From Desulfurispora thermophila DSM 16022 (GTDB taxonomy: Bacteria > Bacillota > Desulfotomaculia > Desulfotomaculales > Desulfurisporaceae), in assembly GCF_000376385.1 (NCBI RefSeq), contig NZ_AQWN01000002.1, positions 186,115 to 250,114 of the forward strand: a stretch of DNA of 64,000 nt. The letters are read 5' to 3'. Below are positions 1 to 64,000 of the stretch, one piece after another (position 1 is the first letter of the stretch; each line of letters opens with the position of its first letter). The notes under the pieces were generated by a model. That model worked only from the letters and a program-made list of their open reading frames with translations. It ran no database searches and had not been told where the DNA came from. Both the position numbers and the translations under genes were made by a program.

Positions 1-1467
1 ATTGTGGTGGCGCTGTTGGCCCTGCTGATCTGGGCCGGGCAATTGCTCTGGGGCGTGAAATATGCTCCGCTGTTTGTAGATTTGGATCCGGTGGATGCAG
101 GACGCATTGTGTCGGAACTGGAGAAGGAGAAAATTGCTTACCGGTTGACCAATCAAGGGCGCAATATTGAAGTGCCGGCCGATCTGGTATACAGCACCCG
201 CATTAAGCTGGCCAGCAGCGGCGCTTTGCTCAGCGGTTCGGGTTTTGAGCTTTTCGACCAGCAAAAATTCGGTGTTACCGATTATGAGCAGCAGGTGGCC
301 TACCAGCGGGCATTGCAGGAAGAACTGCGGCGCACCATTGTCCAGTTGGAAGAAGTGGAACAGGCGCGGGTGCACCTGGTTTTACCGCGCAAGAGCCTGT
401 TTATAGATGAGCAGACTCCGCCCTCCGCTTCGGTGGTGCTCAAACTGAAACCCGGTGCACGCCTGGAGCCCGGCCAGGTAAAAGGTCTGGTGGATTTAAT
501 CGCCGGCAGCGTCCAGGACTTGAAACCGGAGAATGTACATATAATTGACCTGGCGGGCAACTCCCTCACTGATGCCCTTAATTTGGGAAGTGATGCGGCG
601 GCGCTTTCCGGTCTGGCCTTGCAACATTACGAAGTGCAACGGGAATATGAAAAAGCGCTGGAAAGCCGGGTTGCTCAGCTCCTCGGTCGCATACTGGGTC
701 CAGGTAAGGCGGTGGCCATGGTCAGTGCTGAACTGGATTTCAGCCAGCAACAGACCACCAGTGTAAACTACGGTCCCAGCCAGTTGCTCAGTAAACAGGA
801 AATCAGCGAGACCAGCAGCGGGGGCAGCGGTGCGGGTGGAGTGCCGGGGGCCGAGAGCAACCTGCCGGGCGGCAGCATTCCAGCGCAGGGCGGGGAAGGC
901 AGCAGCAGTTACAGCAGACAACAGGTAACCACAAACTATCAGGTTCCTTCCCAGCAGCAAACCGTTATTAAACCGCCGGGGACGCTGAAAAAGCTTTCGG
1001 TTTCTGTGGTACTGAACGGCAACTATCCGCAAAACCAGATCGATGAGATTCGCAAGCTGGTAGCCACTGCGGTAGGTTATGATGAAACCCGCGGGGACAG
1101 CATTGCCGTTTCGGGTATGGCCTTTGATGACAGCCTGCAAAAAGAGTTTGCCGCAGGGGAGCAGGTGGATAAAAGAAATGCCATGTATATTGAGCCTGTG
1201 TGGATTTATCTTGCGGGAGGTCTGTTGCTGGCCGGTTTGCTGGTGGGGATGGTGGTCTGGCGGCGGCGCCGTCGCTACCAGGTCTGGCTGAAAGAGCAGG
1301 AGGAACTGCGACGGGCTGCCGAACAGGCGGCCCGGGTGGAGGAAGAGCCTTCCTCTTTCCTGAAACCGGAAGAAAAAACGCGCACTGTACAGGATGACTT
1401 AAAAGAGTTTGCCCGCGAACACCCGAATGAAGTGGCGGATATTCTGAAGCTGTGGCTAAAGGAGTGA
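1..1467 (+). CDS. fliF: Flagellar MS-ring protein FliF (5' end cut by window edge)
   Basis: FliF forms the membrane MS-ring on which the rotor and export gate are assembled. The visible 488 codons begin inside the first membrane segment (VVALLALLIWAGQLLW) and continue through the YscJ/FliF-type ring-building domains (PLFVDLDPVDAGRIVSEL). A Ser/Gly-rich periplasmic loop lies at about 265-300, a second membrane segment (WIYLAGGLLLAGLLVGMVVW) at about 400-420, and a charged cytoplasmic tail binds FliG. FliF is usually about 520-540 residues, so some 30 N-terminal residues lie outside the window. The reading frame is open to base 1. It is followed 6 bases later by fliG, as in Bacillus and Clostridia fla/che operons. 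Confidence 0.96.
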   Translation: MVVALLALLIWAGQLLWGVKYAPLFVDLDPVDAGRIVSELEKEKIAYRLTNQGRNIEVPADLVYSTRIKLASSGALLSGSGFELFDQQKFGVTDYEQQVAYQRALQEELRRTIVQLEEVEQARVHLVLPRKSLFIDEQTPPSASVVLKLKPGARLEPGQVKGLVDLIAGSVQDLKPENVHIIDLAGNSLTDALNLGSDAAALSGLALQHYEVQREYEKALESRVAQLLGRILGPGKAVAMVSAELDFSQQQTTSVNYGPSQLLSKQEISETSSGGSGAGGVPGAESNLPGGSIPAQGGEGSSSYSRQQVTTNYQVPSQQQTVIKPPGTLKKLSVSVVLNGNYPQNQIDEIRKLVATAVGYDETRGDSIAVSGMAFDDSLQKEFAAGEQVDKRNAMYIEPVWIYLAGGLLLAGLLVGMVVWRRRRRYQVWLKEQEELRRAAEQAARVEEEPSSFLKPEEKTRTVQDDLKEFAREHPNEVADILKLWLKE

Positions 1468-1473
1468 GAGAGA

Positions 1474-2490
1474 GTGCCCGAGCTTTCGCCAAGCAATTTG
1501 AACGGCTGGCAAAAAGCGGCCATTGTGCTAATTGCCCTGGGGTCGGAAATATCCGCGCGGGTATTGAAGAAAAATTTTTCCGATGAAGAAGTAGAGCGGT
1601 TGACTCAGGAAATTTCCCTGCTGGATAATGTGCCCAAAGAAGTGCAGCGTGTGGTTCTGGATGAATTCATTCAGCTCAGCCGGGCTCGTGAATATTTAAT
1701 GCAGGGTGGTCTGGACTATGCCCGGGATATGCTGGAAAAAGCAGTGGGACCCCAGAAGGCGGCAGAGATCTTGGAGAAAGTATCCGTAAGTATTCAAAAA
1801 GTACCTTTTGCCAGCCTGCGACGCACCGAGCCCAGGCATTTGCTCAACTTTATCAAGGACGAGCATCCCCAGACCATCGCTCTGGTGCTCAATTACCTGC
1901 ATCCCGAGCAGTCAGCCATGCTGCTGGCCGCCCTGCCGGCCGAAATTCAGGCCGACGTAGCCAGACGGATTGCCATTATTGACCGCGTTTCGCCCGAAGT
2001 GGTCAAAGAAGTGGAGGCCATACTGGAACGCAAAATGTCGGTGATTGTACCCCAGGATAAGTCCAGCGGTGGCATCAAATCACTGGTGAACATTTTAAAC
2101 CGCGTGGACCGGGCCACGGAAAAGACCATTTTGGAAGAGCTGGAAAGCAGTGATCCCGAACTGGCCGACGAGGTCAGAAAATTGATGTTTGTCTTCGAGG
2201 ATATTGTCAAACTGCACGACGTGGCCATTCAGCGGGTGCTGCGCGAGGTGGACCAGAAGGACCTGGCCAAAGCCATGCGCGGTTCCACCGAGGAGGTAAA
2301 TAACCGTATATTCAAGAATATGTCCAAGCGGGCGGCCGATATGTTGCGGGAAGAGATTACCTTTATGGGTCCGGTGCGCCTGCGCGATGTAGAAGAAGCG
2401 CAGCAGCGCATTGTGCAAATTATTCGCCGTTTGGATGAGGCCGGTGAGATTTTTATCGCCCGGGGTGGAGAAGATGCCCTTATCCTATAA
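1474..2490 (+). CDS. fliG: Flagellar motor switch protein FliG
   Basis: FliG is the rotor torque component that sits on FliF and contacts the stator and FliM. The 338-residue length is typical. Visible family sequence includes WQKAAIVLIALGSEISARVL at the N terminus, the middle-domain EHPQTIALVLNYLHPEQSA, and the charged C-terminal torque helix region (DVAIQRVLREVDQKDLAKAM). The GTG start is preceded by AAAGGAG. The 3' end overlaps fliH by 17 bases, which suggests translational coupling. Confidence 0.97.
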   Translation: MPELSPSNLNGWQKAAIVLIALGSEISARVLKKNFSDEEVERLTQEISLLDNVPKEVQRVVLDEFIQLSRAREYLMQGGLDYARDMLEKAVGPQKAAEILEKVSVSIQKVPFASLRRTEPRHLLNFIKDEHPQTIALVLNYLHPEQSAMLLAALPAEIQADVARRIAIIDRVSPEVVKEVEAILERKMSVIVPQDKSSGGIKSLVNILNRVDRATEKTILEELESSDPELADEVRKLMFVFEDIVKLHDVAIQRVLREVDQKDLAKAMRGSTEEVNNRIFKNMSKRAADMLREEITFMGPVRLRDVEEAQQRIVQIIRRLDEAGEIFIARGGEDALIL

Positions 2491-3250
2491 GATTATCCGT
2501 ACCGCCCGGGTGGAGGAAGGAGAACAGGCCAGTATCAAACCGGTGCATTTGTTTTCTCCCGCAGAAAAACAGGCCGCAAACACCCAACAGCCACCAGAAC
2601 CGGAATTTGATTGGGAAGAAGAAAGGCAGAAGCTTTTGCAGCAGGCGGAGGAAACACTGCGGCAGGCAAGAAGCGAGGCGGAAAGCATTATTGATGCCGC
2701 CCGGAGGGAGGCAGGTAGCCTTTTAGAGCAGGCCCGGCAACAGGCCGCGGCGGAAGCGCTGGCTGAAAAGGAAAAAGCCCGCCAGCAGGGCCGGCAGGAG
2801 GTTATGAGCAAAGCCATGGCCGACGCTACGGTCATTCGCGAGCAGGCCCGTCAGGTGCTGCGCCAGGCGGAGGAAATATACCGCCAGAGGCTGGATGCGC
2901 TGGCCGGGGATATAATTGAACTGGCCCAGCAAATTGCGGAAAAACTTGTGCACCAGCAGCTGGATCTGCATCCGGAAACCGTGCTGGCCACGGCTCAGGC
3001 AGCCATAGAGCTTTTGCGCCAGCAGGAGCAATTGGTGCTCTATGTGCCACCCCAGGAAATCGCCCTGTACAGGGAAAATCTGGAGCGCTTACAGCGGCTG
3101 CTGCCACCGGGCAGCCGGTTGTCCCTGCTGGCAGATGGGGCACTTTCCCCGGGGGAAAGTGTGCTGGAGTCGGCACACGGGCGGGTCGATGCGGGCTGGG
3201 AGGCGCGCTGGCAGGCTATCAGGGAAATACTGGAAGGTAATGAACAGTGA
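2474..3250 (+). CDS. fliH: Flagellar export ATPase regulator FliH
   Basis: FliH binds and regulates the FliI ATPase and docks it at the export gate. The protein (258 aa) has the expected long Glu/Gln/Arg/Ala-rich coiled coil (about 45-130) and a conserved C-terminal FliH/YscL-like domain ([19 protein letters not shown]). I chose the ATG inside the end of fliG (MPLSYKII) because GGGGTGGAG lies just before it, although the spacing is short. An upstream in-frame start would lengthen the fliG overlap without a better ribosome site. The stop overlaps the fliI GTG start (GTGA). Confidence 0.88.
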
Positions 3251-4593
3251 AGCCTTTGTGGGACGGGCGAAGTATTAACGAGCTGGATCTGCGCCGTTTA
3301 AAAGAACGCGTGGCAGAAGCCACTATTTTACGGGCCCAGGGGCAGGTCACCCGGGTGATTGGTTTGACTGTGCAGGTGAAGGGGGTGAGCGCCCGGGTTG
3401 GTGAGATTTGCCGCATTATTGTGCCCGGAGAATCCGAACCGGTGGTGGCCGAGGTGGTGGGTTTTGGTGAGGATTTCACCATCCTGATGCCGCTGGGTGA
3501 GTTGCGCGGTATTGCTCCCGGTTGCCGGGTGGTGCCACTGGGCAAGTCCCTGCAGGTGGCTGTGGGAATGCCTCTGCTGGGCCGGGTGCTGGACGGCTTG
3601 GGGCGTCCTTTAGACTGGCAGGAGCATTTTCCCTGGCAGGGCATGGATTTGGTCAGTGTGGATGCCCAGCCTCCCAATCCCCTGGCTAGAAAGCGCATTC
3701 AGGAAGTGCTGGTAACAGGTGTGAAAGCTATTGATGCTCTGCTCACCTGCGGGCGGGGGCAGCGGGTGGGTATTTTTGCCGGTAGCGGTGTGGGCAAAAG
3801 TACGCTTTTGGGGATGCTGGCCCGGCACGCCCGGGCTGATGTTAATGTGATCGCTTTAATTGGTGAGCGGGGCCGTGAGGTGCGTGAGTTCCTGGAACGT
3901 GATCTGGGTGAGCAGGGACTGTCCCGCTCGGTGGTTGTGGTAGCCACCTCGGACCAGCCGGCCTTAATTCGCTTGAAAGGCGCTTTTGTAGCCAGTGCAA
4001 TAGCGGAATACTTTCGGGACCTGGGTAAGGATGTCTTGCTGATGATGGATTCGGTGACCCGCTTTGCCATGGCCCAGCGGGAAGTGGGCCTGGCCGTGGG
4101 CGAACCGCCGGCCACGCGGGGTTATACGCCATCGGTGTTTGCCCTGCTGCCCCGCCTGCTGGAGCGGGCCGGCAGCGGTATTAGTGGCACAATTACCGCC
4201 TTTTACACAGTGCTGGTGGATGGCGATGACATGAATGAACCGGTGGCCGATGCCGTACGCGGTATTCTGGACGGGCACATTGTTCTTTCCCGCCAGCTGG
4301 CGGCGCGCAACCATTATCCAGCCATCGATGTTCTAAACAGTATCAGCCGGGTGATGCCGGAGATTGTGTCTGCGGAGCATTTGCAACAGGCTGGCCGCTT
4401 GCGCGATTTGCTGGCCACCTACCAGAAGGCCGAGGATTTAATTAATATCGGGGCTTATGTATCCGGTTCCAATCCCCAGATTGACCAGGCCGTGCAGCGC
4501 TACCCGCAAATCGTGGGCTTCTTGCAGCAGCATATGCAGGAAACCGTGGATTGGGAAGAAACTTTAGACCTTCTGGCCGGGTTGGTCGGATAG
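3247..4593 (+). CDS. fliI: Flagellum-specific ATPase FliI
   Basis: FliI is the type III export ATPase that energises flagellar substrate delivery; it is an F1-beta-like hexamer. The 448-residue protein shows the Walker A loop GSGVGKST at about 179-186, GERGREV at about 205-211, Walker B VLLMMDS at about 263-269, and the family-typical [19 protein letters not shown]. It begins with GTG overlapping the fliH stop by four bases, so it is probably translationally coupled. Confidence 0.97.
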
Positions 4594-4684
4594 CAGCCAG
4601 CCTTTGCGAAGACAGTTGCTCATGCCTTACGCATCGTGGTTTCTGCTTTGACAAGGTGTGATTGTTGAGCGGGAGGTGGCCGTG

Positions 4685-5125
4685 GTGGCGAGGTTTGTTT
4701 TTCAGCTACAAAGCGCTTTGGATTGGCGTTATCGCCTGGAAGAACAGGCACTGGCCGAGCAGGCGGCCGCCCGCAACCAGTATCAGCTTATTGAACAAAA
4801 ACTGCACGCTTTGGAATATGAAATGGTTTCAGCCCAACAATTGCCGTTTCCCGCTGCAGGGGCGGATTTACTCAACCGGGCAGTTTATCTGGAACACTTG
4901 AAACAAAAAATTTTGGCTTGCCGCCGGGCCCTGCGGGAAGCGGAGCGGCGACTGGAGGAAAAAACACAGCTGTATCTGGAATGCCGCCGAAAAAGACAAG
5001 TATTGGAAAAGTTAAAAGAAAAACAATATATGCAATTCTGTTACAACCTGCAGGTGCAGGAGCAGAAGCGGGTTGATGACCTGTCCGGCAGTCGCTACTG
5101 GCATAAGACCAGGGCAGGCGGTTAG
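4685..5125 (+). CDS. fliJ: Flagellar export chaperone FliJ
   Basis: FliJ is the small coiled-coil stalk protein of the export ATPase and an escort-chaperone recycler. The reading reaches further upstream (GTG at 4658), but GGGAGGTGG at 4671-4679 points to the GTG at 4685, giving MARFVFQLQSALDWR, the usual FliJ opening. The product of about 146 aa is almost entirely alpha-helical and rich in Gln, Glu, Arg and Leu. Assignment rests on helix pattern and its position between fliI and fliK. Confidence 0.85.
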   Translation: MARFVFQLQSALDWRYRLEEQALAEQAAARNQYQLIEQKLHALEYEMVSAQQLPFPAAGADLLNRAVYLEHLKQKILACRRALREAERRLEEKTQLYLECRRKRQVLEKLKEKQYMQFCYNLQVQEQKRVDDLSGSRYWHKTRAGG

Positions 5126-5233
5126 GCAAAGCGACCCGCCCCCACTTCTGGCAGAGCAAGAGCATCTCCCGGAGTGGTAACGGGTTGGCTATATAAGCAA
5201 CCATTCAATCATGGAAAGGAGGTGAAACAGATC

Positions 5234-6889
5234 GTGCGTTTGGAAAATTTGAGCTTATTACTGGTGGGTGGAGAGGTGCAGCAACTGCCGGGAGCAAAAC
5301 AAGCGCCGGGTGATTTTGCCGGGGTGATGCAGGCCCTCCTGGCCGGTATGGTGATGCCGGTTGGGGAGGGAAACGGGGTAGCGTGCCCTGTGCCGCAGAG
5401 CGACGGGCAGGAGCTGTTGCCGGATGCCGCAACCGGTGTTTGGGGAATACCGGCCCGGATCAACCGGGAGATCGTTGGTCCAATGGGTAATTGGCCGTCC
5501 TCTGCTCAGGAATATGGCGGAGTGTTTACCCTGCCAACTGTGCCGGCCGGGTCAGGCTGGATAACCGGTAATCCGTTGCAGGTTCCCGGTAGTGGGGTGT
5601 TGTCGGGTGCAGGATATGGCAGTGGAAATGAATTTGCCCCTGCTGATATTAACATTAACGGTTCGCCTGTTGTGCATCTGGTTAAGCCGGGAGATGTCGA
5701 AAACAATGTTATAGTTCCCTCTATTCCCGGCACCGGGTTTATGTCTGAAGCAATCGCTTCCGGAACTGTTGAAGAGGGCCGGCCGGCAGATTCGGCGGTA
5801 AATCCCCTGTCAGGCAGTGTTGAGTCATCCGGGGTGCCGGCACAAGCCAGCATAAAGGCGGAAGTGCGGTTTCCTTCCGGACGGGTAACTGATCCCGGGT
5901 CGACAGCTGCACATCCGGTTGTCGCTCAGCAGTTTGCCGGTACAAAGCAACCCGGTGATTACCATGCGCCGGGCGGTGTTTTACCGGTATATGACCGCTT
6001 AGTAATTGCATCAAACGGTTCACCGGAGGCAGTAAGGGTCGAGTATAATCTTCCCGGTTTACGGGAGACGCGCCCGGTTAACCTGCCAGTAGCGGCCCCC
6101 GGCGGCGTGGAGATTGCTGGTGATAAATTACCTGCGCCGCGTAACGTTTCTGAAACCACAGCATTTGATACGGCCGGGCAAACAAAAGTGAGGCCGGTCC
6201 ACCCGGCAAGCTCTGTGTTATTGGCCGGGCCGGACCGAACTGAGGCAGGCACTGGGCAGGGGTCTGGCATCCGGCCAGTGGCCCCCCCTCTTTCTTCTGA
6301 GCCGGCAGCAGGGACGGAACAAAGTTTCCCGGAACTAACAGGGCGTACGGCGGTGGGCGCGGCTGATGACCAGATTTCCGCTCAGCAATTTACCGGGCTG
6401 CAGCGATTGGGAAACGTGCATCATAATTCGCCCGTACCCATCCGTTTGGTCAATATCAACGAGCTGGTACCTCTGCTGCAGAGTCAGCTGCCGGTTTGGG
6501 CCGCCCGGGCCACGGCGGGCCGGGGTGTTACCGCACAGCTCAAGCTGCATCCGGCTGGGTTGGGCGAACTGCAGGTGGAAGTGCAGCTATCCGGTCAACA
6601 GACCAGTGTGCATTTTGTGGCCTCCAGTGTTGAAGTTAAAGATATGTTGCAGGCAGCCCTGCCCCAGTTGAGGGAGGCGCTGCAGCAGCATAATTTGCAG
6701 TTGACCGGGGCCAGCGTAACTCTGGCGGATGGACAGTCCGGCCTGGCGCATCAATTTGCCGGGCATTACGGGGCCGGAGGCGGCCAAAGGCAGTCCGGGA
6801 GTCAACTTGCTGCACCGGTGAACAGGGAAGAGCAGCAGGAAGAAAAAAGACAGCAGGCCCTGCGGTCCGGCCTGGACCGGCTGGTATAA
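5234..6889 (+). CDS. fliK: Flagellar hook-length control protein FliK
   Basis: FliK is a secreted molecular ruler that measures hook length and triggers the export specificity switch. A near-perfect AAAGGAGGTGA at 5215-5225 selects the GTG at 5234 over an upstream in-frame start. The protein (about 551 aa) has a long low-complexity Pro/Gly/Ala/Val-rich N-terminal part and the conserved C-terminal Flg_hook domain (TAQLKLHPAGLGELQVEVQL) at about 435-510. Poor conservation of the front two thirds is normal for FliK. flgD follows after 13 bases. Confidence 0.9.
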   Translation: MRLENLSLLLVGGEVQQLPGAKQAPGDFAGVMQALLAGMVMPVGEGNGVACPVPQSDGQELLPDAATGVWGIPARINREIVGPMGNWPSSAQEYGGVFTLPTVPAGSGWITGNPLQVPGSGVLSGAGYGSGNEFAPADININGSPVVHLVKPGDVENNVIVPSIPGTGFMSEAIASGTVEEGRPADSAVNPLSGSVESSGVPAQASIKAEVRFPSGRVTDPGSTAAHPVVAQQFAGTKQPGDYHAPGGVLPVYDRLVIASNGSPEAVRVEYNLPGLRETRPVNLPVAAPGGVEIAGDKLPAPRNVSETTAFDTAGQTKVRPVHPASSVLLAGPDRTEAGTGQGSGIRPVAPPLSSEPAAGTEQSFPELTGRTAVGAADDQISAQQFTGLQRLGNVHHNSPVPIRLVNINELVPLLQSQLPVWAARATAGRGVTAQLKLHPAGLGELQVEVQLSGQQTSVHFVASSVEVKDMLQAALPQLREALQQHNLQLTGASVTLADGQSGLAHQFAGHYGAGGGQRQSGSQLAAPVNREEQQEEKRQQALRSGLDRLV

Positions 6890-6902
6890 GGAGGGTCATA
6901 AA

Positions 6903-7328
6903 ATGCAGGTCAACGCGGCCGATTTCAGCTTGCCGGACAAGACAATCCGGGTTCCCAAAAAAGAGTTGGGGCAGCAGGATTTTCTGCAGCTGCTGATGAC
7001 CCAGCTGCGCAACCAGGACCCGCTGGAGCCCCAGAGCAACGAGCAGTTTATAGCTCAGATGGCCCAGTTTTCCACTCTGGAGCTTTTGAACTCCCTGGAC
7101 ATCAACACTCAGCTGGCCCGGGCCACCCAGCTCATTGGCCGCAGTGTTATTTTGAAAGACAGCGAAAAGCAGGAGAATGTGCAGGGTGTGGTGGAAAAGG
7201 TAACTCTGACCGACGGGCAGGTAAACGTTTATGTACAGGGCAAGGCCTACCCGCTGAAAAGCCTGCTGGAAATTACACCTGTGTCTGCAGAACAGGGGGT
7301 GGGGGATGGTGGACAGCAGGGCGGTTAA
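6903..7328 (+). CDS. flgD: Flagellar hook assembly scaffold FlgD
   Basis: FlgD caps the growing hook and is needed for hook subunit polymerisation. The 141-residue protein has the signature LGQQDFLQLLMTQLRNQDPL followed by NEQFIAQMAQFSTLELLN, which is diagnostic of FlgD N-terminal domains. It is a short form lacking the extended C-terminal Ig-like region of enterobacterial FlgD, as is usual in Firmicutes. AGGAGGG precedes the ATG. The 3' end overlaps the next gene by 23 bases. Confidence 0.95.
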   Translation: MQVNAADFSLPDKTIRVPKKELGQQDFLQLLMTQLRNQDPLEPQSNEQFIAQMAQFSTLELLNSLDINTQLARATQLIGRSVILKDSEKQENVQGVVEKVTLTDGQVNVYVQGKAYPLKSLLEITPVSAEQGVGDGGQQGG

Positions 7329-7716
7329 ACCGCTCTTCATACCACAGCCCGTTTTGCCGGGACAGAACACCCCGGCTGCCAATCGCAACGCTGCCGGTAA
7401 TGTCTCTGCTGGCACCACTTCTTTTGTCAGGGTGCTGGAGGCACAGCTCAATCAACCGCAGCCGGTGAAGATCTCCGCCCATGCTGCGCGGCGCATGGCT
7501 GAGCGCAATATTGTTCTGGCAGGCGACCACCTGGCCGGGGTGGCCACAGCCATGGACAGGGCGGCGGCCAAGGGAGCGCGTTCCTCTTTACTGATCATGG
7601 GTGATGTGGCGCTGGTGGCCAGTATTGTCAACCGGACGGTGGTCACAGCAGTGCCCAGAGAGGAATTAAAAGAGCATATTTTCACCAACATTGACAGTGC
7701 TGTTTTTGTTGACTGA
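7306..7716 (+). CDS. Flagellar operon protein, TIGR02530 family (function unknown)
   Basis: This small protein (136 aa) is of the kind found between flgD and flgE in many Clostridia and related Firmicutes. Its first 45 residues are variable; the rest carries the conserved run PVKISAHAARRMAERNI and ends VPREELKEHIFTNIDSAVFV. No membrane segment or signal peptide is visible. Location and co-translation with flgD and flgE suggest a role in hook assembly or its timing, but no biochemical function is known to me. Confidence 0.85.
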   Translation: MVDSRAVKPLFIPQPVLPGQNTPAANRNAAGNVSAGTTSFVRVLEAQLNQPQPVKISAHAARRMAERNIVLAGDHLAGVATAMDRAAAKGARSSLLIMGDVALVASIVNRTVVTAVPREELKEHIFTNIDSAVFVD

Positions 7717-7807
7717 GCAAAATTAATTTCCAGCCGGTCCGCAAGGGGGCTGGTATCCGGTGGAACGACAGAAGCCGGATGATCAAGGCCTGAAAGGAGT
7801 GGACAAG

Positions 7808-8608
7808 ATGATCAGATCGCTGTATGCCGGCGTTTCCGGCATGCGCAACCACCAGATCCGCATGGATGTGATTGGTAACAACATTGCCAATGTGAATGCG
7901 TATGGTTTTAAAGGGGCCAAAGCTACTTTCCAGGATACCCTGAGCCAGACGCTCAAGGGGGCCGGAGGAGGGCGAAATGCCATTCAGGTTGGTACCGGCA
8001 TGAGCCTGGCCACCATCGGTATTAATATGGAGCAAGGTCCACTGCAGATGACAGGCCGTAATCTGGATGTGGCCATTAACGGGGAAGGTTTCTTCATGGT
8101 GCAGGCCAATGTGGATGGGGCGCCAGCTGGTACTGTTTACTATACCCGGGATGGTAACTTTTACCTGAATGACCAGGGATACCTGGTAACGGCCGATGGT
8201 TATTTTGTGGTCAGCGGAGACGGGGAAGCCATTCAGGTGCGCCTACCTGACAACCCGGCCATTACGTCTTTAAACATTGAGCAAAATGGTCGAGTAGTGG
8301 TGAATGGGGAAGAAAGAGGGAACATTCGTCTGGCCACATTCAGCAATCCCGAGGGCTTGGAAAGAGTAGGGAAAAACCTTTTCCGGGCCACTGCGGCTTC
8401 CGGGGAAGGTGGCGGAGTGGAAAATCCGCGCATCCCTGGTGAGGAAGGTGTGGGCACCCTCGAGGCCGGTTATCTGGAAATGTCCAATACCGACTTGAGT
8501 GACGAGTTCACCACCATGATCACCACCCAGCGCGGCTATCAGGCCAATGCACGCATTATCACCGTTTCCGACACATTGCTGGAGGAATTGATTAATTTGA
8601 AACGCTAG
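7808..8608 (+). CDS. flgE: Flagellar hook protein FlgE (short, FlgG-like form)
   Basis: The N terminus MIRSLYAGVSGMRNHQIRMD and NNIANVNAYGFKGAKATFQD are the flagellar rod/hook axial signature, and the C terminus (DEFTTMITTQRGYQANARII) matches the FlgE/FlgG C-terminal helix. At 266 aa it matches the short Firmicute hook protein at this operon position, formerly called FlgG in Bacillus subtilis and now FlgE. Translation is set at the ATG behind AAAGGAGTGG rather than at the in-frame GTG 48 bases upstream. A rod-protein role cannot be excluded from sequence alone. Confidence 0.86.
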   Translation: MIRSLYAGVSGMRNHQIRMDVIGNNIANVNAYGFKGAKATFQDTLSQTLKGAGGGRNAIQVGTGMSLATIGINMEQGPLQMTGRNLDVAINGEGFFMVQANVDGAPAGTVYYTRDGNFYLNDQGYLVTADGYFVVSGDGEAIQVRLPDNPAITSLNIEQNGRVVVNGEERGNIRLATFSNPEGLERVGKNLFRATAASGEGGGVENPRIPGEEGVGTLEAGYLEMSNTDLSDEFTTMITTQRGYQANARIITVSDTLLEELINLKR

Positions 8609-8750
8609 CCGGTTTGACATAACGCGAGGCTTTACGTTGCAGTATTTGTTTAAACCATTTGGTTGTTTAGAAAAAAGTAGCGCAAGGTTTTTCCACACAA
8701 TAGATTACGCCGGGCGGGTTTATACCGCCCGGCCGGTAAAAGGTGAAAAA

Positions 8751-9227
8751 ATGGCTGCGAAAAACAAAGAGGATAATGGTGAAAAAAAATCGGGCGGCTT
8801 GCTGAAGATATTGTTCATAGTCCTGGGTGGTCTGCTGGCCGGAGCGATCGTGTTCTTTTTAATTCTGTATTTTGTGGGCATACCGGGTGTTGTACCCAAG
8901 CTGGCCAAAGCCAAGCCGCCTGTTTATGAAAATATTGAACTGGGGGAAAGGGTAATCAACCTGCTGGATGACAACGGCGGCCGTTACTTGCGCATCAAGG
9001 TCGTGGTTGAAATCCAGAAAAATGAAAAACTGTCCAAAGAAATAGAGGAAAAGAAGCCCCAGATCATTGAAGGCATTATAAATGTTTTCCGCCAGAAAAA
9101 GGTGGAAGATGTGTTACCGCTCAGCAAGGACAAGGAATTGAAAGAGGAAGTATTAAAAGTGATTAACGCCCGACTAAAACTGGGTAAGGTGGAGCACGTT
9201 TATTTCACCGATTTCATTGTCCAGTAG
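8751..9227 (+). CDS. fliL: Flagellar basal body-associated protein FliL
   Basis: FliL is a single-pass membrane protein that supports stator function at the basal body. The 158-residue protein has a charged Lys-rich cytoplasmic start, a membrane helix at about 18-42 (LLKILFIVLGGLLAGAIVFF), and a periplasmic FliL domain with RYLRIKVVVEIQKN. The ATG follows AAAGGTG. A 142-base gap precedes it where other Firmicutes usually carry a FlbD/SwrD gene; I see no such gene here. Confidence 0.92.
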   Translation: MAAKNKEDNGEKKSGGLLKILFIVLGGLLAGAIVFFLILYFVGIPGVVPKLAKAKPPVYENIELGERVINLLDDNGGRYLRIKVVVEIQKNEKLSKEIEEKKPQIIEGIINVFRQKKVEDVLPLSKDKELKEEVLKVINARLKLGKVEHVYFTDFIVQ

Positions 9228-9258
9228 CAGCCGGTTACGGTAAGGAGCAGGGTAATTT

Positions 9259-9648
9259 ATGATGACGGAAGAACAGCTCAGGGAGTTCTTGGAAAAAGCA
9301 CAGCCGGAACGGGCTACAGTGCGCCGGGCGGTTTTTTCCGAATTGGTTCCTCCTCCAGCCGGGCAAATGGCGATCAACATCGACTATCTCTCTGATATTG
9401 AAGTTGTGCTGTCAGCCCGGCTTGGTTCTGCAACTCTCAAAATCAAAGAAATATTAAAACTGGAAGAAGGATCGGTTATCGAGTTGGAACAACCGGTCGG
9501 CCAATCAGTGGATGTGTGTGTGAATGGTCAACCGGTAGGGCGGGCCGAAGTGGTGGTGCTGGGCAGTAATTTTGGCCTGCGCATGGAAAACATTTATCGC
9601 CGGGAGAAAAAAAGCGCTGCCCAGGAGGAAGAGGAGGCGCGGGCCTGA
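9259..9648 (+). CDS. fliN: Flagellar motor switch protein FliN (short, SpoA-domain)
   Basis: The 129-residue protein is essentially one SpoA/FliN domain: LSDIEVVLSARLGSATLKIK, then GSVIELEQPVGQSVDVCVNG and GRAEVVVLGSNFGLRM. Such domains form the lower C-ring. It lies between fliL and fliO. This genome also has fliM and a CheC-FliN fusion (FliY) at the end of the operon, so this is a second FliN-type C-ring subunit. Two adjacent ATG codons (9259 and 9262) are equally good starts. Confidence 0.88.
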   Translation: MMTEEQLREFLEKAQPERATVRRAVFSELVPPPAGQMAINIDYLSDIEVVLSARLGSATLKIKEILKLEEGSVIELEQPVGQSVDVCVNGQPVGRAEVVVLGSNFGLRMENIYRREKKSAAQEEEEARA

Positions 9649-9968
9649 TGGAAAAGGAAATGTGGCTGTATATGTTGCGCCTGGCCTTGTTCCTGCCGCT
9701 GATTCTGGTTATGGCCTATTTATTTATTAAATTTGTGCTTTCCGGACGGGCGTTTCCAGCCGGTGGCAACAGGCGTTGCCTGCGCTTTATAGAGCAGTTG
9801 CCGCTGGGGCCGCGCAGCGCCCTTGTGCTGGTCCAGGTGGGCAGTGAGTATTTGCTTTTAGCCAGGCAGGAAAGCCAGCTGCATTTATTGCAGCGTTACC
9901 ATGTGCTGCCTGTCTTGAAAGAAGATGCACAACCGGTGCGCAAAGCTTCTGTTGACAGGGAGTCCTGA
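9648..9968 (+). CDS. fliO: Flagellar biosynthesis protein FliO
   Basis: FliO is a membrane factor that promotes assembly of the FliP export ring. It is the fastest-evolving gate-associated protein. The 106-residue product has one membrane helix (LRLALFLPLILVMAYLFIKF) and a short basic cytoplasmic domain (RFIEQLPLGPRSALVLVQVG) typical of FliO/FliZ. ATG overlaps the stop of the preceding gene by one base, and fliP follows after three bases. Position and topology are the main evidence. Confidence 0.87.
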   Translation: MEKEMWLYMLRLALFLPLILVMAYLFIKFVLSGRAFPAGGNRRCLRFIEQLPLGPRSALVLVQVGSEYLLLARQESQLHLLQRYHVLPVLKEDAQPVRKASVDRES

Positions 9969-9971
9969 CCA

Positions 9972-10751
9972 ATGAAAAGGTTATGCTTATTAATCTTTTT
10001 GCTGCTTATTTTTTTGGTTAGCTATCCCGAGCCCACGCTGGCCGTACCGCAGCAGGGCACCGGTGTGCCGGCCCAACTGCCCGGTATAAACCTGCAGCTC
10101 ACATCGCCCGGTAATCCCCAGCAAGTGGTGGACAGTGTAAAGATCCTGGTGCTATTGACAATTTTATCGCTGGCGCCGGCAATACTCATTACAGTGACCT
10201 CTTTTACGCGCATTATTGTGGTGCTTTCCCTGCTACGCAGCGCTTTAGGGGTGCAGCAAGCCCCGCCCAACCAGGTGTTGATTGCCCTGGCCATCTTCCT
10301 GACCATTTTTATCATGACTCCGGTGGTGAAGCAGATTAACGAACAGGCTCTGGAGCCCTACTTGCAAAACAAAATTTCCCAGCAGGATGCCTTTACAGCG
10401 GCATCCGCCCCCTTAAAGCAGTTTATGCTGAAAAATACGCGGGAAAAGGATCTGGAATTATTTGTGGCCCTGAATCAGAAACAGCGGCCGCGCAATGCGG
10501 CAGAATTGGAGCTGAGTACTGTTATCCCCGCCTTTATGATCAGTGAGCTTAAAACAGCCTTTCAAATGGGCGTGATGTTATATATACCTTTCCTGGTGAT
10601 TGATATGGTGGTGGCCAGCACGCTGATGTCCATGGGTATGTTTATGCTGCCGCCGGTGATGATCTCGCTGCCTTTTAAGATTTTGCTCTTTGTGATGGTG
10701 GACGGCTGGTACCTGGTAGTGAAATCCCTGGTGGAAAGTTTTGCCCGCTAA
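9972..10751 (+). CDS. fliP: Flagellar export gate protein FliP
   Basis: FliP builds the core of the type III export gate with FliQ and FliR. The 259 residues start with a cleavable hydrophobic signal (LCLLIFLLLIFLVSYPEPTLA) and contain the hallmark SFTRIIVVLSLLRSALGVQQ and PPNQVLIALAIFLTIFIM, with further C-terminal membrane helices. Length and order (fliO-P-Q-R) are typical. Confidence 0.97.
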   Translation: MKRLCLLIFLLLIFLVSYPEPTLAVPQQGTGVPAQLPGINLQLTSPGNPQQVVDSVKILVLLTILSLAPAILITVTSFTRIIVVLSLLRSALGVQQAPPNQVLIALAIFLTIFIMTPVVKQINEQALEPYLQNKISQQDAFTAASAPLKQFMLKNTREKDLELFVALNQKQRPRNAAELELSTVIPAFMISELKTAFQMGVMLYIPFLVIDMVVASTLMSMGMFMLPPVMISLPFKILLFVMVDGWYLVVKSLVESFAR

Positions 10752-10766
10752 AGTGAGGTGGAGCAA

Positions 10767-11036
10767 TTGACAGATACAATGGTGATCAAACTGATCCGTG
10801 ATGCTTTTTACATGGTGTTGCTCATCTCTCTGCCTCCCTTGGCGGCCGGCATGCTGGTCGGGTTGGTGGTGAGCATACTGCAGGCCGCCACCCAGGTCCA
10901 GGAGCAGTCCCTCAGTTTCGTGCCCAAACTGGTGGCTGTCTTCATCACTTTAGCTGTGCTTACTCCCTGGATCATACATGTTACGGTGCGCTATGCAGCG
11001 GAAATATTCCGGCAACTTCCCCAGGTTGCCCGTTAG
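10767..11036 (+). CDS. fliQ: Flagellar export gate protein FliQ
   Basis: FliQ is a two-helix gate subunit. The 89-residue reading MTDTMVIKLIRDAFYMVLL with LLAGMLVG-like and SILQAATQVQEQSLSFVPK sequence is diagnostic. I chose the TTG at 10767 because AGGTGG at 10756-10761 is well spaced from it. A GTG at 10758 in the same frame lacks a ribosome site and would lie inside that AGGTGG, so the start is uncertain by three residues. Confidence 0.93.
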   Translation: MTDTMVIKLIRDAFYMVLLISLPPLAAGMLVGLVVSILQAATQVQEQSLSFVPKLVAVFITLAVLTPWIIHVTVRYAAEIFRQLPQVAR

Positions 11037-11048
11037 AAGGGCTGGCTT

Positions 11049-11816
11049 ATGGTGCTGAGCGAAACTTATGTGGTGACCTTTTTGTTGGTGCTGGTACGCT
11101 TGAGCACGGCGCTGGTCTTTTTGCCCGTTACGGCTGGACCGTCCCTGCCCCGCCAATTTCGCCTGATTATGGCCGTGCTGTTGGCTGCCATGCTAACGCC
11201 GATAGTAAGCCCGCCGCAGCTTGCTCTTACCGGATGGTTGGTGCTGGTGCCACTAGCGGCCCGGGAGGTACTGGTGGGGTTGGCTATGGGAGCGGTGGCC
11301 GGGTTTGTTTTACACAGCTTGCTCATTGCCGGTCAGTATATCGATATGCACATCGGCCTTTTAATGGCCAACATCCTGGACCCTTTGAGCGGCGGGCAGA
11401 TTACGCTGCTGGCCAAATTTATCTATATGCTGGGGCTGGCGATGTTTTTGGCTTTAAACGGGCACCACTTGTTAATTGCCGCCCTTTACAAGAGTTTTCA
11501 GCTGGTTCCCCCGGGCACGGCATTGCTCAAGGGCAGTACCGCCCTGCTCATGGTCAGAGTTTTTGCCGATATGCTTGCTCTGGGAGTACAACTGGCTCTG
11601 CCGGTTGTCGCTGTTGTGTTGCTGGTGGACATTGCCCTGGGTTTGGTGGGCCGGACGGCACCTCAGATGAATATTTTTATGCTGGGGTTTCCTTTAAAAA
11701 TAATTGCCGGTTTTCTAACCTTGTTGGTGGTGTCCCCCCTCCTGGGGCGGTTTACAGCCGGACTGATGCGGCTGCTGGAAAACGATCTGTATTTATTGCT
11801 TAAAGGGTTGAGTTGA
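11049..11816 (+). CDS. fliR: Flagellar export gate protein FliR
   Basis: FliR is a multi-pass gate component that closes the FliP/Q ring. The 255-residue protein has about six hydrophobic helices and the FliR-typical segments RLSTALVFLPVTAGPSLPRQ and GQYIDMHIGLLMANILDP. It starts with ATG behind AGAAGGG and ends three bases before flhB. Confidence 0.95.
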   Translation: MVLSETYVVTFLLVLVRLSTALVFLPVTAGPSLPRQFRLIMAVLLAAMLTPIVSPPQLALTGWLVLVPLAAREVLVGLAMGAVAGFVLHSLLIAGQYIDMHIGLLMANILDPLSGGQITLLAKFIYMLGLAMFLALNGHHLLIAALYKSFQLVPPGTALLKGSTALLMVRVFADMLALGVQLALPVVAVVLLVDIALGLVGRTAPQMNIFMLGFPLKIIAGFLTLLVVSPLLGRFTAGLMRLLENDLYLLLKGLS

Positions 11817-11819
11817 GCA

Positions 11820-12878
11820 ATGTCGGGTGCGCAGCAGAAAACCGAACAGCCAACGCCACGGCGTTTGCAGGAAGCCAGGCGCAGGGGACAGGTGGCGCGC
11901 AGCAAAGATTTATCCGCCGCTTTAATTTTGCTGGCCGGTGTGCTGGCCGTTTACTTGCTCAGCCCCTTGGCGCTGGATAAAATCAGCCGGCACATGGCCT
12001 GGTATTTCAGCAACTGCCTGAACTGGCAGTTGCCCGACAGCAGTCGTCCTTATGTACTGTTTGGTTATATCTGGGATGAGGGGCTGTTGTGGATGCCCCT
12101 GTTCCTGGTGTTGGTGCTGGCGGCAGTGGCGGCCAATGTGGCCCAGTTTGGTTTTCTATCCGCTCCCGGAGTAATGGTTCCCAAATTGGAACGATTAAAC
12201 CCCCTGGAAGGGTTGAAAAAGATCTTCTCCCTGCGCAGTTTACTGGAACTGGTCAAGAGCATTTTGAAAATTGCCCTGGTGGGGCTGGTTACCTGGCAGG
12301 TGGCGATTCATTTTGTACCGTCGCTCCTGAACCTGTATTTCCGCCCCGCCGCCGGTGAATTGCGCGTGCTGCTGGATGTGCTGATTGCTGTCGGAGCGGC
12401 GGGAGGAGCGACCTTTCTGCTGTTGGGGGCGGCAGACTATTTTTACCAGCGATACGATTACTACAAGAGCCTGCGCATGACCAAACAAGAAGTGCGGGAC
12501 GAATACAAGCAAACCGAGGGCGATCCGCTGGTAAAAGGCTGGCTCAAGCGCCGGCAACGGGAAATTGCCATGAATCGCATTCGTTCCGAGGTACCGCGGG
12601 CCACTGTGGTGGTTACCAACCCCGTGCACTATGCGGTAGCCCTGCGCTATCAGGAAGGCGTGGACCGGGCGCCGGTGGTGGTGGCCAAAGGAGCGGGCGA
12701 TCTGGCAACGCAGATCAAGCAAATTGCCGGTCAACACCAGGTGCCTGTAGTGGAAGATCCGCCTCTGGCCCGGCAGCTTTACCGCCAGGTGGAAGTGGGG
12801 CGGGAGATACCGGTGGAACTCTACCGGGCTGTGGCCGAGGTGCTGGCCCTGGTCTACCGGTTAAAACGCAATAGATGA
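11820..12878 (+). CDS. flhB: Flagellar export switch protein FlhB
   Basis: FlhB controls export specificity. The sequence opens with KTEQPTPRRLQEARRRGQVA, has four membrane segments, and contains the autocleavage motif NPVH (VVVTNPVHYAVALRY) at about 263-266, which is self-cleaved between Asn and Pro to switch from rod/hook to filament substrates. Its 352-residue length is normal. It follows fliR with a three-base gap. Confidence 0.97.
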   Translation: MSGAQQKTEQPTPRRLQEARRRGQVARSKDLSAALILLAGVLAVYLLSPLALDKISRHMAWYFSNCLNWQLPDSSRPYVLFGYIWDEGLLWMPLFLVLVLAAVAANVAQFGFLSAPGVMVPKLERLNPLEGLKKIFSLRSLLELVKSILKIALVGLVTWQVAIHFVPSLLNLYFRPAAGELRVLLDVLIAVGAAGGATFLLLGAADYFYQRYDYYKSLRMTKQEVRDEYKQTEGDPLVKGWLKRRQREIAMNRIRSEVPRATVVVTNPVHYAVALRYQEGVDRAPVVVAKGAGDLATQIKQIAGQHQVPVVEDPPLARQLYRQVEVGREIPVELYRAVAEVLALVYRLKRNR

Positions 12879-12885
12879 GTATGGT

Positions 12886-14982
12886 ATGGGGGTAAACCGG
12901 GTGGCAACGCCTACCACAACGCGCTGGCTGGGACAAATGAAGAGAAACACCGATCTGGCCGTGGCCGGTCTGGTCTTGTTGATCATTTTAATGATCATTA
13001 TACCACTGCCGCCGCGCGTGCTGGATGTGCTGTTGGTGTTGAGCATGACTTTGGGGCTGGTGATATTGCTCATCACCATGTTTACCACCGAACCATTGCA
13101 GTTTGCTGTTTTCCCCACCCTGCTCTTGATCACCACGCTGTACCGGCTGGCCTTGAACATTTCCTCCACCCGGCTGATTCTGGGACAGGCCGAGGCCGGG
13201 CGGGTGATCGAGGCTTTCGGTACCTTTGTGGTTGGGGGAAACTATATTGTCGGTTTTATTGTTTTTATCATTATTACCGTCATCCAATTCGTGGTGATTA
13301 CCAGCGGAGCCGGGCGGGTAGCCGAAGTGGCCGCCCGCTTCACGCTGGATGCCATGCCGGGCAAGCAGATGAGCATTGATGCCGACTTCAACGCCGGTCT
13401 GATCAGCGAGGCGGAAGCCCGGGAAAGGCGCAAAAGATTGCAGAGGGAAGCCGATTTTTTCGGTGCCATGGACGGTGCCAGCAAATTTGTCCGGGGCGAT
13501 GCCATTGCCGGCATTGTAATTACTTTGATCAATATTGTGGGTGGTATTTGTATCGGTCTGTTGCAGATGGGCATGGATATCAACGGTGCGCTGCACACCT
13601 ATACCATTCTGACCATCGGAGACGGATTGGTGACGCAAATTCCCGCTCTGCTCATTTCCACTTCGTCGGGTATTTTGGTCACCCGGGCCACCTCGGATGC
13701 CAGTTTTGGCACCGATGTGGTCGGGCAGTTCGGGCGCTTTCCCAAAATTCTTTTTTTGGTAGCCGGCATACTGTTGCTGTTGGGATTGGTGCCGGCCATG
13801 CCCAACCTGCTCTTTTTGACTACCGGTCTACTGGCCGGTTGGGCCGGGTACAGCCTGCAAAAAAGCCGGCAGAAGGCGGAGGCGGAGCAACGGGAAATGG
13901 AAGCCACCCGGCAACTGCAGGCCCAAAGGAGGGCGGAGCCGGAAAATGTGATTACATATTTTCAGGTTGACCCGCTGCAAATTGAAATTGGCTACAACCT
14001 GATCCCGCTTACAGATGAAGAAAACGGCGGCGATTTGTTGCCCCGCCTTTCCCTGGTCCGCCGCCAGTGCGCCGCCGAACTGGGTATTTATGTGCGACCC
14101 ATTCGCATTCGGGACAACCTGCAACTGCCCCCCAACAGCTATGTGTTCAAATTGCGGGGAGAAGAGGTGGCGGGTGGTGAGTTGTTGGTAGATCACTATC
14201 TGGTCATGGACCCCATGCAACTGGGGGGCGAAATACCGGGTATACCAACCAAAGAGCCCACCTTCGGCCTGCCGGCCTGGTGGGTGCCGGCCGCCCGGCG
14301 CAACGAGATGGAAATGCGCGGCCTGACCGTGGTGGATTGCGCTACGGTGCTGGTCACCCATTTGACCGAGTTCATCAAGGCCCACGCCCACGAACTGCTC
14401 GGGCGGCAGGAGACCAAGGAACTATTGGAGGCGGTAAAAGAGAAGGATCCCGCTGTATTGGAAGATCTGCCTCCCGAATTGATCAGTCTGGGAGACATCC
14501 AAAAAGTATTGCAGGCGCTTTTGCGGGAGCGCCTGCCCGTGCGCGACCTGGTGGCCATTTTGGAAGCGCTGGCCGATGGTGTGCGCTTGAGCCGGGAGCA
14601 AGATTTCCTGATCGAGCATGTCCGCCAGCAGATGGCCCGCACCATTTGCCGCCAATACGCCACGGCCCAGAACAAAATCAGCGTGCTTACCCTGCATCCG
14701 GCGTGGGAGCAGCTCATTGCCGATGCCGTGCAGCTGACACAATGGGGCAAATACCCGGTGTTGGATGCGGCGTTATCCCGGCAGTTGATTGAACAGGTGC
14801 AAATGGCGGTGGAAAAAGTGTTACAGCAGGGAACCTCGCCGGTGCTGATCTGTACTCCCCAGATCAGGTTGCCGCTCCGGCGCTTTTTGGAGCGGTACTT
14901 GCCCCAGGTGGCGGTGATTTCCATGAACGAGGTGGCGCCGGGATATGAAGTGGAGGTTGTGGGAACGGTGGTGAAACCATGA
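12886..14982 (+). CDS. flhA: Flagellar export gate protein FlhA
   Basis: FlhA is the large export-gate protein with eight N-terminal membrane helices (to about residue 330) and a cytoplasmic substrate- and chaperone-docking ring. Family sequence includes ADFNAGLISEAEARERRKRL and AMDGASKFVRGDAIAGI. At 698 aa it is of usual length. The start is uncertain: ATG at 12886 has little ribosome signal, GTG at 12901 has GGGGGT eight bases upstream, and ATG at 12937 would also keep all of the domain. The 3' end overlaps flhF by four bases. Confidence 0.95.
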   Translation: MGVNRVATPTTTRWLGQMKRNTDLAVAGLVLLIILMIIIPLPPRVLDVLLVLSMTLGLVILLITMFTTEPLQFAVFPTLLLITTLYRLALNISSTRLILGQAEAGRVIEAFGTFVVGGNYIVGFIVFIIITVIQFVVITSGAGRVAEVAARFTLDAMPGKQMSIDADFNAGLISEAEARERRKRLQREADFFGAMDGASKFVRGDAIAGIVITLINIVGGICIGLLQMGMDINGALHTYTILTIGDGLVTQIPALLISTSSGILVTRATSDASFGTDVVGQFGRFPKILFLVAGILLLLGLVPAMPNLLFLTTGLLAGWAGYSLQKSRQKAEAEQREMEATRQLQAQRRAEPENVITYFQVDPLQIEIGYNLIPLTDEENGGDLLPRLSLVRRQCAAELGIYVRPIRIRDNLQLPPNSYVFKLRGEEVAGGELLVDHYLVMDPMQLGGEIPGIPTKEPTFGLPAWWVPAARRNEMEMRGLTVVDCATVLVTHLTEFIKAHAHELLGRQETKELLEAVKEKDPAVLEDLPPELISLGDIQKVLQALLRERLPVRDLVAILEALADGVRLSREQDFLIEHVRQQMARTICRQYATAQNKISVLTLHPAWEQLIADAVQLTQWGKYPVLDAALSRQLIEQVQMAVEKVLQQGTSPVLICTPQIRLPLRRFLERYLPQVAVISMNEVAPGYEVEVVGTVVKP

Positions 14983-16064
14983 AGATCAAACGCTATGTAG
15001 CCGGCAGTATGCATGAAGCGCTGCGCCAGGTCAAGGCCGAATTGGGGCCGGAGGCGGTGATCATTGGCAACCGCCTGTTGCCCAGGCGGGGCTGGCGGGA
15101 CTTTTTCCGCCCCCGCCAGATTGAGGTGACGGCGGCTGTGGATGAATCGCCCCCTGCAGCCAGTGTGCCGGCTTTGCCGGAAAAGAAGACATATTTTTTA
15201 TCTGCAGGTTCGGAAAGCGCTCTGGTGGCTGAATTGCGCCGCTGGCACAGCGCGCTGCGGGAAATGGAATTCCAGGAACAGCGGGTTAACAAATTGCTGG
15301 AGGAAATCAAAGCGGCGCTGTCACCCGGCCTGACGGGCGGAGAGCTGCCGGCCGGCGCTGTGCAGGACGCTTTGCAGGAGCGGGTTGTCCAGTTGGTAAA
15401 GCCGCTGTACAGCCATCAACAGCCGCTCATAAACCGCATTTGTGTATTGATTGGCCCCACCGGGGTGGGGAAAACCACCACCGCGGTGAAGCTGGCCGTG
15501 CGGCTGAAGAATTTTCAACACAAAAACGTGTTGCTGATCGCCCTGACCAGAAGTGGTTATCACAACCTGGACTGCTTAAAGTATCATGCCCGGCTGTCCG
15601 GTATACCTTTGCACTTTGCTGAATCAACGGAAAAACTGGTTGGTTTGGTGGAAAAAAACCAGCAGGCGGATTGTATTTTGATCGATACCTGCGGTATTCC
15701 GGCGCGCAGTGTCAGGCAGATGCTCAGGCTGCGCAGCCAGCTGGATATGCTGCCGGAAAAGGCGGCTGTTATACTGGTTTTGTCATCTACCACCAAGGGT
15801 CGCGATTTGTTTCGCCTGGCGGAAGACTTCCGCTGTTTGGAGTACGAGCAAATGATTTTAACCAAGCTGGATGAAACCGACTCCTGCGGTGCGGTGCTGG
15901 AGATCGTCTGCCGGCACCGGGTGCCGGTTACCCATATCACTTTTGGACAGGACATACCCGATGATATTGCCGCGGTTGACGCGCAGCGCCTGGCGGCGAT
16001 CCTGATCGGGGGTGTGGATCAACTTGTGGCCCAAAACTACCGGAGCATTCTCCAGAATTATTAA
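14979..16064 (+). CDS. flhF: Flagellar biosynthesis GTPase FlhF (SRP-type)
   Basis: FlhF is an SRP-family GTPase that sets the site and number of flagella together with FlhG. The N-terminal B-domain begins MKIKRYVAGSMHEALRQVKA. The NG domain has the P-loop GPTGVGKTTTAV at about 159-170, the DTCG G3 motif (ILIDTCGIP), and TKLDE (G4). The 361-residue length is typical. flhG follows and starts within the last 53 bases. Confidence 0.95.
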   Translation: MKIKRYVAGSMHEALRQVKAELGPEAVIIGNRLLPRRGWRDFFRPRQIEVTAAVDESPPAASVPALPEKKTYFLSAGSESALVAELRRWHSALREMEFQEQRVNKLLEEIKAALSPGLTGGELPAGAVQDALQERVVQLVKPLYSHQQPLINRICVLIGPTGVGKTTTAVKLAVRLKNFQHKNVLLIALTRSGYHNLDCLKYHARLSGIPLHFAESTEKLVGLVEKNQQADCILIDTCGIPARSVRQMLRLRSQLDMLPEKAAVILVLSSTTKGRDLFRLAEDFRCLEYEQMILTKLDETDSCGAVLEIVCRHRVPVTHITFGQDIPDDIAAVDAQRLAAILIGGVDQLVAQNYRSILQNY

Positions 16065-16926
16065 ACATCACGTAGCACATTCTGCTTCTGAGTCCGTGTC
16101 TGCAGCACCGGGTGCCCGGGTGGTGGCCATATCCAGCGGTAAAGGGGGCGTGGGCAAAACCAACCTTACAGTCAACCTGGCCCTGGCCTTGGCTGAGCTG
16201 GGAAAAAAAGTGATTATTTTTGATGCCGACCTGGGCTTGGCCAATGCCCAGGTGCTGTTGGGCGTGGCCCCGGCTTTGAGCATGTACGATTGCCTGTATG
16301 GCGGCCGGAGCATTGAGGAAGTTATCTACCCTGTCACCAGGGGCATCTGGCTGGTATCCGGCGGTTCCGGCATTGTGGAACTGGCCAATCTGGACCAGGA
16401 GCGCAGGCAGCATTTGGTCCGGGCGATTGATTATCTGGAATCGGCAGCCGATTACCTGCTTTTGGATACCGGGGCCGGCATCAGCAAAGAAGTGCTGGGG
16501 TTTGTGGCGGCGGCCCGCGAGGTGATCATAGTGCTCACTCCCGAACCTACATCCTTGACCGATGCTTACAGCCTGATCAAAATCATTGACCGTTTTCATC
16601 TGCACAACCAGGTTTATATCGTGGTCAACCGGGCCCAGGACCAGAATGAAGCCAGGCAAACCGTGGCGCGGCTGGAAAAAGTGATCAACCAGTTTTTAAC
16701 CTTGAAAACGCTGCCGCTGGGCTTTGTTTTGGACGACCGGACGGTGGGGCGGGCCGTAAAACAGCAAAAACCCGTTTACCTGCTGGCCCCCCAGAGCAGC
16801 GCGGCCATATGTTTTAAGGAAATTGCCGCCCGTTTGGACGGCCAGAAGACGGGACAACTGGACATGCCGGTGCTGGAGCGGGGGGCGGGTGGCTTTGTTC
16901 GCAAACTGCTGCGCCTTTTCGGTTAG
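16012..16926 (+). CDS. flhG: MinD-like ATPase FlhG (YlxH)
   Basis: FlhG is a ParA/MinD ATPase that works against FlhF to control flagellar number. The deviant Walker A KGGVGKT lies at about 44-50 (SSGKGGVGKTNLTVNLALAL), Walker B is FDADLGLANAQVLLG, and the C terminus carries a basic amphipathic tail (GFVRKLLRLFG) suited to membrane targeting. The start is uncertain: GTG at 16012 overlaps flhF by 53 bases, while TTG at 16024 has the better-spaced GGGGGTG. About 304 or 300 aa. Confidence 0.93.
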   Translation: MWINLWPKTTGAFSRIIKHHVAHSASESVSAAPGARVVAISSGKGGVGKTNLTVNLALALAELGKKVIIFDADLGLANAQVLLGVAPALSMYDCLYGGRSIEEVIYPVTRGIWLVSGGSGIVELANLDQERRQHLVRAIDYLESAADYLLLDTGAGISKEVLGFVAAAREVIIVLTPEPTSLTDAYSLIKIIDRFHLHNQVYIVVNRAQDQNEARQTVARLEKVINQFLTLKTLPLGFVLDDRTVGRAVKQQKPVYLLAPQSSAAICFKEIAARLDGQKTGQLDMPVLERGAGGFVRKLLRLFG

Positions 16927-16943
16927 ACGGGTGGTGGGTGATT

Positions 16944-17705
16944 GTGAATGCGGCAGAATTGCGCGAATGCTGGCAACAGTACAGGGTGACCAGGCAACCC
17001 GACCTGCGCAATCAACTGGTGTTGCATTACCTGTGGCTGGTCAGGCACATTGCCGGACGTCTGGCTGTAAGGCTGCCGCCCGGTGTCAGCGCCGAGGATT
17101 TAGAAAATTGTGGAATTATAGGTCTGATTGAAGCGGTAGAAAAATTCGATCCCGGTTTGGGAAAGGATTTTGCCGCTTATGCCTACGCCCGGGTGCGAGG
17201 AGCCATGCTGGATGAAATGCGGCGCATGAGCTGGTTGCCCCGTTCCGCCTGGCAAAAGCTCACCCGCTGGCAGGAACAAAAGCAAAAGCTTATGCAGGAG
17301 GAAGGTACCAGTTTCAGTGAGCCGGAAATTGCCTCCCGTTTGCAAATCAGTGCGGAAGAATACCAGCGCTTGCAAGCGCTGCAGGAACAGTCCTGCATAG
17401 TATCTCTGGATGAACCGGTGCTGTCCTCCGATGGTAGTACCCTGCACCTGGGAGAGATACTGGCGGCGGAAGATGGCGGCGAGCCTCTGGCTTCCCTGCT
17501 GGCGGAAGTGGAAGTCCTGGAGCTGGCACAGGCCGTCAGATCCCTGCCGGAAAAGGACCAACTGCTGCTTTCACTGTATTACCAGCAGAAGTTGACACTA
17601 AAAGAGGTTGGTGCGGTTTTGGGCATCAGCGAGTCCCGTGTTTGCCAGCTGCACGGCAGGGCCTTGAGGCGCCTGCGGCAAATCTTACAAGAGAGGTTGG
17701 TTTGA
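16944..17705 (+). CDS. fliA: Flagellar sigma factor (sigma-28 / SigD / FliA)
   Basis: This alternative sigma factor directs RNA polymerase to late flagellar, chemotaxis and flagellin genes. Visible parts are region 2 (NQLVLHYLWLVRHIAGRLAV then EAVEKFDPGLGKDFAAYAYA), region 3 around SWLPRSAWQKL, and region 4 (LSLYYQQKLTLKEVGAVLGI followed by SRVCQLHGRALRRLR). GTG at 16944 (MNAAELRE) fits the GGGTGGTGGG site better than the in-frame GTG six bases upstream. The stop overlaps the next ATG by one base. Confidence 0.96.
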   Translation: MNAAELRECWQQYRVTRQPDLRNQLVLHYLWLVRHIAGRLAVRLPPGVSAEDLENCGIIGLIEAVEKFDPGLGKDFAAYAYARVRGAMLDEMRRMSWLPRSAWQKLTRWQEQKQKLMQEEGTSFSEPEIASRLQISAEEYQRLQALQEQSCIVSLDEPVLSSDGSTLHLGEILAAEDGGEPLASLLAEVEVLELAQAVRSLPEKDQLLLSLYYQQKLTLKEVGAVLGISESRVCQLHGRALRRLRQILQERLV

Positions 17706-18478
17706 TGCTGCGGGGAATATACAGTTCGCTGGCCGGGTTGGGCGTACAGCAGGCCAGGCTGGAACTGATCAGCAATAACCTGGCCAATGCTTCCACGCCC
17801 GGCTTCAAACAGCAGCAGGTTGAAGTACAACCTTTTGCCCGTTATTTGCTTCTGGCCATGGGTGGCAGTCAGGCTCCTGGTTTGCCCGTCTCCAGAAGAA
17901 AGCTGGGGGAAGTGGCTTATGGCGCGGCGGTTGCCGCCGTGCATACGGATTGGAGCCCGGGTTTGTTGCAGGAGACCGGCCGGTATACCGATTTGGCCAT
18001 CACCGGGCGGGGATATTTCACGGTTCAGGTGAGTGATGGTCGCAACACCTACCAGTGTTATACAAGGGCGGGAAGTTTCAAAGTAAATGAGCAGGGATAC
18101 CTGGTGGATATGCAGGGAAATTTGCTCCTGGCGGAAGATGGACCGCTACAGGTGGGCGAGGGCAGGTTTACTGTTTACGGCGACGGAACAGTGGAAACAG
18201 CCGATGGTCAAAGGCGAAAGCTGCGTCTGGTGGAGTTCGCCGCACCGGAGCTGCTGCGCAGACAGGGAAATAATTACTTTATTACCGATCAGTCACCCCT
18301 GCCTGCGCAACAACCGGGTGTCAAACAGGGGTTTCTGGAAAAGGCTAATGTGGATGTGGTGGCGCAGTCGGCCGGGCTCATGGAACTGGTACGGGCCTAC
18401 GAGGCGGGACAGAGAATCATCCAGGTTCACGATGAGCTGCTGAATACGGCCATCAACCAGATTGGGGTGATCAAGTAG
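17705..18478 (+). CDS. flgF: Flagellar basal-body rod protein (FlgF/FlhO-like)
   Basis: A rod-family axial protein of 257 aa: MLRGIYSSLAGLGVQQARLE and SNNLANASTPGFKQQQ form the N-terminal flagellar rod domain, and GLMELVRAYEAGQRIIQVHD forms the C-terminal helix. It is paired with a second rod protein directly downstream, as flhO-flhP are in Bacillus subtilis. The first of the pair is assigned FlgF-like by position. Translation is coupled to the sigma factor by a one-base TGATG overlap. Confidence 0.86.
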   Translation: MLRGIYSSLAGLGVQQARLELISNNLANASTPGFKQQQVEVQPFARYLLLAMGGSQAPGLPVSRRKLGEVAYGAAVAAVHTDWSPGLLQETGRYTDLAITGRGYFTVQVSDGRNTYQCYTRAGSFKVNEQGYLVDMQGNLLLAEDGPLQVGEGRFTVYGDGTVETADGQRRKLRLVEFAAPELLRRQGNNYFITDQSPLPAQQPGVKQGFLEKANVDVVAQSAGLMELVRAYEAGQRIIQVHDELLNTAINQIGVIK

Positions 18479-18479
18479 T

Positions 18480-19256
18480 ATGCTGGGTGTGATGCGCGTG
18501 AGCTCTTCTGGCCTGGCGGCCCAACAACAGGCAATGGACGTAATCGCCAACAATGTGGCCAATGTGAACACGGTAGGATTTAAAGCTGCCTCGGCCAGCT
18601 TTGCCGATGCTCTGTACGTTCCTCTGGCTGCCCAGCGCCTGCCCAACCGGCCGCAGAGTGAAAGGCAAATGTATCTGGGTGGGGGTGCTCTGGTGCAGGC
18701 CGTGCAACACCTCTGGACCGATGGGGCAATTGTGGAAACCGGACGCAACCTGGATGTGGCCATTGCCGGGCCGGGCTTTCTGGCCGTGCAGGCAGGGGAA
18801 GGCCAGATTGCTTATACCAGAAATGGTAGTTTAACCCTGGATAGCCAGGGCCGCCTCTGCGATAGCCAGGGTCGACCCCTGCTACCCGAAATAACCGTTC
18901 CGGTGGGACGTCAGGTGGAAATTGATGAGCGGGGGGCGGTTTGGGCTGTGGATGGCCAGGGGCAGCGGGAACAAATCGGGCAAATCCAATTGACGGTATT
19001 TAAAGATCCGCAGGCGCTGGAAAATCAGGGAGAAAATCTTTACCTGGCTACCCCGGCGGCCGGAGAGCCGGTGGAGCTGGCACCAGGCGAGGAAGGAGCC
19101 GGCAACATTGTCCCCGCCAGCCTGGAAATGTCCAATGTGGATCTGGTGCAACAGATGGCCGGCCTGATTGAAGTGCAACGGGCCTACCAGTTGAGCGCCC
19201 GCTGTTTGAAAACGGCCGATGAACTATGGAATATGGCCAATAATTTGCGCAAGTAG
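18480..19256 (+). CDS. flgG: Flagellar basal-body rod protein FlgG (FlhP-like)
   Basis: The 258-residue protein has MLGVMRVSSSGLAAQQQAMD and NNVANVNTVGFKAASASFAD at the N terminus and ASLEMSNVDLVQQMAGLIEV with QRAYQLSARCLKTADEL at the C terminus, the distal-rod FlgG pattern. It begins one base after the previous gene's stop. cheD follows after 21 bases. Confidence 0.9.
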   Translation: MLGVMRVSSSGLAAQQQAMDVIANNVANVNTVGFKAASASFADALYVPLAAQRLPNRPQSERQMYLGGGALVQAVQHLWTDGAIVETGRNLDVAIAGPGFLAVQAGEGQIAYTRNGSLTLDSQGRLCDSQGRPLLPEITVPVGRQVEIDERGAVWAVDGQGQREQIGQIQLTVFKDPQALENQGENLYLATPAAGEPVELAPGEEGAGNIVPASLEMSNVDLVQQMAGLIEVQRAYQLSARCLKTADELWNMANNLRK

Positions 19257-19277
19257 CGAGAACCGAGGGGGCAGAGA

Positions 19278-19778
19278 ATGGAGCTGAGCAAGAAGGAACT
19301 GGAGATTCAGGTGGGCATTGCCGATTATAAAGTTGCCACCCAGCCCAAAAAATTGATTACTCTGGGATTGGGCTCCTGTGTGGGTGTCAGCCTCTACGAC
19401 CCCCAGGAAAAAATTGCCGGACTGTTGCACATAATGTTGCCGGACAGCAGGCAGTTCAGCAATGTCACCAAGCCGGCCAAATTTGCCGACCTGGGTATTC
19501 CACTTATGATTGAGGAAATGCAGAAGATAGGTGCCAAGCTGCAGAGGCTCAGGGCCAAGCTGGTGGGCGGTGCGCAGATGTTTTCCGGCCTGGATGACAA
19601 AATGACCTTGAACATCGGTCAGCGCAATACGGAGAAGGCGCGGGAAATACTGGCCAAATACGGCATTCCTGTTGTGGCTGAAGATGTGGGGGGTAACCGG
19701 GGCCGGACCATGATTGTGGATACGTTGACCGGTGATGTGACTATTCGCACTCTGGGAAATAAACTAAAGGTGATTTGA
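19278..19778 (+). CDS. cheD: Chemoreceptor glutamine deamidase CheD
   Basis: CheD deamidates Gln residues in chemoreceptors and is controlled by binding CheC. The 166-residue protein shows the active site LGSCVGVSLYD with catalytic Cys at about 34 and His at about 51 (GLLHIMLPDS), and the C-terminal DVGGNRGRTMIVDTLTG. CheC is two genes downstream, so the CheC-CheD adaptation pair is complete. Confidence 0.96.
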   Translation: MELSKKELEIQVGIADYKVATQPKKLITLGLGSCVGVSLYDPQEKIAGLLHIMLPDSRQFSNVTKPAKFADLGIPLMIEEMQKIGAKLQRLRAKLVGGAQMFSGLDDKMTLNIGQRNTEKAREILAKYGIPVVAEDVGGNRGRTMIVDTLTGDVTIRTLGNKLKVI

Positions 19779-19780
19779 GG

Positions 19781-20560
19781 ATGGATTTCAATGCTTTTCG
19801 CCAGCGGGTGCTGCAGACCTTCCGGCTGGATCTGACCAGTTATAAGGAAAATCAGCTAAAGCGCCGCCTGGATAACTTGCTGGTGCGCCGTAAGCTGGGC
19901 GGTTACCAGCAGCTGTTTGACCAGATCAGCCGCGACCGGCAGGCCTATGAGGAATTTCTGGACTACTTAACCATCAATGTTTCCGAATTCTTTCGCGATC
20001 CCCAGCGCTGGCAGGAGCTGGAGCAAAATGTTTTGCCCGATCTGCTGCGCCGGTTTGGCCAGTTAAAGATTTGGAGTGCCGCCTGTTCCATTGGTGCCGA
20101 GCCTTACTCTGTGGCCATATTGCTGGAAGAGTTGTCTCCAGGGAAAAAACATATTATCCATGCCACAGATTTGGATAAAAGCATTTTGCAACAGGCACAA
20201 AAGGGAATCTACAATGCCGATGCCGTACGCCATGTCTCGCCCGAGCGCCTGTCCAGGTATTTTCACCAGCAGGGAAATAATTATATAATCAAAGAACAGA
20301 TTAAAAGCAAAGTGCAATATGCGCAACATGATTTGCTGGCCGACAAATACGATGCGGGTTATCATTTAATTCTCTGCCGCAATGTGACCATCTATTTCAC
20401 CCGGCAGGCCCAGGACAAAATAAACCGGCAATTTTCCCGGTCGCTGCTGCCGGGTGGAGTGCTGTTCATCGGTGGCAGTGAGATGATCTTCAATTATCAG
20501 GATCTGGGTCTGGAAAAAATGACCCCGTGTTTTTACCGGAAGTCAGCCAGGAGAGGATGA
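19781..20560 (+). CDS. cheR: Chemotaxis protein methyltransferase CheR
   Basis: CheR uses S-adenosylmethionine to methylate receptor Glu residues. Family sequence includes an N-terminal helical domain (YKENQLKRRLDNLLVRRKLG), FLDYLTINVSEFFRDPQRW, the SAM-binding IWSAACSIGAEPYSVAILL, and LILCRNVTIYFTRQAQDKI. AAGGTGA sits 8-14 bases before the ATG. A TTG two codons earlier is also in frame. Length is 259 aa. Confidence 0.96.
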   Translation: MDFNAFRQRVLQTFRLDLTSYKENQLKRRLDNLLVRRKLGGYQQLFDQISRDRQAYEEFLDYLTINVSEFFRDPQRWQELEQNVLPDLLRRFGQLKIWSAACSIGAEPYSVAILLEELSPGKKHIIHATDLDKSILQQAQKGIYNADAVRHVSPERLSRYFHQQGNNYIIKEQIKSKVQYAQHDLLADKYDAGYHLILCRNVTIYFTRQAQDKINRQFSRSLLPGGVLFIGGSEMIFNYQDLGLEKMTPCFYRKSARRG

Positions 20561-20567
20561 TGGAAAA

Positions 20568-21185
20568 ATGAACGACTATCCGGAATTATCCGAAATGCAC
20601 CTGGACGCCCTGCGGGAAATCAGCAATATTGGCATGGGCAATGCGGTGACCGCGCTGGCCCAGCTGGTGAACAGACGCATTGATATGAAAGTGCCCCGGG
20701 CGCAGTTCATGCCCTTTGAGGAGACCATCGCCCTGGTGGGGGGGCTGGAAGAGGAAGTAGCCTGTGTCAGCCTGCGCATTCTGGGTGATGTGCTGGGGAC
20801 AGTATTGTTTATTTTCAACGGTGACAGCGCCCGCCAGCTGGTGGATTTGCTCATGGGTTTACCTCCCGGCACGACAGTTGAGCTGGACGAAATAGGCCAG
20901 TCCGCAGTGAAAGAAATTGGCAATTTGTTAACCGGAGCCTTTATTAACGCCCTGTCCCAGCTGACCATGCTGAATATGATCACTACCGTGCCCATGTTTG
21001 CCATGGACATGCTGGGGGCGGTAGTGGCCGATTTGATGATTGCCAGCGGCCGGGTGGAGGATAACGTGCTTGTCATCGGCACCGACCTGGTGCACGAAGA
21101 GGATACGGTGATCAACGGTCACTTTTTTCTGCTGACCGATCCCGGTGCAATTGATAAATTGTTCGCAGCTCTTGGTTTGGCGTGA
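20568..21185 (+). CDS. cheC: CheY-P phosphatase CheC
   Basis: CheC dephosphorylates CheY-P and is stimulated by CheD in Bacillus-type chemotaxis. Both conserved active-site helices are present: LREISNIGMGNAVTALAQL at about 13-31 and VKEIGNLLTGAFINALSQL at about 113-131, each with the E-(x2)-N pair. The 205-residue length matches family members. It starts a few bases after cheR. Confidence 0.94.
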   Translation: MNDYPELSEMHLDALREISNIGMGNAVTALAQLVNRRIDMKVPRAQFMPFEETIALVGGLEEEVACVSLRILGDVLGTVLFIFNGDSARQLVDLLMGLPPGTTVELDEIGQSAVKEIGNLLTGAFINALSQLTMLNMITTVPMFAMDMLGAVVADLMIASGRVEDNVLVIGTDLVHEEDTVINGHFFLLTDPGAIDKLFAALGLA

Positions 21186-21248
21186 GAAAAAATACTGCTG
21201 AGGAACTCCCGGGCAGTCACTTATAAAACTTAAGGAGGTCTTGGAGCT

Positions 21249-21617
21249 TTGGGTAAGCGGATCTTGATTGTTGATGACGCGGCATTTATGCGCATGATGA
21301 TTAAAAATATCGTTGTAAAAAATGGTTATGAAGTAGTGGGGGAAGCGGAAAACGGCAAACAAGCGGTGCAGATGTATGCCGAACTCAAGCCCGACCTGGT
21401 GACCATGGACATTACCATGCCCGAGATGGACGGTATTGAAGGAGTGAAGGCTATTCGAGCCCTGGATCCCAATGCCAATATTATCATGTGCAGTGCCATG
21501 GGGCAGCAAGCCATGGTCATGGAGGCCATTCAGGCCGGAGCCAAGGATTTTATTGTCAAACCGTTTCAACAGGACCGGCTGCTACAGGCCATTGAGCGCG
21601 TACTGGCCAGAAAATAA
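21249..21617 (+). CDS. cheY: Chemotaxis response regulator CheY
   Basis: This single receiver domain (122 aa) signals to the flagellar switch. It has the acidic pocket IVDDAAFMRM, the phosphoacceptor Asp at about 54 (VTMDITMPEMDG), SAMGQQAM with the conserved Ser, and Lys in KDFIVKPF. The TTG start is chosen by the strong AAGGAGGT upstream. Its position just before fliM and fliY matches its target. Confidence 0.96.
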   Translation: MGKRILIVDDAAFMRMMIKNIVVKNGYEVVGEAENGKQAVQMYAELKPDLVTMDITMPEMDGIEGVKAIRALDPNANIIMCSAMGQQAMVMEAIQAGAKDFIVKPFQQDRLLQAIERVLARK

Positions 21618-21656
21618 TCTGCCTGAATTGAGCCGCAGCGGGACGGAGGTGGTTTC

Positions 21657-22652
21657 TTGCAGGAAGTACTCTCACAATCGGAAATTGACCAGCTTTTGGA
21701 AGCACTCACTTCCGGCAAGCTGCAGCCAGAGGAAGCCCAGCAAGCGGTATCGGCACCGGCCAGCAAGCCTTACGACTTTCGCCGTCCGAACAAATTTTCC
21801 CGTGAGCATCTGCGCACCCTGGAAATGGTGCACCAGAATTTCGCCCGGCTTTTGTCCAGCTTTCTTTCCGGTTATTTGCGCGCGCCTGTATCCATAGAGC
21901 TGGTTTCGGTGGGGCAATTGATTTTTGACGAATTTATCCGTTCTATACCCACACCCACCGTAATGAGTGTTTTCAACCTGGCTCCCCTGGAAGGACAGGC
22001 CATTCTGGAGGCTGGAACACCCGTCATTTTGCCCATGCTGGATCTGGTATTTGGCGGGCCGGGTTCGCCGACGGATATTATGCGAGAACTCACTGATATT
22101 GAAGTCACAGTGGTGCGGCGTTTGCTTGGCCGGGTGCTGGAGCACCTGTCCCAGGCCTGGAGCGATCTGTTCCCTGTGGAGGCCAGCATTGACGCAATTG
22201 AATCCAACCCGCGCATGAGCCAGGTTCTGGCACCCAATGAGATTATCGCGCTGATCACTTTGAATGTTTCCATCAACGATGAGCAAAGGGGTCTGCTCAA
22301 CTTATGTTTGCCTTATGTGTTGCTGGAGCCGGTAATCTCTCACCTTTCGGTGCGGCAGCAGTTTTTGCGCAAATCGCGTCAACCAAAGCCCGAGGAGGTG
22401 CACTGGCTCAAGCATTGGTTGGGTTTTTCGCCTCTCGAACTGTCTGTCATCCTGGGGGAGTCGCAGATCAGCATTCGGGAGTTCTTGCAGCTGCAGGAAG
22501 GCGATGTGTTGGTGCTGGATCGCCTGATCAACCAGGATCTTGACCTGTATATAGAAGGTGAACTGAAATTTGGTGTGCAACCCGGACGGGTGCGGGACCA
22601 CCTGGCGGTGCAGGTTGTGGCCCTGAAGGAGGGAGGGGATAGAATTGAATGA
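21657..22652 (+). CDS. fliM: Flagellar motor switch protein FliM
   Basis: FliM is the C-ring subunit that binds CheY-P. The N-terminal CheY-binding peptide VLSQSEIDQLLEAL is at 4-17, the CheC-like middle domain follows (LEMVHQNFARLLSSFLSGYL), and the SpoA domain ends the 331-residue protein. The TTG start lies behind GGACGGAGG. It overlaps fliY by eight bases. Confidence 0.96.
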   Translation: MQEVLSQSEIDQLLEALTSGKLQPEEAQQAVSAPASKPYDFRRPNKFSREHLRTLEMVHQNFARLLSSFLSGYLRAPVSIELVSVGQLIFDEFIRSIPTPTVMSVFNLAPLEGQAILEAGTPVILPMLDLVFGGPGSPTDIMRELTDIEVTVVRRLLGRVLEHLSQAWSDLFPVEASIDAIESNPRMSQVLAPNEIIALITLNVSINDEQRGLLNLCLPYVLLEPVISHLSVRQQFLRKSRQPKPEEVHWLKHWLGFSPLELSVILGESQISIREFLQLQEGDVLVLDRLINQDLDLYIEGELKFGVQPGRVRDHLAVQVVALKEGGDRIE

Positions 22653-23943
22653 CAACAAGATTTTGGATCAGGCCGAAATTGATGCCCTGTTAAGAGCAGC
22701 AGCAGAGGGCCTGGCTCCGGCGGGCGAGCCGGAGCAGCCTCTCCCGGAAGGCACTCCCGGTACCGGCGACGCAAGCGCTGCAGGTATGGTTGCTGGTGAC
22801 GGCGAACCGGTTATGCTTACGCCCGATGGGGGTAATAATTATCAGAACATACTTTCACCAGAGGAAAAAGACGCCCTGGGGGAAGTGGGCAATATCTCCA
22901 TGGGTTCGGCTGCTACCACACTGTCCCAGCTTTTGAACCAGAAGGTTGTAATCACCAGCCCCCGTGTACATATATATACCCAGAGACAACTGTTTGCCAG
23001 TTTTCAGATACCCTACATCCTGATTCAGGTGGAATTTACGGAAGGACTGCAGGGCTTTAACGTGCTGGTGATCAAGATGCACGATGCCATGATCATTGCC
23101 GACCTGATGATGGGCGGCAGTGGGGCAGTGGAGATGACGGGCGAGATTGGCGAACTGGAACTGAGCGCTGCTTCCGAAGCCATGAACCAGATGATCGGCA
23201 CCGCTTCCACCTCACTGGCCAATATGTTTGGTCAGGCGATAAACATTGCGCCACCCAACAGTATAGTTTTGCGGGAAGAGGATAAAGATCAACTTGTGCT
23301 GCCAGTGGGGGATCCGGTGGTGGTGGTATCCTTCCAGATGAAAATTGGCGATCTGGTGGATACCGAGCTGATGCAGATCATGAGTCTGGAAACCGCCCGC
23401 AAACAGGCCGCTTTGCTCATGGCCTATTTGAGTGGCGGACCGGTAGTGACAGGTGATGCACCTGCTCAGGCCGTGGCTGACAATGTCAAGCAGCAACTGG
23501 GCGGGGAAATTTACGGAGACGGCCTGCAGTTGCCACCCGAGCAAAACGTGGATACGGCGAAAGAGCAGGCCGCCCCGGCGCGTGATCCGGCCACCGGCCT
23601 GGGGCCGGTGGCCGCCCAAACACCTCCGGCCCGGCCTGCGGCCGGTTACGCAGCGTCCGGTCTGCTCACTCCCGAGGAGCAGCGCAAGCTGGAACTTTTG
23701 CTGGATGTGCCGCTCAAGGTTAGTGTAGTGCTGGGGCGTACCAGGCGGCCCATTCGCGAAGTGCTCAACCTGACCCCGGGAGCGATTGTGGAGCTCAATT
23801 CTCTGGTGGATGAACCGGTGGAAGTGCTGGTCAACGGCACGCTGGTGGCGCGGGGCGAGGTCGTAGTAGTAAATGAAAACTTCGGCGTGCGGCTGACCAC
23901 CATCATCAGTCCGGAGGAAAGATTGCGCCAGCTAACAGGTTAA
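22645..23943 (+). CDS. fliY: Flagellar motor switch phosphatase FliY (CheC-FliN fusion)
   Basis: FliY is both a switch component and a CheY-P phosphatase in Firmicutes. The 432-residue protein has a FliM-like CheY-binding peptide (ILDQAEIDALLRAA) and a CheC-like phosphatase domain with EVGNISMGSAATTLSQLL at about 81-98. A Pro/Ala-rich linker precedes a C-terminal FliN/SpoA domain (LLDVPLKVSVVLGRTRRPI). It ends the flagellar operon; the next gene converges on it eight bases away with no clear terminator between. Confidence 0.95.
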   Translation: MNDNKILDQAEIDALLRAAAEGLAPAGEPEQPLPEGTPGTGDASAAGMVAGDGEPVMLTPDGGNNYQNILSPEEKDALGEVGNISMGSAATTLSQLLNQKVVITSPRVHIYTQRQLFASFQIPYILIQVEFTEGLQGFNVLVIKMHDAMIIADLMMGGSGAVEMTGEIGELELSAASEAMNQMIGTASTSLANMFGQAINIAPPNSIVLREEDKDQLVLPVGDPVVVVSFQMKIGDLVDTELMQIMSLETARKQAALLMAYLSGGPVVTGDAPAQAVADNVKQQLGGEIYGDGLQLPPEQNVDTAKEQAAPARDPATGLGPVAAQTPPARPAAGYAASGLLTPEEQRKLELLLDVPLKVSVVLGRTRRPIREVLNLTPGAIVELNSLVDEPVEVLVNGTLVARGEVVVVNENFGVRLTTIISPEERLRQLTG

Positions 23944-23950
23944 TGCGCGA

Positions 23951-25291
23951 CTACAGTTTGTTGATGACCAGGCCGGTGGGCATTTTGGGGTAGAAATAAG
24001 TGGACTTTTGGGGCATTTTATCACCGGCCGCCGCTACGGCCATCACCTCGCCCACCAGTGTGGGATTTAAGAAAAAGACCATCTGGTATGTTCCATTGTC
24101 CACCAGCTGCAGGGCTTCTTCTTCCTGCCTGGTGTAAGTGAGGAAATTCTCGCCTTCCCGCTGCTGCCTGCCGATGCCCAGCCTCTTTTCCAGCACCAGG
24201 CTGTGCAGTATGGCCACGTCCAACTGCTTCCAGGCCGGGCAATGTCCGGGCGGTAAGAGTCCTTCCAGGTCTACGTCGTCTTTTAACTGCAATTTGAACA
24301 ACCGGTCCCGGCCTGCGTACAGGCCGAAAATGTGCGGGTGCCGGCTCTCGCTGCTGCGGGCCAGCACTGCGTTCATCTGCTGCAAGAAGGCCGGCAGGCC
24401 ACCCGGATATTGCGAGACGGCATATTCTTCCACCGCAAAATGCTCCCTGATGGCGTTCAAAAACAGCTCCAGATCAAAGTTTTCCACATTACGCACCAGG
24501 CGGTGGGTGGGCAGGACGACCAAACCGGGATCGTGCATGTTGACCAGTGTCATCATCACAAAATCGTAAGGCGCTAACTGGTCGGGCGAGACGTTTTCCT
24601 CCTGCCGGCGCAAGTGGGCGTAATGCAGGGCGGTTTCATAACGGTGATGTCCGTCGGCAATGTAAACTTTCAGCGGGGCGAAGATAGCGGCAATCTCATG
24701 CAATATACCGGGGTCACTCACCGCCCAGAGCTGGTGGCGCTGTTCCTGCTCATCGATAAAGTCCAGGCAGGGCTCCAGCCCGGTAATCCTGGCCTCCGCC
24801 AGCTGTTCCAGGCGGCAGGCGGCGTCGTCATAGAGCGCGAAGATGGGGCTGAAATTGGCCCGGCAGGCTTGCATCAGGGCCAGCCGGTCGGCTTTGTGTT
24901 TGGGCAGGGTTTCCTCGTGGGGCAGGACAATGCCTTTTTCATATGGCTCCAGTTTTACGGCGCAGACAATCCCTTTTCTCACTCTGGTTTCCTGACCCAG
25001 GGGATAGTGCTGGTGGTAGATGTACACGGCCGGTGCGTCGGGTTGCAGCACGCCCTGTCTCTGCCAGGCGGCAAAATCTGCTGCTGCGCGCGTATAGCGG
25101 TTGTTTTGCGGGCTATCCTCACTGTATTGCTTGCCATATTCCAGGCGGATGATGTTATAGGGGTGGCGCCGGTAAAAAGCTTCCTGGGCCGCCGCATCAA
25201 TCACATCGTAGGGTGGGGTAATTACGTCGGCCATGTTACGAACATGCTGGGGATGGTAACGCAGGCCGTATAAAGGCTGGACAGTGGCCAT
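23951..25291 (-). CDS. DUF1015 family protein
   Basis: The 446-residue protein belongs to the DUF1015 family of unknown function, common in anaerobes. Recognisable sequence includes NMADVITPPYDVIDAAAQEA near the start, GIVLPHEETLPKHKADRL, and the His-rich YIADGHHRYETALHYAHLRR. The ATG at 25291 is favoured by AAAGGAGAT upstream; a TTG nine bases earlier is too close to that site. It is transcribed against the flagellar operon, behind the MazG-type gene. Confidence 0.88.
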   Translation of the reverse strand: MATVQPLYGLRYHPQHVRNMADVITPPYDVIDAAAQEAFYRRHPYNIIRLEYGKQYSEDSPQNNRYTRAAADFAAWQRQGVLQPDAPAVYIYHQHYPLGQETRVRKGIVCAVKLEPYEKGIVLPHEETLPKHKADRLALMQACRANFSPIFALYDDAACRLEQLAEARITGLEPCLDFIDEQEQRHQLWAVSDPGILHEIAAIFAPLKVYIADGHHRYETALHYAHLRRQEENVSPDQLAPYDFVMMTLVNMHDPGLVVLPTHRLVRNVENFDLELFLNAIREHFAVEEYAVSQYPGGLPAFLQQMNAVLARSSESRHPHIFGLYAGRDRLFKLQLKDDVDLEGLLPPGHCPAWKQLDVAILHSLVLEKRLGIGRQQREGENFLTYTRQEEEALQLVDNGTYQMVFFLNPTLVGEVMAVAAAGDKMPQKSTYFYPKMPTGLVINKL

Positions 25292-25316
25292 AACTGGCAA
25301 ATCTCCTTTCTCTTTT

Positions 25317-25637
25317 CTATTCTTTTATTCTGGTCCAGCGGCTGGAATCCCGCTGATAATACTTGTCCATAACCCGGCGGAATGCCTCTTCCAGGTCAAT
25401 ATTTAATGAGTTGGCATAGCAGGCCAGGATAAACAAAATGTCCCCCAGTTCCATGGCAATATCGCCCGGTGGTTCACCGGGCTTTTTGGGTTTCTGGCCG
25501 TAGTGGTGGTTGATTTCCCGCGCCAGTTCACCCACTTCTTCTGTCAGGCGGGCCAGCATGGCCAGGGGATGCCAGTATCCTTCAGCAAATTGGCTGATCC
25601 AGCGGTCGACAATCTGTTGCACTTCTTTCAATTGCAT
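25317..25637 (-). CDS. MazG-type nucleotide pyrophosphohydrolase
   Basis: MazG-family enzymes hydrolyse nucleoside triphosphates or related nucleotides to monophosphate and pyrophosphate. The 106-residue single-domain protein has the metal-binding motifs ARLTEEVGELAREINHH and AMELGDILFILACYANSL, giving the ExxE-(12-28)-ExxD pattern. It is the short YpjD-like type. It is upstream of, and probably co-transcribed with, the DUF1015 gene; the substrate is unknown. Confidence 0.9.
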   Translation of the reverse strand: MQLKEVQQIVDRWISQFAEGYWHPLAMLARLTEEVGELAREINHHYGQKPKKPGEPPGDIAMELGDILFILACYANSLNIDLEEAFRRVMDKYYQRDSSRWTRIKE

Positions 25638-25815
25638 GGTGCAATCTCTCCACTTTACAAAATCTTACCGGAAATTAAAAACAAAGTTATTTTAGCATAA
25701 TCAGCGTCCGGCTGCTACTGTCCTTTCTATTATCTCAGGGACAGAGAGGTTATAATTTACCCCTCCGGCCAGTATATATGCTCTAAAAGGCAAAATGCGA
25801 GCCGGGGGTGGCATT

Positions 25816-26550
25816 ATGCTGCGGTGGGGAGGCAGGAGTTACTACAGCGGATTTCGCCGGCCGGGGTTATTTTTATGGTTTGGGGTTGGAGTCCTGGTTC
25901 TCTTAATGCTGCTAATAATAAAATTTTTGGGGGGATGGTATGCCTCTCCCCCCCTTACACCGGACACTCTGTTGAACACCGCCATTCAAAATACATTGAA
26001 CGCTACCAGCTACAAGTTTGATTTGTACATCCGCCAGGAGAACGGCGACGTGCTGGTAGCCCTGAGCGGAGAACGGGCCGAGCCCGGCCGGGCTCATATC
26101 AAGGGAGCCATGCAAAAATCCAGCCTGGAGTTCATTCAGGTGGGCGAAGCGCTATATTTAAAGGATCCCTGGTCGGAACAATGGATAGCCCTGCAGGCAC
26201 CAAGTGCAGCCAACAATTCGGAACTGCTGAGTGTCCAGTTCAATCCGCTCACTCTGCTTAAATTCAGGGAGATCGGTCAGGTAAAAATGAGCGGGCAGGA
26301 AAAAGTGGCCGGACGGTCCTGCTATGTGCTGACATTTCGACCGGCATTGCAACTGGCCTGGCCGCAGCAGGGCGTGAATACCCTGGAGTACAAAGTGTTT
26401 GTTGATCAGGAGCAGCATTACGTCAGTAAATTTTCTGCTCAGGCCTATCTTCCCCCCGATAACAAGAGGGGCCTAACGTTGGATGTTAGTATTCGCGATC
26501 TGGGGGTACCTGTACAAATCAGTGTGCCGGATAAAGCGCCCGCCGGTTAA
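25816..26550 (+). CDS. Membrane-anchored extracellular protein, LolA/LppX-like fold suspected
   Basis: The product (about 244 aa) has an N-terminal basic stretch and one membrane helix (FLWFGVGVLVLLMLLIIKF) without a lipobox Cys, then an extracellular domain rich in beta-strand pattern (SYKFDLYIRQENGDVLVALS). The spacing of GEALYLKDPW and YKVFVDQEQHYVSKFSAQ resembles Firmicute LolA/LppX-like or DUF6612-type proteins, but I do not recognise a specific family. GGGGGTGG sets the ATG at 25816 rather than the in-frame ATG at 25795. The last codons form half of a hairpin shared with the terminator. Confidence 0.7.
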   Translation: MLRWGGRSYYSGFRRPGLFLWFGVGVLVLLMLLIIKFLGGWYASPPLTPDTLLNTAIQNTLNATSYKFDLYIRQENGDVLVALSGERAEPGRAHIKGAMQKSSLEFIQVGEALYLKDPWSEQWIALQAPSAANNSELLSVQFNPLTLLKFREIGQVKMSGQEKVAGRSCYVLTFRPALQLAWPQQGVNTLEYKVFVDQEQHYVSKFSAQAYLPPDNKRGLTLDVSIRDLGVPVQISVPDKAPAG

Positions 26551-26567
26551 CCGGGCGCTTGGCCTTT
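26533..26567 (+). terminator. Rho-independent terminator at the 3' end of the membrane-anchored gene
   Basis: Arms AAGCGCCCG (26534-26542) and CGGGCGCTT (26552-26560) pair perfectly, followed by a short TTTT run. It overlaps the stop codon of the gene. The U-tract is weak. It separates this gene from the strong hpt promoter. Confidence 0.65.
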
Positions 26568-26570
26568 TCA

Positions 26571-26600
26571 TTGACATACTTTGGCGCTGCTTGATATAAT
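26571..26600 (+). promoter_or_regulatory. Sigma-A promoter of hpt-guaA
   Basis: Consensus -35 TTGACA (26571-26576) and consensus -10 TATAAT (26595-26600) are separated by 18 bases. Transcription should start near 26607, only about five bases before an in-frame TTG at 26612, which argues that hpt starts at the later GTG (26645). Confidence 0.88.
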
Positions 26601-26644
26601 GAACCAGTATTTTGGCGAAACTTGTTGCCGTGGGAGGGTTTTTT

Positions 26645-27184
26645 GTGCACCCCGATGCCAGGGAAGTCTTAATTACCGAACAACAAATTGCCAACCGGGT
26701 GGCCGAGCTGGGGCGGCAAATCAGTCGGGACTACGCAGGTCGCGAGATCCTGGTGGTTGGTATCCTGAAAGGTGCCGTGCTTTTTTTAGCCGACCTGGTG
26801 CGGCACATAGATGTGCCCGTCCGGCTGGATTTCATGGCTGTTTCCAGCTATGGAGCCACAACCGACTCCTCCGGAGTGGTGCAAATAATTAAAGACCTGG
26901 AACAAAGCATTGAGGGCCGCCATGTACTCATAGTTGAAGATATTGTGGATACCGGTCTGACTTTAAAATATTTGCAGGACAACCTGGCTACCCGCCGGCC
27001 GGCCAGCCTGCGCATTTGCACGCTCCTGGACAAGCCGGGGCGGCGTAAAGTGCCGGTGCAGGTGGATTACAATGGATTTGTCATTCCCGATGAGTTCGTG
27101 GTGGGTTACGGTTTGGACTATGCCGAGCGCTACCGCAATTTGCGGGACATTCTGGTCTTAAAACCCGAGGTATATCAGAAATAA
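26645..27184 (+). CDS. hpt: Hypoxanthine phosphoribosyltransferase
   Basis: Hpt salvages hypoxanthine and guanine with PRPP to IMP and GMP. The 179-residue protein has the PRPP-binding loop [17 protein letters not shown] at about 94-110, [16 protein letters not shown], and [19 protein letters not shown] at 26645 follows GGGAGGG at proper spacing, and the leader length from the promoter supports it over the TTG at 26612. It is 31 bases upstream of guaA, so both purine salvage and GMP synthesis come from one promoter. Confidence 0.94.
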
Positions 27185-27215
27185 ACGCTTCTTAGATACT
27201 GGAGGTCTGAGCGCC

Positions 27216-28760
27216 ATGGTGCCTGGCGAACAGGAAATGGTCATTGTGCTTGATTTTGGTGGTCAATACAGTCAATTAATTGCCCGCCGGGTGCGGGAAT
27301 TGAACGTCTTTTGCGAAATGCTACCCTACAATACGCCGCTATCCGAACTGGTCCAAAAAAGACCGCGGGGTATTATTTTTTCCGGCGGGCCGGCCAGTGT
27401 CTACCAGGAGGGTGCACCCTGGTGCGACCCGCAGATCTACAACCTGGGCATTCCCATTCTGGGGATATGCTATGGCATGCAGCTGATGGCCCGCCAGCTG
27501 GGCGGTGTGGTGCGGCCGGCCGAGCAGCGGGAGTACGGCAAGATCATGCTGGAAAAAACAGCGCCAGGTGATGCATTGCTGGGTTGCCTGGGCGATTGGG
27601 AGCAGTGCTGGATGAGCCATGGCGACCTGGTGGAGCAGGCGCCGCCCGGCTTTACAGTCACCGCCCGCACGGAAAAGACACCGGTGGCGGCCATGGCCGA
27701 CCCGACCCGCCGCCTGTACGCCGTTCAGTTTCACCCGGAAGTGGTGCACACGCCGCGCGGCATGGATGTGTTGCGGGCATTTTTATACGATGTCTGTGGC
27801 TGCAGCGGTAGCTGGAATATGGGCTCTTTCATCGATACGGCTGTGGCCGAGATTCGCGCCCAGGTGGGAGACAAGCCCGTGCTGTGCGCTTTGAGCGGTG
27901 GGGTGGACTCCTCGGTAGCCGCCGTGCTGGTGCACCGGGCGGTGGGAGAGCGGCTGACCTGTGTTTTTGTAGATCATGGTCTGTTGCGCCTGGGCGAGGC
28001 CCAGCAGGTGGTCAGCACCTTCCGGGAGAAATTCAAGATCAACCTGATCCATGTGGATGCTTCAGAAAGGTTTTTAAGCAAGCTGGCCGGTGTTACCGAC
28101 CCGGAGCTGAAACGGAAAATAATTGGCCGCGAGTTTATTCGTGTTTTTGAGGAGACCGCGCGCAGTCTGGGTAAAATAGATTTTCTGGTGCAGGGTACGC
28201 TTTATCCCGATGTGGTGGAAAGCGGTACGGCCACGGCGGCCGTGATCAAGTCGCACCACAACGTGGGCGGTTTGCCTCCGGATATGCAGTTTATCTTGGT
28301 GGAGCCGTTGCGCTGGCTGTTCAAGGATGAAGTGCGGGTGCTGGGCAGCCACCTGGGTCTGCCCGACGAGATCGTCTGGCGGCAACCCTTCCCCGGCCCC
28401 GGTCTGGCCGTACGCATCATCGGTGAGGTGACGCCCGAACGGCTGGAAATCCTGCGCCGGGCCGACGCCATTGTCACCGGCGAGATAGCCAGGGCCGGTT
28501 TGGGAAGGGAAATCTGGCAGTACTTTGCCGTGCTCACCGGCATGCGCAGTGTGGGCGTGATGGGCGATGAGCGCACCTATGCTTATACCGTGGCCGTGCG
28601 GGCCGTGCTCAGCCATGACGGCATGACCGCGGACTGGGCCCGCCTGCCCCACGAGGTGCTGGAGCGCATTTCCAATCGTATTGTCAGTGAAGTTCAGGGT
28701 GTCAACCGCGTGGTTTACGATATTACCTCCAAACCGCCGGCCACCATTGAGTGGGAGTAG
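27216..28760 (+). CDS. guaA: GMP synthase (glutamine-hydrolysing)
   Basis: GuaA converts XMP to GMP with ATP and glutamine. The 514-residue protein has a class I amidotransferase domain with Cys85 (ICYGMQ) and His173/Glu175 (QFHPEVVH). The ATP pyrophosphatase P-loop ALSGGVDSS lies at about 225-233, and the dimerisation domain ends in [12 protein letters not shown]. The last 18 bases before the final stop base recur at 32712-32729, where they would again encode the end of GuaA; the gene itself is intact. Confidence 0.97.
28742..28759 (+). repeat. Direct repeat, left copy (guaA 3' end; attL-like)
   Basis: The 18-base sequence CACCATTGAGTGGGAGTA encodes the end of GuaA and is repeated exactly at 32712-32729. 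Bases on either side differ. The two copies bracket an AT-rich segment, the pattern left by site-specific integration into a gene 3' end. Confidence 0.8.
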
Positions 28761-28819
28761 GACGGAAGTGGTGTAGTGCTTTGATTTGCAAGTATTAGAT
28801 GGAGTTTTGAACTGAGCAG

Positions 28820-28869
28820 TGGAGTATATGATTTCTAAGTGCTTTTAGAAAATCATGTGCTCCATTTTT
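28820..28869 (+). terminator. Long stem-loop terminator after guaA
   Basis: TGGAGTATATGATTTCTAA and TTAGAAAATCATGTGCTCCA form a long, slightly imperfect stem around a short loop, followed by TTTTT. It lies inside the island end, so it now terminates hpt-guaA although its composition is that of the island. Confidence 0.7.
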
Positions 28870-29064
28870 GCTTATCAAAGATAAGGACATTTGTCCTCCC
28901 AATTTATAAGCACCACTTATAAATCACATCATTAATTGATATTTCAACTCGGCCCTAAATGATGATATGTTTTAACTATAGATATGGTTTTCTTCCTGGG
29001 AAGCTTCAGAGGTAATTTTTTTTGTCACAAGAAACAATATTATTATTAATATTATTCGAGGCAT
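28870..29064. other. AT-rich non-coding stretch of the island, with one operator-like palindrome
   Basis: No plausible gene is visible. It contains AGGAC-ATTT-GTCCT (28883-28896) and a strong palindrome at 28902-28924, listed separately. A/T runs near 28990-29055 could serve as promoter DNA for the DsrE gene, but I cannot place consensus boxes with confidence. Confidence 0.5.
28902..28924. promoter_or_regulatory. Palindromic operator candidate upstream of the DsrE gene
   Basis: Perfect 9-base arms ATTTATAAG and CTTATAAAT are separated by five bases. The half-site TTATAAG recurs facing CTTAT at 30023-30035 upstream of yeiH. Such dyads are typical of LysR-type regulator sites, and a LysR gene ends this cluster; the link is inference. 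Confidence 0.45.
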
Positions 29065-29220
29065 TCTGCGTTTCATGAGGTGGGCCACGTGGTGTCCGCA
29101 GCTATGGTCGGCGGGAAAGTTGGCGCTGACAATGCAATTTTGGTGAAATTGGGGCGAGTGGCGCTATTATTCCCTGTAGCCCTGGTAATGGGTTATCTTT
29201 TTAAAAAGGAGGCATTTTTG
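29065..29220 (+). pseudogene. Fragment of a YeiH-family (UPF0324) transporter gene
   Basis: In one frame the DNA encodes AFHEVGHVVSAAMVGGKVGA and then LVKLGRVALLFPVALVMGYL. This matches the internal HEVAHVVAA...LTKLGRVALLIPV region of the intact YeiH encoded at 30108-31130. There is an in-frame stop at 29047, and everything N-terminal and C-terminal to this patch is missing. The frame runs without a stop into the DsrE gene, so naive calling fuses the two. Nucleotide divergence from the intact copy suggests an old paralogue rather than a recent partial duplication. Confidence 0.75.
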
Positions 29221-29616
29221 ATGGGCAAACTGAAAGTTCTTTTCCATTTAAACGAACCTGAAAGGTGGCAAAGGACACTTTTAAACGTCATTAATTTTGT
29301 TAAAGATGTAGGACAGGAGAATGCGGATATTGAGGTTGTGGCTAACGGTGCTGCGGTTTCTGCCTATATTGATAAATGCCAAATCGCAGGAGGTTCGGGG
29401 GAAACTCCAACGAGTTGTGGAAAAGCAAATGGAGAACTATACGAAGAAATGAATAAGTTAGCCCAAATGGGAATAAAATTTGTTGCCTGCCGAAACGCTC
29501 TTAGGATGCATTCCTTAGATGAAAACATGCTACCCCCTTTTGTCACGGTAGTTCCGGCGGGTATAACAGAGATTGCCAAAAAACAAGCTGAAGGATACGC
29601 GTATATCAAAGCCTAA
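29221..29616 (+). CDS. DsrE family sulfur-relay-like protein
   Basis: The protein (131 aa) starts MGKLKVLFHLNEPERWQRTL behind a strong AAAAAGGAGG, which fixes the ATG at 29221 rather than the in-frame GTG at 29080 in the YeiH remnant. It has the DsrE/DsrF-like alpha/beta fold signature, with a conserved Cys in KFVACRNALRMH at about 90 and VVPAGITEIAKKQAEGYAYI at the end. DsrE proteins carry or sense sulfane sulfur; the exact role here is unknown. Neighbouring YeiH and a YeiE/CysL-like regulator support a sulfur context. Confidence 0.82.
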   Translation: MGKLKVLFHLNEPERWQRTLLNVINFVKDVGQENADIEVVANGAAVSAYIDKCQIAGGSGETPTSCGKANGELYEEMNKLAQMGIKFVACRNALRMHSLDENMLPPFVTVVPAGITEIAKKQAEGYAYIKA

Positions 29617-29846
29617 GCGGAAAGAAACAGTTGAAAATTACTCAAGCGACCCTTAATGCCGTCTCATTTGCCAGGTCTTTGCTCATTTTAAATTCCCTCC
29701 GGCTTTTTGTTTTAACCTGCCAGAGGGGCTCACCGGCCAACAATGCAAACTATGTGGGTATTTGTCTATATGTACAGGCCGGCTGCATGGCAGGCCAGTC
29801 CTTAACGTTTCGCCCTAAATATGCTATGATCATGATACCTGTTGTG

Positions 29847-29904
29847 GAGGCTTTTGAGTTGTTAAATGCTGGGGACATTTAACGGGCAACTCAAAGCCTC
29901 TTTT
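29847..29904 (+). terminator. Strong rho-independent terminator after the DsrE gene
   Basis: GAGGCTTTTGAGTTGTTAAATG pairs with the segment ending CATTTAA...CAACTCAAAGCCTC across a short loop, with one small interruption, then TTTT. This is one of the longest stems in the window. It could equally be a palindromic insertion scar. Confidence 0.7.
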
Positions 29905-30022
29905 AATTTTCCCCCAAAAGATTGCCTGAGGAAAATTTTAGCACTTACATAAACAGCCATGCAATATGAGCATTTAAGCGGCAATTGGATTGAGCAGAGA
30001 CACCATAAATATAAGTACTTCA

Positions 30023-30035
30023 TTATAAGACTTAT
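30023..30035. promoter_or_regulatory. TTATAAG/CTTAT dyad upstream of yeiH
   Basis: TTATAAG faces CTTAT with one base between them, about 75 bases before the yeiH start. The half-site equals that of the palindrome at 28902-28924. It may be a binding site for the LysR regulator encoded in this cluster (inference). Confidence 0.35.
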
Positions 30036-30107
30036 TATAACCAGGTATTTCCCATCCCGCCAATTGTTGTGGTAAAGTTTAGAAAGAAATTTGAGAGGAG
30101 GATTGAG

Positions 30108-31130
30108 ATGCAGGTTGCAGTTCTTCAGCGTAAAAATTTTCTTCACGGTAGCATCCAGGGACTCGTTCTAACTATGGTAGTGGGAGTCCTTGCCCAAAAC
30201 ATCATTCGCGTACCTTTTTTGTCAGTACCTGGGCCAATGGTTATTGCTATTTTGGTTGGAATGGCCTGGCGGGCACTTATGGGAATCCCCAAATATGCCA
30301 ACACAGGAATAAATTTTGCAAGCAAGAGACTTTTGCGCTATGGTATTGTTTTAATGGGTGTTCGTCTCAACCTGGATGCTATTATTGCTACAGGGCCCCA
30401 AATTATTCTACTCGATGCATTAATAATTATTATGGCCGTTGTTATTATATGCTATCTGGGAAAAATACTGGCTGTTGAAGAAAAATTAGCCTTGCTGACA
30501 GCAGTAGGGACAGGAATATGTGGGGCCGCTGCTGTTGCTGCGGTCGCGCCAACGATTAAAGCCAATCAGGATGAAACAGTGGTAGCTGTGGCGAGTGTTG
30601 CTGTTCTGGGGACCGCTGGTAGTATTTTATACATTTTGTTAAAACCATTTCTGGGGTTGGGTTTAGATGAATACGGTATTTTTGTGGGGGCAACCTTACA
30701 CGAAGTAGCCCATGTGGTAGCAGCATCTCAGCCGGCAGGTGATTCTGCGGCCAATATGGCTATTTTAACCAAACTCGGTCGGGTGGCACTATTAATTCCT
30801 GTTACTCTTGGGATTAGTCTTTGGTTTAACCTGAGGGATGCAGTGAAGGAACAAAGCGCTGGATCGCAGGGCTTGACAATTCCCTGGTTTATTTTCGGCT
30901 TTTTAGGCCTGAGTTGTCTCAATACCTTTGGTTTAATTCCTCCTGATCTTACTTCTGTGATGCTTAACATCAGCAGTCTTCTTATGATAATTGCGATGGC
31001 GGGCATGGGACTTAGCGTAGATATTGTGATGTTTAAGCGCATGGGAATAAGGTCGCTGTTTATCGGATTTGTTGGCTCACTAGTTATCTCAGTTGTCGGC
31101 TTATTAGTTATTCGTACCCTGCATTTTTAG
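30108..31130 (+). CDS. YeiH/UPF0324 family transporter (putative sulfur-anion exporter)
   Basis: The 340-residue protein has about ten membrane helices and the family motif LHEVAHVVAASQPAGDSAAN with LTKLGRVALLIPVTLGISLW. UPF0324 proteins are annotated as putative sulfate exporters. In Escherichia the homologue yeiH is next to yeiE, whose product responds to sulfite. The ATG at 30108 follows GAGAGGAGG. It is followed after 18 bases by a stress protein gene and then a LysR gene in one probable operon. The transported ion is inferred. Confidence 0.87.
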   Translation: MQVAVLQRKNFLHGSIQGLVLTMVVGVLAQNIIRVPFLSVPGPMVIAILVGMAWRALMGIPKYANTGINFASKRLLRYGIVLMGVRLNLDAIIATGPQIILLDALIIIMAVVIICYLGKILAVEEKLALLTAVGTGICGAAAVAAVAPTIKANQDETVVAVASVAVLGTAGSILYILLKPFLGLGLDEYGIFVGATLHEVAHVVAASQPAGDSAANMAILTKLGRVALLIPVTLGISLWFNLRDAVKEQSAGSQGLTIPWFIFGFLGLSCLNTFGLIPPDLTSVMLNISSLLMIIAMAGMGLSVDIVMFKRMGIRSLFIGFVGSLVISVVGLLVIRTLHF

Positions 31131-31148
31131 GGTTTGGGGGGTTTTAAA

Positions 31149-31652
31149 ATGCTGAGCAAGTTAGCAGAAGAACTGTTGGCCAAAAATCAACTGGAGGCTG
31201 TGGATACATCCATTAACAGAATTATCCTGGCAGTGGACGGTTCTGCTCCGGCTATTGAAGCAACTAAATATGCAATGGGTTTAGCTATACGGAATAGCTC
31301 AGAAATAATTGCTGTATTTGTTGATCCAGATGGAGAAGATGCAATCATCCCAGAGCACGAATGGGAGCTACTGGCCCAAAAGACTAAACGAGTTCGCTAT
31401 GGATTAGCAGGCTTAAAGCTTGCCCATCAATACGGTAAAGCATACTGTATAAATGTGAAATTGTTTCTTTTAAGCGGCAATCCCGTGAAGCAAATCATTA
31501 ACGTTGCTGAAAAAGAAGGAGCTGACTTAATCATTACAGGAGATACCGGCCTAACAGGAATCAAAAGAATAGCTTTAGGAAGCATTGCTGAAGCTGTAGT
31601 GGAAGCATCTGACATTCCCGTTCTAGTTGTTAAGAGGAGGAAAGTACTATGA
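31149..31652 (+). CDS. Universal stress protein (UspA family)
   Basis: The 167-residue protein shows RIILAVDGSAPAIEATKYAM at the N terminus and the ATP-binding-type C-terminal motif ITGDTGLTGIKRIALGSIAE followed by IPVLVVKRRK. The G-x2-G-x9-G-S/T pattern indicates the nucleotide-binding subfamily. GGGGGG lies eight bases before the ATG. Lying between yeiH and the regulator, it probably belongs to the same stress response. Confidence 0.9.
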   Translation: MLSKLAEELLAKNQLEAVDTSINRIILAVDGSAPAIEATKYAMGLAIRNSSEIIAVFVDPDGEDAIIPEHEWELLAQKTKRVRYGLAGLKLAHQYGKAYCINVKLFLLSGNPVKQIINVAEKEGADLIITGDTGLTGIKRIALGSIAEAVVEASDIPVLVVKRRKVL

Positions 31653-32599
31653 ATTTGTACCAATTTCATATTTTTAAAACAGTGGCTGATAAAAAGAGTT
31701 TTTCCGGGGCTGCACAAGCCCTTTTTATCTCTCAGCCGGCAGTCAGTATGCATATCAAATCTCTGGAAGACCATTTTGGCACAAGATTGTTTGATCGTAA
31801 CACTCAACAAGTGACCATCACAGAAGCTGGTCGTATTCTATATGAATATGTGGAAAAGATCTTGTTATTGCTGGATGAAGCAGAAAAAGATATTTCCGCT
31901 CTCACCGGCTGTATACGAGGCACCTTATCGGTAGGAGCAAGTTTTACCCTGGGCGAATACGTGATTCCGCAAGTTTTGGGGTGCTTTAAAAAACAACATC
32001 CCCAGGTAAGGGCTTTACTAAAGGTGACTAATACAGAACAAATAGTTAAGCTGGTGTTAGAGCAGGCGCTGGACTTAGGGCTTGTGGAAAGTCGCGTGGA
32101 TAACTTTGAATTGATTGCAAAACCTTTTATGAAAGACGAATTGATTGTTTTGCTTCCCGTCGACCATCCCTTGGCTGGCAAGGAGTTTATCTTAATTGAC
32201 GAACTTGTGGCGTTGCCTTTTATCTTGAGAGAGCAAGGGTCGGGTACAAGGAAGATAACCGAAGATAGATTAAAGGAAGCAGGTATAAATCTATCTGAAT
32301 TAAACGTGGTTATGGAATTAGGAAGTACCGAAGCGGTAAAGGAGGCTGTGGAAGCCGGGTTTGGCGCAACAATTATTTCTAAATGGGCAGTACAAAAAGA
32401 ATTGAAGTTGGGTACTCTCGTTGCGGTTAAAGTCAAGGAGGTTTCTCTAGTACGGAAGTTTTATGTAATTTATAATAAAAACAAGTCCCAAACATCGGTA
32501 GTGAAGGAATTCATATCTTTTCTGAGTTCATTTTGCTTTCAGGAGCATTCAGTCGAAGCCATGAATCGCAAATACAAGCGATGTTACGTGGGTGGTTGA
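31649..32599 (+). CDS. LysR family regulator, YeiE/CysL-like
   Basis: The 316-residue protein starts with the LysR winged helix (FHIFKTVADKKSFSGAAQAL then SQPAVSMHIKSLEDHFGTRL), followed by the substrate-binding domain (LSVGASFTLGEYVIPQVLGC; EQGSGTRKITEDRLKEAG). These are typical of the CysL/YeiE group. Linked YeiH in the same orientation, with a four-base overlap to the stress protein gene, suggests it controls this operon. The ligand is unknown. Confidence 0.9.
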   Translation: MNLYQFHIFKTVADKKSFSGAAQALFISQPAVSMHIKSLEDHFGTRLFDRNTQQVTITEAGRILYEYVEKILLLLDEAEKDISALTGCIRGTLSVGASFTLGEYVIPQVLGCFKKQHPQVRALLKVTNTEQIVKLVLEQALDLGLVESRVDNFELIAKPFMKDELIVLLPVDHPLAGKEFILIDELVALPFILREQGSGTRKITEDRLKEAGINLSELNVVMELGSTEAVKEAVEAGFGATIISKWAVQKELKLGTLVAVKVKEVSLVRKFYVIYNKNKSQTSVVKEFISFLSSFCFQEHSVEAMNRKYKRCYVGG

Positions 32600-32711
32600 G
32601 GCATTTTGGAAAAAGACCGGGCAGGAAAATAAATGATCGTTATTGAATAGTTCAAAGCAAATTCAAAAATGTTCGCTTTACACGCCACATGTCTTTGTAA
32701 GCTAGAGCTAT

Positions 32712-32729
32712 CACCATTGAGTGGGAGTA
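32712..32729 (+). repeat. Direct repeat, right copy (duplicated guaA end; attR-like)
   Basis: This is the exact second copy of the 18-base guaA terminal sequence, followed by A rather than G, so it would read ...IEWE-stop (TAA). Eight bases later comes the -35 box of the purine operon. It therefore probably preserves the original guaA-to-pur junction. Confidence 0.8.
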
Positions 32730-32736
32730 AATTCTG

Positions 32737-32766
32737 TTGACAGATAATTTTTGCCTCTGGTATGAT
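32737..32766 (+). promoter_or_regulatory. Sigma-A promoter of the purine operon
   Basis: TTGACA (32737-32742), 18-base spacer, and TATGAT (32761-32766) preceded by TGG, giving an extended -10. Transcription should start near 32773, just before the riboswitch. Confidence 0.85.
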
Positions 32767-32775
32767 ACTGCTGTA

Positions 32776-32890
32776 GGGAGAAAGTGCGCCTAGGGTTCCG
32801 CGCATCAGGTGGTGCGGCTGGACCGAGCGGCGCAAGACAGCCCCGGGAAGGGGCGTCACACCGGTAGGGATAAAAGCCCAGGCGGTAGGT
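32776..32890 (+). promoter_or_regulatory. ykkC-class riboswitch, probably the PRPP-sensing subtype
   Basis: The conserved ykkC core is present in order: CTAGGGTTCCG (32790-32800), CTGGACCGAG (32818-32827), ACACCGG, and GGGATAAAAGCCC (32867-32879). The ykkC superfamily includes guanidine-, ppGpp- and PRPP-binding aptamers. The gene set downstream (purE-B-C-F-M-N-H-D) is that of PRPP riboswitches. The 3' part of the aptamer shares bases with the 5' arm of the following terminator, so ligand binding should prevent termination (ON switch). I looked for the guanine aptamer sometimes found in tandem and did not find one. Confidence 0.85.
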
Positions 32891-32925
32891 TTCTCTAAGG
32901 AGAAACCTGCCTGCCCGGGCTTTTT
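32875..32925 (+). terminator. Riboswitch-controlled terminator
   Basis: A long stem runs from AGCCC-AGGCGG-TAGGTTTCTC to GAGAAACCT...GGGCT around a TAAG-type loop, with minor mismatches, then TTTTT (32921-32925). Its 5' arm (32875-32887) overlaps the conserved aptamer segment, which makes folding of the two mutually exclusive. Confidence 0.85.
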
Positions 32926-33013
32926 AACTTGCGGACAATACATGCCGATTGTGGGGGAAAATAATACTTATAATTTTGCCACTAGCATATTAATCCAGGA
33001 GGGTGATTAGATA

Positions 33014-33541
33014 ATGGCTGCACCTTTAGTGGGAGTGGTCATGGGCAGTGATTCCGATTTGCCCATTATGAAGGAGGCTGTGGATGCGCTGCGGGAATTT
33101 GGTATTCCCCACGAGGTGGTTATCTCCTCCGCCCACCGCGTGCCCGAAAAAACTGCCGAGTACGCCCGGACGGCGGCTCAGCGCGGCTTGGAAGTAATCA
33201 TTGCCGGGGCGGGGGCGGCGGCCCACCTGCCGGGGGTGATTGCCGCCCTGACGCCTCTGCCGGTAATAGGTGTGCCGATTAAGTCGGGCGCTTTGGGCGG
33301 GGTGGACGCCCTGTATGCCATTGTGCAAATGCCGGCGGGTATCCCGGTGGCCACAGTGGCCGTTAACGGAGCGCGCAACGCCGGTATTCTGGCCGCTCAA
33401 ATGCTGGGGATCAAATACGAGGAAATCAGGCAAAAAATTTTAGCCTATAAAGAAAAACTGGCTCGCCAGGTGCAGGCCAAATCCGAGCGCCTGGCGCAAA
33501 TTGGTGTGGATGCCTATCTGGAGGAATTGGCTCGCAAATAG
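33014..33541 (+). CDS. purE: 5-(carboxyamino)imidazole ribonucleotide mutase PurE
   Basis: PurE forms CAIR in step six of IMP synthesis. The 175-residue protein has [51 protein letters not shown] and [17 protein letters not shown]. No purK partner is nearby. It is the first gene after the riboswitch and starts with ATG behind CAGGAGGGTG. Confidence 0.95.
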
Positions 33542-33560
33542 CAAAGGAGAGAAGTAAATA

Positions 33561-34853
33561 ATGATTGACCGCTATACACTGCCCGAAATGAAAAAAATCT
33601 GGTCCTTGGAAAATAAATTCCGCAAATGGCTGGATGTGGAAGTTGCCGCCTGTGAAGCGCTGGCTGAGCTGGGGGAAATCCCGGAAACCGCCCTGCGCAA
33701 TATCAAAGAAAAGGCCAACTTCAATGTGCAGCGCATTGAGGAAATAGAAGCAGTCACCAACCATGATGTGATCGCCTTTCTCACCTGCGTGGGCGAGTAT
33801 GTGGGCGAGGATGCCCGCTATATCCACCTGGGTCTGACCTCTTCCGATGTGGTGGATACCGCCCTGGCCGTGCTGATGAAAGAGGCCGCCCAGCATATTA
33901 TGGGGCGGCTGCAAGCCTTGCGCCAAACCCTGCTGGATAAGGCGCAGGAACACCGTTACACCGTGATGATGGGACGTACCCACGGCGTGCACGCCGAACC
34001 CATTACCTTCGGCCTGAAAATGCTGCTCTGGGTGGCTGAAGTGGACCGGCACATCGAGCGCCTGGCCCGGGCCATTGAAACGGTCAGTGTGGGCAAAATA
34101 TCGGGTGCCGTGGGCACATATGCCAATATTGACCCGCGGGTGGAGGAACTGGTCTGCGCCCGTTTGGGACTGCGGCCCGCGCTGGTTTCCACCCAGATTT
34201 TGCAGCGCGACCGCCATGCCGAGTATTTGACCACCATGGCGGTTATCGGCAGCTCTTTGGAGAAATTTGCCGTCGAGCTGCGCTGTCTGCAACGCACCGA
34301 AGTGCTGGAGGCGGAAGAATATTTTGCCAAAGGGCAAAAGGGCAGTTCGGCCATGCCCCACAAGCGCAACCCCATCACGCTAGAGAGAATCACTGGACTG
34401 GCCCGCCTGTTGCGCGGCAATGCCCTGGCGGCCATGGAGAATGTGGCCCTGTGGCACGAGCGCGATATCTCACACTCCTCGGTGGAGCGGGTGATCATCC
34501 CCGACAGTACCATCACCCTGGACTATATGCTCTATAAATTCAACCAGATCATGGCCAATTTGCTGGTCTATCCCGACAACATGCAGCGCAACATGGGCCT
34601 GTCCCACGGGCTGTTCTTTTCCCAGCGCGTGCTTCTGACCCTGGTGGACAAAGGGCTTTCCCGCGAGCGGGCCTATGAACTGGTGCAGCGCAATGCCATG
34701 CAGTCCTGGCGCACCCGGCAGGATTTCAAGCAGTTGCTGGCCGCCGACGGGGAAGTGATGCAGCATCTGTCGCTGCAGGAACTGGACGAGCTGTTCCGCT
34801 ACGACTACCACCTGCGCCATATTGATACTATTTTTGCCCGCTTTGGTTTGTAA
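33561..34853 (+). CDS. purB: Adenylosuccinate lyase
   Basis: PurB cleaves SAICAR and adenylosuccinate to fumarate plus AICAR or AMP. The 430-residue protein has [17 protein letters not shown], the catalytic-His loop [16 protein letters not shown], and the fumarase-superfamily signature [12 protein letters not shown] at about 262-273. AAAGGAGAG precedes the ATG. It is followed by a large structured repeat before purC. Confidence 0.97.
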
Positions 34854-34885
34854 AGAGCAGCACTGTAATAATAAAACGCAAACTT

Positions 34886-35132
34886 GACGGGTGTGCCTTT
34901 TCTGAGCGAGCCCGTCTGGAGTACCGGTTGCAACACCCGGTGAGGTCGCGGTAGCGGGCCGGGAGGCGCGGACAGGACGTCCGCGCCAGCCCCAGCTGAG
35001 ACAGGATGTCGAATCTGGGGCGGCCCGGCCTGCCCGCGACCAAGCCGTTGGTGTTGCCCGGTACGTAATTCGGACGAGCGAAGGATGCACACCCGATACT
35101 GACAAGCTAAAGTCGAAATTGCGCTGTAGTAT
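34886..35132 (+). repeat. Large structured intergenic repeat (element A) between purB and purC
   Basis: The gap between purB and purC is filled by an imperfect inverted-repeat element. The left arm (about 34886-34963) and the right arm (about 35021-35098) are reverse-complementary in blocks such as GTACCGG...GCAACACC and GGTCGCGG...GGGCCGGG. Between them sit two nested hairpins, GGCGCGGAC/GTCCGCGCC (34965-34987) and CCCCAG/CTGGGG (34990-35020). Left-arm sequence recurs at 42117-42194 and right-arm sequence at 47836-47921. It encodes no convincing protein and would be transcribed inside the pur mRNA. Confidence 0.75.
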
Positions 35133-35177
35133 CGAAGTTGACATTCCAATCAAAAAATGCTCAAGGAGATGATCCCT

Positions 35178-35888
35178 GTGCAAAAGCTGGAAATGCTCTA
35201 CGAGGGCAAAGCCAAACAGGTCTTCCGTACCGATAACGATGACCTGTATGTGGTTTATTTCAAAGACGACGCCACCGCTTTCAATGGGCAGAAAAAAGGC
35301 ACCATTACCGACAAGGGCGTGCTCAACAACAAAATTTCCGCCTTCTTCTTCCGCCTGCTGGCCCAGCACGGCGTGCAAAGCCACTTTGTGGAGCAGCTCA
35401 GCGAGCGGGAAATGCTGGTGAAAAAGCTGCAGATCATTCCGGTGGAAGTGGTGGTGCGCAATATCGCCGCCGGTAGCCTGGCCAAGCGCTTGGGGCTGGC
35501 TGAAGGCACGCCGCTGCCCGTGACCGTGCTGGAATACTATTACAAGAGCGATGAACTGGGCGACCCGCTGATCAACGATTACCACATCGCCGCCTTAAAC
35601 CTGGCCACCCCGCAGCAAATGCAGCAGATCAGCGAGGTGGCCCTGCGCGTGAACCAAATTCTCCAGCAGTTCCTGGCCGACAAAAAGATCATCCTGGTGG
35701 ATTACAAGCTGGAGTTCGGACTGCACAAAGGGGAAATCCTGCTGGGGGATGAGATTTCCCCCGATACCTGCCGTTTCTGGGATGCCGATACTCGCGAAAA
35801 GCTGGACAAAGACCGCTTCCGCCGCGATCTGGGCAGTGTGGAGGAGGCCTACCAGGAAGTTTACCGCCGCCTGACCGGGGCGAGCTGA
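35178..35888 (+). CDS. purC: Phosphoribosylaminoimidazole-succinocarboxamide synthase
   Basis: PurC (SAICAR synthetase) joins CAIR and aspartate using ATP. The 236-residue protein begins [16 protein letters not shown] and has [37 protein letters not shown] and [23 protein letters not shown] at 35178 is chosen because AAGGAG (35163-35168) is well placed for it; an ATG at 35157 lies upstream of that site. Confidence 0.95.
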
Positions 35889-35947
35889 TAGCGCTATATA
35901 AACCATCAGCGCTAAAGGCAAGAAAAGATGAGGTAGGGGGAAAGGAC

Positions 35948-37411
35948 ATGCCTGAACCCGCTAACATTGTCCCTGCACCCAAAGCCGCCCGCATTGATCA
36001 CCGGTACCACCCGGACAAACCGCGGGAGGAGTGTGGCATCTTCGGCGTTTATGCACCCGGGCGGGAAGTGGCGGCCATGACTTACTACGGCCTCTACGCC
36101 CTGCAGCACCGCGGTCAGGAGAGCGCCGGCATTGCCGTGGCCGACGGCCGGCAGGTCACTTTGCACAAGGGCATGGGCCTGGTGGCCGAGGTTTTCAGCC
36201 GGGAACGCCTGCAAAATTTAACAGGCCATCTGGCCATCGGTCACGTGCGCTACTCCACCACGGGGGCCAGCCAGCCCCTCAATGCCCAGCCGCTGGTGTT
36301 CCGCTATGCCCGGGGGATGCTGGGCCTGGCCCACAACGGCAATATCACCAATGTGGCCGAGCTCAGGCAGCGGCTGGCTGCTACCGGTTCGGTCTTTCAG
36401 TCCACCACCGACAGTGAAGTAATTGTCAATCTCATTGCTCGCTATGGCTCCAGCAGTCTGGAGGAAGCGGTGATCAAATGCATGATAGACATCAAAGGGG
36501 CCTATTCGCTGCTGTTAATCACCGGGGACAGGCTGCTGGCCGTGCGTGATCCCTATGGTTTCCGCCCCCTCTGCCTGGGTGAACTGCCCCAGGGTGGGTA
36601 TGTGGTGGCTTCCGAGTCCTGTGCGCTGGATACGGTGGGAGCGCGCAAGCTGCGCGATGTGCAGCCGGGTGAGATCATCACCATCGACCAAAGCGGTCTC
36701 TCCTGTCAGACCGTGCTGTCGCCGCGCCGCCGGGCCCATTGCATTTTCGAGTATATCTATTTTGCCCGGCCGGACAGTGAAATTGACGGTTTCAATGTCA
36801 ACCAGGTACGGCGGGCGCTGGGGCGCCAGCTGGCCCGGGAGTACCGGGTGCAGGCCGACCTGGTCATTCCCGTGCCCGACTCGGGAACGGCGGCGGCGCG
36901 GGGTTTTGCCGAGGAGTCGGGCATTCCCTTTGAGGAAGGGCTGATGAAAAACCGCTACATCGGCCGCACCTTTATCCAGCCCACCCAGGACCTGCGCGAC
37001 CTGGCCGTGCGCTTGAAACTCAATCCGGTGCGCGAAGTGTTGCAGGGCAAGTCCGTGATCATGATTGACGATTCCCTGGTGCGGGGCACCACCAGCCGCA
37101 AAATTGTGGGCATGCTGCGCGATTGCGGCGTGCGCGAGGTGCACTTTTTGCTCAGTTCGCCCCCCGTGGTCAAGTCCTGTTACTACGGTATAGACACATC
37201 GGACGAGAGCGAGTTGCTGGCGGCCAGCCAGACAGTGGAGGAGATCTGCCGCACCATCGGGGCGGACGGCCTGTATTATCTCAGCCTGGAGGGCATGCTG
37301 GGCGTTTTTGGCGAATACAAGCACAATTTCTGCACGGCTTGCTTCGACGGTAACTACCCGGTGGAGATACCGGCGGGCGGAGACAAAAAAGCCAAGTATA
37401 GCCTGGAGTAA
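35948..37411 (+). CDS. purF: Amidophosphoribosyltransferase PurF
   Basis: PurF catalyses the first committed step, PRPP + Gln to phosphoribosylamine. The glutaminase nucleophile is Cys29 (EECGIFGVYAPG) after a 28-residue propeptide that must be cleaved. The PRPP loop VIMIDDSLVRGTTSRKI lies at about 370-387, and the C-terminal FCTACF supplies part of the Cys ligands of the iron-sulfur cluster, as in the Bacillus-type oxygen-sensitive enzyme. 487 aa. Confidence 0.97.
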   Translation: MPEPANIVPAPKAARIDHRYHPDKPREECGIFGVYAPGREVAAMTYYGLYALQHRGQESAGIAVADGRQVTLHKGMGLVAEVFSRERLQNLTGHLAIGHVRYSTTGASQPLNAQPLVFRYARGMLGLAHNGNITNVAELRQRLAATGSVFQSTTDSEVIVNLIARYGSSSLEEAVIKCMIDIKGAYSLLLITGDRLLAVRDPYGFRPLCLGELPQGGYVVASESCALDTVGARKLRDVQPGEIITIDQSGLSCQTVLSPRRRAHCIFEYIYFARPDSEIDGFNVNQVRRALGRQLAREYRVQADLVIPVPDSGTAAARGFAEESGIPFEEGLMKNRYIGRTFIQPTQDLRDLAVRLKLNPVREVLQGKSVIMIDDSLVRGTTSRKIVGMLRDCGVREVHFLLSSPPVVKSCYYGIDTSDESELLAASQTVEEICRTIGADGLYYLSLEGMLGVFGEYKHNFCTACFDGNYPVEIPAGGDKKAKYSLE

Positions 37412-37420
37412 GGGGGGAGC

Positions 37421-38470
37421 ATGGTGCGGGAAAGTGATAAGCCGCTCACTTACGCGGCGGCCGGAGTGGACATATCCGCCGGTAACCGGGCGGTGGAATT
37501 GATGAAACGGGCGGTGCGCAGCACCTTCACGCCCGGGGTGCTGGCCGACATCGGGGGGTTCGGGGGCCTTTTCGCCCTGGATGCGGGCCGGTACCGGCAG
37601 CCCGTACTGGTGGCCGGTACGGACGGCGTGGGCACCAAACTGAAGGTGGCCATGCTCATGGACAAGCACGACACGGTGGGCATTGATCTGGTGGCCATGT
37701 GCGTCAACGACATCCTGGTGCAGGGTGCGCAGCCGCTCTTTTTTTTGGACTACCTGGCCGTGGGCAAGCTGGTGCCGGAAAAAGTGGCCGCCATTGTGGA
37801 GGGCATCGCCGCCGGTTGTCGTCAGGCCGGTTGTGCCCTGATTGGGGGTGAGACAGCCGAAATGCCCGGCTTTTACGGGCCGGAGGAATACGACCTGGCC
37901 GGCTTTGCCGTGGGCGTGGTGGATAAAGAGCGCATCATTGACGGCCGGTCCATCCGGCCCGGCGATGTAGTGGTCGGGCTGGCCTCCAGCGGCCTGCACA
38001 GCAACGGTTATTCCCTGGCCCGGCGGGCTCTGCTGGATGTGGCCGGTTACGGCGTGGACAGTTGCCTGCCCGAACTGGGCTGCACAGTGGGCGAGGAACT
38101 GCTCCGCCCCACCGTGATCTATGTGCCGGCTATACTGCCTTTGCTGCAGGACGGTGTGGTCATTAAAGGGATGGCCCATATTACCGGCGGGGGGCTGACC
38201 GAAAATATTCCCCGCATCCTGCCGCCCGGTACGGCAGCCTTGCTGCGCCCCGCCAGCTGGCAGGTGCCGCCCGTGTTCGAGCTGATTGCCCGCATTGGCC
38301 GGGTGGCGGTGGAAGAAATGCGGCGCACATTCAACATGGGCATCGGGTTTACGCTGGTGGTGGACGCCGCGGAGGCGGACGGCGTGCTGTCCCGCCTGGT
38401 CCAGAGCGGTGTGCAGGCCGGGATTATTGGCGAGATAGTAGAGGGCGATGGTGCTGTGCTTTACAAGTAA
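37421..38470 (+). CDS. purM: Phosphoribosylformylglycinamidine cyclo-ligase
   Basis: PurM (AIR synthetase) closes the imidazole ring using ATP. The 349-residue protein has [54 protein letters not shown] and [16 protein letters not shown], all standard. It follows purF by nine bases. Confidence 0.97.
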
Positions 38471-38529
38471 AACTGCACACGGTAGCGGTATTCGTACTGT
38501 GGGCGTTGGAAAAAGAGCTGTGCAAAGTT

Positions 38530-38620
38530 CTGGCGCGTTTGTTGTCCTAAGCGAGCGACTTACGGAGCGTCGGTAACGGCACAGGCGCTGCGAGGTTGCC
38601 GCACCAGCGGCGCGAAGTGG
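38530..38620 (+). repeat. Diverged intergenic repeat (element D) between purM and purN
   Basis: The 189-base gap between purM and purN holds sequence alignable with the left arm of element A: CTAAGCGAGC...GGAG...TAACGG against CTGAGCGAGC...GGAG...TACCGG, then GCGAGGTTGCCGCACCAGCG against GAGGTCGCGGTAGCG. Similarity is weaker than for elements B and C. No gene is visible in this gap. Confidence 0.4.
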
Positions 38621-38659
38621 CGAAGCAATTGGTAATGAACTCATTGAGGTGAACGAGCC

Positions 38660-39271
38660 ATGTCTGTACTCAAAATCGGCGTGCTGGCCTCCGGCCGCGG
38701 CTCCAACCTGCAGGCCCTGCTGGACGCCTGCGCCCAGCGCACCATCCCGGCCGCTGTGGCCGTGGTGCTCAGCGACCGGCCGGACGCCTATGCTCTGGTC
38801 AGGGCCCGCCAGAGCAATGTGCCCGCCTACCACGTGGATCCGGCCGCCTATACCGGCAAAGAGCAATACGAACGAGAACTGGTGCGCCTCTTGCAGGCGC
38901 ACGGCGTGGAGCTGGTCTGCCTGGCCGGTTACATGCGGCTGGTGGGTAGCGTTATGCTGCAGGCCTTTCCCCGGCGCATTATGAACATCCATCCCTCGCT
39001 TCTGCCCGCATTTCCGGGGCTGCACGCCCAGAAACAGGCGCTGGACTACGGTGTGCGCTTTGCCGGCTGTACAGTGCATTTTGTGGACGAAGGGATGGAC
39101 AGCGGACCCATCATCCTGCAGGCGGTGGTGCCAGTCCTGGCCGGCGATGATGAGGAGCAACTGGCCGCCCGCATCCTGGAACAGGAGCACATCATTTACC
39201 CCCGGGCGGTGGATTTGTTTGCCCGGGGCAAGCTGCGCCTGGAGGGGCGGCGGGTGTATATACTGGATTAA
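38660..39271 (+). CDS. purN: Phosphoribosylglycinamide formyltransferase
   Basis: PurN (GART) transfers formyl from 10-formyltetrahydrofolate to GAR. The 203-residue protein has GVLASGRGSNLQALLDAC, the catalytic NIHPSLLPAFPGLHAQKQAL at about 109-128, and GCTVHFVDEGMDSGPIILQ. The start ATG is preceded by a GAGGTGAACG-type site. Confidence 0.96.
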   Translation: MSVLKIGVLASGRGSNLQALLDACAQRTIPAAVAVVLSDRPDAYALVRARQSNVPAYHVDPAAYTGKEQYERELVRLLQAHGVELVCLAGYMRLVGSVMLQAFPRRIMNIHPSLLPAFPGLHAQKQALDYGVRFAGCTVHFVDEGMDSGPIILQAVVPVLAGDDEEQLAARILEQEHIIYPRAVDLFARGKLRLEGRRVYILD

Positions 39272-39298
39272 AACTTTTACTGGAAGAAGGTGAACCTG

Positions 39299-40837
39299 AT
39301 GACTACACGTCCCAGAGCGCTCTTAAGTGTTTCGGATAAAACCGGCCTGACCGATTTCGCCCGTGGCCTGATTGAGCTGGGGTTCGAAATTGTCTCCACC
39401 GGTGGTACGGCCAAAGCTCTGCGGGAGGCCGGACTGGAAGTTACATATGTATCTGATGTAACCGGCTTTCCCGAAATTCTGGACGGACGGGTGAAAACTT
39501 TGCACCCGCGCGTGCACGGCGGCATACTGGCCCGGCGTACACCCGCGCACATGGAACAGCTGGCGGCTCAGGGCATTGTGCCCATCGACCTGGTGGCGGT
39601 GAATCTGTACCCCTTCCGCCAGACCGTGGCCCGGCCGGGTGTTACCCTGGAGGAGGCCATAGAGAACATTGATATCGGCGGACCGGCCATGGTGCGGGCG
39701 GCGGCCAAGAACCATGAGTCGGTGCTGGTGGTGGTCAACCCTTCCCGGTACGGTGAAGTGCTGGCGGCGTTGCAAAACAATACGGTTTCCATGGAACTGC
39801 GCCGCAGCCTGGCCCTGGAGGCCTTCAGCCATACGGCGGCCTATGATGCGGCCATTGCCAACTATCTGGCCGGGGTGAGTGGTCGGGAAATGCCGGCTGC
39901 CTTAACCGTGTCCTTTGAACTGGTTCAACCCTTGCGTTACGGGGAAAACCCGCACCAGGCTGCGGCCTTTTACCGTGATCCGGCAGTTACCGGACCTTGC
40001 ATCGGCCGGGCCGAGCAACTGGCCGGCAAAGAGCTGTCCTACAACAACATTCTGGATGCCAATGCCGCCCTGGAACTGGTGCGCGAATTTGCTGAGCCGG
40101 CGGCTGTGATTATCAAGCACAACAATCCCTGTGGCGCTGCCTGTGCTGGCGATGTGGCCACGGCCTACCGGCTGGCTTACGAGTCCGATCCGGTATCGGC
40201 CTTTGGTGGTATTGTGGCGCTCAACCGGCCGGTGGACGGGGCGGCAGCCCGGGCCATGGCCGAAATTTTCCTGGAAGCGGTAATCGCGCCCGATTTCAGC
40301 GCCGAAGCCCTGGAAATACTGCGCAGCAAAACCGGCCTGCGCCTGTTAAAAACCGGTGAACTTAAAGAGCAGAGCAGCGACCGCCTGGAACTGCGCAAGG
40401 TTAACGGTGGTCTTTTGGTACAGCACTACGACCGTGTTGTGCTCAATCCCCAGGAGTTGCAGGTAGTGACCAGCAAGGCACCTACCTCCGAACAAGTACA
40501 AGAGCTTATATTCGCCATGACCATAGTCAAACATGTCAAGTCCAACGCTATTGTGGTAACAAAGGGCAAGCAGCTTTTAGGAGTGGGGGCCGGGCAGATG
40601 AACCGCGTGGGAGCGGCCCGCATTGCGCTTGAGCAGGCCGGAGAGAAAGCCCGGGGCGCCGTGCTGGCTTCGGACGCCTTCTTCCCCTTTCGGGACACGG
40701 TGGACGTGGCGGCGGCGGCCGGCATTGCCGCCATCATCCAGCCGGGCGGTTCGCTGCGCGATGCCGAGTCCATCCAGGCCGCCAACCAGCACGGTCTGGC
40801 CATGGTCTTCACCGGTATCAGGCATTTTAAGCACTAG
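39299..40837 (+). CDS. purH: Bifunctional AICAR transformylase / IMP cyclohydrolase
   Basis: PurH performs the last two steps to IMP. The N-terminal cyclohydrolase part starts [19 protein letters not shown] with [16 protein letters not shown]. The C-terminal transformylase has [27 protein letters not shown], and [18 protein letters not shown] at 39299 is preceded by AGAAGGTGA; a GTG nine bases upstream is too close to that site. About 512 aa. Confidence 0.97.
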
Positions 40838-40851
40838 GGGAGGGATTTGCC

Positions 40852-42114
40852 TTGAAAATACTGGTAGTGGGTAGCGGCGGCCGGGAACACGCCCTGGTCT
40901 GGAAAATAGCCCAGAGCCCCCTGGTGAAAAAAATTTACTGCGCCCCGGGCAATCCGGGCATAGCGCAATTGGCTCAGTGTGTGCCCGTGGCGGCGGAAGA
41001 TATTAATGGCTTACTGGCCCTGGCCCGCCAGGAACAAATCGACCTCACCGTGGTGGGGCCGGAAATGCCTCTCACCCTGGGTCTGGCCGATGCCTTTGCC
41101 GCGGCGGGCCTGGCGGTTTTTGGTCCCACGGCCGCGGCGGCGGCCATCGAGGGTAGTAAAAAGCTGGCCAAGGACATCATGCAAAAATACGGTATACCTA
41201 CCGCCCGCTATGCCACCTTTACCGATTACCAGGCGGCCCGCCGGTATATTGTGGAGCAGAGCAGCCCCTGTGTGGTCAAGGCGGACGGTCTGGCGGCCGG
41301 CAAAGGGGTGATTGTCGCCCGGACGGTGGAACAGGCTCTGGAGGCGGTGGACCTGATTATGCGGGATAGAGCCTTTGGCCGGGCCGGCGATGTGGTGGTG
41401 GTGGAAGAACTGCTGCAGGGCCAGGAGGCCAGCGTGCTGGCTTTTACCGATGGCGAATCCGTGGTGCCCATGCTGCCCGCCCAGGACCACAAACAGGTCT
41501 TTGACGGGGATGAGGGGCCCAACACAGGAGGAATGGGAGCTTACGCGCCGGCCCCACTGGTGGACGAGCATATGTTGCGCAAGGTCCAGCAAACCATTTT
41601 GCAGCCCACAGTACGGGCGCTGGCCGCCGAGGGAAGGCCCTACAAAGGGGTGCTGTATGCCGGCCTGATGCTCACCCCGGACGGACCCAAGGTGCTGGAA
41701 TTCAATGCCCGCTTCGGCGATCCCGAGGCCCAGCCTGTGCTGGCCCTGCTCCGGAGCGATCTGGTGGAAATAATGCTGTCTGTAGTGCAGGGGCGCCTGG
41801 CCGGACAGACAGTGCAGTGGCATACCGGTGCAGCGGTTTGCGTTGTACTGGCTTCCGGCGGCTATCCGGGCAGCTATCCCAAAGGAGTGCCCATCAGCGG
41901 GCTGGCCGATGTGCCGCCCGATGTGCTGGTCTTTCACGCCGGCACGGCCCTGCAGGATGGGCAACTGGTTACGGCCGGCGGCCGGGTGCTGGGTGTGACC
42001 GCCCGGGCGGACAACATTGCCGCAGCGATCGAGCGCGCCTATCAAGGTGTGGAGAAAATTAGTTTTGCCGGTATGCACTACCGGCGGGATATTGGTCGCA
42101 AAGCGCTGAACTGA
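40852..42114 (+). CDS. purD: Phosphoribosylamine-glycine ligase
   Basis: PurD (GAR synthetase) is an ATP-grasp enzyme. The 420-residue protein begins MKILVVGSGGREHALVWKIA and has PCVVKADGLAAGKGVIVA, DHKQVFDGDEGPNTGGMGAY and EFNARFGDPEAQPVL. TTG start behind GGGGAGGG. It is the last gene of the pur operon, before a repeat arm and terminator. Confidence 0.97.
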   Translation: MKILVVGSGGREHALVWKIAQSPLVKKIYCAPGNPGIAQLAQCVPVAAEDINGLLALARQEQIDLTVVGPEMPLTLGLADAFAAAGLAVFGPTAAAAAIEGSKKLAKDIMQKYGIPTARYATFTDYQAARRYIVEQSSPCVVKADGLAAGKGVIVARTVEQALEAVDLIMRDRAFGRAGDVVVVEELLQGQEASVLAFTDGESVVPMLPAQDHKQVFDGDEGPNTGGMGAYAPAPLVDEHMLRKVQQTILQPTVRALAAEGRPYKGVLYAGLMLTPDGPKVLEFNARFGDPEAQPVLALLRSDLVEIMLSVVQGRLAGQTVQWHTGAAVCVVLASGGYPGSYPKGVPISGLADVPPDVLVFHAGTALQDGQLVTAGGRVLGVTARADNIAAAIERAYQGVEKISFAGMHYRRDIGRKALN

Positions 42115-42116
42115 AT

Positions 42117-42194
42117 CGAGCGGGCGTACCGTTTGAACGAGCCCGTCTTTAACCCACAATACCGGCTGCAGCACCCGGCAAGGTCGCGGCAGCG
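42117..42194 (+). repeat. Intergenic repeat arm (element B) after purD
   Basis: This segment aligns with the left arm of element A: both have GAGCCCGTCT (42139-42148 and 34908-34917), ACCGG-TGCA-CACCCGG, and AGGTCGCGG followed by AGCG. It lacks the right arm. It lies directly between the purD stop and the operon terminator. Confidence 0.7.
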
Positions 42195-42202
42195 TTTACA
42201 AC

Positions 42203-42228
42203 ACCCGCCCCTTAAGGCGGGTTTTTTC
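42203..42228 (+). terminator. Rho-independent terminator of the purine operon
   Basis: CCCGCC and GGCGGG pair around CCTTAA, followed by six T. It lies just beyond repeat element B and about 90 bases after purD. Confidence 0.85.
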
Positions 42229-42329
42229 TGTTTGTGGCATTTTTGCTTTTAGCACATTAAAATATGAAAGGATTACGGGCGATTGTGGCGAAAATAAAGA
42301 AGTAATAAAACCAGGAAAGCGGGATGGTT

Positions 42330-42620
42330 ATGGCCTATACGGAGAAACTGAAGGATGAGCTGATGGATCAATTGTTTAGCGCCATTCTGAAACTGCGCAC
42401 TATTGATGAGTGTTACCGGTTTTTTGAAGACCTGTGCACAGTGGCCGAATTAAAAGCGCTGGCCCAGCGCCTGGAAGTAGCCAGGATGTTGCAGGAGAAC
42501 AAAACATACGGCGAAATAGCCGAGCGAACCGGAGCCAGCACGGCCACCATCAGCCGGGTGAAACGTTGCCTGAACTATGGAGCCGACGGCTATAAACTTG
42601 TCTTGGCCCGGCTGAAGTAG
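42330..42620 (+). CDS. yerC: YerC/YecD family TrpR-like DNA-binding protein
   Basis: The 96-residue protein matches the TrpR-like YerC family: LMDQLFSAILKLRTIDECYR, FEDLCTVAELKALAQRLEVA and the helix-turn-helix TYGEIAERTGASTATISRVK. Family members regulate metabolic genes, but targets are poorly defined. It sits directly upstream of the his promoter, which carries a palindrome over its -10 box. ATG at 42330 suits the AGGAAAG site; an ATG six bases upstream is possible. Confidence 0.88.
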   Translation: MAYTEKLKDELMDQLFSAILKLRTIDECYRFFEDLCTVAELKALAQRLEVARMLQENKTYGEIAERTGASTATISRVKRCLNYGADGYKLVLARLK

Positions 42621-42627
42621 CAAGCGG

Positions 42628-42656
42628 TTGACGAAAAATTTTTCCTGGTTTATGAT
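42628..42656 (+). promoter_or_regulatory. Sigma-A promoter of the his operon
   Basis: TTGACG (42628-42633), 17-base spacer, TATGAT (42651-42656). It lies in the 87-base gap between yerC and hisD. Confidence 0.8.
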
Positions 42657-42665
42657 ATTATCATA
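42651..42665. promoter_or_regulatory. Palindromic operator candidate over the his -10 box
   Basis: TATGATA-T-TATCATA is a dyad with perfect 7-base arms. It begins at the first base of the -10 hexamer and runs to the likely transcription start. A protein bound here would block initiation; the adjacent YerC is the natural candidate, by inference only. Confidence 0.5.
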
Positions 42666-42707
42666 GCACCAATTTAATTAGTTAAAGCATGAAGGAGGAA
42701 ATGGTTT

Positions 42708-43985
<1,278 letters not shown>

Positions 43986-44017
43986 TACTACACAAGTATT
44001 TTAGGAGATGATAAAAA

Positions 44018-45097
44018 GTGGCCCTTTCCTTCGACCTGTCCGCCCTTACCAGACCCGACCTGCGCGATCTGCAGCCCTACGACCCGCACCCCATGCCGGG
44101 CATGATTAAGCTGGACGCCAACGAGAACCCCTTTGATTTCCCCGAAGAGGTGCGTTCTTATTTGTGGAAGTGCTTTCACAGTGAAAGCTTTACCCGCTAT
44201 CCCGACCCGGCCGCCCAGGACCTGCGCCGTGAACTGGCAGAATATACGGGGGTGACGGCGGAAAACATCATTGCCGGCAACGGATCGGATGAATTGATCC
44301 TCTACCTGATGCTGGCCTTTGGCACCGGGCGCCGGGTGCTCATCGCTACCCCCACCTTCAGCATGTACAGGATTCACGCCCGTATTGCCGGAGCACAGCC
44401 GGTGGATGTACCCCGCCTGCCCAACTTTGCCCTGGATGTGGACCGGCTGCTGGAGGAGGCGGCCCGGCCCGAGGTGAGCATGCTGGTGATTTGTTCCCCC
44501 AACAACCCCACCGGCAACGCTGCTCTGCCGGCCGACATCGAGGCCCTGCTGGCGGGAACCCGGGCTCTGGTGGTGGTGGACGAGGCATATATTGAATTCG
44601 GTGGTGTCAGCTGTGTACCGCTTTTGAAACGCTATCCCAACCTGGTGATTCTGCGCACCCTGTCCAAGGCTTTTGGTCTGGCCGGGCTGCGGGTGGGCTA
44701 CTTGCTGGCTGACCAGCCGGTGATCCGGGAACTGCTGAAAGTGAAACAGCCCTTCAACCTGAATGACTTTTCTCAGATGGCCGCCCTGGCCGTCTTAAAG
44801 TGCCGGGAGTCTTTTTTCAGCCTGGTGGAAAAAATTTTGCAAAACAAAATGGTACTGCTGGAAGGAATGAATGAGATTCCCGGTGTGGAGGTTTTTCCCG
44901 GTGTGACAAACTTCCTGCTCTTCCGCACACCTTTGCCGGCGGAAACAGTCTACCGCCGGCTGGTGGATCAGGGGATTTTGATCCGCAACGTGGCCGGTCC
45001 CGGTTTGGAAAGATGTTTGCGGGTTACTGTGGGCACGCCGGAGGAAAATGCCATCTTCCTGGCGAAATTAAAACTGGTAATGGAGATGGCGGAATGA
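44018..45097 (+). CDS. hisC: Histidinol-phosphate aminotransferase
   Basis: HisC is a class II-fold PLP aminotransferase converting imidazole acetol phosphate to histidinol phosphate. The 359-residue protein has IKLDANENPFDFPEEV, GNGSDELILYLMLAFG, CSPNNPTGNA, and the PLP Lys at about 217 in LSKAFGLAGLRVGY. GTG start behind AGGAGATG. Four-base overlap with hisB. Confidence 0.96.
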   Translation: MALSFDLSALTRPDLRDLQPYDPHPMPGMIKLDANENPFDFPEEVRSYLWKCFHSESFTRYPDPAAQDLRRELAEYTGVTAENIIAGNGSDELILYLMLAFGTGRRVLIATPTFSMYRIHARIAGAQPVDVPRLPNFALDVDRLLEEAARPEVSMLVICSPNNPTGNAALPADIEALLAGTRALVVVDEAYIEFGGVSCVPLLKRYPNLVILRTLSKAFGLAGLRVGYLLADQPVIRELLKVKQPFNLNDFSQMAALAVLKCRESFFSLVEKILQNKMVLLEGMNEIPGVEVFPGVTNFLLFRTPLPAETVYRRLVDQGILIRNVAGPGLERCLRVTVGTPEENAIFLAKLKLVMEMAE

Positions 45098-45687
45098 TGG
45101 AGAATTACGAAAGAAAAAGCACCCAGAGCAGGCACACGCAGGAAACCAGGATTGATTTGACACTCAGCCTGGATGGCAGCGGCCACAGCCGGATCAGCAC
45201 GGGCATCGGTTTTCTGGATCACATGTTGCAGCTCCTGACTTACCATGCCGCCTTTGATCTGGAGCTGGCGGCCACGGGCGACCTGCATGTGGACGGTCAC
45301 CATACCGTGGAAGATGTGGGCATCACTCTGGGCCGGGCGCTGGCGGCCGCCCTGGGGGACAAGAAAGGTATTGCCCGCTATGGGCAGTGCTTTTTGCCCA
45401 TGGACGAAACGCTGGTGCTGGTGGCGCTGGACATCAGTGGCCGGGGACTGCTGGTGGAAGATCTGCAATTGCCGCCGGTGATGCTGGGCAGCTTCGCCGC
45501 CGAGCTGGTGCCCGAGTTTTTGCGCGCTCTGGCCCACAACGCGGGAATCACTCTGCACGTGCGCCAGCTTTCCGGGTCCAACACCCACCATATCATTGAA
45601 GCGGTTTTCAAGGGGTTGGGGCGGGCGCTGCGCCAGGCGGTTGCCAGGGCGGGGGATAACATACCTTCCACCAAGGGCGTGCTTTAA
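45094..45687 (+). CDS. hisB: Imidazoleglycerol-phosphate dehydratase
   Basis: HisB dehydrates imidazoleglycerol phosphate. The 197-residue monofunctional protein has the metal-binding FLDHMLQLLTYHAAFDLEL, HVDGHHTVEDVGITLG and SGSNTHHIIEAVFKGL. ATG at 45094 overlaps the hisC stop; a second ATG at 45097 is possible. Confidence 0.97.
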   Translation: MMENYERKSTQSRHTQETRIDLTLSLDGSGHSRISTGIGFLDHMLQLLTYHAAFDLELAATGDLHVDGHHTVEDVGITLGRALAAALGDKKGIARYGQCFLPMDETLVLVALDISGRGLLVEDLQLPPVMLGSFAAELVPEFLRALAHNAGITLHVRQLSGSNTHHIIEAVFKGLGRALRQAVARAGDNIPSTKGVL

Positions 45688-45720
45688 CCATGATTTGCGG
45701 GAAGAGGGAGAGGTTTTATT

Positions 45721-46332
45721 TTGCTGGCCATTGTTGATTATGGGATGGGCAATTTGCGCAGTGTGCAAAAAAGCCTGGAAAGGGTTGGTTTGCCCGTGCG
45801 GGTGGTGAATACACCGGCACAGGTGGCTGAGGCGTCCGGCGTGGTGTTGCCCGGGGTGGGGGCTTTTGCCGATGCCATGCATAATTTGCAAAAAACCGGC
45901 CTGGGCGAAGCTGTGTGCCGGGCCATTGCCGCCGGTAAACCCTATCTGGGCATCTGTCTGGGGCTGCAAATCCTGTTTGAACACAGTGAGGAATGGGGCG
46001 GCAGTCCCGGTCTGGGTATCTTGCCGGGGAGGGTCAGAAGACTACCCGACCTGGTCAAGGTGCCCCATATGGGCTGGAACCAGGTCGATTTTACAGGAGA
46101 ATGTCCCCTTTTTGCCGGCATACCGGCAGGCAGTCACTTTTATTTCGTGCACTCTTATTACTGTGCACCAACCGATGCGAACCTGGTGGCCGGTCGTACA
46201 GTATATGGTGTGGAATTTGCTTCGGCAGTCTGGCGTGACAATATCATGGCCATTCAGTTTCACCCGGAAAAAAGCAGTCGCCTGGGGCTGCAGGTGTTAG
46301 AAAACTTTGGGAGGCTGGTGGAAAAATGTTAG
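45721..46332 (+). CDS. hisH: Imidazole glycerol phosphate synthase subunit HisH
   Basis: HisH is the glutaminase that feeds ammonia to HisF. The 203-residue protein has DYGMGNLRSVQKSLERVG, the nucleophile motif GICLGLQILFEHSEE, and MAIQFHPEKSSRLG with the catalytic His and Glu. TTG start behind a GGGAGAGG site. It overlaps hisA by seven bases. Confidence 0.96.
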   Translation: MLAIVDYGMGNLRSVQKSLERVGLPVRVVNTPAQVAEASGVVLPGVGAFADAMHNLQKTGLGEAVCRAIAAGKPYLGICLGLQILFEHSEEWGGSPGLGILPGRVRRLPDLVKVPHMGWNQVDFTGECPLFAGIPAGSHFYFVHSYYCAPTDANLVAGRTVYGVEFASAVWRDNIMAIQFHPEKSSRLGLQVLENFGRLVEKC

Positions 46333-47060
46333 TCATTCCTGCCATCGATTTGCGGGAGGGCCGCTGTGTCCGCCTGGTGGAAGGCAGATTGGATGCGGAA
46401 ACAGTGTACTCGGACGACCCGGTGGCTATGGCAGCTACCTGGCAGGCCCAGGGCGCGCGCTGGCTGCATGTGGTGGATCTGGACGGTGCTTTTGCCGGAA
46501 AACCCAAGAATCTGGACGTGATCCGGGAGATCATCCGCTCGGTTCAGATACCGGTGCAGGTGGGCGGTGGAATCCGGGAGATGGAAGCCATTGAGGAACT
46601 GCTGGCCCTGGGGGCCGGCCGGGTGATTCTGGGCACTGTGGCCATATACCGGCCGGAAATGGTGGAACAGGCCTGCCGGCGTTTTGGAGAAAGGGTGCTG
46701 GTGGGCATTGACGCCCGCGACGGCAAAGTGGCCATTGAGGGCTGGGGGGTCACCGCCCAGAAGGACGCCCTGGAACTGGCCCTGGAAATGAAGAAGATAG
46801 GTGTGAGCCGCATCGTCTTTACCGATATCTGGCGCGACGGCAAACTCAGCGGGCCCAATTTGCCGGCTATTGCCGATATGGCTTGTGCCAGCGGATTGAA
46901 GATAATTGCTTCAGGCGGGGTTTCCACCCTGGAAGATATTATTGCCGTCAGACGGCTGGCCGACCTGGGTGTGGAGGCCGTCATTGTGGGCAAGGCTTTA
47001 TATGCGGGTACGGTGACATTGTCCCAGGCCCTGGCCGCGGCAGCAGGACAGGGGGAGTAG
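46326..47060 (+). CDS. hisA: Phosphoribosylformimino-AICAR ribotide isomerase HisA
   Basis: HisA is a (beta/alpha)8 isomerase. The 244-residue protein has [18 protein letters not shown] with the N-terminal catalytic Asp, [17 protein letters not shown] and the second catalytic Asp in [16 protein letters not shown]. It is translationally coupled to hisH. Confidence 0.96.
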
Positions 47061-47064
47061 GGCT

Positions 47065-47826
<762 letters not shown>

Positions 47827-47835
47827 ACCCAAAAT

Positions 47836-47921
47836 GTCGAGCCGTTGGTGCTGCCCGGTCCAGTTCGGGCGAGCGAAGGATGCACACCCGCTGCTGACAA
47901 ATTGAAATTACGCTGTAGTAT
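47836..47921 (+). repeat. Intergenic repeat arm (element C) between hisF and hisI
   Basis: It aligns with the right arm of element A: GCCGTTGGTG-TGCCCGGT, then a 21-base identical block (47870-47890 and 35075-35095), then CTGACAA and CGCTGTAGTAT (47911-47921 and 35122-35132). Read in reverse complement it also resembles elements A-left and B. It sits just before the hisI ribosome site. Confidence 0.75.
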
Positions 47922-47942
47922 TAAACAACGAGGAGGAAAATA

Positions 47943-48332
47943 ATGGCGGCATTTGACGTGCAAAGTTTACGTTACAACAGCGACGGCTTGATTCCCGTAA
48001 TTGTGCAGGATGAGGATAGCAAGGAAGTGCTCATGCTGGCCTACATGAACGCCGAGGCGGTAAAGCGGACACTGGAAAGCGGGGAGACCTGGTTCTGGAG
48101 CCGCAGCCGCCAGCAATTCTGGCACAAGGGCGAAACATCGGGCCATGTGCAAAAAGTCACCCGCGTGGCCTACGACTGCGACCGGGATACGCTGCTGGTG
48201 CAGGTGAAACAAGTGGGGGCGGCCTGCCACGAGGGATATTTCAGTTGTTTCCATTATGTGGTGCAGCCGGACGGCGGTGTGGCCGTGGAAGGCGAGAAAA
48301 TGTTTGATCCGGAACAGGTGTATAAGAAATAA
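47943..48332 (+). CDS. hisI: Phosphoribosyl-AMP cyclohydrolase
   Basis: HisI opens the adenine ring of PR-AMP. The 129-residue protein has [40 protein letters not shown], and the metal ligands in [15 protein letters not shown] and [10 protein letters not shown]. It is monofunctional, without the HisE domain. It ends the operon. Confidence 0.96.
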
Positions 48333-48371
48333 TTTTATGGTATAATTTTACCTGCAAAGCATTAACTGCAA

Positions 48372-48403
48372 GAGCCGGCGTTTACACACCGGCTTTTTGT
48401 TTG
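48372..48403 (+). terminator. Rho-independent terminator of the his operon
   Basis: AGCCGG and CCGGCT, extended by weaker pairs around GTTTACACA, are followed by TTTTTGTTT. It is 40 bases after hisI. A TATAAT with TGG before it (48338-48346) lies just upstream. Confidence 0.8.
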
Positions 48404-48508
48404 CCGTTGTGTTGTCGGCTAAACCGGGCAGGTGGGGCGTTTTTGCCGGCTGTCCTGGATTGCCGGAAGCATAACTTAAACTTATTGTAACAGAGGAATG
48501 ATGCGGAT

Positions 48509-50728
48509 ATGAACCTGCTGGCCAATCTCAACCCCGCCCAGGCCGCGGCAGTATGCCACACCGACGGCCCGCTTTTGGTGCTGGCCGGGGCGGGCAGTGG
48601 CAAGACCAGAGTTTTAACCACCCGGATTGCTTATTTAATTAAAGAGCACGGGGTCAAACCCTGGCATATTCTGGCCATAACATTCACCAACAAAGCGGCT
48701 CAGGAAATGAAGGAACGGGTGGCGGCCATGGTACCGGAAAGCGTGCAGGACCTGTGGGTGATGACCTTCCATGCCGCCTGCCTGCGTATTTTACGCCGCC
48801 AGGCTACCTTTGCCGGTTACCGGGAAGGCTTTGTCATTTACGATCAGGCCGACCAGCAAACCGTGCTCAAGGATTGTTTAAAAGAGCTCAACCTGGATGA
48901 AAAACGCTACCCGCCCCGCACGGTGGCGGCCATTATCTCCAATGCCAAAAACCGTTTACAGGACGCCCCGGCCTTCGCCGAGCAGGCGGGGGACTATTTT
49001 ACCCGCGTTGTGGGCACAGTTTATGAGAGATACCAGGATAAGCTGCAGCGCAACAACGCCCTGGATTTTGACGATCTGCTCATGGTCACGGTGCGGCTTT
49101 TTCAGCAGCAGCCGGAAGTACTGGCCTATTACCGGCAGCGTTTCCGCTACATTCTGGTGGACGAGTACCAGGATACCAACCACGCCCAGTATGTGCTGGT
49201 AAATCTGCTGGCCCAGGAACACCGCAACCTGTGTGTGGTGGGTGATCCCGACCAGAGCATTTACAATTTCCGCGGTGCCGACATCCAGAACATCCTCAGC
49301 TTTGAAAAGGATTATCCCGAGGCCAGAGTGATCAAGCTGGAGCAAAACTATCGCTCCACACAGACCATCCTGGAAGCGGCCAATCAGGTAATCACCCACA
49401 ATATTGACCGCAAGGAGAAAAAACTCTGGACCACGGCCGACCGGGGCGACCCCGTGGTGGTTTATGTGGGTGATAATGAACGGGACGAGGCCGAATATGT
49501 GGTCAATCGCATTGAGCGGCTCAAGTATCTAAAAGGTCTGTCCTACCGCCACATGGCCATTCTTTACCGCACCCACGCCATGTCCCGCGTGCTGGAGGAA
49601 GCCCTGGTGCGCAGGGGCATCCCCTACACCATGGTGGGGGGTCTCAAATTCTACGAGCGCAAAGAGATCAAAGATCTGATGGCCTACCTGCGCCTGCTGG
49701 TCAACCCGGCCGACTGGCTGGCCCTGGCCCGCATTATCAATGTGCCGCGGCGGGGGATTGGTGAGGCCTCGCTGCAAAAAATTGTCCAGTACGGACAGGA
49801 AAATCAGCTGGATGCCCTGCACGTGCTGCTGCAGGCCGGGCAGATCGCCGGGCTGGGCGGCAAGATTAAAAACGCCTGCCGGACGCTGGGCGAAACGCTG
49901 GTCGCTCTGGCCGCGCAGTTGGACCAGCCGGGTTCGGTTACCCGGATCACCCGGCAGGTGCTGGAGGATACAGGCTACCTGAACGAGCTGGAGCTGGAAA
50001 ACACTGTGGAAGCGCGCACCCGCCTGGAAAACCTGCAGGAATTTTTAACCGTCACCCGGCAGTACGATACCGAAAACCCCCAGGGAAATTTGAGCGACTT
50101 TCTGGCCGGTATTTCGCTGGTGGCCGATGTGGACAGGTACGACCAGGAGCAGGACAGTGTGGTGCTGATGACGCTGCACAGCGCCAAGGGTCTGGAGTTC
50201 CCGGTGGTCTTTCTCGTGGGGATGGAGGAAGGCATATTCCCGCATTTCAAGGCCCTGGACAATGGGCAGGAAATGCAGGAGGAGCGCCGTCTGGCCTATG
50301 TGGGCATCACCCGGGCGCAGCAAAAACTTTACCTGACCCGCTGCTGGCAGCGCACCCTGTACGGTCTGACCAAGATAAACAAGCCCTCCCGCTTTTTACA
50401 GGAAATCCCGCCCAGATTGCTGGTGGAGCAGGACCCTCTGGACGCACCGGTAAAAGCCGGGACGGGACGCCAGGTGGAAAAGCCTGTCCGGCGGGGTGAG
50501 CCAGTTGGCGGACCTGTGCCGGGCCAGGCCCGCTCGCTGTCTGGCGGGGCAGTTGGCGTACCTGCTCCGGCTCTGCAGGCCGGTGATGCGGTAAGGCATA
50601 AAAAATGGGGCGTGGGAAAGGTTATACTGGTTAAAGGACGGGGCGAAAAGCTGGAGTACCAGGTGGAGTTTCCCGGCCTGGGCGTGAAAAACCTGCTGGC
50701 CATCTATGCGCCTCTGGAAAAACTTTAA
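48509..50728 (+). CDS. pcrA: UvrD/Rep family ATP-dependent DNA helicase PcrA
   Basis: PcrA is a 3'-5' superfamily 1 helicase acting in repair, plasmid replication and removal of RecA or RNA polymerase. The 739-residue protein has the Q-motif LNPAQAAAV, Walker A AGAGSGKT at about 26-33, FTNKAAQEMKERV, DEYQDTNHAQYVLV at about 217, GDPDQSIYNFRGAD, and LMTLHSAKGLEFPVVFLVGM. A C-terminal Tudor-like domain (GDAVRHKKWGVGKVILVKG), which can bind RNA polymerase, ends the protein. The ATG has only a weak AGAGGA site. Confidence 0.96.
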   Translation: MNLLANLNPAQAAAVCHTDGPLLVLAGAGSGKTRVLTTRIAYLIKEHGVKPWHILAITFTNKAAQEMKERVAAMVPESVQDLWVMTFHAACLRILRRQATFAGYREGFVIYDQADQQTVLKDCLKELNLDEKRYPPRTVAAIISNAKNRLQDAPAFAEQAGDYFTRVVGTVYERYQDKLQRNNALDFDDLLMVTVRLFQQQPEVLAYYRQRFRYILVDEYQDTNHAQYVLVNLLAQEHRNLCVVGDPDQSIYNFRGADIQNILSFEKDYPEARVIKLEQNYRSTQTILEAANQVITHNIDRKEKKLWTTADRGDPVVVYVGDNERDEAEYVVNRIERLKYLKGLSYRHMAILYRTHAMSRVLEEALVRRGIPYTMVGGLKFYERKEIKDLMAYLRLLVNPADWLALARIINVPRRGIGEASLQKIVQYGQENQLDALHVLLQAGQIAGLGGKIKNACRTLGETLVALAAQLDQPGSVTRITRQVLEDTGYLNELELENTVEARTRLENLQEFLTVTRQYDTENPQGNLSDFLAGISLVADVDRYDQEQDSVVLMTLHSAKGLEFPVVFLVGMEEGIFPHFKALDNGQEMQEERRLAYVGITRAQQKLYLTRCWQRTLYGLTKINKPSRFLQEIPPRLLVEQDPLDAPVKAGTGRQVEKPVRRGEPVGGPVPGQARSLSGGAVGVPAPALQAGDAVRHKKWGVGKVILVKGRGEKLEYQVEFPGLGVKNLLAIYAPLEKL

Positions 50729-50757
50729 ATTTAAAATAATGTTGGGTGGAAACTGAT

Positions 50758-51591
50758 ATGGAACGCTTATTGCTGGTGGCCGGGCTGACCGCGCTGATCC
50801 ACCTGATCAACACGGTGATCTACGCCGTGCGGGTGGCCGGTGTGCGCACCGGCCGACCGGCCACGGCCATGTCCATTTTCAATGTGGTATTCTTATTATC
50901 CAGCACGGCCAATATGATCCAGGGTCCGCTCATGGCTACCATTGTGGAAGGCACAATCCTGGCCGCCGGAACGCTGGCGGCACGGGAGCAGGCCCTGGCC
51001 GGGCTGGCGCAGCACATTCGGCTGGTGCTGGCCGCAGCCACCCTGGGCACACTGCTGGGCTTTCTGGGCCAGCGCGCTTTTGCCCATTTTTTTGCCGCCG
51101 GTGTGGCCCTCTTTGAACAGGTGGGCGGTTCGGTACCCCGCCTGGTCTGTCTGTTGCTGTGCAGACCCCGGTGGGCGGGGCAGTTGGCCCGCCGCCATGC
51201 CCTGCCTTACCCGCCGGCCGTGCGGCCCCACGATCCACCAGGCCGGCTACCCCGGGGTTTTTTGGCCCTCAACGTGCTGGTCACGGGCATTTTCACCACC
51301 GGCGTGCTTTCGGCCCTGTATGCCGGGGCGCTTTATCCCGATTACCGGGCTTCTGCCACCATGCTGGCCTCGCTGGTCAACGGCATAGCCCAGGTGCTCT
51401 TTGCCACGGTGGTGGACCCCACGGCGGCCCGCCTCACCGACCATGCCCTGCAGGGGCAGCGCCCCTTTGCCGATGTGCAGCGCATGGCCTTTCATCTGGC
51501 CGCCACCCGGCTGGCCGGCACCGTGCTGGCCCAGTTCATTTTCCTGCCCGCGGCCTATCTCATCCGTTTCGTGGCCGTGCTCATTACGTGA
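50758..51591 (+). CDS. amj: Lipid II flippase Amj (YdaH family)
   Basis: Amj moves lipid II across the membrane and can substitute for MurJ in Bacillus subtilis. The 277-residue membrane protein has the family-typical ALIHLINTVIYAVRVAGVRT and SIFNVVFLLSSTANMIQGPL, and several further hydrophobic helices. ATG at 50758 suits the GGGTGGAA site; a GTG at 50746 is possible. It lies between pcrA and ligA with no other cell-wall gene nearby. Confidence 0.87.
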   Translation: MERLLLVAGLTALIHLINTVIYAVRVAGVRTGRPATAMSIFNVVFLLSSTANMIQGPLMATIVEGTILAAGTLAAREQALAGLAQHIRLVLAAATLGTLLGFLGQRAFAHFFAAGVALFEQVGGSVPRLVCLLLCRPRWAGQLARRHALPYPPAVRPHDPPGRLPRGFLALNVLVTGIFTTGVLSALYAGALYPDYRASATMLASLVNGIAQVLFATVVDPTAARLTDHALQGQRPFADVQRMAFHLAATRLAGTVLAQFIFLPAAYLIRFVAVLIT

Positions 51592-51597
51592 GAATAA

Positions 51598-53636
<2,039 letters not shown>

Positions 53637-53678
53637 GATGTCAGTTTGTGGTGAAAAAATGCAAGGAAGGTGCTGCCC

Positions 53679-53960
53679 GTGCTGACTATGGAGCAAGTGG
53701 AACACGTGGCTCTGCTGGCCCGGCTGGCTCTCACGCCCGAGGAAAAAGAGCTTTACAGCCGCCAGCTGTCGGCCATTCTGGAATACGCCCGCAAGCTGGA
53801 AGAACTGGACGTGAGCGATGTGCCGCCCACGGCTCACGTGCTGCCCCTGCGCAATGTGCTGCGCCAGGACCAGGTGGGCGCGCACATGCCGCCGGAGGAG
53901 GCCCTGGCCAACGCGCCGGAGCGGGAAGAAAATTACTTCAAAGTGCCGCGCATTGTGTAG
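53679..53960 (+). CDS. gatC: Asp-tRNA(Asn)/Glu-tRNA(Gln) amidotransferase subunit C
   Basis: GatC is the small stabilising subunit of the tRNA-dependent amidotransferase. The 93-residue protein shows VEHVALLARLALTPEEKELY and EERENYFKVPRIV-like end sequence (REENYFKVPRIV). GTG at 53679 is chosen because AAGGAAGG (53663-53670) is eight bases upstream; GTG at 53670 overlaps that site. gatA follows after 12 bases. Confidence 0.93.
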   Translation: MLTMEQVEHVALLARLALTPEEKELYSRQLSAILEYARKLEELDVSDVPPTAHVLPLRNVLRQDQVGAHMPPEEALANAPEREENYFKVPRIV

Positions 53961-53972
53961 GGGGTGAAGAAA

Positions 53973-55430
53973 TTGGACTTTCATTACTTAACGGCACACG
54001 AAATAGCCCGGCTATACCGGCGGCGGGAACTGAGCGCCAGTGAAATGACCGTGGCCGTATTCAGCCGCATCGAGGAACTGGAAGACCGGCTGCACGCTTA
54101 CATAACCCTGAACAAAGAGCAGGCCCTGGCCAAAGCCAGGGAGGTGGACCAAAAGCTGGCCCGGGGCGAGGACCTGCCCCCGCTGGCCGGCATTCCGGTG
54201 GCCATTAAGGACAATATTTGCACCAAAGGCCTGCGCACCACCTGTGCTTCCAGGATACTGTACAATTTTGTCCCCCCATATAATGCAACTGTGGTAGAAA
54301 AGCTCATGGCCAACGATGTGGTGATCATAGGTAAGACCAATATGGACGAGTTTGCCATGGGCTCTTCCACCGAGAATTCCGGTTTTCACCCCACTGCCAA
54401 CCCCTGGGACACTTCCCGCGTGCCGGGCGGTTCCAGCGGTGGCTCGGCGGCGGCCGTGGCCAGCGGGGAAGCGGTGCTGGCGCTGGGTTCGGATACCGGC
54501 GGCTCCATCCGCCAGCCGGCCGCTTTCTGTGGCGTGGTGGGCCTCAAGCCCACCTACGGGGCGGTGTCGCGTTTCGGCCTGGTGGCCTTTGCTTCCTCCC
54601 TGGATCAAATCGGGCCCCTGGCCCGTGATGTTACCGACTGCGCGCTGCTCTTGCAGGCCATTGCCGGCCATGACCCCAAAGATTCCACTTCGGCTCCCAG
54701 GCCAGTGCCCGATTACCAGGCCGCCCTGCGGCGCGAGTTGAAGGGTATAAAAGTCGGCCTGCCCCGGGAGTACATGGGGCAGGGCATCGACCCGGCCGTG
54801 CGGCAGGTGGTGGAACAGGCGGCCCGCCAGCTGGAGAGTCTGGGCGCCGTGATAGAGGAGACCAATTTACCCCATATTGAATATGCCGTGCCGGCCTACT
54901 ATCTGATCGCTACGGCCGAGGCCAGCTCCAACCTGGCCCGCTACGATGGCGTGCGCTACGGCCTGCGCAGCCAGCAGTCCGCCGATGTGATGGACATGTT
55001 CATGCACACCCGCAGCCAGGGGTTTGGGGCCGAAGTTAAGCGGCGGATCATGCTGGGCACTTACGCGCTCTCGGCCGGTTATTATGATGCCTATTACCTG
55101 CGGGCCATGAAGGTGCGTACCTTAATCCGGCAGGATCTGCTGCGCGCCCTGGAGCAGTTCGACTGCCTGCTCTGCCCGGCTACGGTAACACCTGCTTTCA
55201 AACAGGGCGAAAAGGTGGCCGATCCGTTGCAGATGTACCTGGCCGACATCACCACCATTCCCGTCAACCTGGCTGGTTTGCCGGGCATAGCCGTGCCGGC
55301 CGGGCAGGCCGGCGGATTGCCGGTGGGCATCCAGCTGATCGGCCGGCCCTTTGGCGAGGATCTGCTGCTGGGCGTGGCCCACGCCTTTGAGCAGAGCACA
55401 TCCCACCACAAACTGCGCCCGCAGCTCTAG
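53973..55430 (+). CDS. gatA: Asp-tRNA(Asn)/Glu-tRNA(Gln) amidotransferase subunit A
   Basis: GatA is the amidase that releases ammonia from Gln or Asn. With the TTG at 53973 as start (GGGGGTG upstream), the catalytic triad falls at Lys79 (VAIKDNI), cis-Ser154 (GGSSGGSAA) and Ser178 ([12 protein letters not shown]). This is the same numbering as the structurally characterised Staphylococcus enzyme and supports this start over the GTG at 53964. 485 aa. Confidence 0.96.
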
Positions 55431-55456
55431 CCGGGGCGAAAGGGGGAGAGGAAACA

Positions 55457-56893
55457 TTGGCCTACGAAGCTGTGATTGGTCTGGAAGTGCATGTGGAACT
55501 AAAAACCGGCAGCAAGATATTTTGCAACTGCAGCACACAGTTTGGCGGTGATCCCAACACACATGTCTGCCCGGTTTGCCTGGGTCTGCCCGGTGTGCTG
55601 CCCGTGCTGAACCAAAAAGTGGTGGAATACGCCGTGCGGGCGGCCCTGGCTCTCAATTGCCAGATTGCCTCCTTTTCCAAATTTGACCGGAAGAATTACT
55701 ACTACCCCGACCTGCCCAAAAACTATCAAATTTCCCAGTACGACCTGCCCATCGCCCAGCACGGCTACCTGGATATAGAAACCACCCAGGGCGTAAAGCG
55801 CATCGGCATTACCCGCGTGCACATGGAAGAGGATGCCGGCAAGCTGGTGCACCAGGGCACCATTTCCACCAGCCCCTATTCGCTGGTGGATTACAACCGC
55901 ACCGGCGTGCCGCTGATTGAGATTGTTTCCCAGCCTGATATGCGCACGCCCGAAGAAGCCCGCCGCTACATGGAAAAGCTTAAAGCGATCATCCAATATA
56001 CCGGTGTTTCCGACTGCAAGATGGAAGAGGGTTCGCTGCGCTGTGACGCCAACGTGTCGGTGCGGCCGGCCGGCAGCGCGGAGCTGGGTACCAAAACCGA
56101 GATCAAGAACCTGAATTCCTTTAAAGCCCTGCAGCGGGCCCTGGAGTATGAAATAGAACGCCAGATCCAGGTGCTGGAGGAAGGCGGGCGCATTGTGCAG
56201 GAAACCCGCACCTGGGATGAAAACCGGGGCATCACCCTGTCCATGCGCAGCAAAGAAGAAGCCCACGACTACCGCTATTTCCCCGACCCCGACCTGGTGC
56301 CGCTGGAAATCGATCCGGCCTGGGTGGAGCAAATTCGCAGCGGCTTACCCGAACTGCCCGACCAGCGCCGCAGCCGGTACATTGAACAACTGGGCCTCCC
56401 CGCCTATGACGCCGGGGTCATCACGGCCAGCAAGGAAATGGCCGATTTCTTCGAGGAATGCCTGCAGCATTATTCCGGAGCCAAGGCCGTGGCCAACTGG
56501 CTGATGGGCGATCTGACCCGCCTGCTCAATGCTGAAAACAAGGAGATCGGTCAGTGCCTGGTTAAGCCAGTCCAGCTGGCTAAAATGCTCAAACTGCTGG
56601 ACGAGGGTACCATCAGCGGTAAAATTGCCAAGACCGTTTTTGAAGAAATGTATCACACCGGTAAAGATCCGGCCCAAATTGTGCAGGAAAAGGGTCTGGT
56701 GCAGATTTCCGACACGGACGCCATCGCGGCCGTGGTGGAGCAGGTGATTGCCGCCAATCCCAAAGTGGTTGAGGACTACCGGGGCGGCAAGGAAAAAGCC
56801 CTGGGCTTCCTGGTGGGCCAGGTGATGAAGCAGACCAGGGGCAAGGCCAATCCGGAACTGGTGAACAAGTTGCTCAAGGAAAAGCTGCAGTAA
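55457..56893 (+). CDS. gatB: Asp-tRNA(Asn)/Glu-tRNA(Gln) amidotransferase subunit B
   Basis: GatB phosphorylates and amidates Glu/Asp on mischarged tRNA. The 478-residue protein has [20 protein letters not shown], the zinc-type Cys pattern [10 protein letters not shown] and [37 protein letters not shown], and a C-terminal helical YqeY-like tRNA-binding tail. TTG start behind GGGGGAGAGG. Confidence 0.97.
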
Positions 56894-56919
56894 TGTCATA
56901 GCTGTGGGGTAAACCTGTT

Positions 56920-56959
56920 GATAAAGCGCCCGGTTAATGAAAGAGCCGGGCGCTTTATC
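56920..56959. terminator. Bidirectional terminator between gatB and the ferritin-like gene
   Basis: GATAAAGCGCCCGG and CCGGGCGCTTTATC form a perfect 14-base stem around 12 bases. It lies between convergent genes and can serve both strands. The arm sequence AAGCGCCCG is shared with the terminator at 26533-26567. Confidence 0.8.
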
Positions 56960-56962
56960 TGT

Positions 56963-57442
56963 TTAAATGATCACCGGCGGGTCGCATGGGGCCGGAGCGG
57001 TGGTGGCAGGCTCCGGCTCTTCTGCCGCTTCCTCTTCCAGCTCGGCCAGCAGGGCGCGGAATTTCAAAGCGTGTACGGTTTCATCCTCCCGGATGCGCAA
57101 CATGGTACTTACTACCACCGGGTTGGAAGTGCAATCGGCAATTTTTTTGTAAAACTCAATGGCGTGTTCCTCATCAGCGATAGCCAGGCGAATGCCTTCA
57201 ATCAAACTGTCTGCCTGTGGAGGGTAGGGACTGGCCGGGGGAGGCAGCTGGCCAGTCAGCTCCTTATACAGCTCGGCAATTTGGCAGGCATGACGGCGTT
57301 CGTCCCGCCGGGCTTCGGCCAGAGCATCCACCGCTTCGAAGTCGTTATCCGCCATGGCCAGCAGGTTGCTGTAAAAAGCATCGGCTTTGCGCTCATCCTG
57401 ATAAGCTTCCAGGAGCATTTCCGCCAGGTTGGTACAATTCAT
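56963..57442 (-). CDS. Ferritin-like di-iron protein (rubrerythrin-type, no rubredoxin domain)
   Basis: The 159-residue four-helix protein has the full set of di-iron ligand motifs: LLEAYQDERKADAFY, ARRDERRHACQ, IADEEHAIEFYK and IREDETVHALKF. No C-terminal CxxC rubredoxin domain is present; instead it ends in a Glu/Pro/Ala-rich tail with one Cys. Such proteins handle peroxide or iron in anaerobes. ATG at 57442 is set by GAAGGAGAG. It is monocistronic and faces gatB. Confidence 0.85.
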   Translation of the reverse strand: MNCTNLAEMLLEAYQDERKADAFYSNLLAMADNDFEAVDALAEARRDERRHACQIAELYKELTGQLPPPASPYPPQADSLIEGIRLAIADEEHAIEFYKKIADCTSNPVVVSTMLRIREDETVHALKFRALLAELEEEAAEEPEPATTAPAPCDPPVII

Positions 57443-57667
57443 AAAACTCTCTCCTTCCAAATATTCCCCTATTTCCATTATATGTTGAAGAATTGTCTAC
57501 CGTTCCGGAATTGGGAATCCGGTGTCGTCCCTGTGCCGGAAATTGTTGAGTGAAATATTTCGCCTGTGCGAACATTATTCGGTCATCAAATTATGCATAA
57601 TTATTAATTAAAATGAATAAATATGCGGTTGCTTAGCCCGCAAAACGAGGGTTTAATTTTTGCAAAA

Positions 57668-57695
57668 TTGTTAATATAACTGTATACAGTATAAG
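57668..57695 (+). promoter_or_regulatory. Promoter candidate overlapping the palindrome ACTGTATACAGT
   Basis: TTGTTA (57668-57673), 16-base spacer, TATAAG (57690-57695). The 12-base perfect palindrome at 57679-57690 fills most of the spacer, an arrangement suited to repression. A weaker match than the downstream promoter. Confidence 0.4.
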
Positions 57696-57708
57696 TTTTC
57701 TAGAAAAG

Positions 57709-57737
57709 TTCACGCTTTTGTGCTTTTATGTTATCAT
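57709..57737 (+). promoter_or_regulatory. Promoter candidate of the citrate/homocitrate synthase operon
   Basis: TTCACG (57709-57714), 17-base spacer, TATCAT (57732-57737) with an extended TGT just before it. Downstream, TTATGCAT and ATGCATAA (57772-57796) form a dyad in the leader. Confidence 0.55.
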
Positions 57738-57822
57738 ATGAAAAAGTTTTGCGTTATCTTTGTCCTTGCTATTATGCATCATGTGTTAATGCATAAATTT
57801 ACCGAAGGGGTGAGTGGAGCAA

Positions 57823-58971
57823 GTGAGCAAATTAGTACCGGGCAAGAAGATTTACATTGTGGATACCACACTGCGCGATGGCGAGCAGACCGCCGGGGTG
57901 GTCTTTGCCAACCGGGAAAAGGTGCGTATAGCCAAGTTTCTGGACGAGCTGGGTGTGGATCAGATTGAGGCCGGCATTCCCGTCATGGGCGGCGATGAAA
58001 AGGAAGCCATCACGGCCATCTGCCGGGCCGGGCTGAAAGCCAGCATTATGGGCTGGAACCGTCCGGTGATCAAGGACATTGAAGAATCGCTGTCCTGCGG
58101 GGTGGATGCGGTGGCCATTTCCATCTCCACTTCCGACATCCACATCAAGTACAAACTGCAGACCAGCCGGGAATGGGTGCTGGAAAACATGGTCAAAGCA
58201 GTGGAGTTTGCCAAAAAAGAAGGCATGTACATTTCGGTCAACGCGGAAGACGCTTCCCGCAGCGATCCGGAATTCCTGATCCAGTTTGCCCGGGCGGCCA
58301 AGGAAGCCGGTGCCGACCGCTTGCGCTACTGCGACACGGTGGGTATCCTGGAGCCCTTTGTCACCTATGAGAAAATAAAATATATTCGTGAGAATGTGGA
58401 CATTGATATCGAAATGCATACCCACAACGACTTCGGGATGGCTACGGCCAACGCCCTGGCCGGGGTGCGGGCCGGGGCCAACTGGGTGGGAGTGACTGTG
58501 ATTGGCCTGGGTGAGCGGGCCGGCAACGCCGCCCTGGAGGAAGTGGTGATGGCCTTAAAGCACTTGCATGGTATCGACCTGGGTTACAAGACCGAGCTGT
58601 TCCGCGAGGTGGCCGAATATGTTTCCCGCGCTTCCGGGCGCGAACTGCCGGCCTGGAAGGCCATTGTGGGTTCCAACATGTTTGCCCACGAGTCGGGTAT
58701 TCACGCCGACGGCGCCCTGAAGAACCCCAAGACATACGAGGCCTTTGCGCCGGAAGAAGTGGGCCTTGAGCGCCAGATCCTGGTGGGCAAACACTCGGGC
58801 ACGGCGGCCCTGAAGGCCAAGTTTGCCGAGTACGGCATTCACCTGAGCGACCACAAGGCCAGTGAACTGCTGCCCAAGGTGCGATCCTACTGCGTGCAGC
58901 TTAAACGCCCTCTCTTTGACAAGGAACTGATGTACCTCTACGAAGACTACTTCGGCAAGCCCAAGTTCTAA
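57823..58971 (+). CDS. Homocitrate/Re-citrate/isopropylmalate synthase family enzyme
   Basis: This HMGL-like acyltransferase (about 382 aa) condenses acetyl-CoA with a 2-oxo acid. Visible are the TIM-barrel start VDTTLRDGEQTAGVVF, AGIPVMGGDEKEAI, ISTSDIHIKYKLQ, HTHNDFGMATANALAG with the metal His pair, and the post-barrel HADGALKNPKTYEAF and GKHSGTAALKAK. It lacks the C-terminal leucine-binding regulatory domain of LeuA, so it is NifV/AksA/Re-citrate synthase-like. With an isocitrate-dehydrogenase-type enzyme in the operon I favour Re-citrate synthase. GTG at 57823 suits AAGGGGTGA; GTG at 57814 is possible. Confidence 0.85.
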   Translation: MSKLVPGKKIYIVDTTLRDGEQTAGVVFANREKVRIAKFLDELGVDQIEAGIPVMGGDEKEAITAICRAGLKASIMGWNRPVIKDIEESLSCGVDAVAISISTSDIHIKYKLQTSREWVLENMVKAVEFAKKEGMYISVNAEDASRSDPEFLIQFARAAKEAGADRLRYCDTVGILEPFVTYEKIKYIRENVDIDIEMHTHNDFGMATANALAGVRAGANWVGVTVIGLGERAGNAALEEVVMALKHLHGIDLGYKTELFREVAEYVSRASGRELPAWKAIVGSNMFAHESGIHADGALKNPKTYEAFAPEEVGLERQILVGKHSGTAALKAKFAEYGIHLSDHKASELLPKVRSYCVQLKRPLFDKELMYLYEDYFGKPKF

Positions 58972-59054
58972 TATTTCGCCACAGCAATCCAGGACGGTGG
59001 CGGTAGTAACCGAGCCGCCGTCCTGGCAATTCAGTCAGAAAGCAGGGATGGTTT

Positions 59055-60323
59055 TTGGGTCAGACAATTATTGAAAAAATCCTTTCCGCCCACAGCGGCC
59101 AGACCGTGCACGCAGGTGACCTGGTGGTGGCCGATGTGGACCTGATTATGGGGCAGGATGGCACCTCGCCATTGGCCATCAAAGCCTTTGAGAACATGGG
59201 GGGAGAAAAGGTCTTCGACCCGGAAAAAGTAGCCCTGGTCATTGACCACAGTGCTCCCAGTCCCAATGAGGGGGTTTCCGCCCTGCACCAGCTCATGCGC
59301 AATTTTGCCCGCGCCAAGGGCGTGCGGCTTTACGACATCGGCGAAGGGGTCTGCCACCAACTGATGCCGGAAAGCGGCAAGGTGGGACCGGGTAGCCTGG
59401 TCATCGGTGCCGACTCCCACACCTGTACTTACGGGGCGCTGAACGCCTTTTCCACGGGGGTGGGCTCCACCGACCTGGCCGGTGCCATTATTTCGGGCAA
59501 AATGTGGTTCAAAGTGCCCGAGACCATCAAATTTGTTTGCCACGGGCGCCTGCCGGCCGGTGTTTACGCCAAGGATCTGATTTTGTACCTGATTGGCGAT
59601 GTGACGGCCGACGGCGCAACCTATATGAGCGCCGAGTACACCGGCGAGGCGGTGGACGCCCTGTCCATGGATGGCCGCTTCACAGTTTGCAACATGGCCA
59701 TTGAAATGGGAGCCAAGGCCGGCATCATGCGGGCCGATGAAAAAACTTTCGCCTGGCTGGAGCGTCACACCAACCGCCGCTTCACCGCGGTGGACCCCGA
59801 CCCGGATGCCGTGTACGCCCGGGTGAAAGAATACGATGTGTCGGCGTTGCCGCCCCAGGTGGCCCGGCCCCACCGGGTGGACAACGTTTGTCCGGTGACC
59901 GAGGTGGCCGGTACGCCCATTCAGCAGGCGGTTATCGGCACCTGCACCAACGGCCGGCTGGAAGACCTGCGCATTGCCGCTTCCATTTTGGCAGGGCGCA
60001 AAATCCACCCCGACGTGCGCCTGATTGTAGCGCCGGCCTCCAGGGCCATCTATCTGGAAGCCATGCGTGACGGCACTCTGGCCACACTGGTGGAGGCCGG
60101 GGCGGCGGTGGTTACGCCGGGTTGCGGCCCCTGCGTGGGCACCCACAACGGCGTCCCCTCAGACGGCGAAAATGTGATTTCCACGGCCAACCGCAACTTC
60201 AAGGGGCGCATGGGCAACAGCAATGCCTTTATTTACCTGGCCTCGCCGGCCACCGTGGCCGCATCGGCATTGGCCGGCTGTATTGCCGATCCGAGAGAAT
60301 TTGTAAAGCAGGTGACGGCATGA
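59055..60323 (+). CDS. Aconitase-family dehydratase, large subunit (LeuC/AksD type)
   Basis: The 422-residue protein is the iron-sulfur subunit of a two-subunit hydro-lyase (3-isopropylmalate dehydratase/homoaconitase/aconitase group). It has IDHSAPSPNEGVSALHQLM, GADSHTCTYGALNAFSTGVG, the cluster Cys in VIGTCTNGRLEDLRIAA, and TPGCGPCVGTHNGVPSDGEN. Substrate cannot be read from this subunit alone. TTG start; its stop overlaps the small-subunit ATG by four bases. Confidence 0.9.
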   Translation: MGQTIIEKILSAHSGQTVHAGDLVVADVDLIMGQDGTSPLAIKAFENMGGEKVFDPEKVALVIDHSAPSPNEGVSALHQLMRNFARAKGVRLYDIGEGVCHQLMPESGKVGPGSLVIGADSHTCTYGALNAFSTGVGSTDLAGAIISGKMWFKVPETIKFVCHGRLPAGVYAKDLILYLIGDVTADGATYMSAEYTGEAVDALSMDGRFTVCNMAIEMGAKAGIMRADEKTFAWLERHTNRRFTAVDPDPDAVYARVKEYDVSALPPQVARPHRVDNVCPVTEVAGTPIQQAVIGTCTNGRLEDLRIAASILAGRKIHPDVRLIVAPASRAIYLEAMRDGTLATLVEAGAAVVTPGCGPCVGTHNGVPSDGENVISTANRNFKGRMGNSNAFIYLASPATVAASALAGCIADPREFVKQVTA

Positions 60324-60817
60324 TTTTAAAAGGCAAAGCGCACAAATTCGGCAATGATGTGAATACCGATTACATTATATCGGGTAAATATAAGTTTAAA
60401 ACACTGGATATGAACGAGCTGGCCAGGCACGTCATGGAGGACCTGGACCCGGAGTTTTACAGTAAAATAACCCCGGGCGACTTCATTGTGGCCGGCAGCA
60501 ACTTCGGTTGCGGTTCCTCCCGCGAGCAGGCGCCGCTGGCCATCAAGCACGCCCATATCAGCGCCGTGCTGGCCAAGTCCTTCGCCCGCATCTTTTACCG
60601 CAATGCCATCAACACCGGTTTGCCCGTGGTGGAGTGTGACACCGACCAGATCCAGCCGGGCGATCAGCTGGAACTGGACCTGGCCGGCGGCGTGTTGCGC
60701 AACCTGAGCCGCGGGCTGGACATTCCGGTCAAGCCCCTGCCGCCCGTAATGCTGAAAATCCTCTCCGACGGCGGCCTGGCGCCCCATTTCCGCAAATACG
60801 GCGGCTTCAATCTGTAA
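60320..60817 (+). CDS. Aconitase-family dehydratase, small subunit (LeuD/AksE type)
   Basis: The 165-residue swivel-domain protein begins [20 protein letters not shown] and has [20 protein letters not shown] and [20 protein letters not shown]. The specificity loop after NTDYIISG reads KYKFKT, not the YLRT usual for isopropylmalate or the YLVY reported for homoaconitate enzymes, so substrate may differ. ATG is coupled to the large subunit by ATGA. Confidence 0.9.
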
Positions 60818-60846
60818 GGAACAAACAGAACAGGAGATGCGACCCC

Positions 60847-61848
60847 ATGGCTTATAAAGTTACCCTCATTCCCGGCGACGGCATCGGCCCGGAAATTGCC
60901 GAGGCCTCCCGCCTGGTGGTGGAAGCCACCGGCGTGCCCATCGAGTGGGAAGTGGTGCAGGCCGGCGAGGCGGTCATTCCCCAGTACGGCACGCCCCTGC
61001 CCGAGTATGTGCTGGAGAGCGTGCGGCGCAACAAAGTGGCCTGGAAGGGCCCCCTGACCACGCCGGTGGGCAAGGGTTTTCGCAGCGTCAACGTCACTCT
61101 GCGCCAGGAGCTGGATCTCTATGCCAATGTACGGCCGGCCCGTACTCTGCCCGGCATTAAAACCCGCTATGAAAATGTGGACCTGATCGTGGTGCGGGAA
61201 AACACGGAAGACCTCTACGCCGGCATTGAGCACCGGGTGGGGCGGGATGCGGCCGAAAGCATCAAGATCATCACCCGGGAGGCCAGCCTGCGCATTGTGC
61301 GCCACGCCTTTGAGCTGGCCCGCCGGCAGGGGCGGCGCAAGGTGACCGCGGTACACAAGGCCAACATCATGAAGCTGACCGACGGCCTCTTTCTGGAGTG
61401 CGCCCGCCAGGTGGCCGGGGACTACCCCGACATTCAGTTCGAGGACATGATTGTGGATGCCATGTGTATGAAACTGGTGCAGGTGCCGGAGAACTACGAT
61501 GTGCTGGTCATGCCCAATCTGTACGGCGACATAATCAGCGACCTGTGCGCCGGCCTGGTGGGCGGCCTGGGTGTGGCTCCCGGGGCCAACATTGGCCTTT
61601 GGGCCGCCGTCTTCGAGCCGGTGCACGGCAGCGCCCCCAAACACGCCGGGCAAAACCGGGTCAACCCGCTGGCCATGCTGCTTTCCGGTGTGCTCATGCT
61701 GCAGCACCTGGGCGAGCAGGAGGCGGCCGGGCGCATCACCCGGGCGGTGGAAGCCGTGCTTAAGGAGCAAAAGCACCTCACCTACGACCTGGGCGGCACT
61801 GCCTCCACCATGGACATGGCTCAGGCCATTATAGAAAAACTGGCTTAA
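60847..61848 (+). CDS. Isocitrate/homoisocitrate dehydrogenase family enzyme (NAD-IDH-like)
   Basis: This 333-residue beta-decarboxylating dehydrogenase has [89 protein letters not shown] and [20 protein letters not shown]. The phrase [13 protein letters not shown]...DLYANVRP is that of NAD-dependent isocitrate dehydrogenases rather than LeuB. With its operon partners this gives citrate to 2-oxoglutarate. Homoisocitrate activity remains possible. Confidence 0.88.
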
Positions 61849-61863
61849 AATGGAAATATTGTA

Positions 61864-61893
61864 GCAGTCGGCTTGTACAGCCGGCTGTTTTTT
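61864..61893 (+). terminator. Rho-independent terminator of the citrate-branch operon
   Basis: CAGTCGGC and GCCGGCTG pair around TTGTACA with one G-T pair, followed by seven T. It lies about 20 bases after the dehydrogenase gene. Confidence 0.85.
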
Positions 61894-61971
61894 TATGCAT
61901 AAAATTTTACCGTCCGGGCCAGAATAATGCTGTGCCGCATAATAGTCATCAGAAAAAAGGGAGGTGGAATT

Positions 61972-62349
61972 TTGTATTACACCGGGTACTCCACGGAACC
62001 CAAAAGCAAGCTGGAAAAAATGTACCTGGCTGATTATCCCTCCGGCGTAGCAGTGGAACCCACCCCGATCACGGCGGGCGACGAGGTCACGGTGTTGTAC
62101 AATGGCCTGCTGGCCAAAAGCGGCGCCGACCAGATTTATCTCCACGTGGGCTACGGCGATACCGACAACTGGCAGGCGGTGTACGACCACAAGATGTCCA
62201 AAACCGGCTGGGGATGGGTCAAGACCCTGGAGATGCCCGACGCAAAACGCTTCAATTTCTGCTTCAAGGACAGCGCCAATAACTGGGACAACAACAACGG
62301 CCACAACTGGAGCTTTGTCATCCACAACGGGAATCGACCGATACACTAA
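61972..62349 (+). CDS. Stand-alone carbohydrate-binding module protein (CBM25/53-like)
   Basis: The product (125 aa) is a single starch/glycogen-type binding module: GDEVTVLYNGLLAKSGADQI, LHVGYGDTDNWQAVYDHKM and NFCFKDSANNWDNNNGHNWS with the aromatic-rich ligand face. There is no signal peptide or catalytic domain. TTG at 61972 is set by AAAGGGAGGTGG; an upstream in-frame ATG has no site. Next to a GT4 glycosyltransferase, it probably binds a cytoplasmic alpha-glucan. Confidence 0.82.
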   Translation: MYYTGYSTEPKSKLEKMYLADYPSGVAVEPTPITAGDEVTVLYNGLLAKSGADQIYLHVGYGDTDNWQAVYDHKMSKTGWGWVKTLEMPDAKRFNFCFKDSANNWDNNNGHNWSFVIHNGNRPIH

Positions 62350-62359
62350 AGTTTCCCTT

Positions 62360-62388
62360 CCCTACCGGAGTAGCCGGTAGGGATTTTT
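62360..62388 (+). terminator. Terminator between the CBM gene and the glycosyltransferase
   Basis: CCCTACCGG and CCGGTAGGG pair perfectly around AGTAG, followed by ATTTTTT. It separates the small CBM transcript, at least in part, from the glycosyltransferase gene 24 bases further on. Confidence 0.85.
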
Positions 62389-62412
62389 TGAGTTTTGAGG
62401 AGGCGGAATATT

Positions 62413-63666
62413 TTGCGGGTTTTGATGCTTTCCTGGGAATACCCGCCCAAAAGCGTGGGCGGCCTGGCCCAGCATGTCTATGATTTAACCCGGGCGCTGG
62501 TCAAGCAGGGTGTGGAAGTGCACCTGGTGACGCTGGCCGCCGGCGGGGTGCCGGCGGAAGAAATAGTGCACGGTGTGCGTGTCTACCGGGTGGAGCCGTA
62601 CAACCTGTCGGCCCACAATTTCGTCAACTGGGCCACCCAGATGAATATCGCCCTGCTGGAAAAAATAATATATTTGCAGCAAAAAATGGGCGGCTTCGCC
62701 CTGGTACACGCCCACGACTGGCTGGTGGCCTTTGCCGCCCGGGCCGTCAAGCACGCCCTGCGCATTCCCCTGCTGGCCACCATCCACGCCACCGAATACG
62801 GGCGCAACTACGGCCTGCACACCGATATGCAGCGCCAGATCAGCGACATTGAGTGGTGGCTGTGCTTTGAAGCGTGGAAGGTGATCTGTTGCAGCCACTA
62901 CATGCGCGGTGAGGTGCGGCATGTTTTTCAACTGCCCGAGGACAAGGTAATAGTTATTCCCAATGGCGTGGATGTGAGCAACTTCAGCACGGTGAGCACC
63001 CAGGCCAGGCGGGAGCACTACGCCGCCCCGGATGAAAAGATAGTCTTCTATGTCGGCCGGCTGGTGCGGGAAAAGGGTGTCCAGGTGCTCCTGGACGCGG
63101 CACCCCAGATTTTGCGCCACTACCCGCAGGCCAAGTTTGTCATTGCCGGGCGGGGCCAGTACGAGGGCACGCTGCGCTACCAGGCCGAGCAGATGGGCAT
63201 TGCCCACCGCATCTATTTCACCGGCTACGTTGATGACGCGCTGCGCAACAGCCTGTACAAATGGGCCAGCGTAGCCGTCTTCCCCAGCCTGTACGAGCCC
63301 TTTGGCATTGTGGCCCTGGAAGCCATGGCCGCCGGTACACCGGTGGTGGTGTCGGATACCGGGGGGCTTTCGGAAATCGTCCGGCACGGGGTGGACGGCC
63401 TGAAAGCCTATGCTGGCAATCCAGCTTCTCTGGCCGAAATGATCCTGCAAATCCTGCACAATGATGAACTGGCGGAAAGGCTCAGGCAGACCGCCTACCG
63501 GCGGGTGGTGGAGCAGTTCAGCTGGTCGCAGATCGCGGCCCGGACGGCCGAGGTTTACCGCCAGGTGGTGGAAGCGGGGCGCCAGACGGCCTGGTACGCT
63601 TTTGCCGAACGCAGCAGCGGGTTTTTGGAAAAAGTGACCCGCTTCTGGAGCCGGCCGGCAATCTAA
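62413..63666 (+). CDS. GT4 family glycosyltransferase (glycogen-synthase-like)
   Basis: The 417-residue protein has the GT4/GT5-type start [45 protein letters not shown], the nucleotide-binding [17 protein letters not shown], and the E-x7-E motif in [17 protein letters not shown]. The length and start resemble Firmicute and archaeal ADP/UDP-glucose glycogen synthase-like GT4 enzymes. TTG at 62413 lies behind GAGGAGGCGG. The neighbouring CBM protein and nucleotidyltransferase suggest glucan or cell-surface glycan synthesis; the acceptor is unknown. Confidence 0.87.
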
Positions 63667-63685
63667 TAGGCGAGGAGGAGTATGG

Positions 63686-64000
63686 TTGAAAGCAATCATT
63701 ATGGCGGGCGGGGAAGGGTCGCGGCTGCGGCCGCTCACCTGTGACCGGCCCAAGCCCATGGTTCCGGTGGCCAACGTGCCCATGATGGAACACATTGTAG
63801 AATTGCTCAAACAAAACGGTCTGACCCGCATCGGTGTCACCCTGCAGTACATGCCCCAGATTATCCAGGATTATTTCGGCAACGGGCGGGCTTTTGGCGT
63901 CGACATGCAGTATTTTGTAGAAGAAACCCCCCTGGGTACGGCCGGCAGTGTGAAAAACGCCGCCTCTTTTCTGGATGAAACTTTTCTGGTGATCAGCGGT
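63686..64000 (+). CDS. Sugar-phosphate nucleotidyltransferase, N-terminal part (cut by window edge)
   Basis: The 105 visible codons read [20 protein letters not shown] and [20 protein letters not shown], the signature of NDP-sugar pyrophosphorylases, and run on to [23 protein letters not shown] start behind GAGGAGGAG. Clostridia often have a bifunctional mannose-1-phosphate guanylyltransferase/phosphomannomutase-like protein of this type, but the C-terminal part is outside the window. It continues the preceding glycosyltransferase transcript. Confidence 0.9.

Follow-up and report, generated by a model that had tools for sequence, protein, structure and literature searches.

What are the four genes that stand between guaA and purE in Desulfurispora thermophila for, and how did they come to be there? 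The locus lies within a 64,000-nt stretch of DNA (the window). A preliminary description, made from the DNA letters, proposed that a DsrE-fold protein, a YeiH-type transporter, a universal stress protein and a LysR regulator form a transferable defence unit against sulfite or sulfane sulfur.

An island at the 3′ end of guaA

Two exact copies of an 18-nt repeat were found where 0.07 would be expected, the first forming the guaA 3′ end (Table 1). Both contain GAGTGGGA, known as the att core of islands inserted at guaA and present as the core of the GIsul2 att sites there (PMC9376610). The island is 3,970 nt long, with dsrE, yeiH, usp and lysR as its cargo, and its GC content (41.8% versus 57.5%) lay below that of all 261 equal-length samples from the rest of the 64-kb window. 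By its direct repeats with the core GAGTGGGA it is a guaA 3′-end genomic island, and the exact repeats and low GC bear out the earlier description of the gene set as island cargo. Site-specific recombination into the 3′ end of guaA would have brought it in. No integrase ORF was present among the ORFs between the repeats, so that present mobility is unproven; an integrase may have been lost, or never carried. A similar riboswitch-like leader lies closely 3′ of guaA in three other genomes (G054, G022 and G085). A phage or anti-phage origin was rejected, with no PADLOC match and no relative among viral contigs.

Table 1. Features of the guaA island, in window coordinates.
Feature	Position	Strand	Description	Basis
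attL	28742..28759	+	CACCATTGAGTGGGAGTA, last guaA codons	exact repeat containing GAGTGGGA
Integrated island	28760..32729	.	guaA to purE leader, attR copy included	flanking 18-nt repeats, low GC
Relic of second yeiH	28904..29204	+	promoter and start, 28904-29049; C-terminal piece, 29074-29204	
Candidate operator 1	28905..28945	+	TATAAG-N6-TTATAA ... GATATTTC, 5′ of dsrE	conserved in relatives
dsrE	29221..29616	+	DsrE-family protein, 131 aa, invariant Cys90	PF02635
Possible terminator	29845..29901	+	long hairpin, then T-rich DNA, between dsrE and yeiH operon	-24.8 kcal/mol, z only -1.65, weak
Transferred core	30005..32557	+	operator 2 to near lysR stop	identity vs G054, G046
Candidate operator 2	30010..30051	+	TATAAG-N7-TTATAAG ... 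GGTATTTC, 5′ of yeiH	13 aligned yeiH promoters
yeiH	30108..31130	+	PF03601/UPF0324 transporter, 340 aa	profile matches; structure model
usp	31149..31652	+	universal stress protein, 167 aa, nucleotide motif GDTGLTGIKRIALGS	PF00582
lysR	31649..32599	+	YeiE-type LysR regulator, 316 aa	HTH_1 + LysR_substrate; NF040786
attR	32712..32729	+	repeat copy 2, immediately before purE promoter + leader	exact repeat

Cargo genes and their candidate operators

All four genes were confirmed as intact and lie on the + strand, each with a ribosome-binding site (for dsrE, the Shine-Dalgarno sequence AAGGAGG at 29206), and profile matches agreed with the four families first named (DsrE PF02635, YeiH PF03601, Usp PF00582, and HTH_1 with LysR_substrate for LysR). 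The gap between yeiH and usp is 18 nt and usp overlaps lysR by 4 nt, and because of this spacing the three genes, as had been suggested, are likely to form one operon. dsrE, which ends 491 nt before yeiH, forms a unit of its own.

YeiH scored 277.7 bits against PF03601 (gathering score 24.5) and 196.3 bits against TIGR00698; since the latter value is below the cut-off of 232.6, the protein is classed by profile as a PF03601 member outside the TIGR00698 “YeiH subfamily”. The family bears the name “putative sulfate export”. The closest folds to the YeiH structure model (pLDDT 80, pTM 0.80) were AspT (Z 16.0), NapA (Z 15.6), CitS and SbtA, with Z values that barely exceed those usual for helical models, and a sequence search for a solved YeiH structure gave nothing beyond chance. 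Usp matched PF00582 with 85.5 bits, and the motif G-x2-G-x9-G[ST] was found in 9/9 module Usp proteins checked; family and motif together place it in the predicted ATP-binding kind of universal stress protein. DsrE scored 37 bits against PF02635 (cut-off 22.7), has PDB relatives 1l1s and 2pd2, and carries the conserved cysteine pointed out earlier, Cys90 being unchanged in an alignment of eight relatives.

In front of dsrE lie the remains of a second yeiH, so that the gene now follows the promoter of that relic. The two pieces of the relic share 69% and 79% nt identity, respectively, with a yeiH-lysR locus from UBA2598 (L039), and the second piece shares 73% with a further locus (L032); the relic matches PF03601 positions 187–229. 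The relic, the candidate operators described next and the missing integrase are additions to the preliminary description. A search of 29651–30005 for remains of a RACo/DUF202 gene gave no match.

Related candidate operators precede the two transcription units. Operator 1 is conserved in G015 and G045 and, with one change, in G054. The composite pattern occurs at only two sites in the genome, before dsrE and before yeiH, and nine of its 10 exact matches in 113 genomes of the order precede yeiH or a dsrE/RACo cassette, the exact pattern missing several carriers whose sites vary by at least one base. A composite match in G047, near phosphate-type genes, is probably due to chance. The half-operator TATAAG-N6,7-TTATA alone was uninformative genome-wide (eight matches versus eight in a reversed control); of the operator patterns, only the composite one is specific. 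To judge from the aligned promoters, yeiH and the adjoining LysR gene lie under a common conserved candidate operator. As this operator is short, conserved and present twice, the regulon is directly testable by shift assay.

Conservation and horizontal transfer

The gene order yeiH-usp-lysR recurs in eight genomes spread over five families within the order (Desulfallas and Desulfofundulus are among the named members; carriers include Desulfofundulus thermosubterraneus and Desulfoscipio geothermicus), with dsrE joined to the set in G002, G015 and, beside a lysR remnant, G045, so that the search for conserved neighbourhoods called for in the preliminary description was positive. The core shares 95.4% DNA identity with G054 and 94.2% with G046, where guaA shares 73.3% and 67.4%, respectively, and its proteins share 92–96% identity with their counterparts in two other families. 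Because module DNA is about 93–95% identical where guaA is only 67–73% identical, the core, judged by sequence, moves horizontally. This substantiates the term “transferable” used at the outset, as does a separate plasmid set, in which lysR|yeiH-usp lies beside Tn3 transposase genes in Bacillus, Niallia and Paenibacillus, near-identical in seven records. An integrase in G046 (L025, 4101–5285) was considered as the module's own; it need not belong to it, because a tRNA-Thr lies between.

Outside the order, yeiH and lysR were adjacent at 20 of 25 close-yeiH loci, and adjacency was also seen in Bradyrhizobium, Peptoclostridium, Spirosoma, Pseudomonas, Listeria and Bacillus plasmid records; the Spirosoma linguale pair has as its neighbour a gene resembling sulfite dehydrogenase, which scores 242 bits to SorA. 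None of 25 sampled yeiH loci outside the order had usp beside yeiH-lysR, which argues that usp is not essential.

The island might instead be the degraded remnant of a larger cassette that is losing its genes and no longer works as a module, as the yeiH relic, the missing integrase, broken copies in other carriers and the absence here of the RACo and DUF202 genes of G015 and G045 would suggest. We regard this as very unlikely, given four intact genes with ribosome-binding sites, the retention of both operators and the near-identity of the core proteins across families.

Whether dsrE belongs to the module is a separate matter. Its separate unit, with a possible terminator before yeiH, would fit a chance neighbour within the island, yeiH-usp-lysR alone being the module, as would the finding that, within the order, dsrE relatives are mostly located away from yeiH and that dsrE elsewhere adjoins TatD-like, DUF202 or RACo genes. 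This appears somewhat unlikely in view of the same candidate operator before both units and of dsrE's position in other carriers: last in yeiH-usp-lysR-dsrE (G002), directly 3′ of yeiH with lysR convergent (G323, outside the order), in the same cassette as the module with RACo and DUF202 genes (G015), beside a lysR remnant with the same two genes (G045), or beside a yeiH or lysR remnant (G083).

A probable sulfite link and comparison with known systems

The regulator scored best against NF040786, the “selenium metabolism-associated” LysR family (294.9 bits, cut-off 250), and 229.9 bits against the YeiE equivalog NF040889, well under the cut-off of 480, so that by the latter rule it is not classed as an orthologous YeiE. 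Its PDB relatives are 7erp, 8sbh and 8sbf, and it retains a GSGTR motif and a Glu aligning with the Glu replaced in chain 7fdf of a YeiE relative. The preliminary description had named clustering of the LysR homologues with regulators of unrelated ligands as a refutation. In a tree, the yeiH-linked LysRs, including E. coli YeiE, fell into one superclade (100/99) apart from CysB, OxyR and CynR; LysRs without adjacent yeiH also fell inside, and the deep branches were unresolved.

Given the NF040786 match, the YeiH family name “putative sulfate export” and the presence of selD in 14/14 genomes tested, the LysR could sense, and YeiH export or import, another anion such as selenite, an organosulfonate, thiosulfate or sulfate. 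We consider this unlikely: NF040786 also gives E. coli YeiE 211 bits and therefore fails to separate the YeiE and selenium-associated groups, two more LysRs of this genome exceed the NF040786 cut-off and adjoin other genes, selD (the sole selenium gene compared) lies on contig C10 and the module on C2, and the studied yeiH-linked LysRs respond to sulfite or thiosulfate. Specifically, Salmonella YeiE senses sulfite and activates yeiH, deletion of which increases sulfite sensitivity about 20 times, whereas export is a proposal (PMC12880088); in Hyphomicrobium, yeiH is reported to increase 526-fold with thiosulfate, the adjacent LysR gene being second (PMC11582611). Thus, of the “sulfite or sulfane-sulfur” first proposed, sulfite gains support from these homologues, which are other proteins than the present one, and the DsrE family alone points to sulfane sulfur. 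The host itself, a sulfate reducer, has dsrA (592 bits), as do 12/12 close-yeiH carriers of the order (p 0.005, uncorrected for kinship).

Taken together, the island probably represents a module, gained by horizontal transfer and under its own regulation, that confers resistance to sulfite or to a closely related sulfur oxyanion. Because the exporter operon is near-unchanged between distant sulfate reducers, it has the look of a portable defence against toxic sulfur anions that regulates itself. The LysR would bind sulfite, act on both island copies of its own operator, the conservation of which suggests binding, and switch on yeiH-usp-lysR and dsrE. YeiH, by analogy with its homologues an elevator-type anion transporter, would release excess cytoplasmic sulfite; DsrE, as its family suggests, may accept sulfur from persulfides or polysulfides arising under the same stress; and the nucleotide-binding Usp, made in step with YeiH, might, speculatively, match transport to cellular energy status. 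In D. thermophila, with its dissimilatory sulfite reductase, the module would serve as an overflow valve if sulfite formation outpaced removal by DsrAB. A stricter version, rather unlikely as it stands, is a closed circuit in which the two island operators are the sole targets of the LysR, host genes being left untouched, YeiH exports overflow sulfite, and Usp is a nucleotide-sensing partner on YeiH, as SbtB is on SbtA, halting export at low energy.

Bacterial sulfite resistance is little known, the first yeiH sulfite phenotype, in Salmonella, dating from 2026. Here a YeiE-YeiH-type pair would travel as mobile cargo among sulfate reducers, for which sulfite is the central respiratory intermediate and not an outside poison, and the constant position of usp between transporter and regulator offers a concrete handle on the role of a universal stress protein.

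In its guaA 3′-end insertion and its direct repeats holding GAGTGGGA, the island resembles GIsul2 and other guaA 3′-end islands (PMC9376610); GIsul2 has an integrase and resistance genes, whereas the present island is 3.97 kb long and without integrase. The Bacillus, Niallia and Paenibacillus plasmid set shares three protein families and has transposition genes alongside, but its YeiH is 35% identical, lysR is divergent, dsrE is absent and the setting is a plasmid transposon, not a guaA island. Hden_0834/0835 of Hyphomicrobium denitrificans likewise comprise yeiH and an adjacent LysR gene, a proposed sulfite exporter whose expression rises strongly with an oxidisable sulfur compound, but in a sulfur oxidiser, with no island described and no Usp in the published passage (PMC11582611). 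The Salmonella and E. coli YeiE-YeiH system (PMC12880088) shares a YeiH-family transporter adjoining a YeiE-type LysR, likely a regulator-transporter pair, and the module is best read as a variant of it with Usp added, providing transferable sulfite overflow and resistance. In E. coli, yeiE and yeiH are divergent genes at a chromosomal core locus, without Usp or DsrE, whereas on the present island their counterparts would share one operon, in which usp separates the transporter gene from lysR, the last gene, and dsrE accompanies them behind a twin candidate operator.

An integrated island behind guaA and its genes

The stretch between guaA and purE is an integrated island whose own integrase is absent, as follows from its repeats, GC content and att core together with insert-free guaA in other genomes. 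An 18-nt exact repeat, CACCATTGAGTGGGAGTA, occurs at the guaA end and again before purE (two copies in the whole window with up to three mismatches allowed, against 0.07 expected), and it contains GAGTGGGA, the core of the GIsul2 att site; GIsul2 inserts at this same place of guaA in other bacteria (PMC9376610). At 41.8% GC the island lies below all 261 samples of equal length; outside it the window has 57.5%. Three compared genomes (G054, G022 and G085) are without the insert and have a similar riboswitch-like leader close behind guaA. The purE leader matched the Guanidine-I (ykkC-type) riboswitch just under the gathering score (60.7 vs 63), and a PRPP-type variant would be the better fit to purE. 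A TwoAYGGAY RNA match (57.5 bits; gathering 43) lies between the purB-like and purC-like genes.

Intact genes in the island are dsrE, yeiH, usp and lysR, with 18 nt from yeiH to usp and a 4-nt usp/lysR overlap. The ORF before dsrE opens with a fragment of a second yeiH, matching the yeiH of locus L039, where a LysR gene follows; this relic is more fully kept in G045. A living yeiH-dsrE pair exists in G323, from outside Desulfotomaculales (dsrE directly 3' of an intact yeiH, lysR convergent). Given the relic and this pair, the island dsrE most likely took over the promoter of a lost yeiH.

Gene order varies among relatives, with dsrE-RACo-DUF202-yeiH running to the contig end in Desulfoscipio geothermicus (G015), yeiH relic-dsrE-RACo-DUF202 and then a lysR end piece in G045, RACo-DUF202-yeiH-usp-lysR in Desulfallas sp. 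Bu1-1 (G054) and yeiH-usp-lysR-dsrE in G002; the neighbourhoods of G002, G015 and G087 reach contig ends and were joined by inference. The RACo and DUF202 genes were either lost from the window or never there. A RACo-like (reductive activator, ASKHA) gene accompanies the dsrE/yeiH cassette in several genomes, mostly with a DUF202 gene. D. geothermicus has two partial yeiH copies (loci L027 and L028), the second with usp and most of lysR deleted.

Coordinates of the island, related loci and side observations
Feature	Location	Remark
Island	between guaA (27216-28760) and purE (33014)	3,970 nt; flanking repeats, low GC
Repeat, copy 2	32712-32729
yeiH relic, promoter and start	28904-29049	matches yeiH of L039
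yeiH relic, later part	29074-29204	matches yeiH of L039
purE leader	32779-32886
TwoAYGGAY RNA	34915-35071
Palindrome TATAAGTGCCACTTATA	G000:C1:93173	own genome
Second YeiH cluster, L079	G000:C1:98000-116000	own genome
RACo-like genes	L024 5016-7052; L027 8826-10874; L111 4984-7023; L075 2187-3776
Plasmid lysR|yeiH-usp (lysR divergent) with recombinase and Tn3-family transposase	L141 2920-8909; L214 5522-11774
Spirosoma linguale pSLIN02	L173 660-7338	cytochrome c, DsrE, lysR, yeiH and SorA-like gene on one plasmid stretch

Distribution and transfer

The yeiH-usp-lysR module was found in eight genomes of five families (G000, the own genome, with G002, G022, G042, G046, G054, G085 and G087), and yeiH-lysR without usp in G043 and G081. 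From the operator upstream of yeiH to near the lysR end, DNA identity to the window was 95.4% in G054 and 94.2% in G046 (guaA, 73.3% and 67.4%), and the dsrE block of G045 was 95.2% identical against 70.2% for guaA; in G022 module and guaA were equally distant (72.1% vs 72.8%). These identities support recent between-family transfer in part of the carriers only. A further set, lysR|yeiH-usp with lysR divergent, is 99.9-100% identical across seven Bacillus, Niallia and Paenibacillus plasmids and adjoins a recombinase and a Tn3-family transposase; in Hydrogenibacillus yeiH, lysR and usp are adjacent to one another.

The LysR regulator and its candidate operators

The island LysR scored 294.9 bits, above the cut-off, on NF040786, a model named for selenium metabolism, and 229.9 bits on the YeiE model (cut-off 480). 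The NF040786 name is not decisive because E. coli YeiE also scores 211 bits on it; selD lies on a different contig from the module. A tree placed CysB, OxyR and CynR outside a single supported group, unsettled in its deep forks, that unites the yeiH-linked LysRs including E. coli YeiE and also takes in LysRs without an adjacent yeiH. When aligned to 7erp and 8sbh, two ligand domains of the YeiE type, the protein keeps both GSGTR and the Glu changed in 7fdf; we infer sulfite as its ligand.

All 13 aligned yeiH promoters share, intact or degenerate, the block TATAAG-N7-TTATAAG...GGTATTTC, and the dsrE promoter has TATAAG-N6-TTATAA...GATATTTC at the same spacing. Within the window the short form TATAAG-N6,7-TTATAA is confined to the dsrE and yeiH promoters (0.01 expected), and the composite form occurs twice in the own genome, both in the island (reversed control, 0). 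Across 113 genomes of the order Desulfotomaculales the exact composite pattern, which skips degenerate versions in several carriers, gave 10 matches vs 6 in the reversed control, nine of the 10 preceding yeiH or the dsrE/RACo cassette; outside the order, three genomes of family f61 have the same arrangement before yeiH. This conservation and specificity argues that the LysR would act on the island's own two units, dsrE and yeiH-usp-lysR. Elsewhere in the genome, right behind two small toxin-antitoxin-like ORFs, the exact palindrome TATAAGTGCCACTTATA is near-identical to the operator upstream of dsrE, with the TATTTC part absent.

Transporter, associated proteins and function

YeiH is a PF03601 member scoring under the TIGR00698 cut-off, and its structure model resembles AspT, NapA, CitS and SbtA, a likeness that would suit a secondary transporter and does not indicate the substrate. 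The Usp nucleotide motif is present in all nine module copies checked. The PII-like protein SbtB holds SbtA (8zor), and Rv2623, a Usp of mycobacteria, is reported to bind a transporter (PMC5549992); by analogy one might guess at a similar role for the island Usp. The island DsrE has the family Cys. In the second YeiH cluster (L079), two genes of the YeiH family with about 25-27% identity to the island YeiH lie together with a kinase-regulator pair and two Usp-like ORFs.

In Hyphomicrobium on thiosulfate, yeiH rose 526-fold, the LysR gene beside it ranked second, and a role in sulfite export has been proposed (PMC11582611). In Spirosoma linguale a sulfite-dehydrogenase-like gene follows lysR-yeiH, with a DsrE protein nearby. 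The own genome has dsrA, as do 12 of 12 genomes of the order with a yeiH closely related to the island's, vs 63 of 101 others (uncorrected for kinship). In Salmonella, YeiE activates yeiH on sulfite, and yeiH deletion raises sulfite sensitivity about 20 times (PMC12880088). The island is best read as a putative transferable module for sulfite overflow and resistance, a variant of the YeiE-YeiH system.
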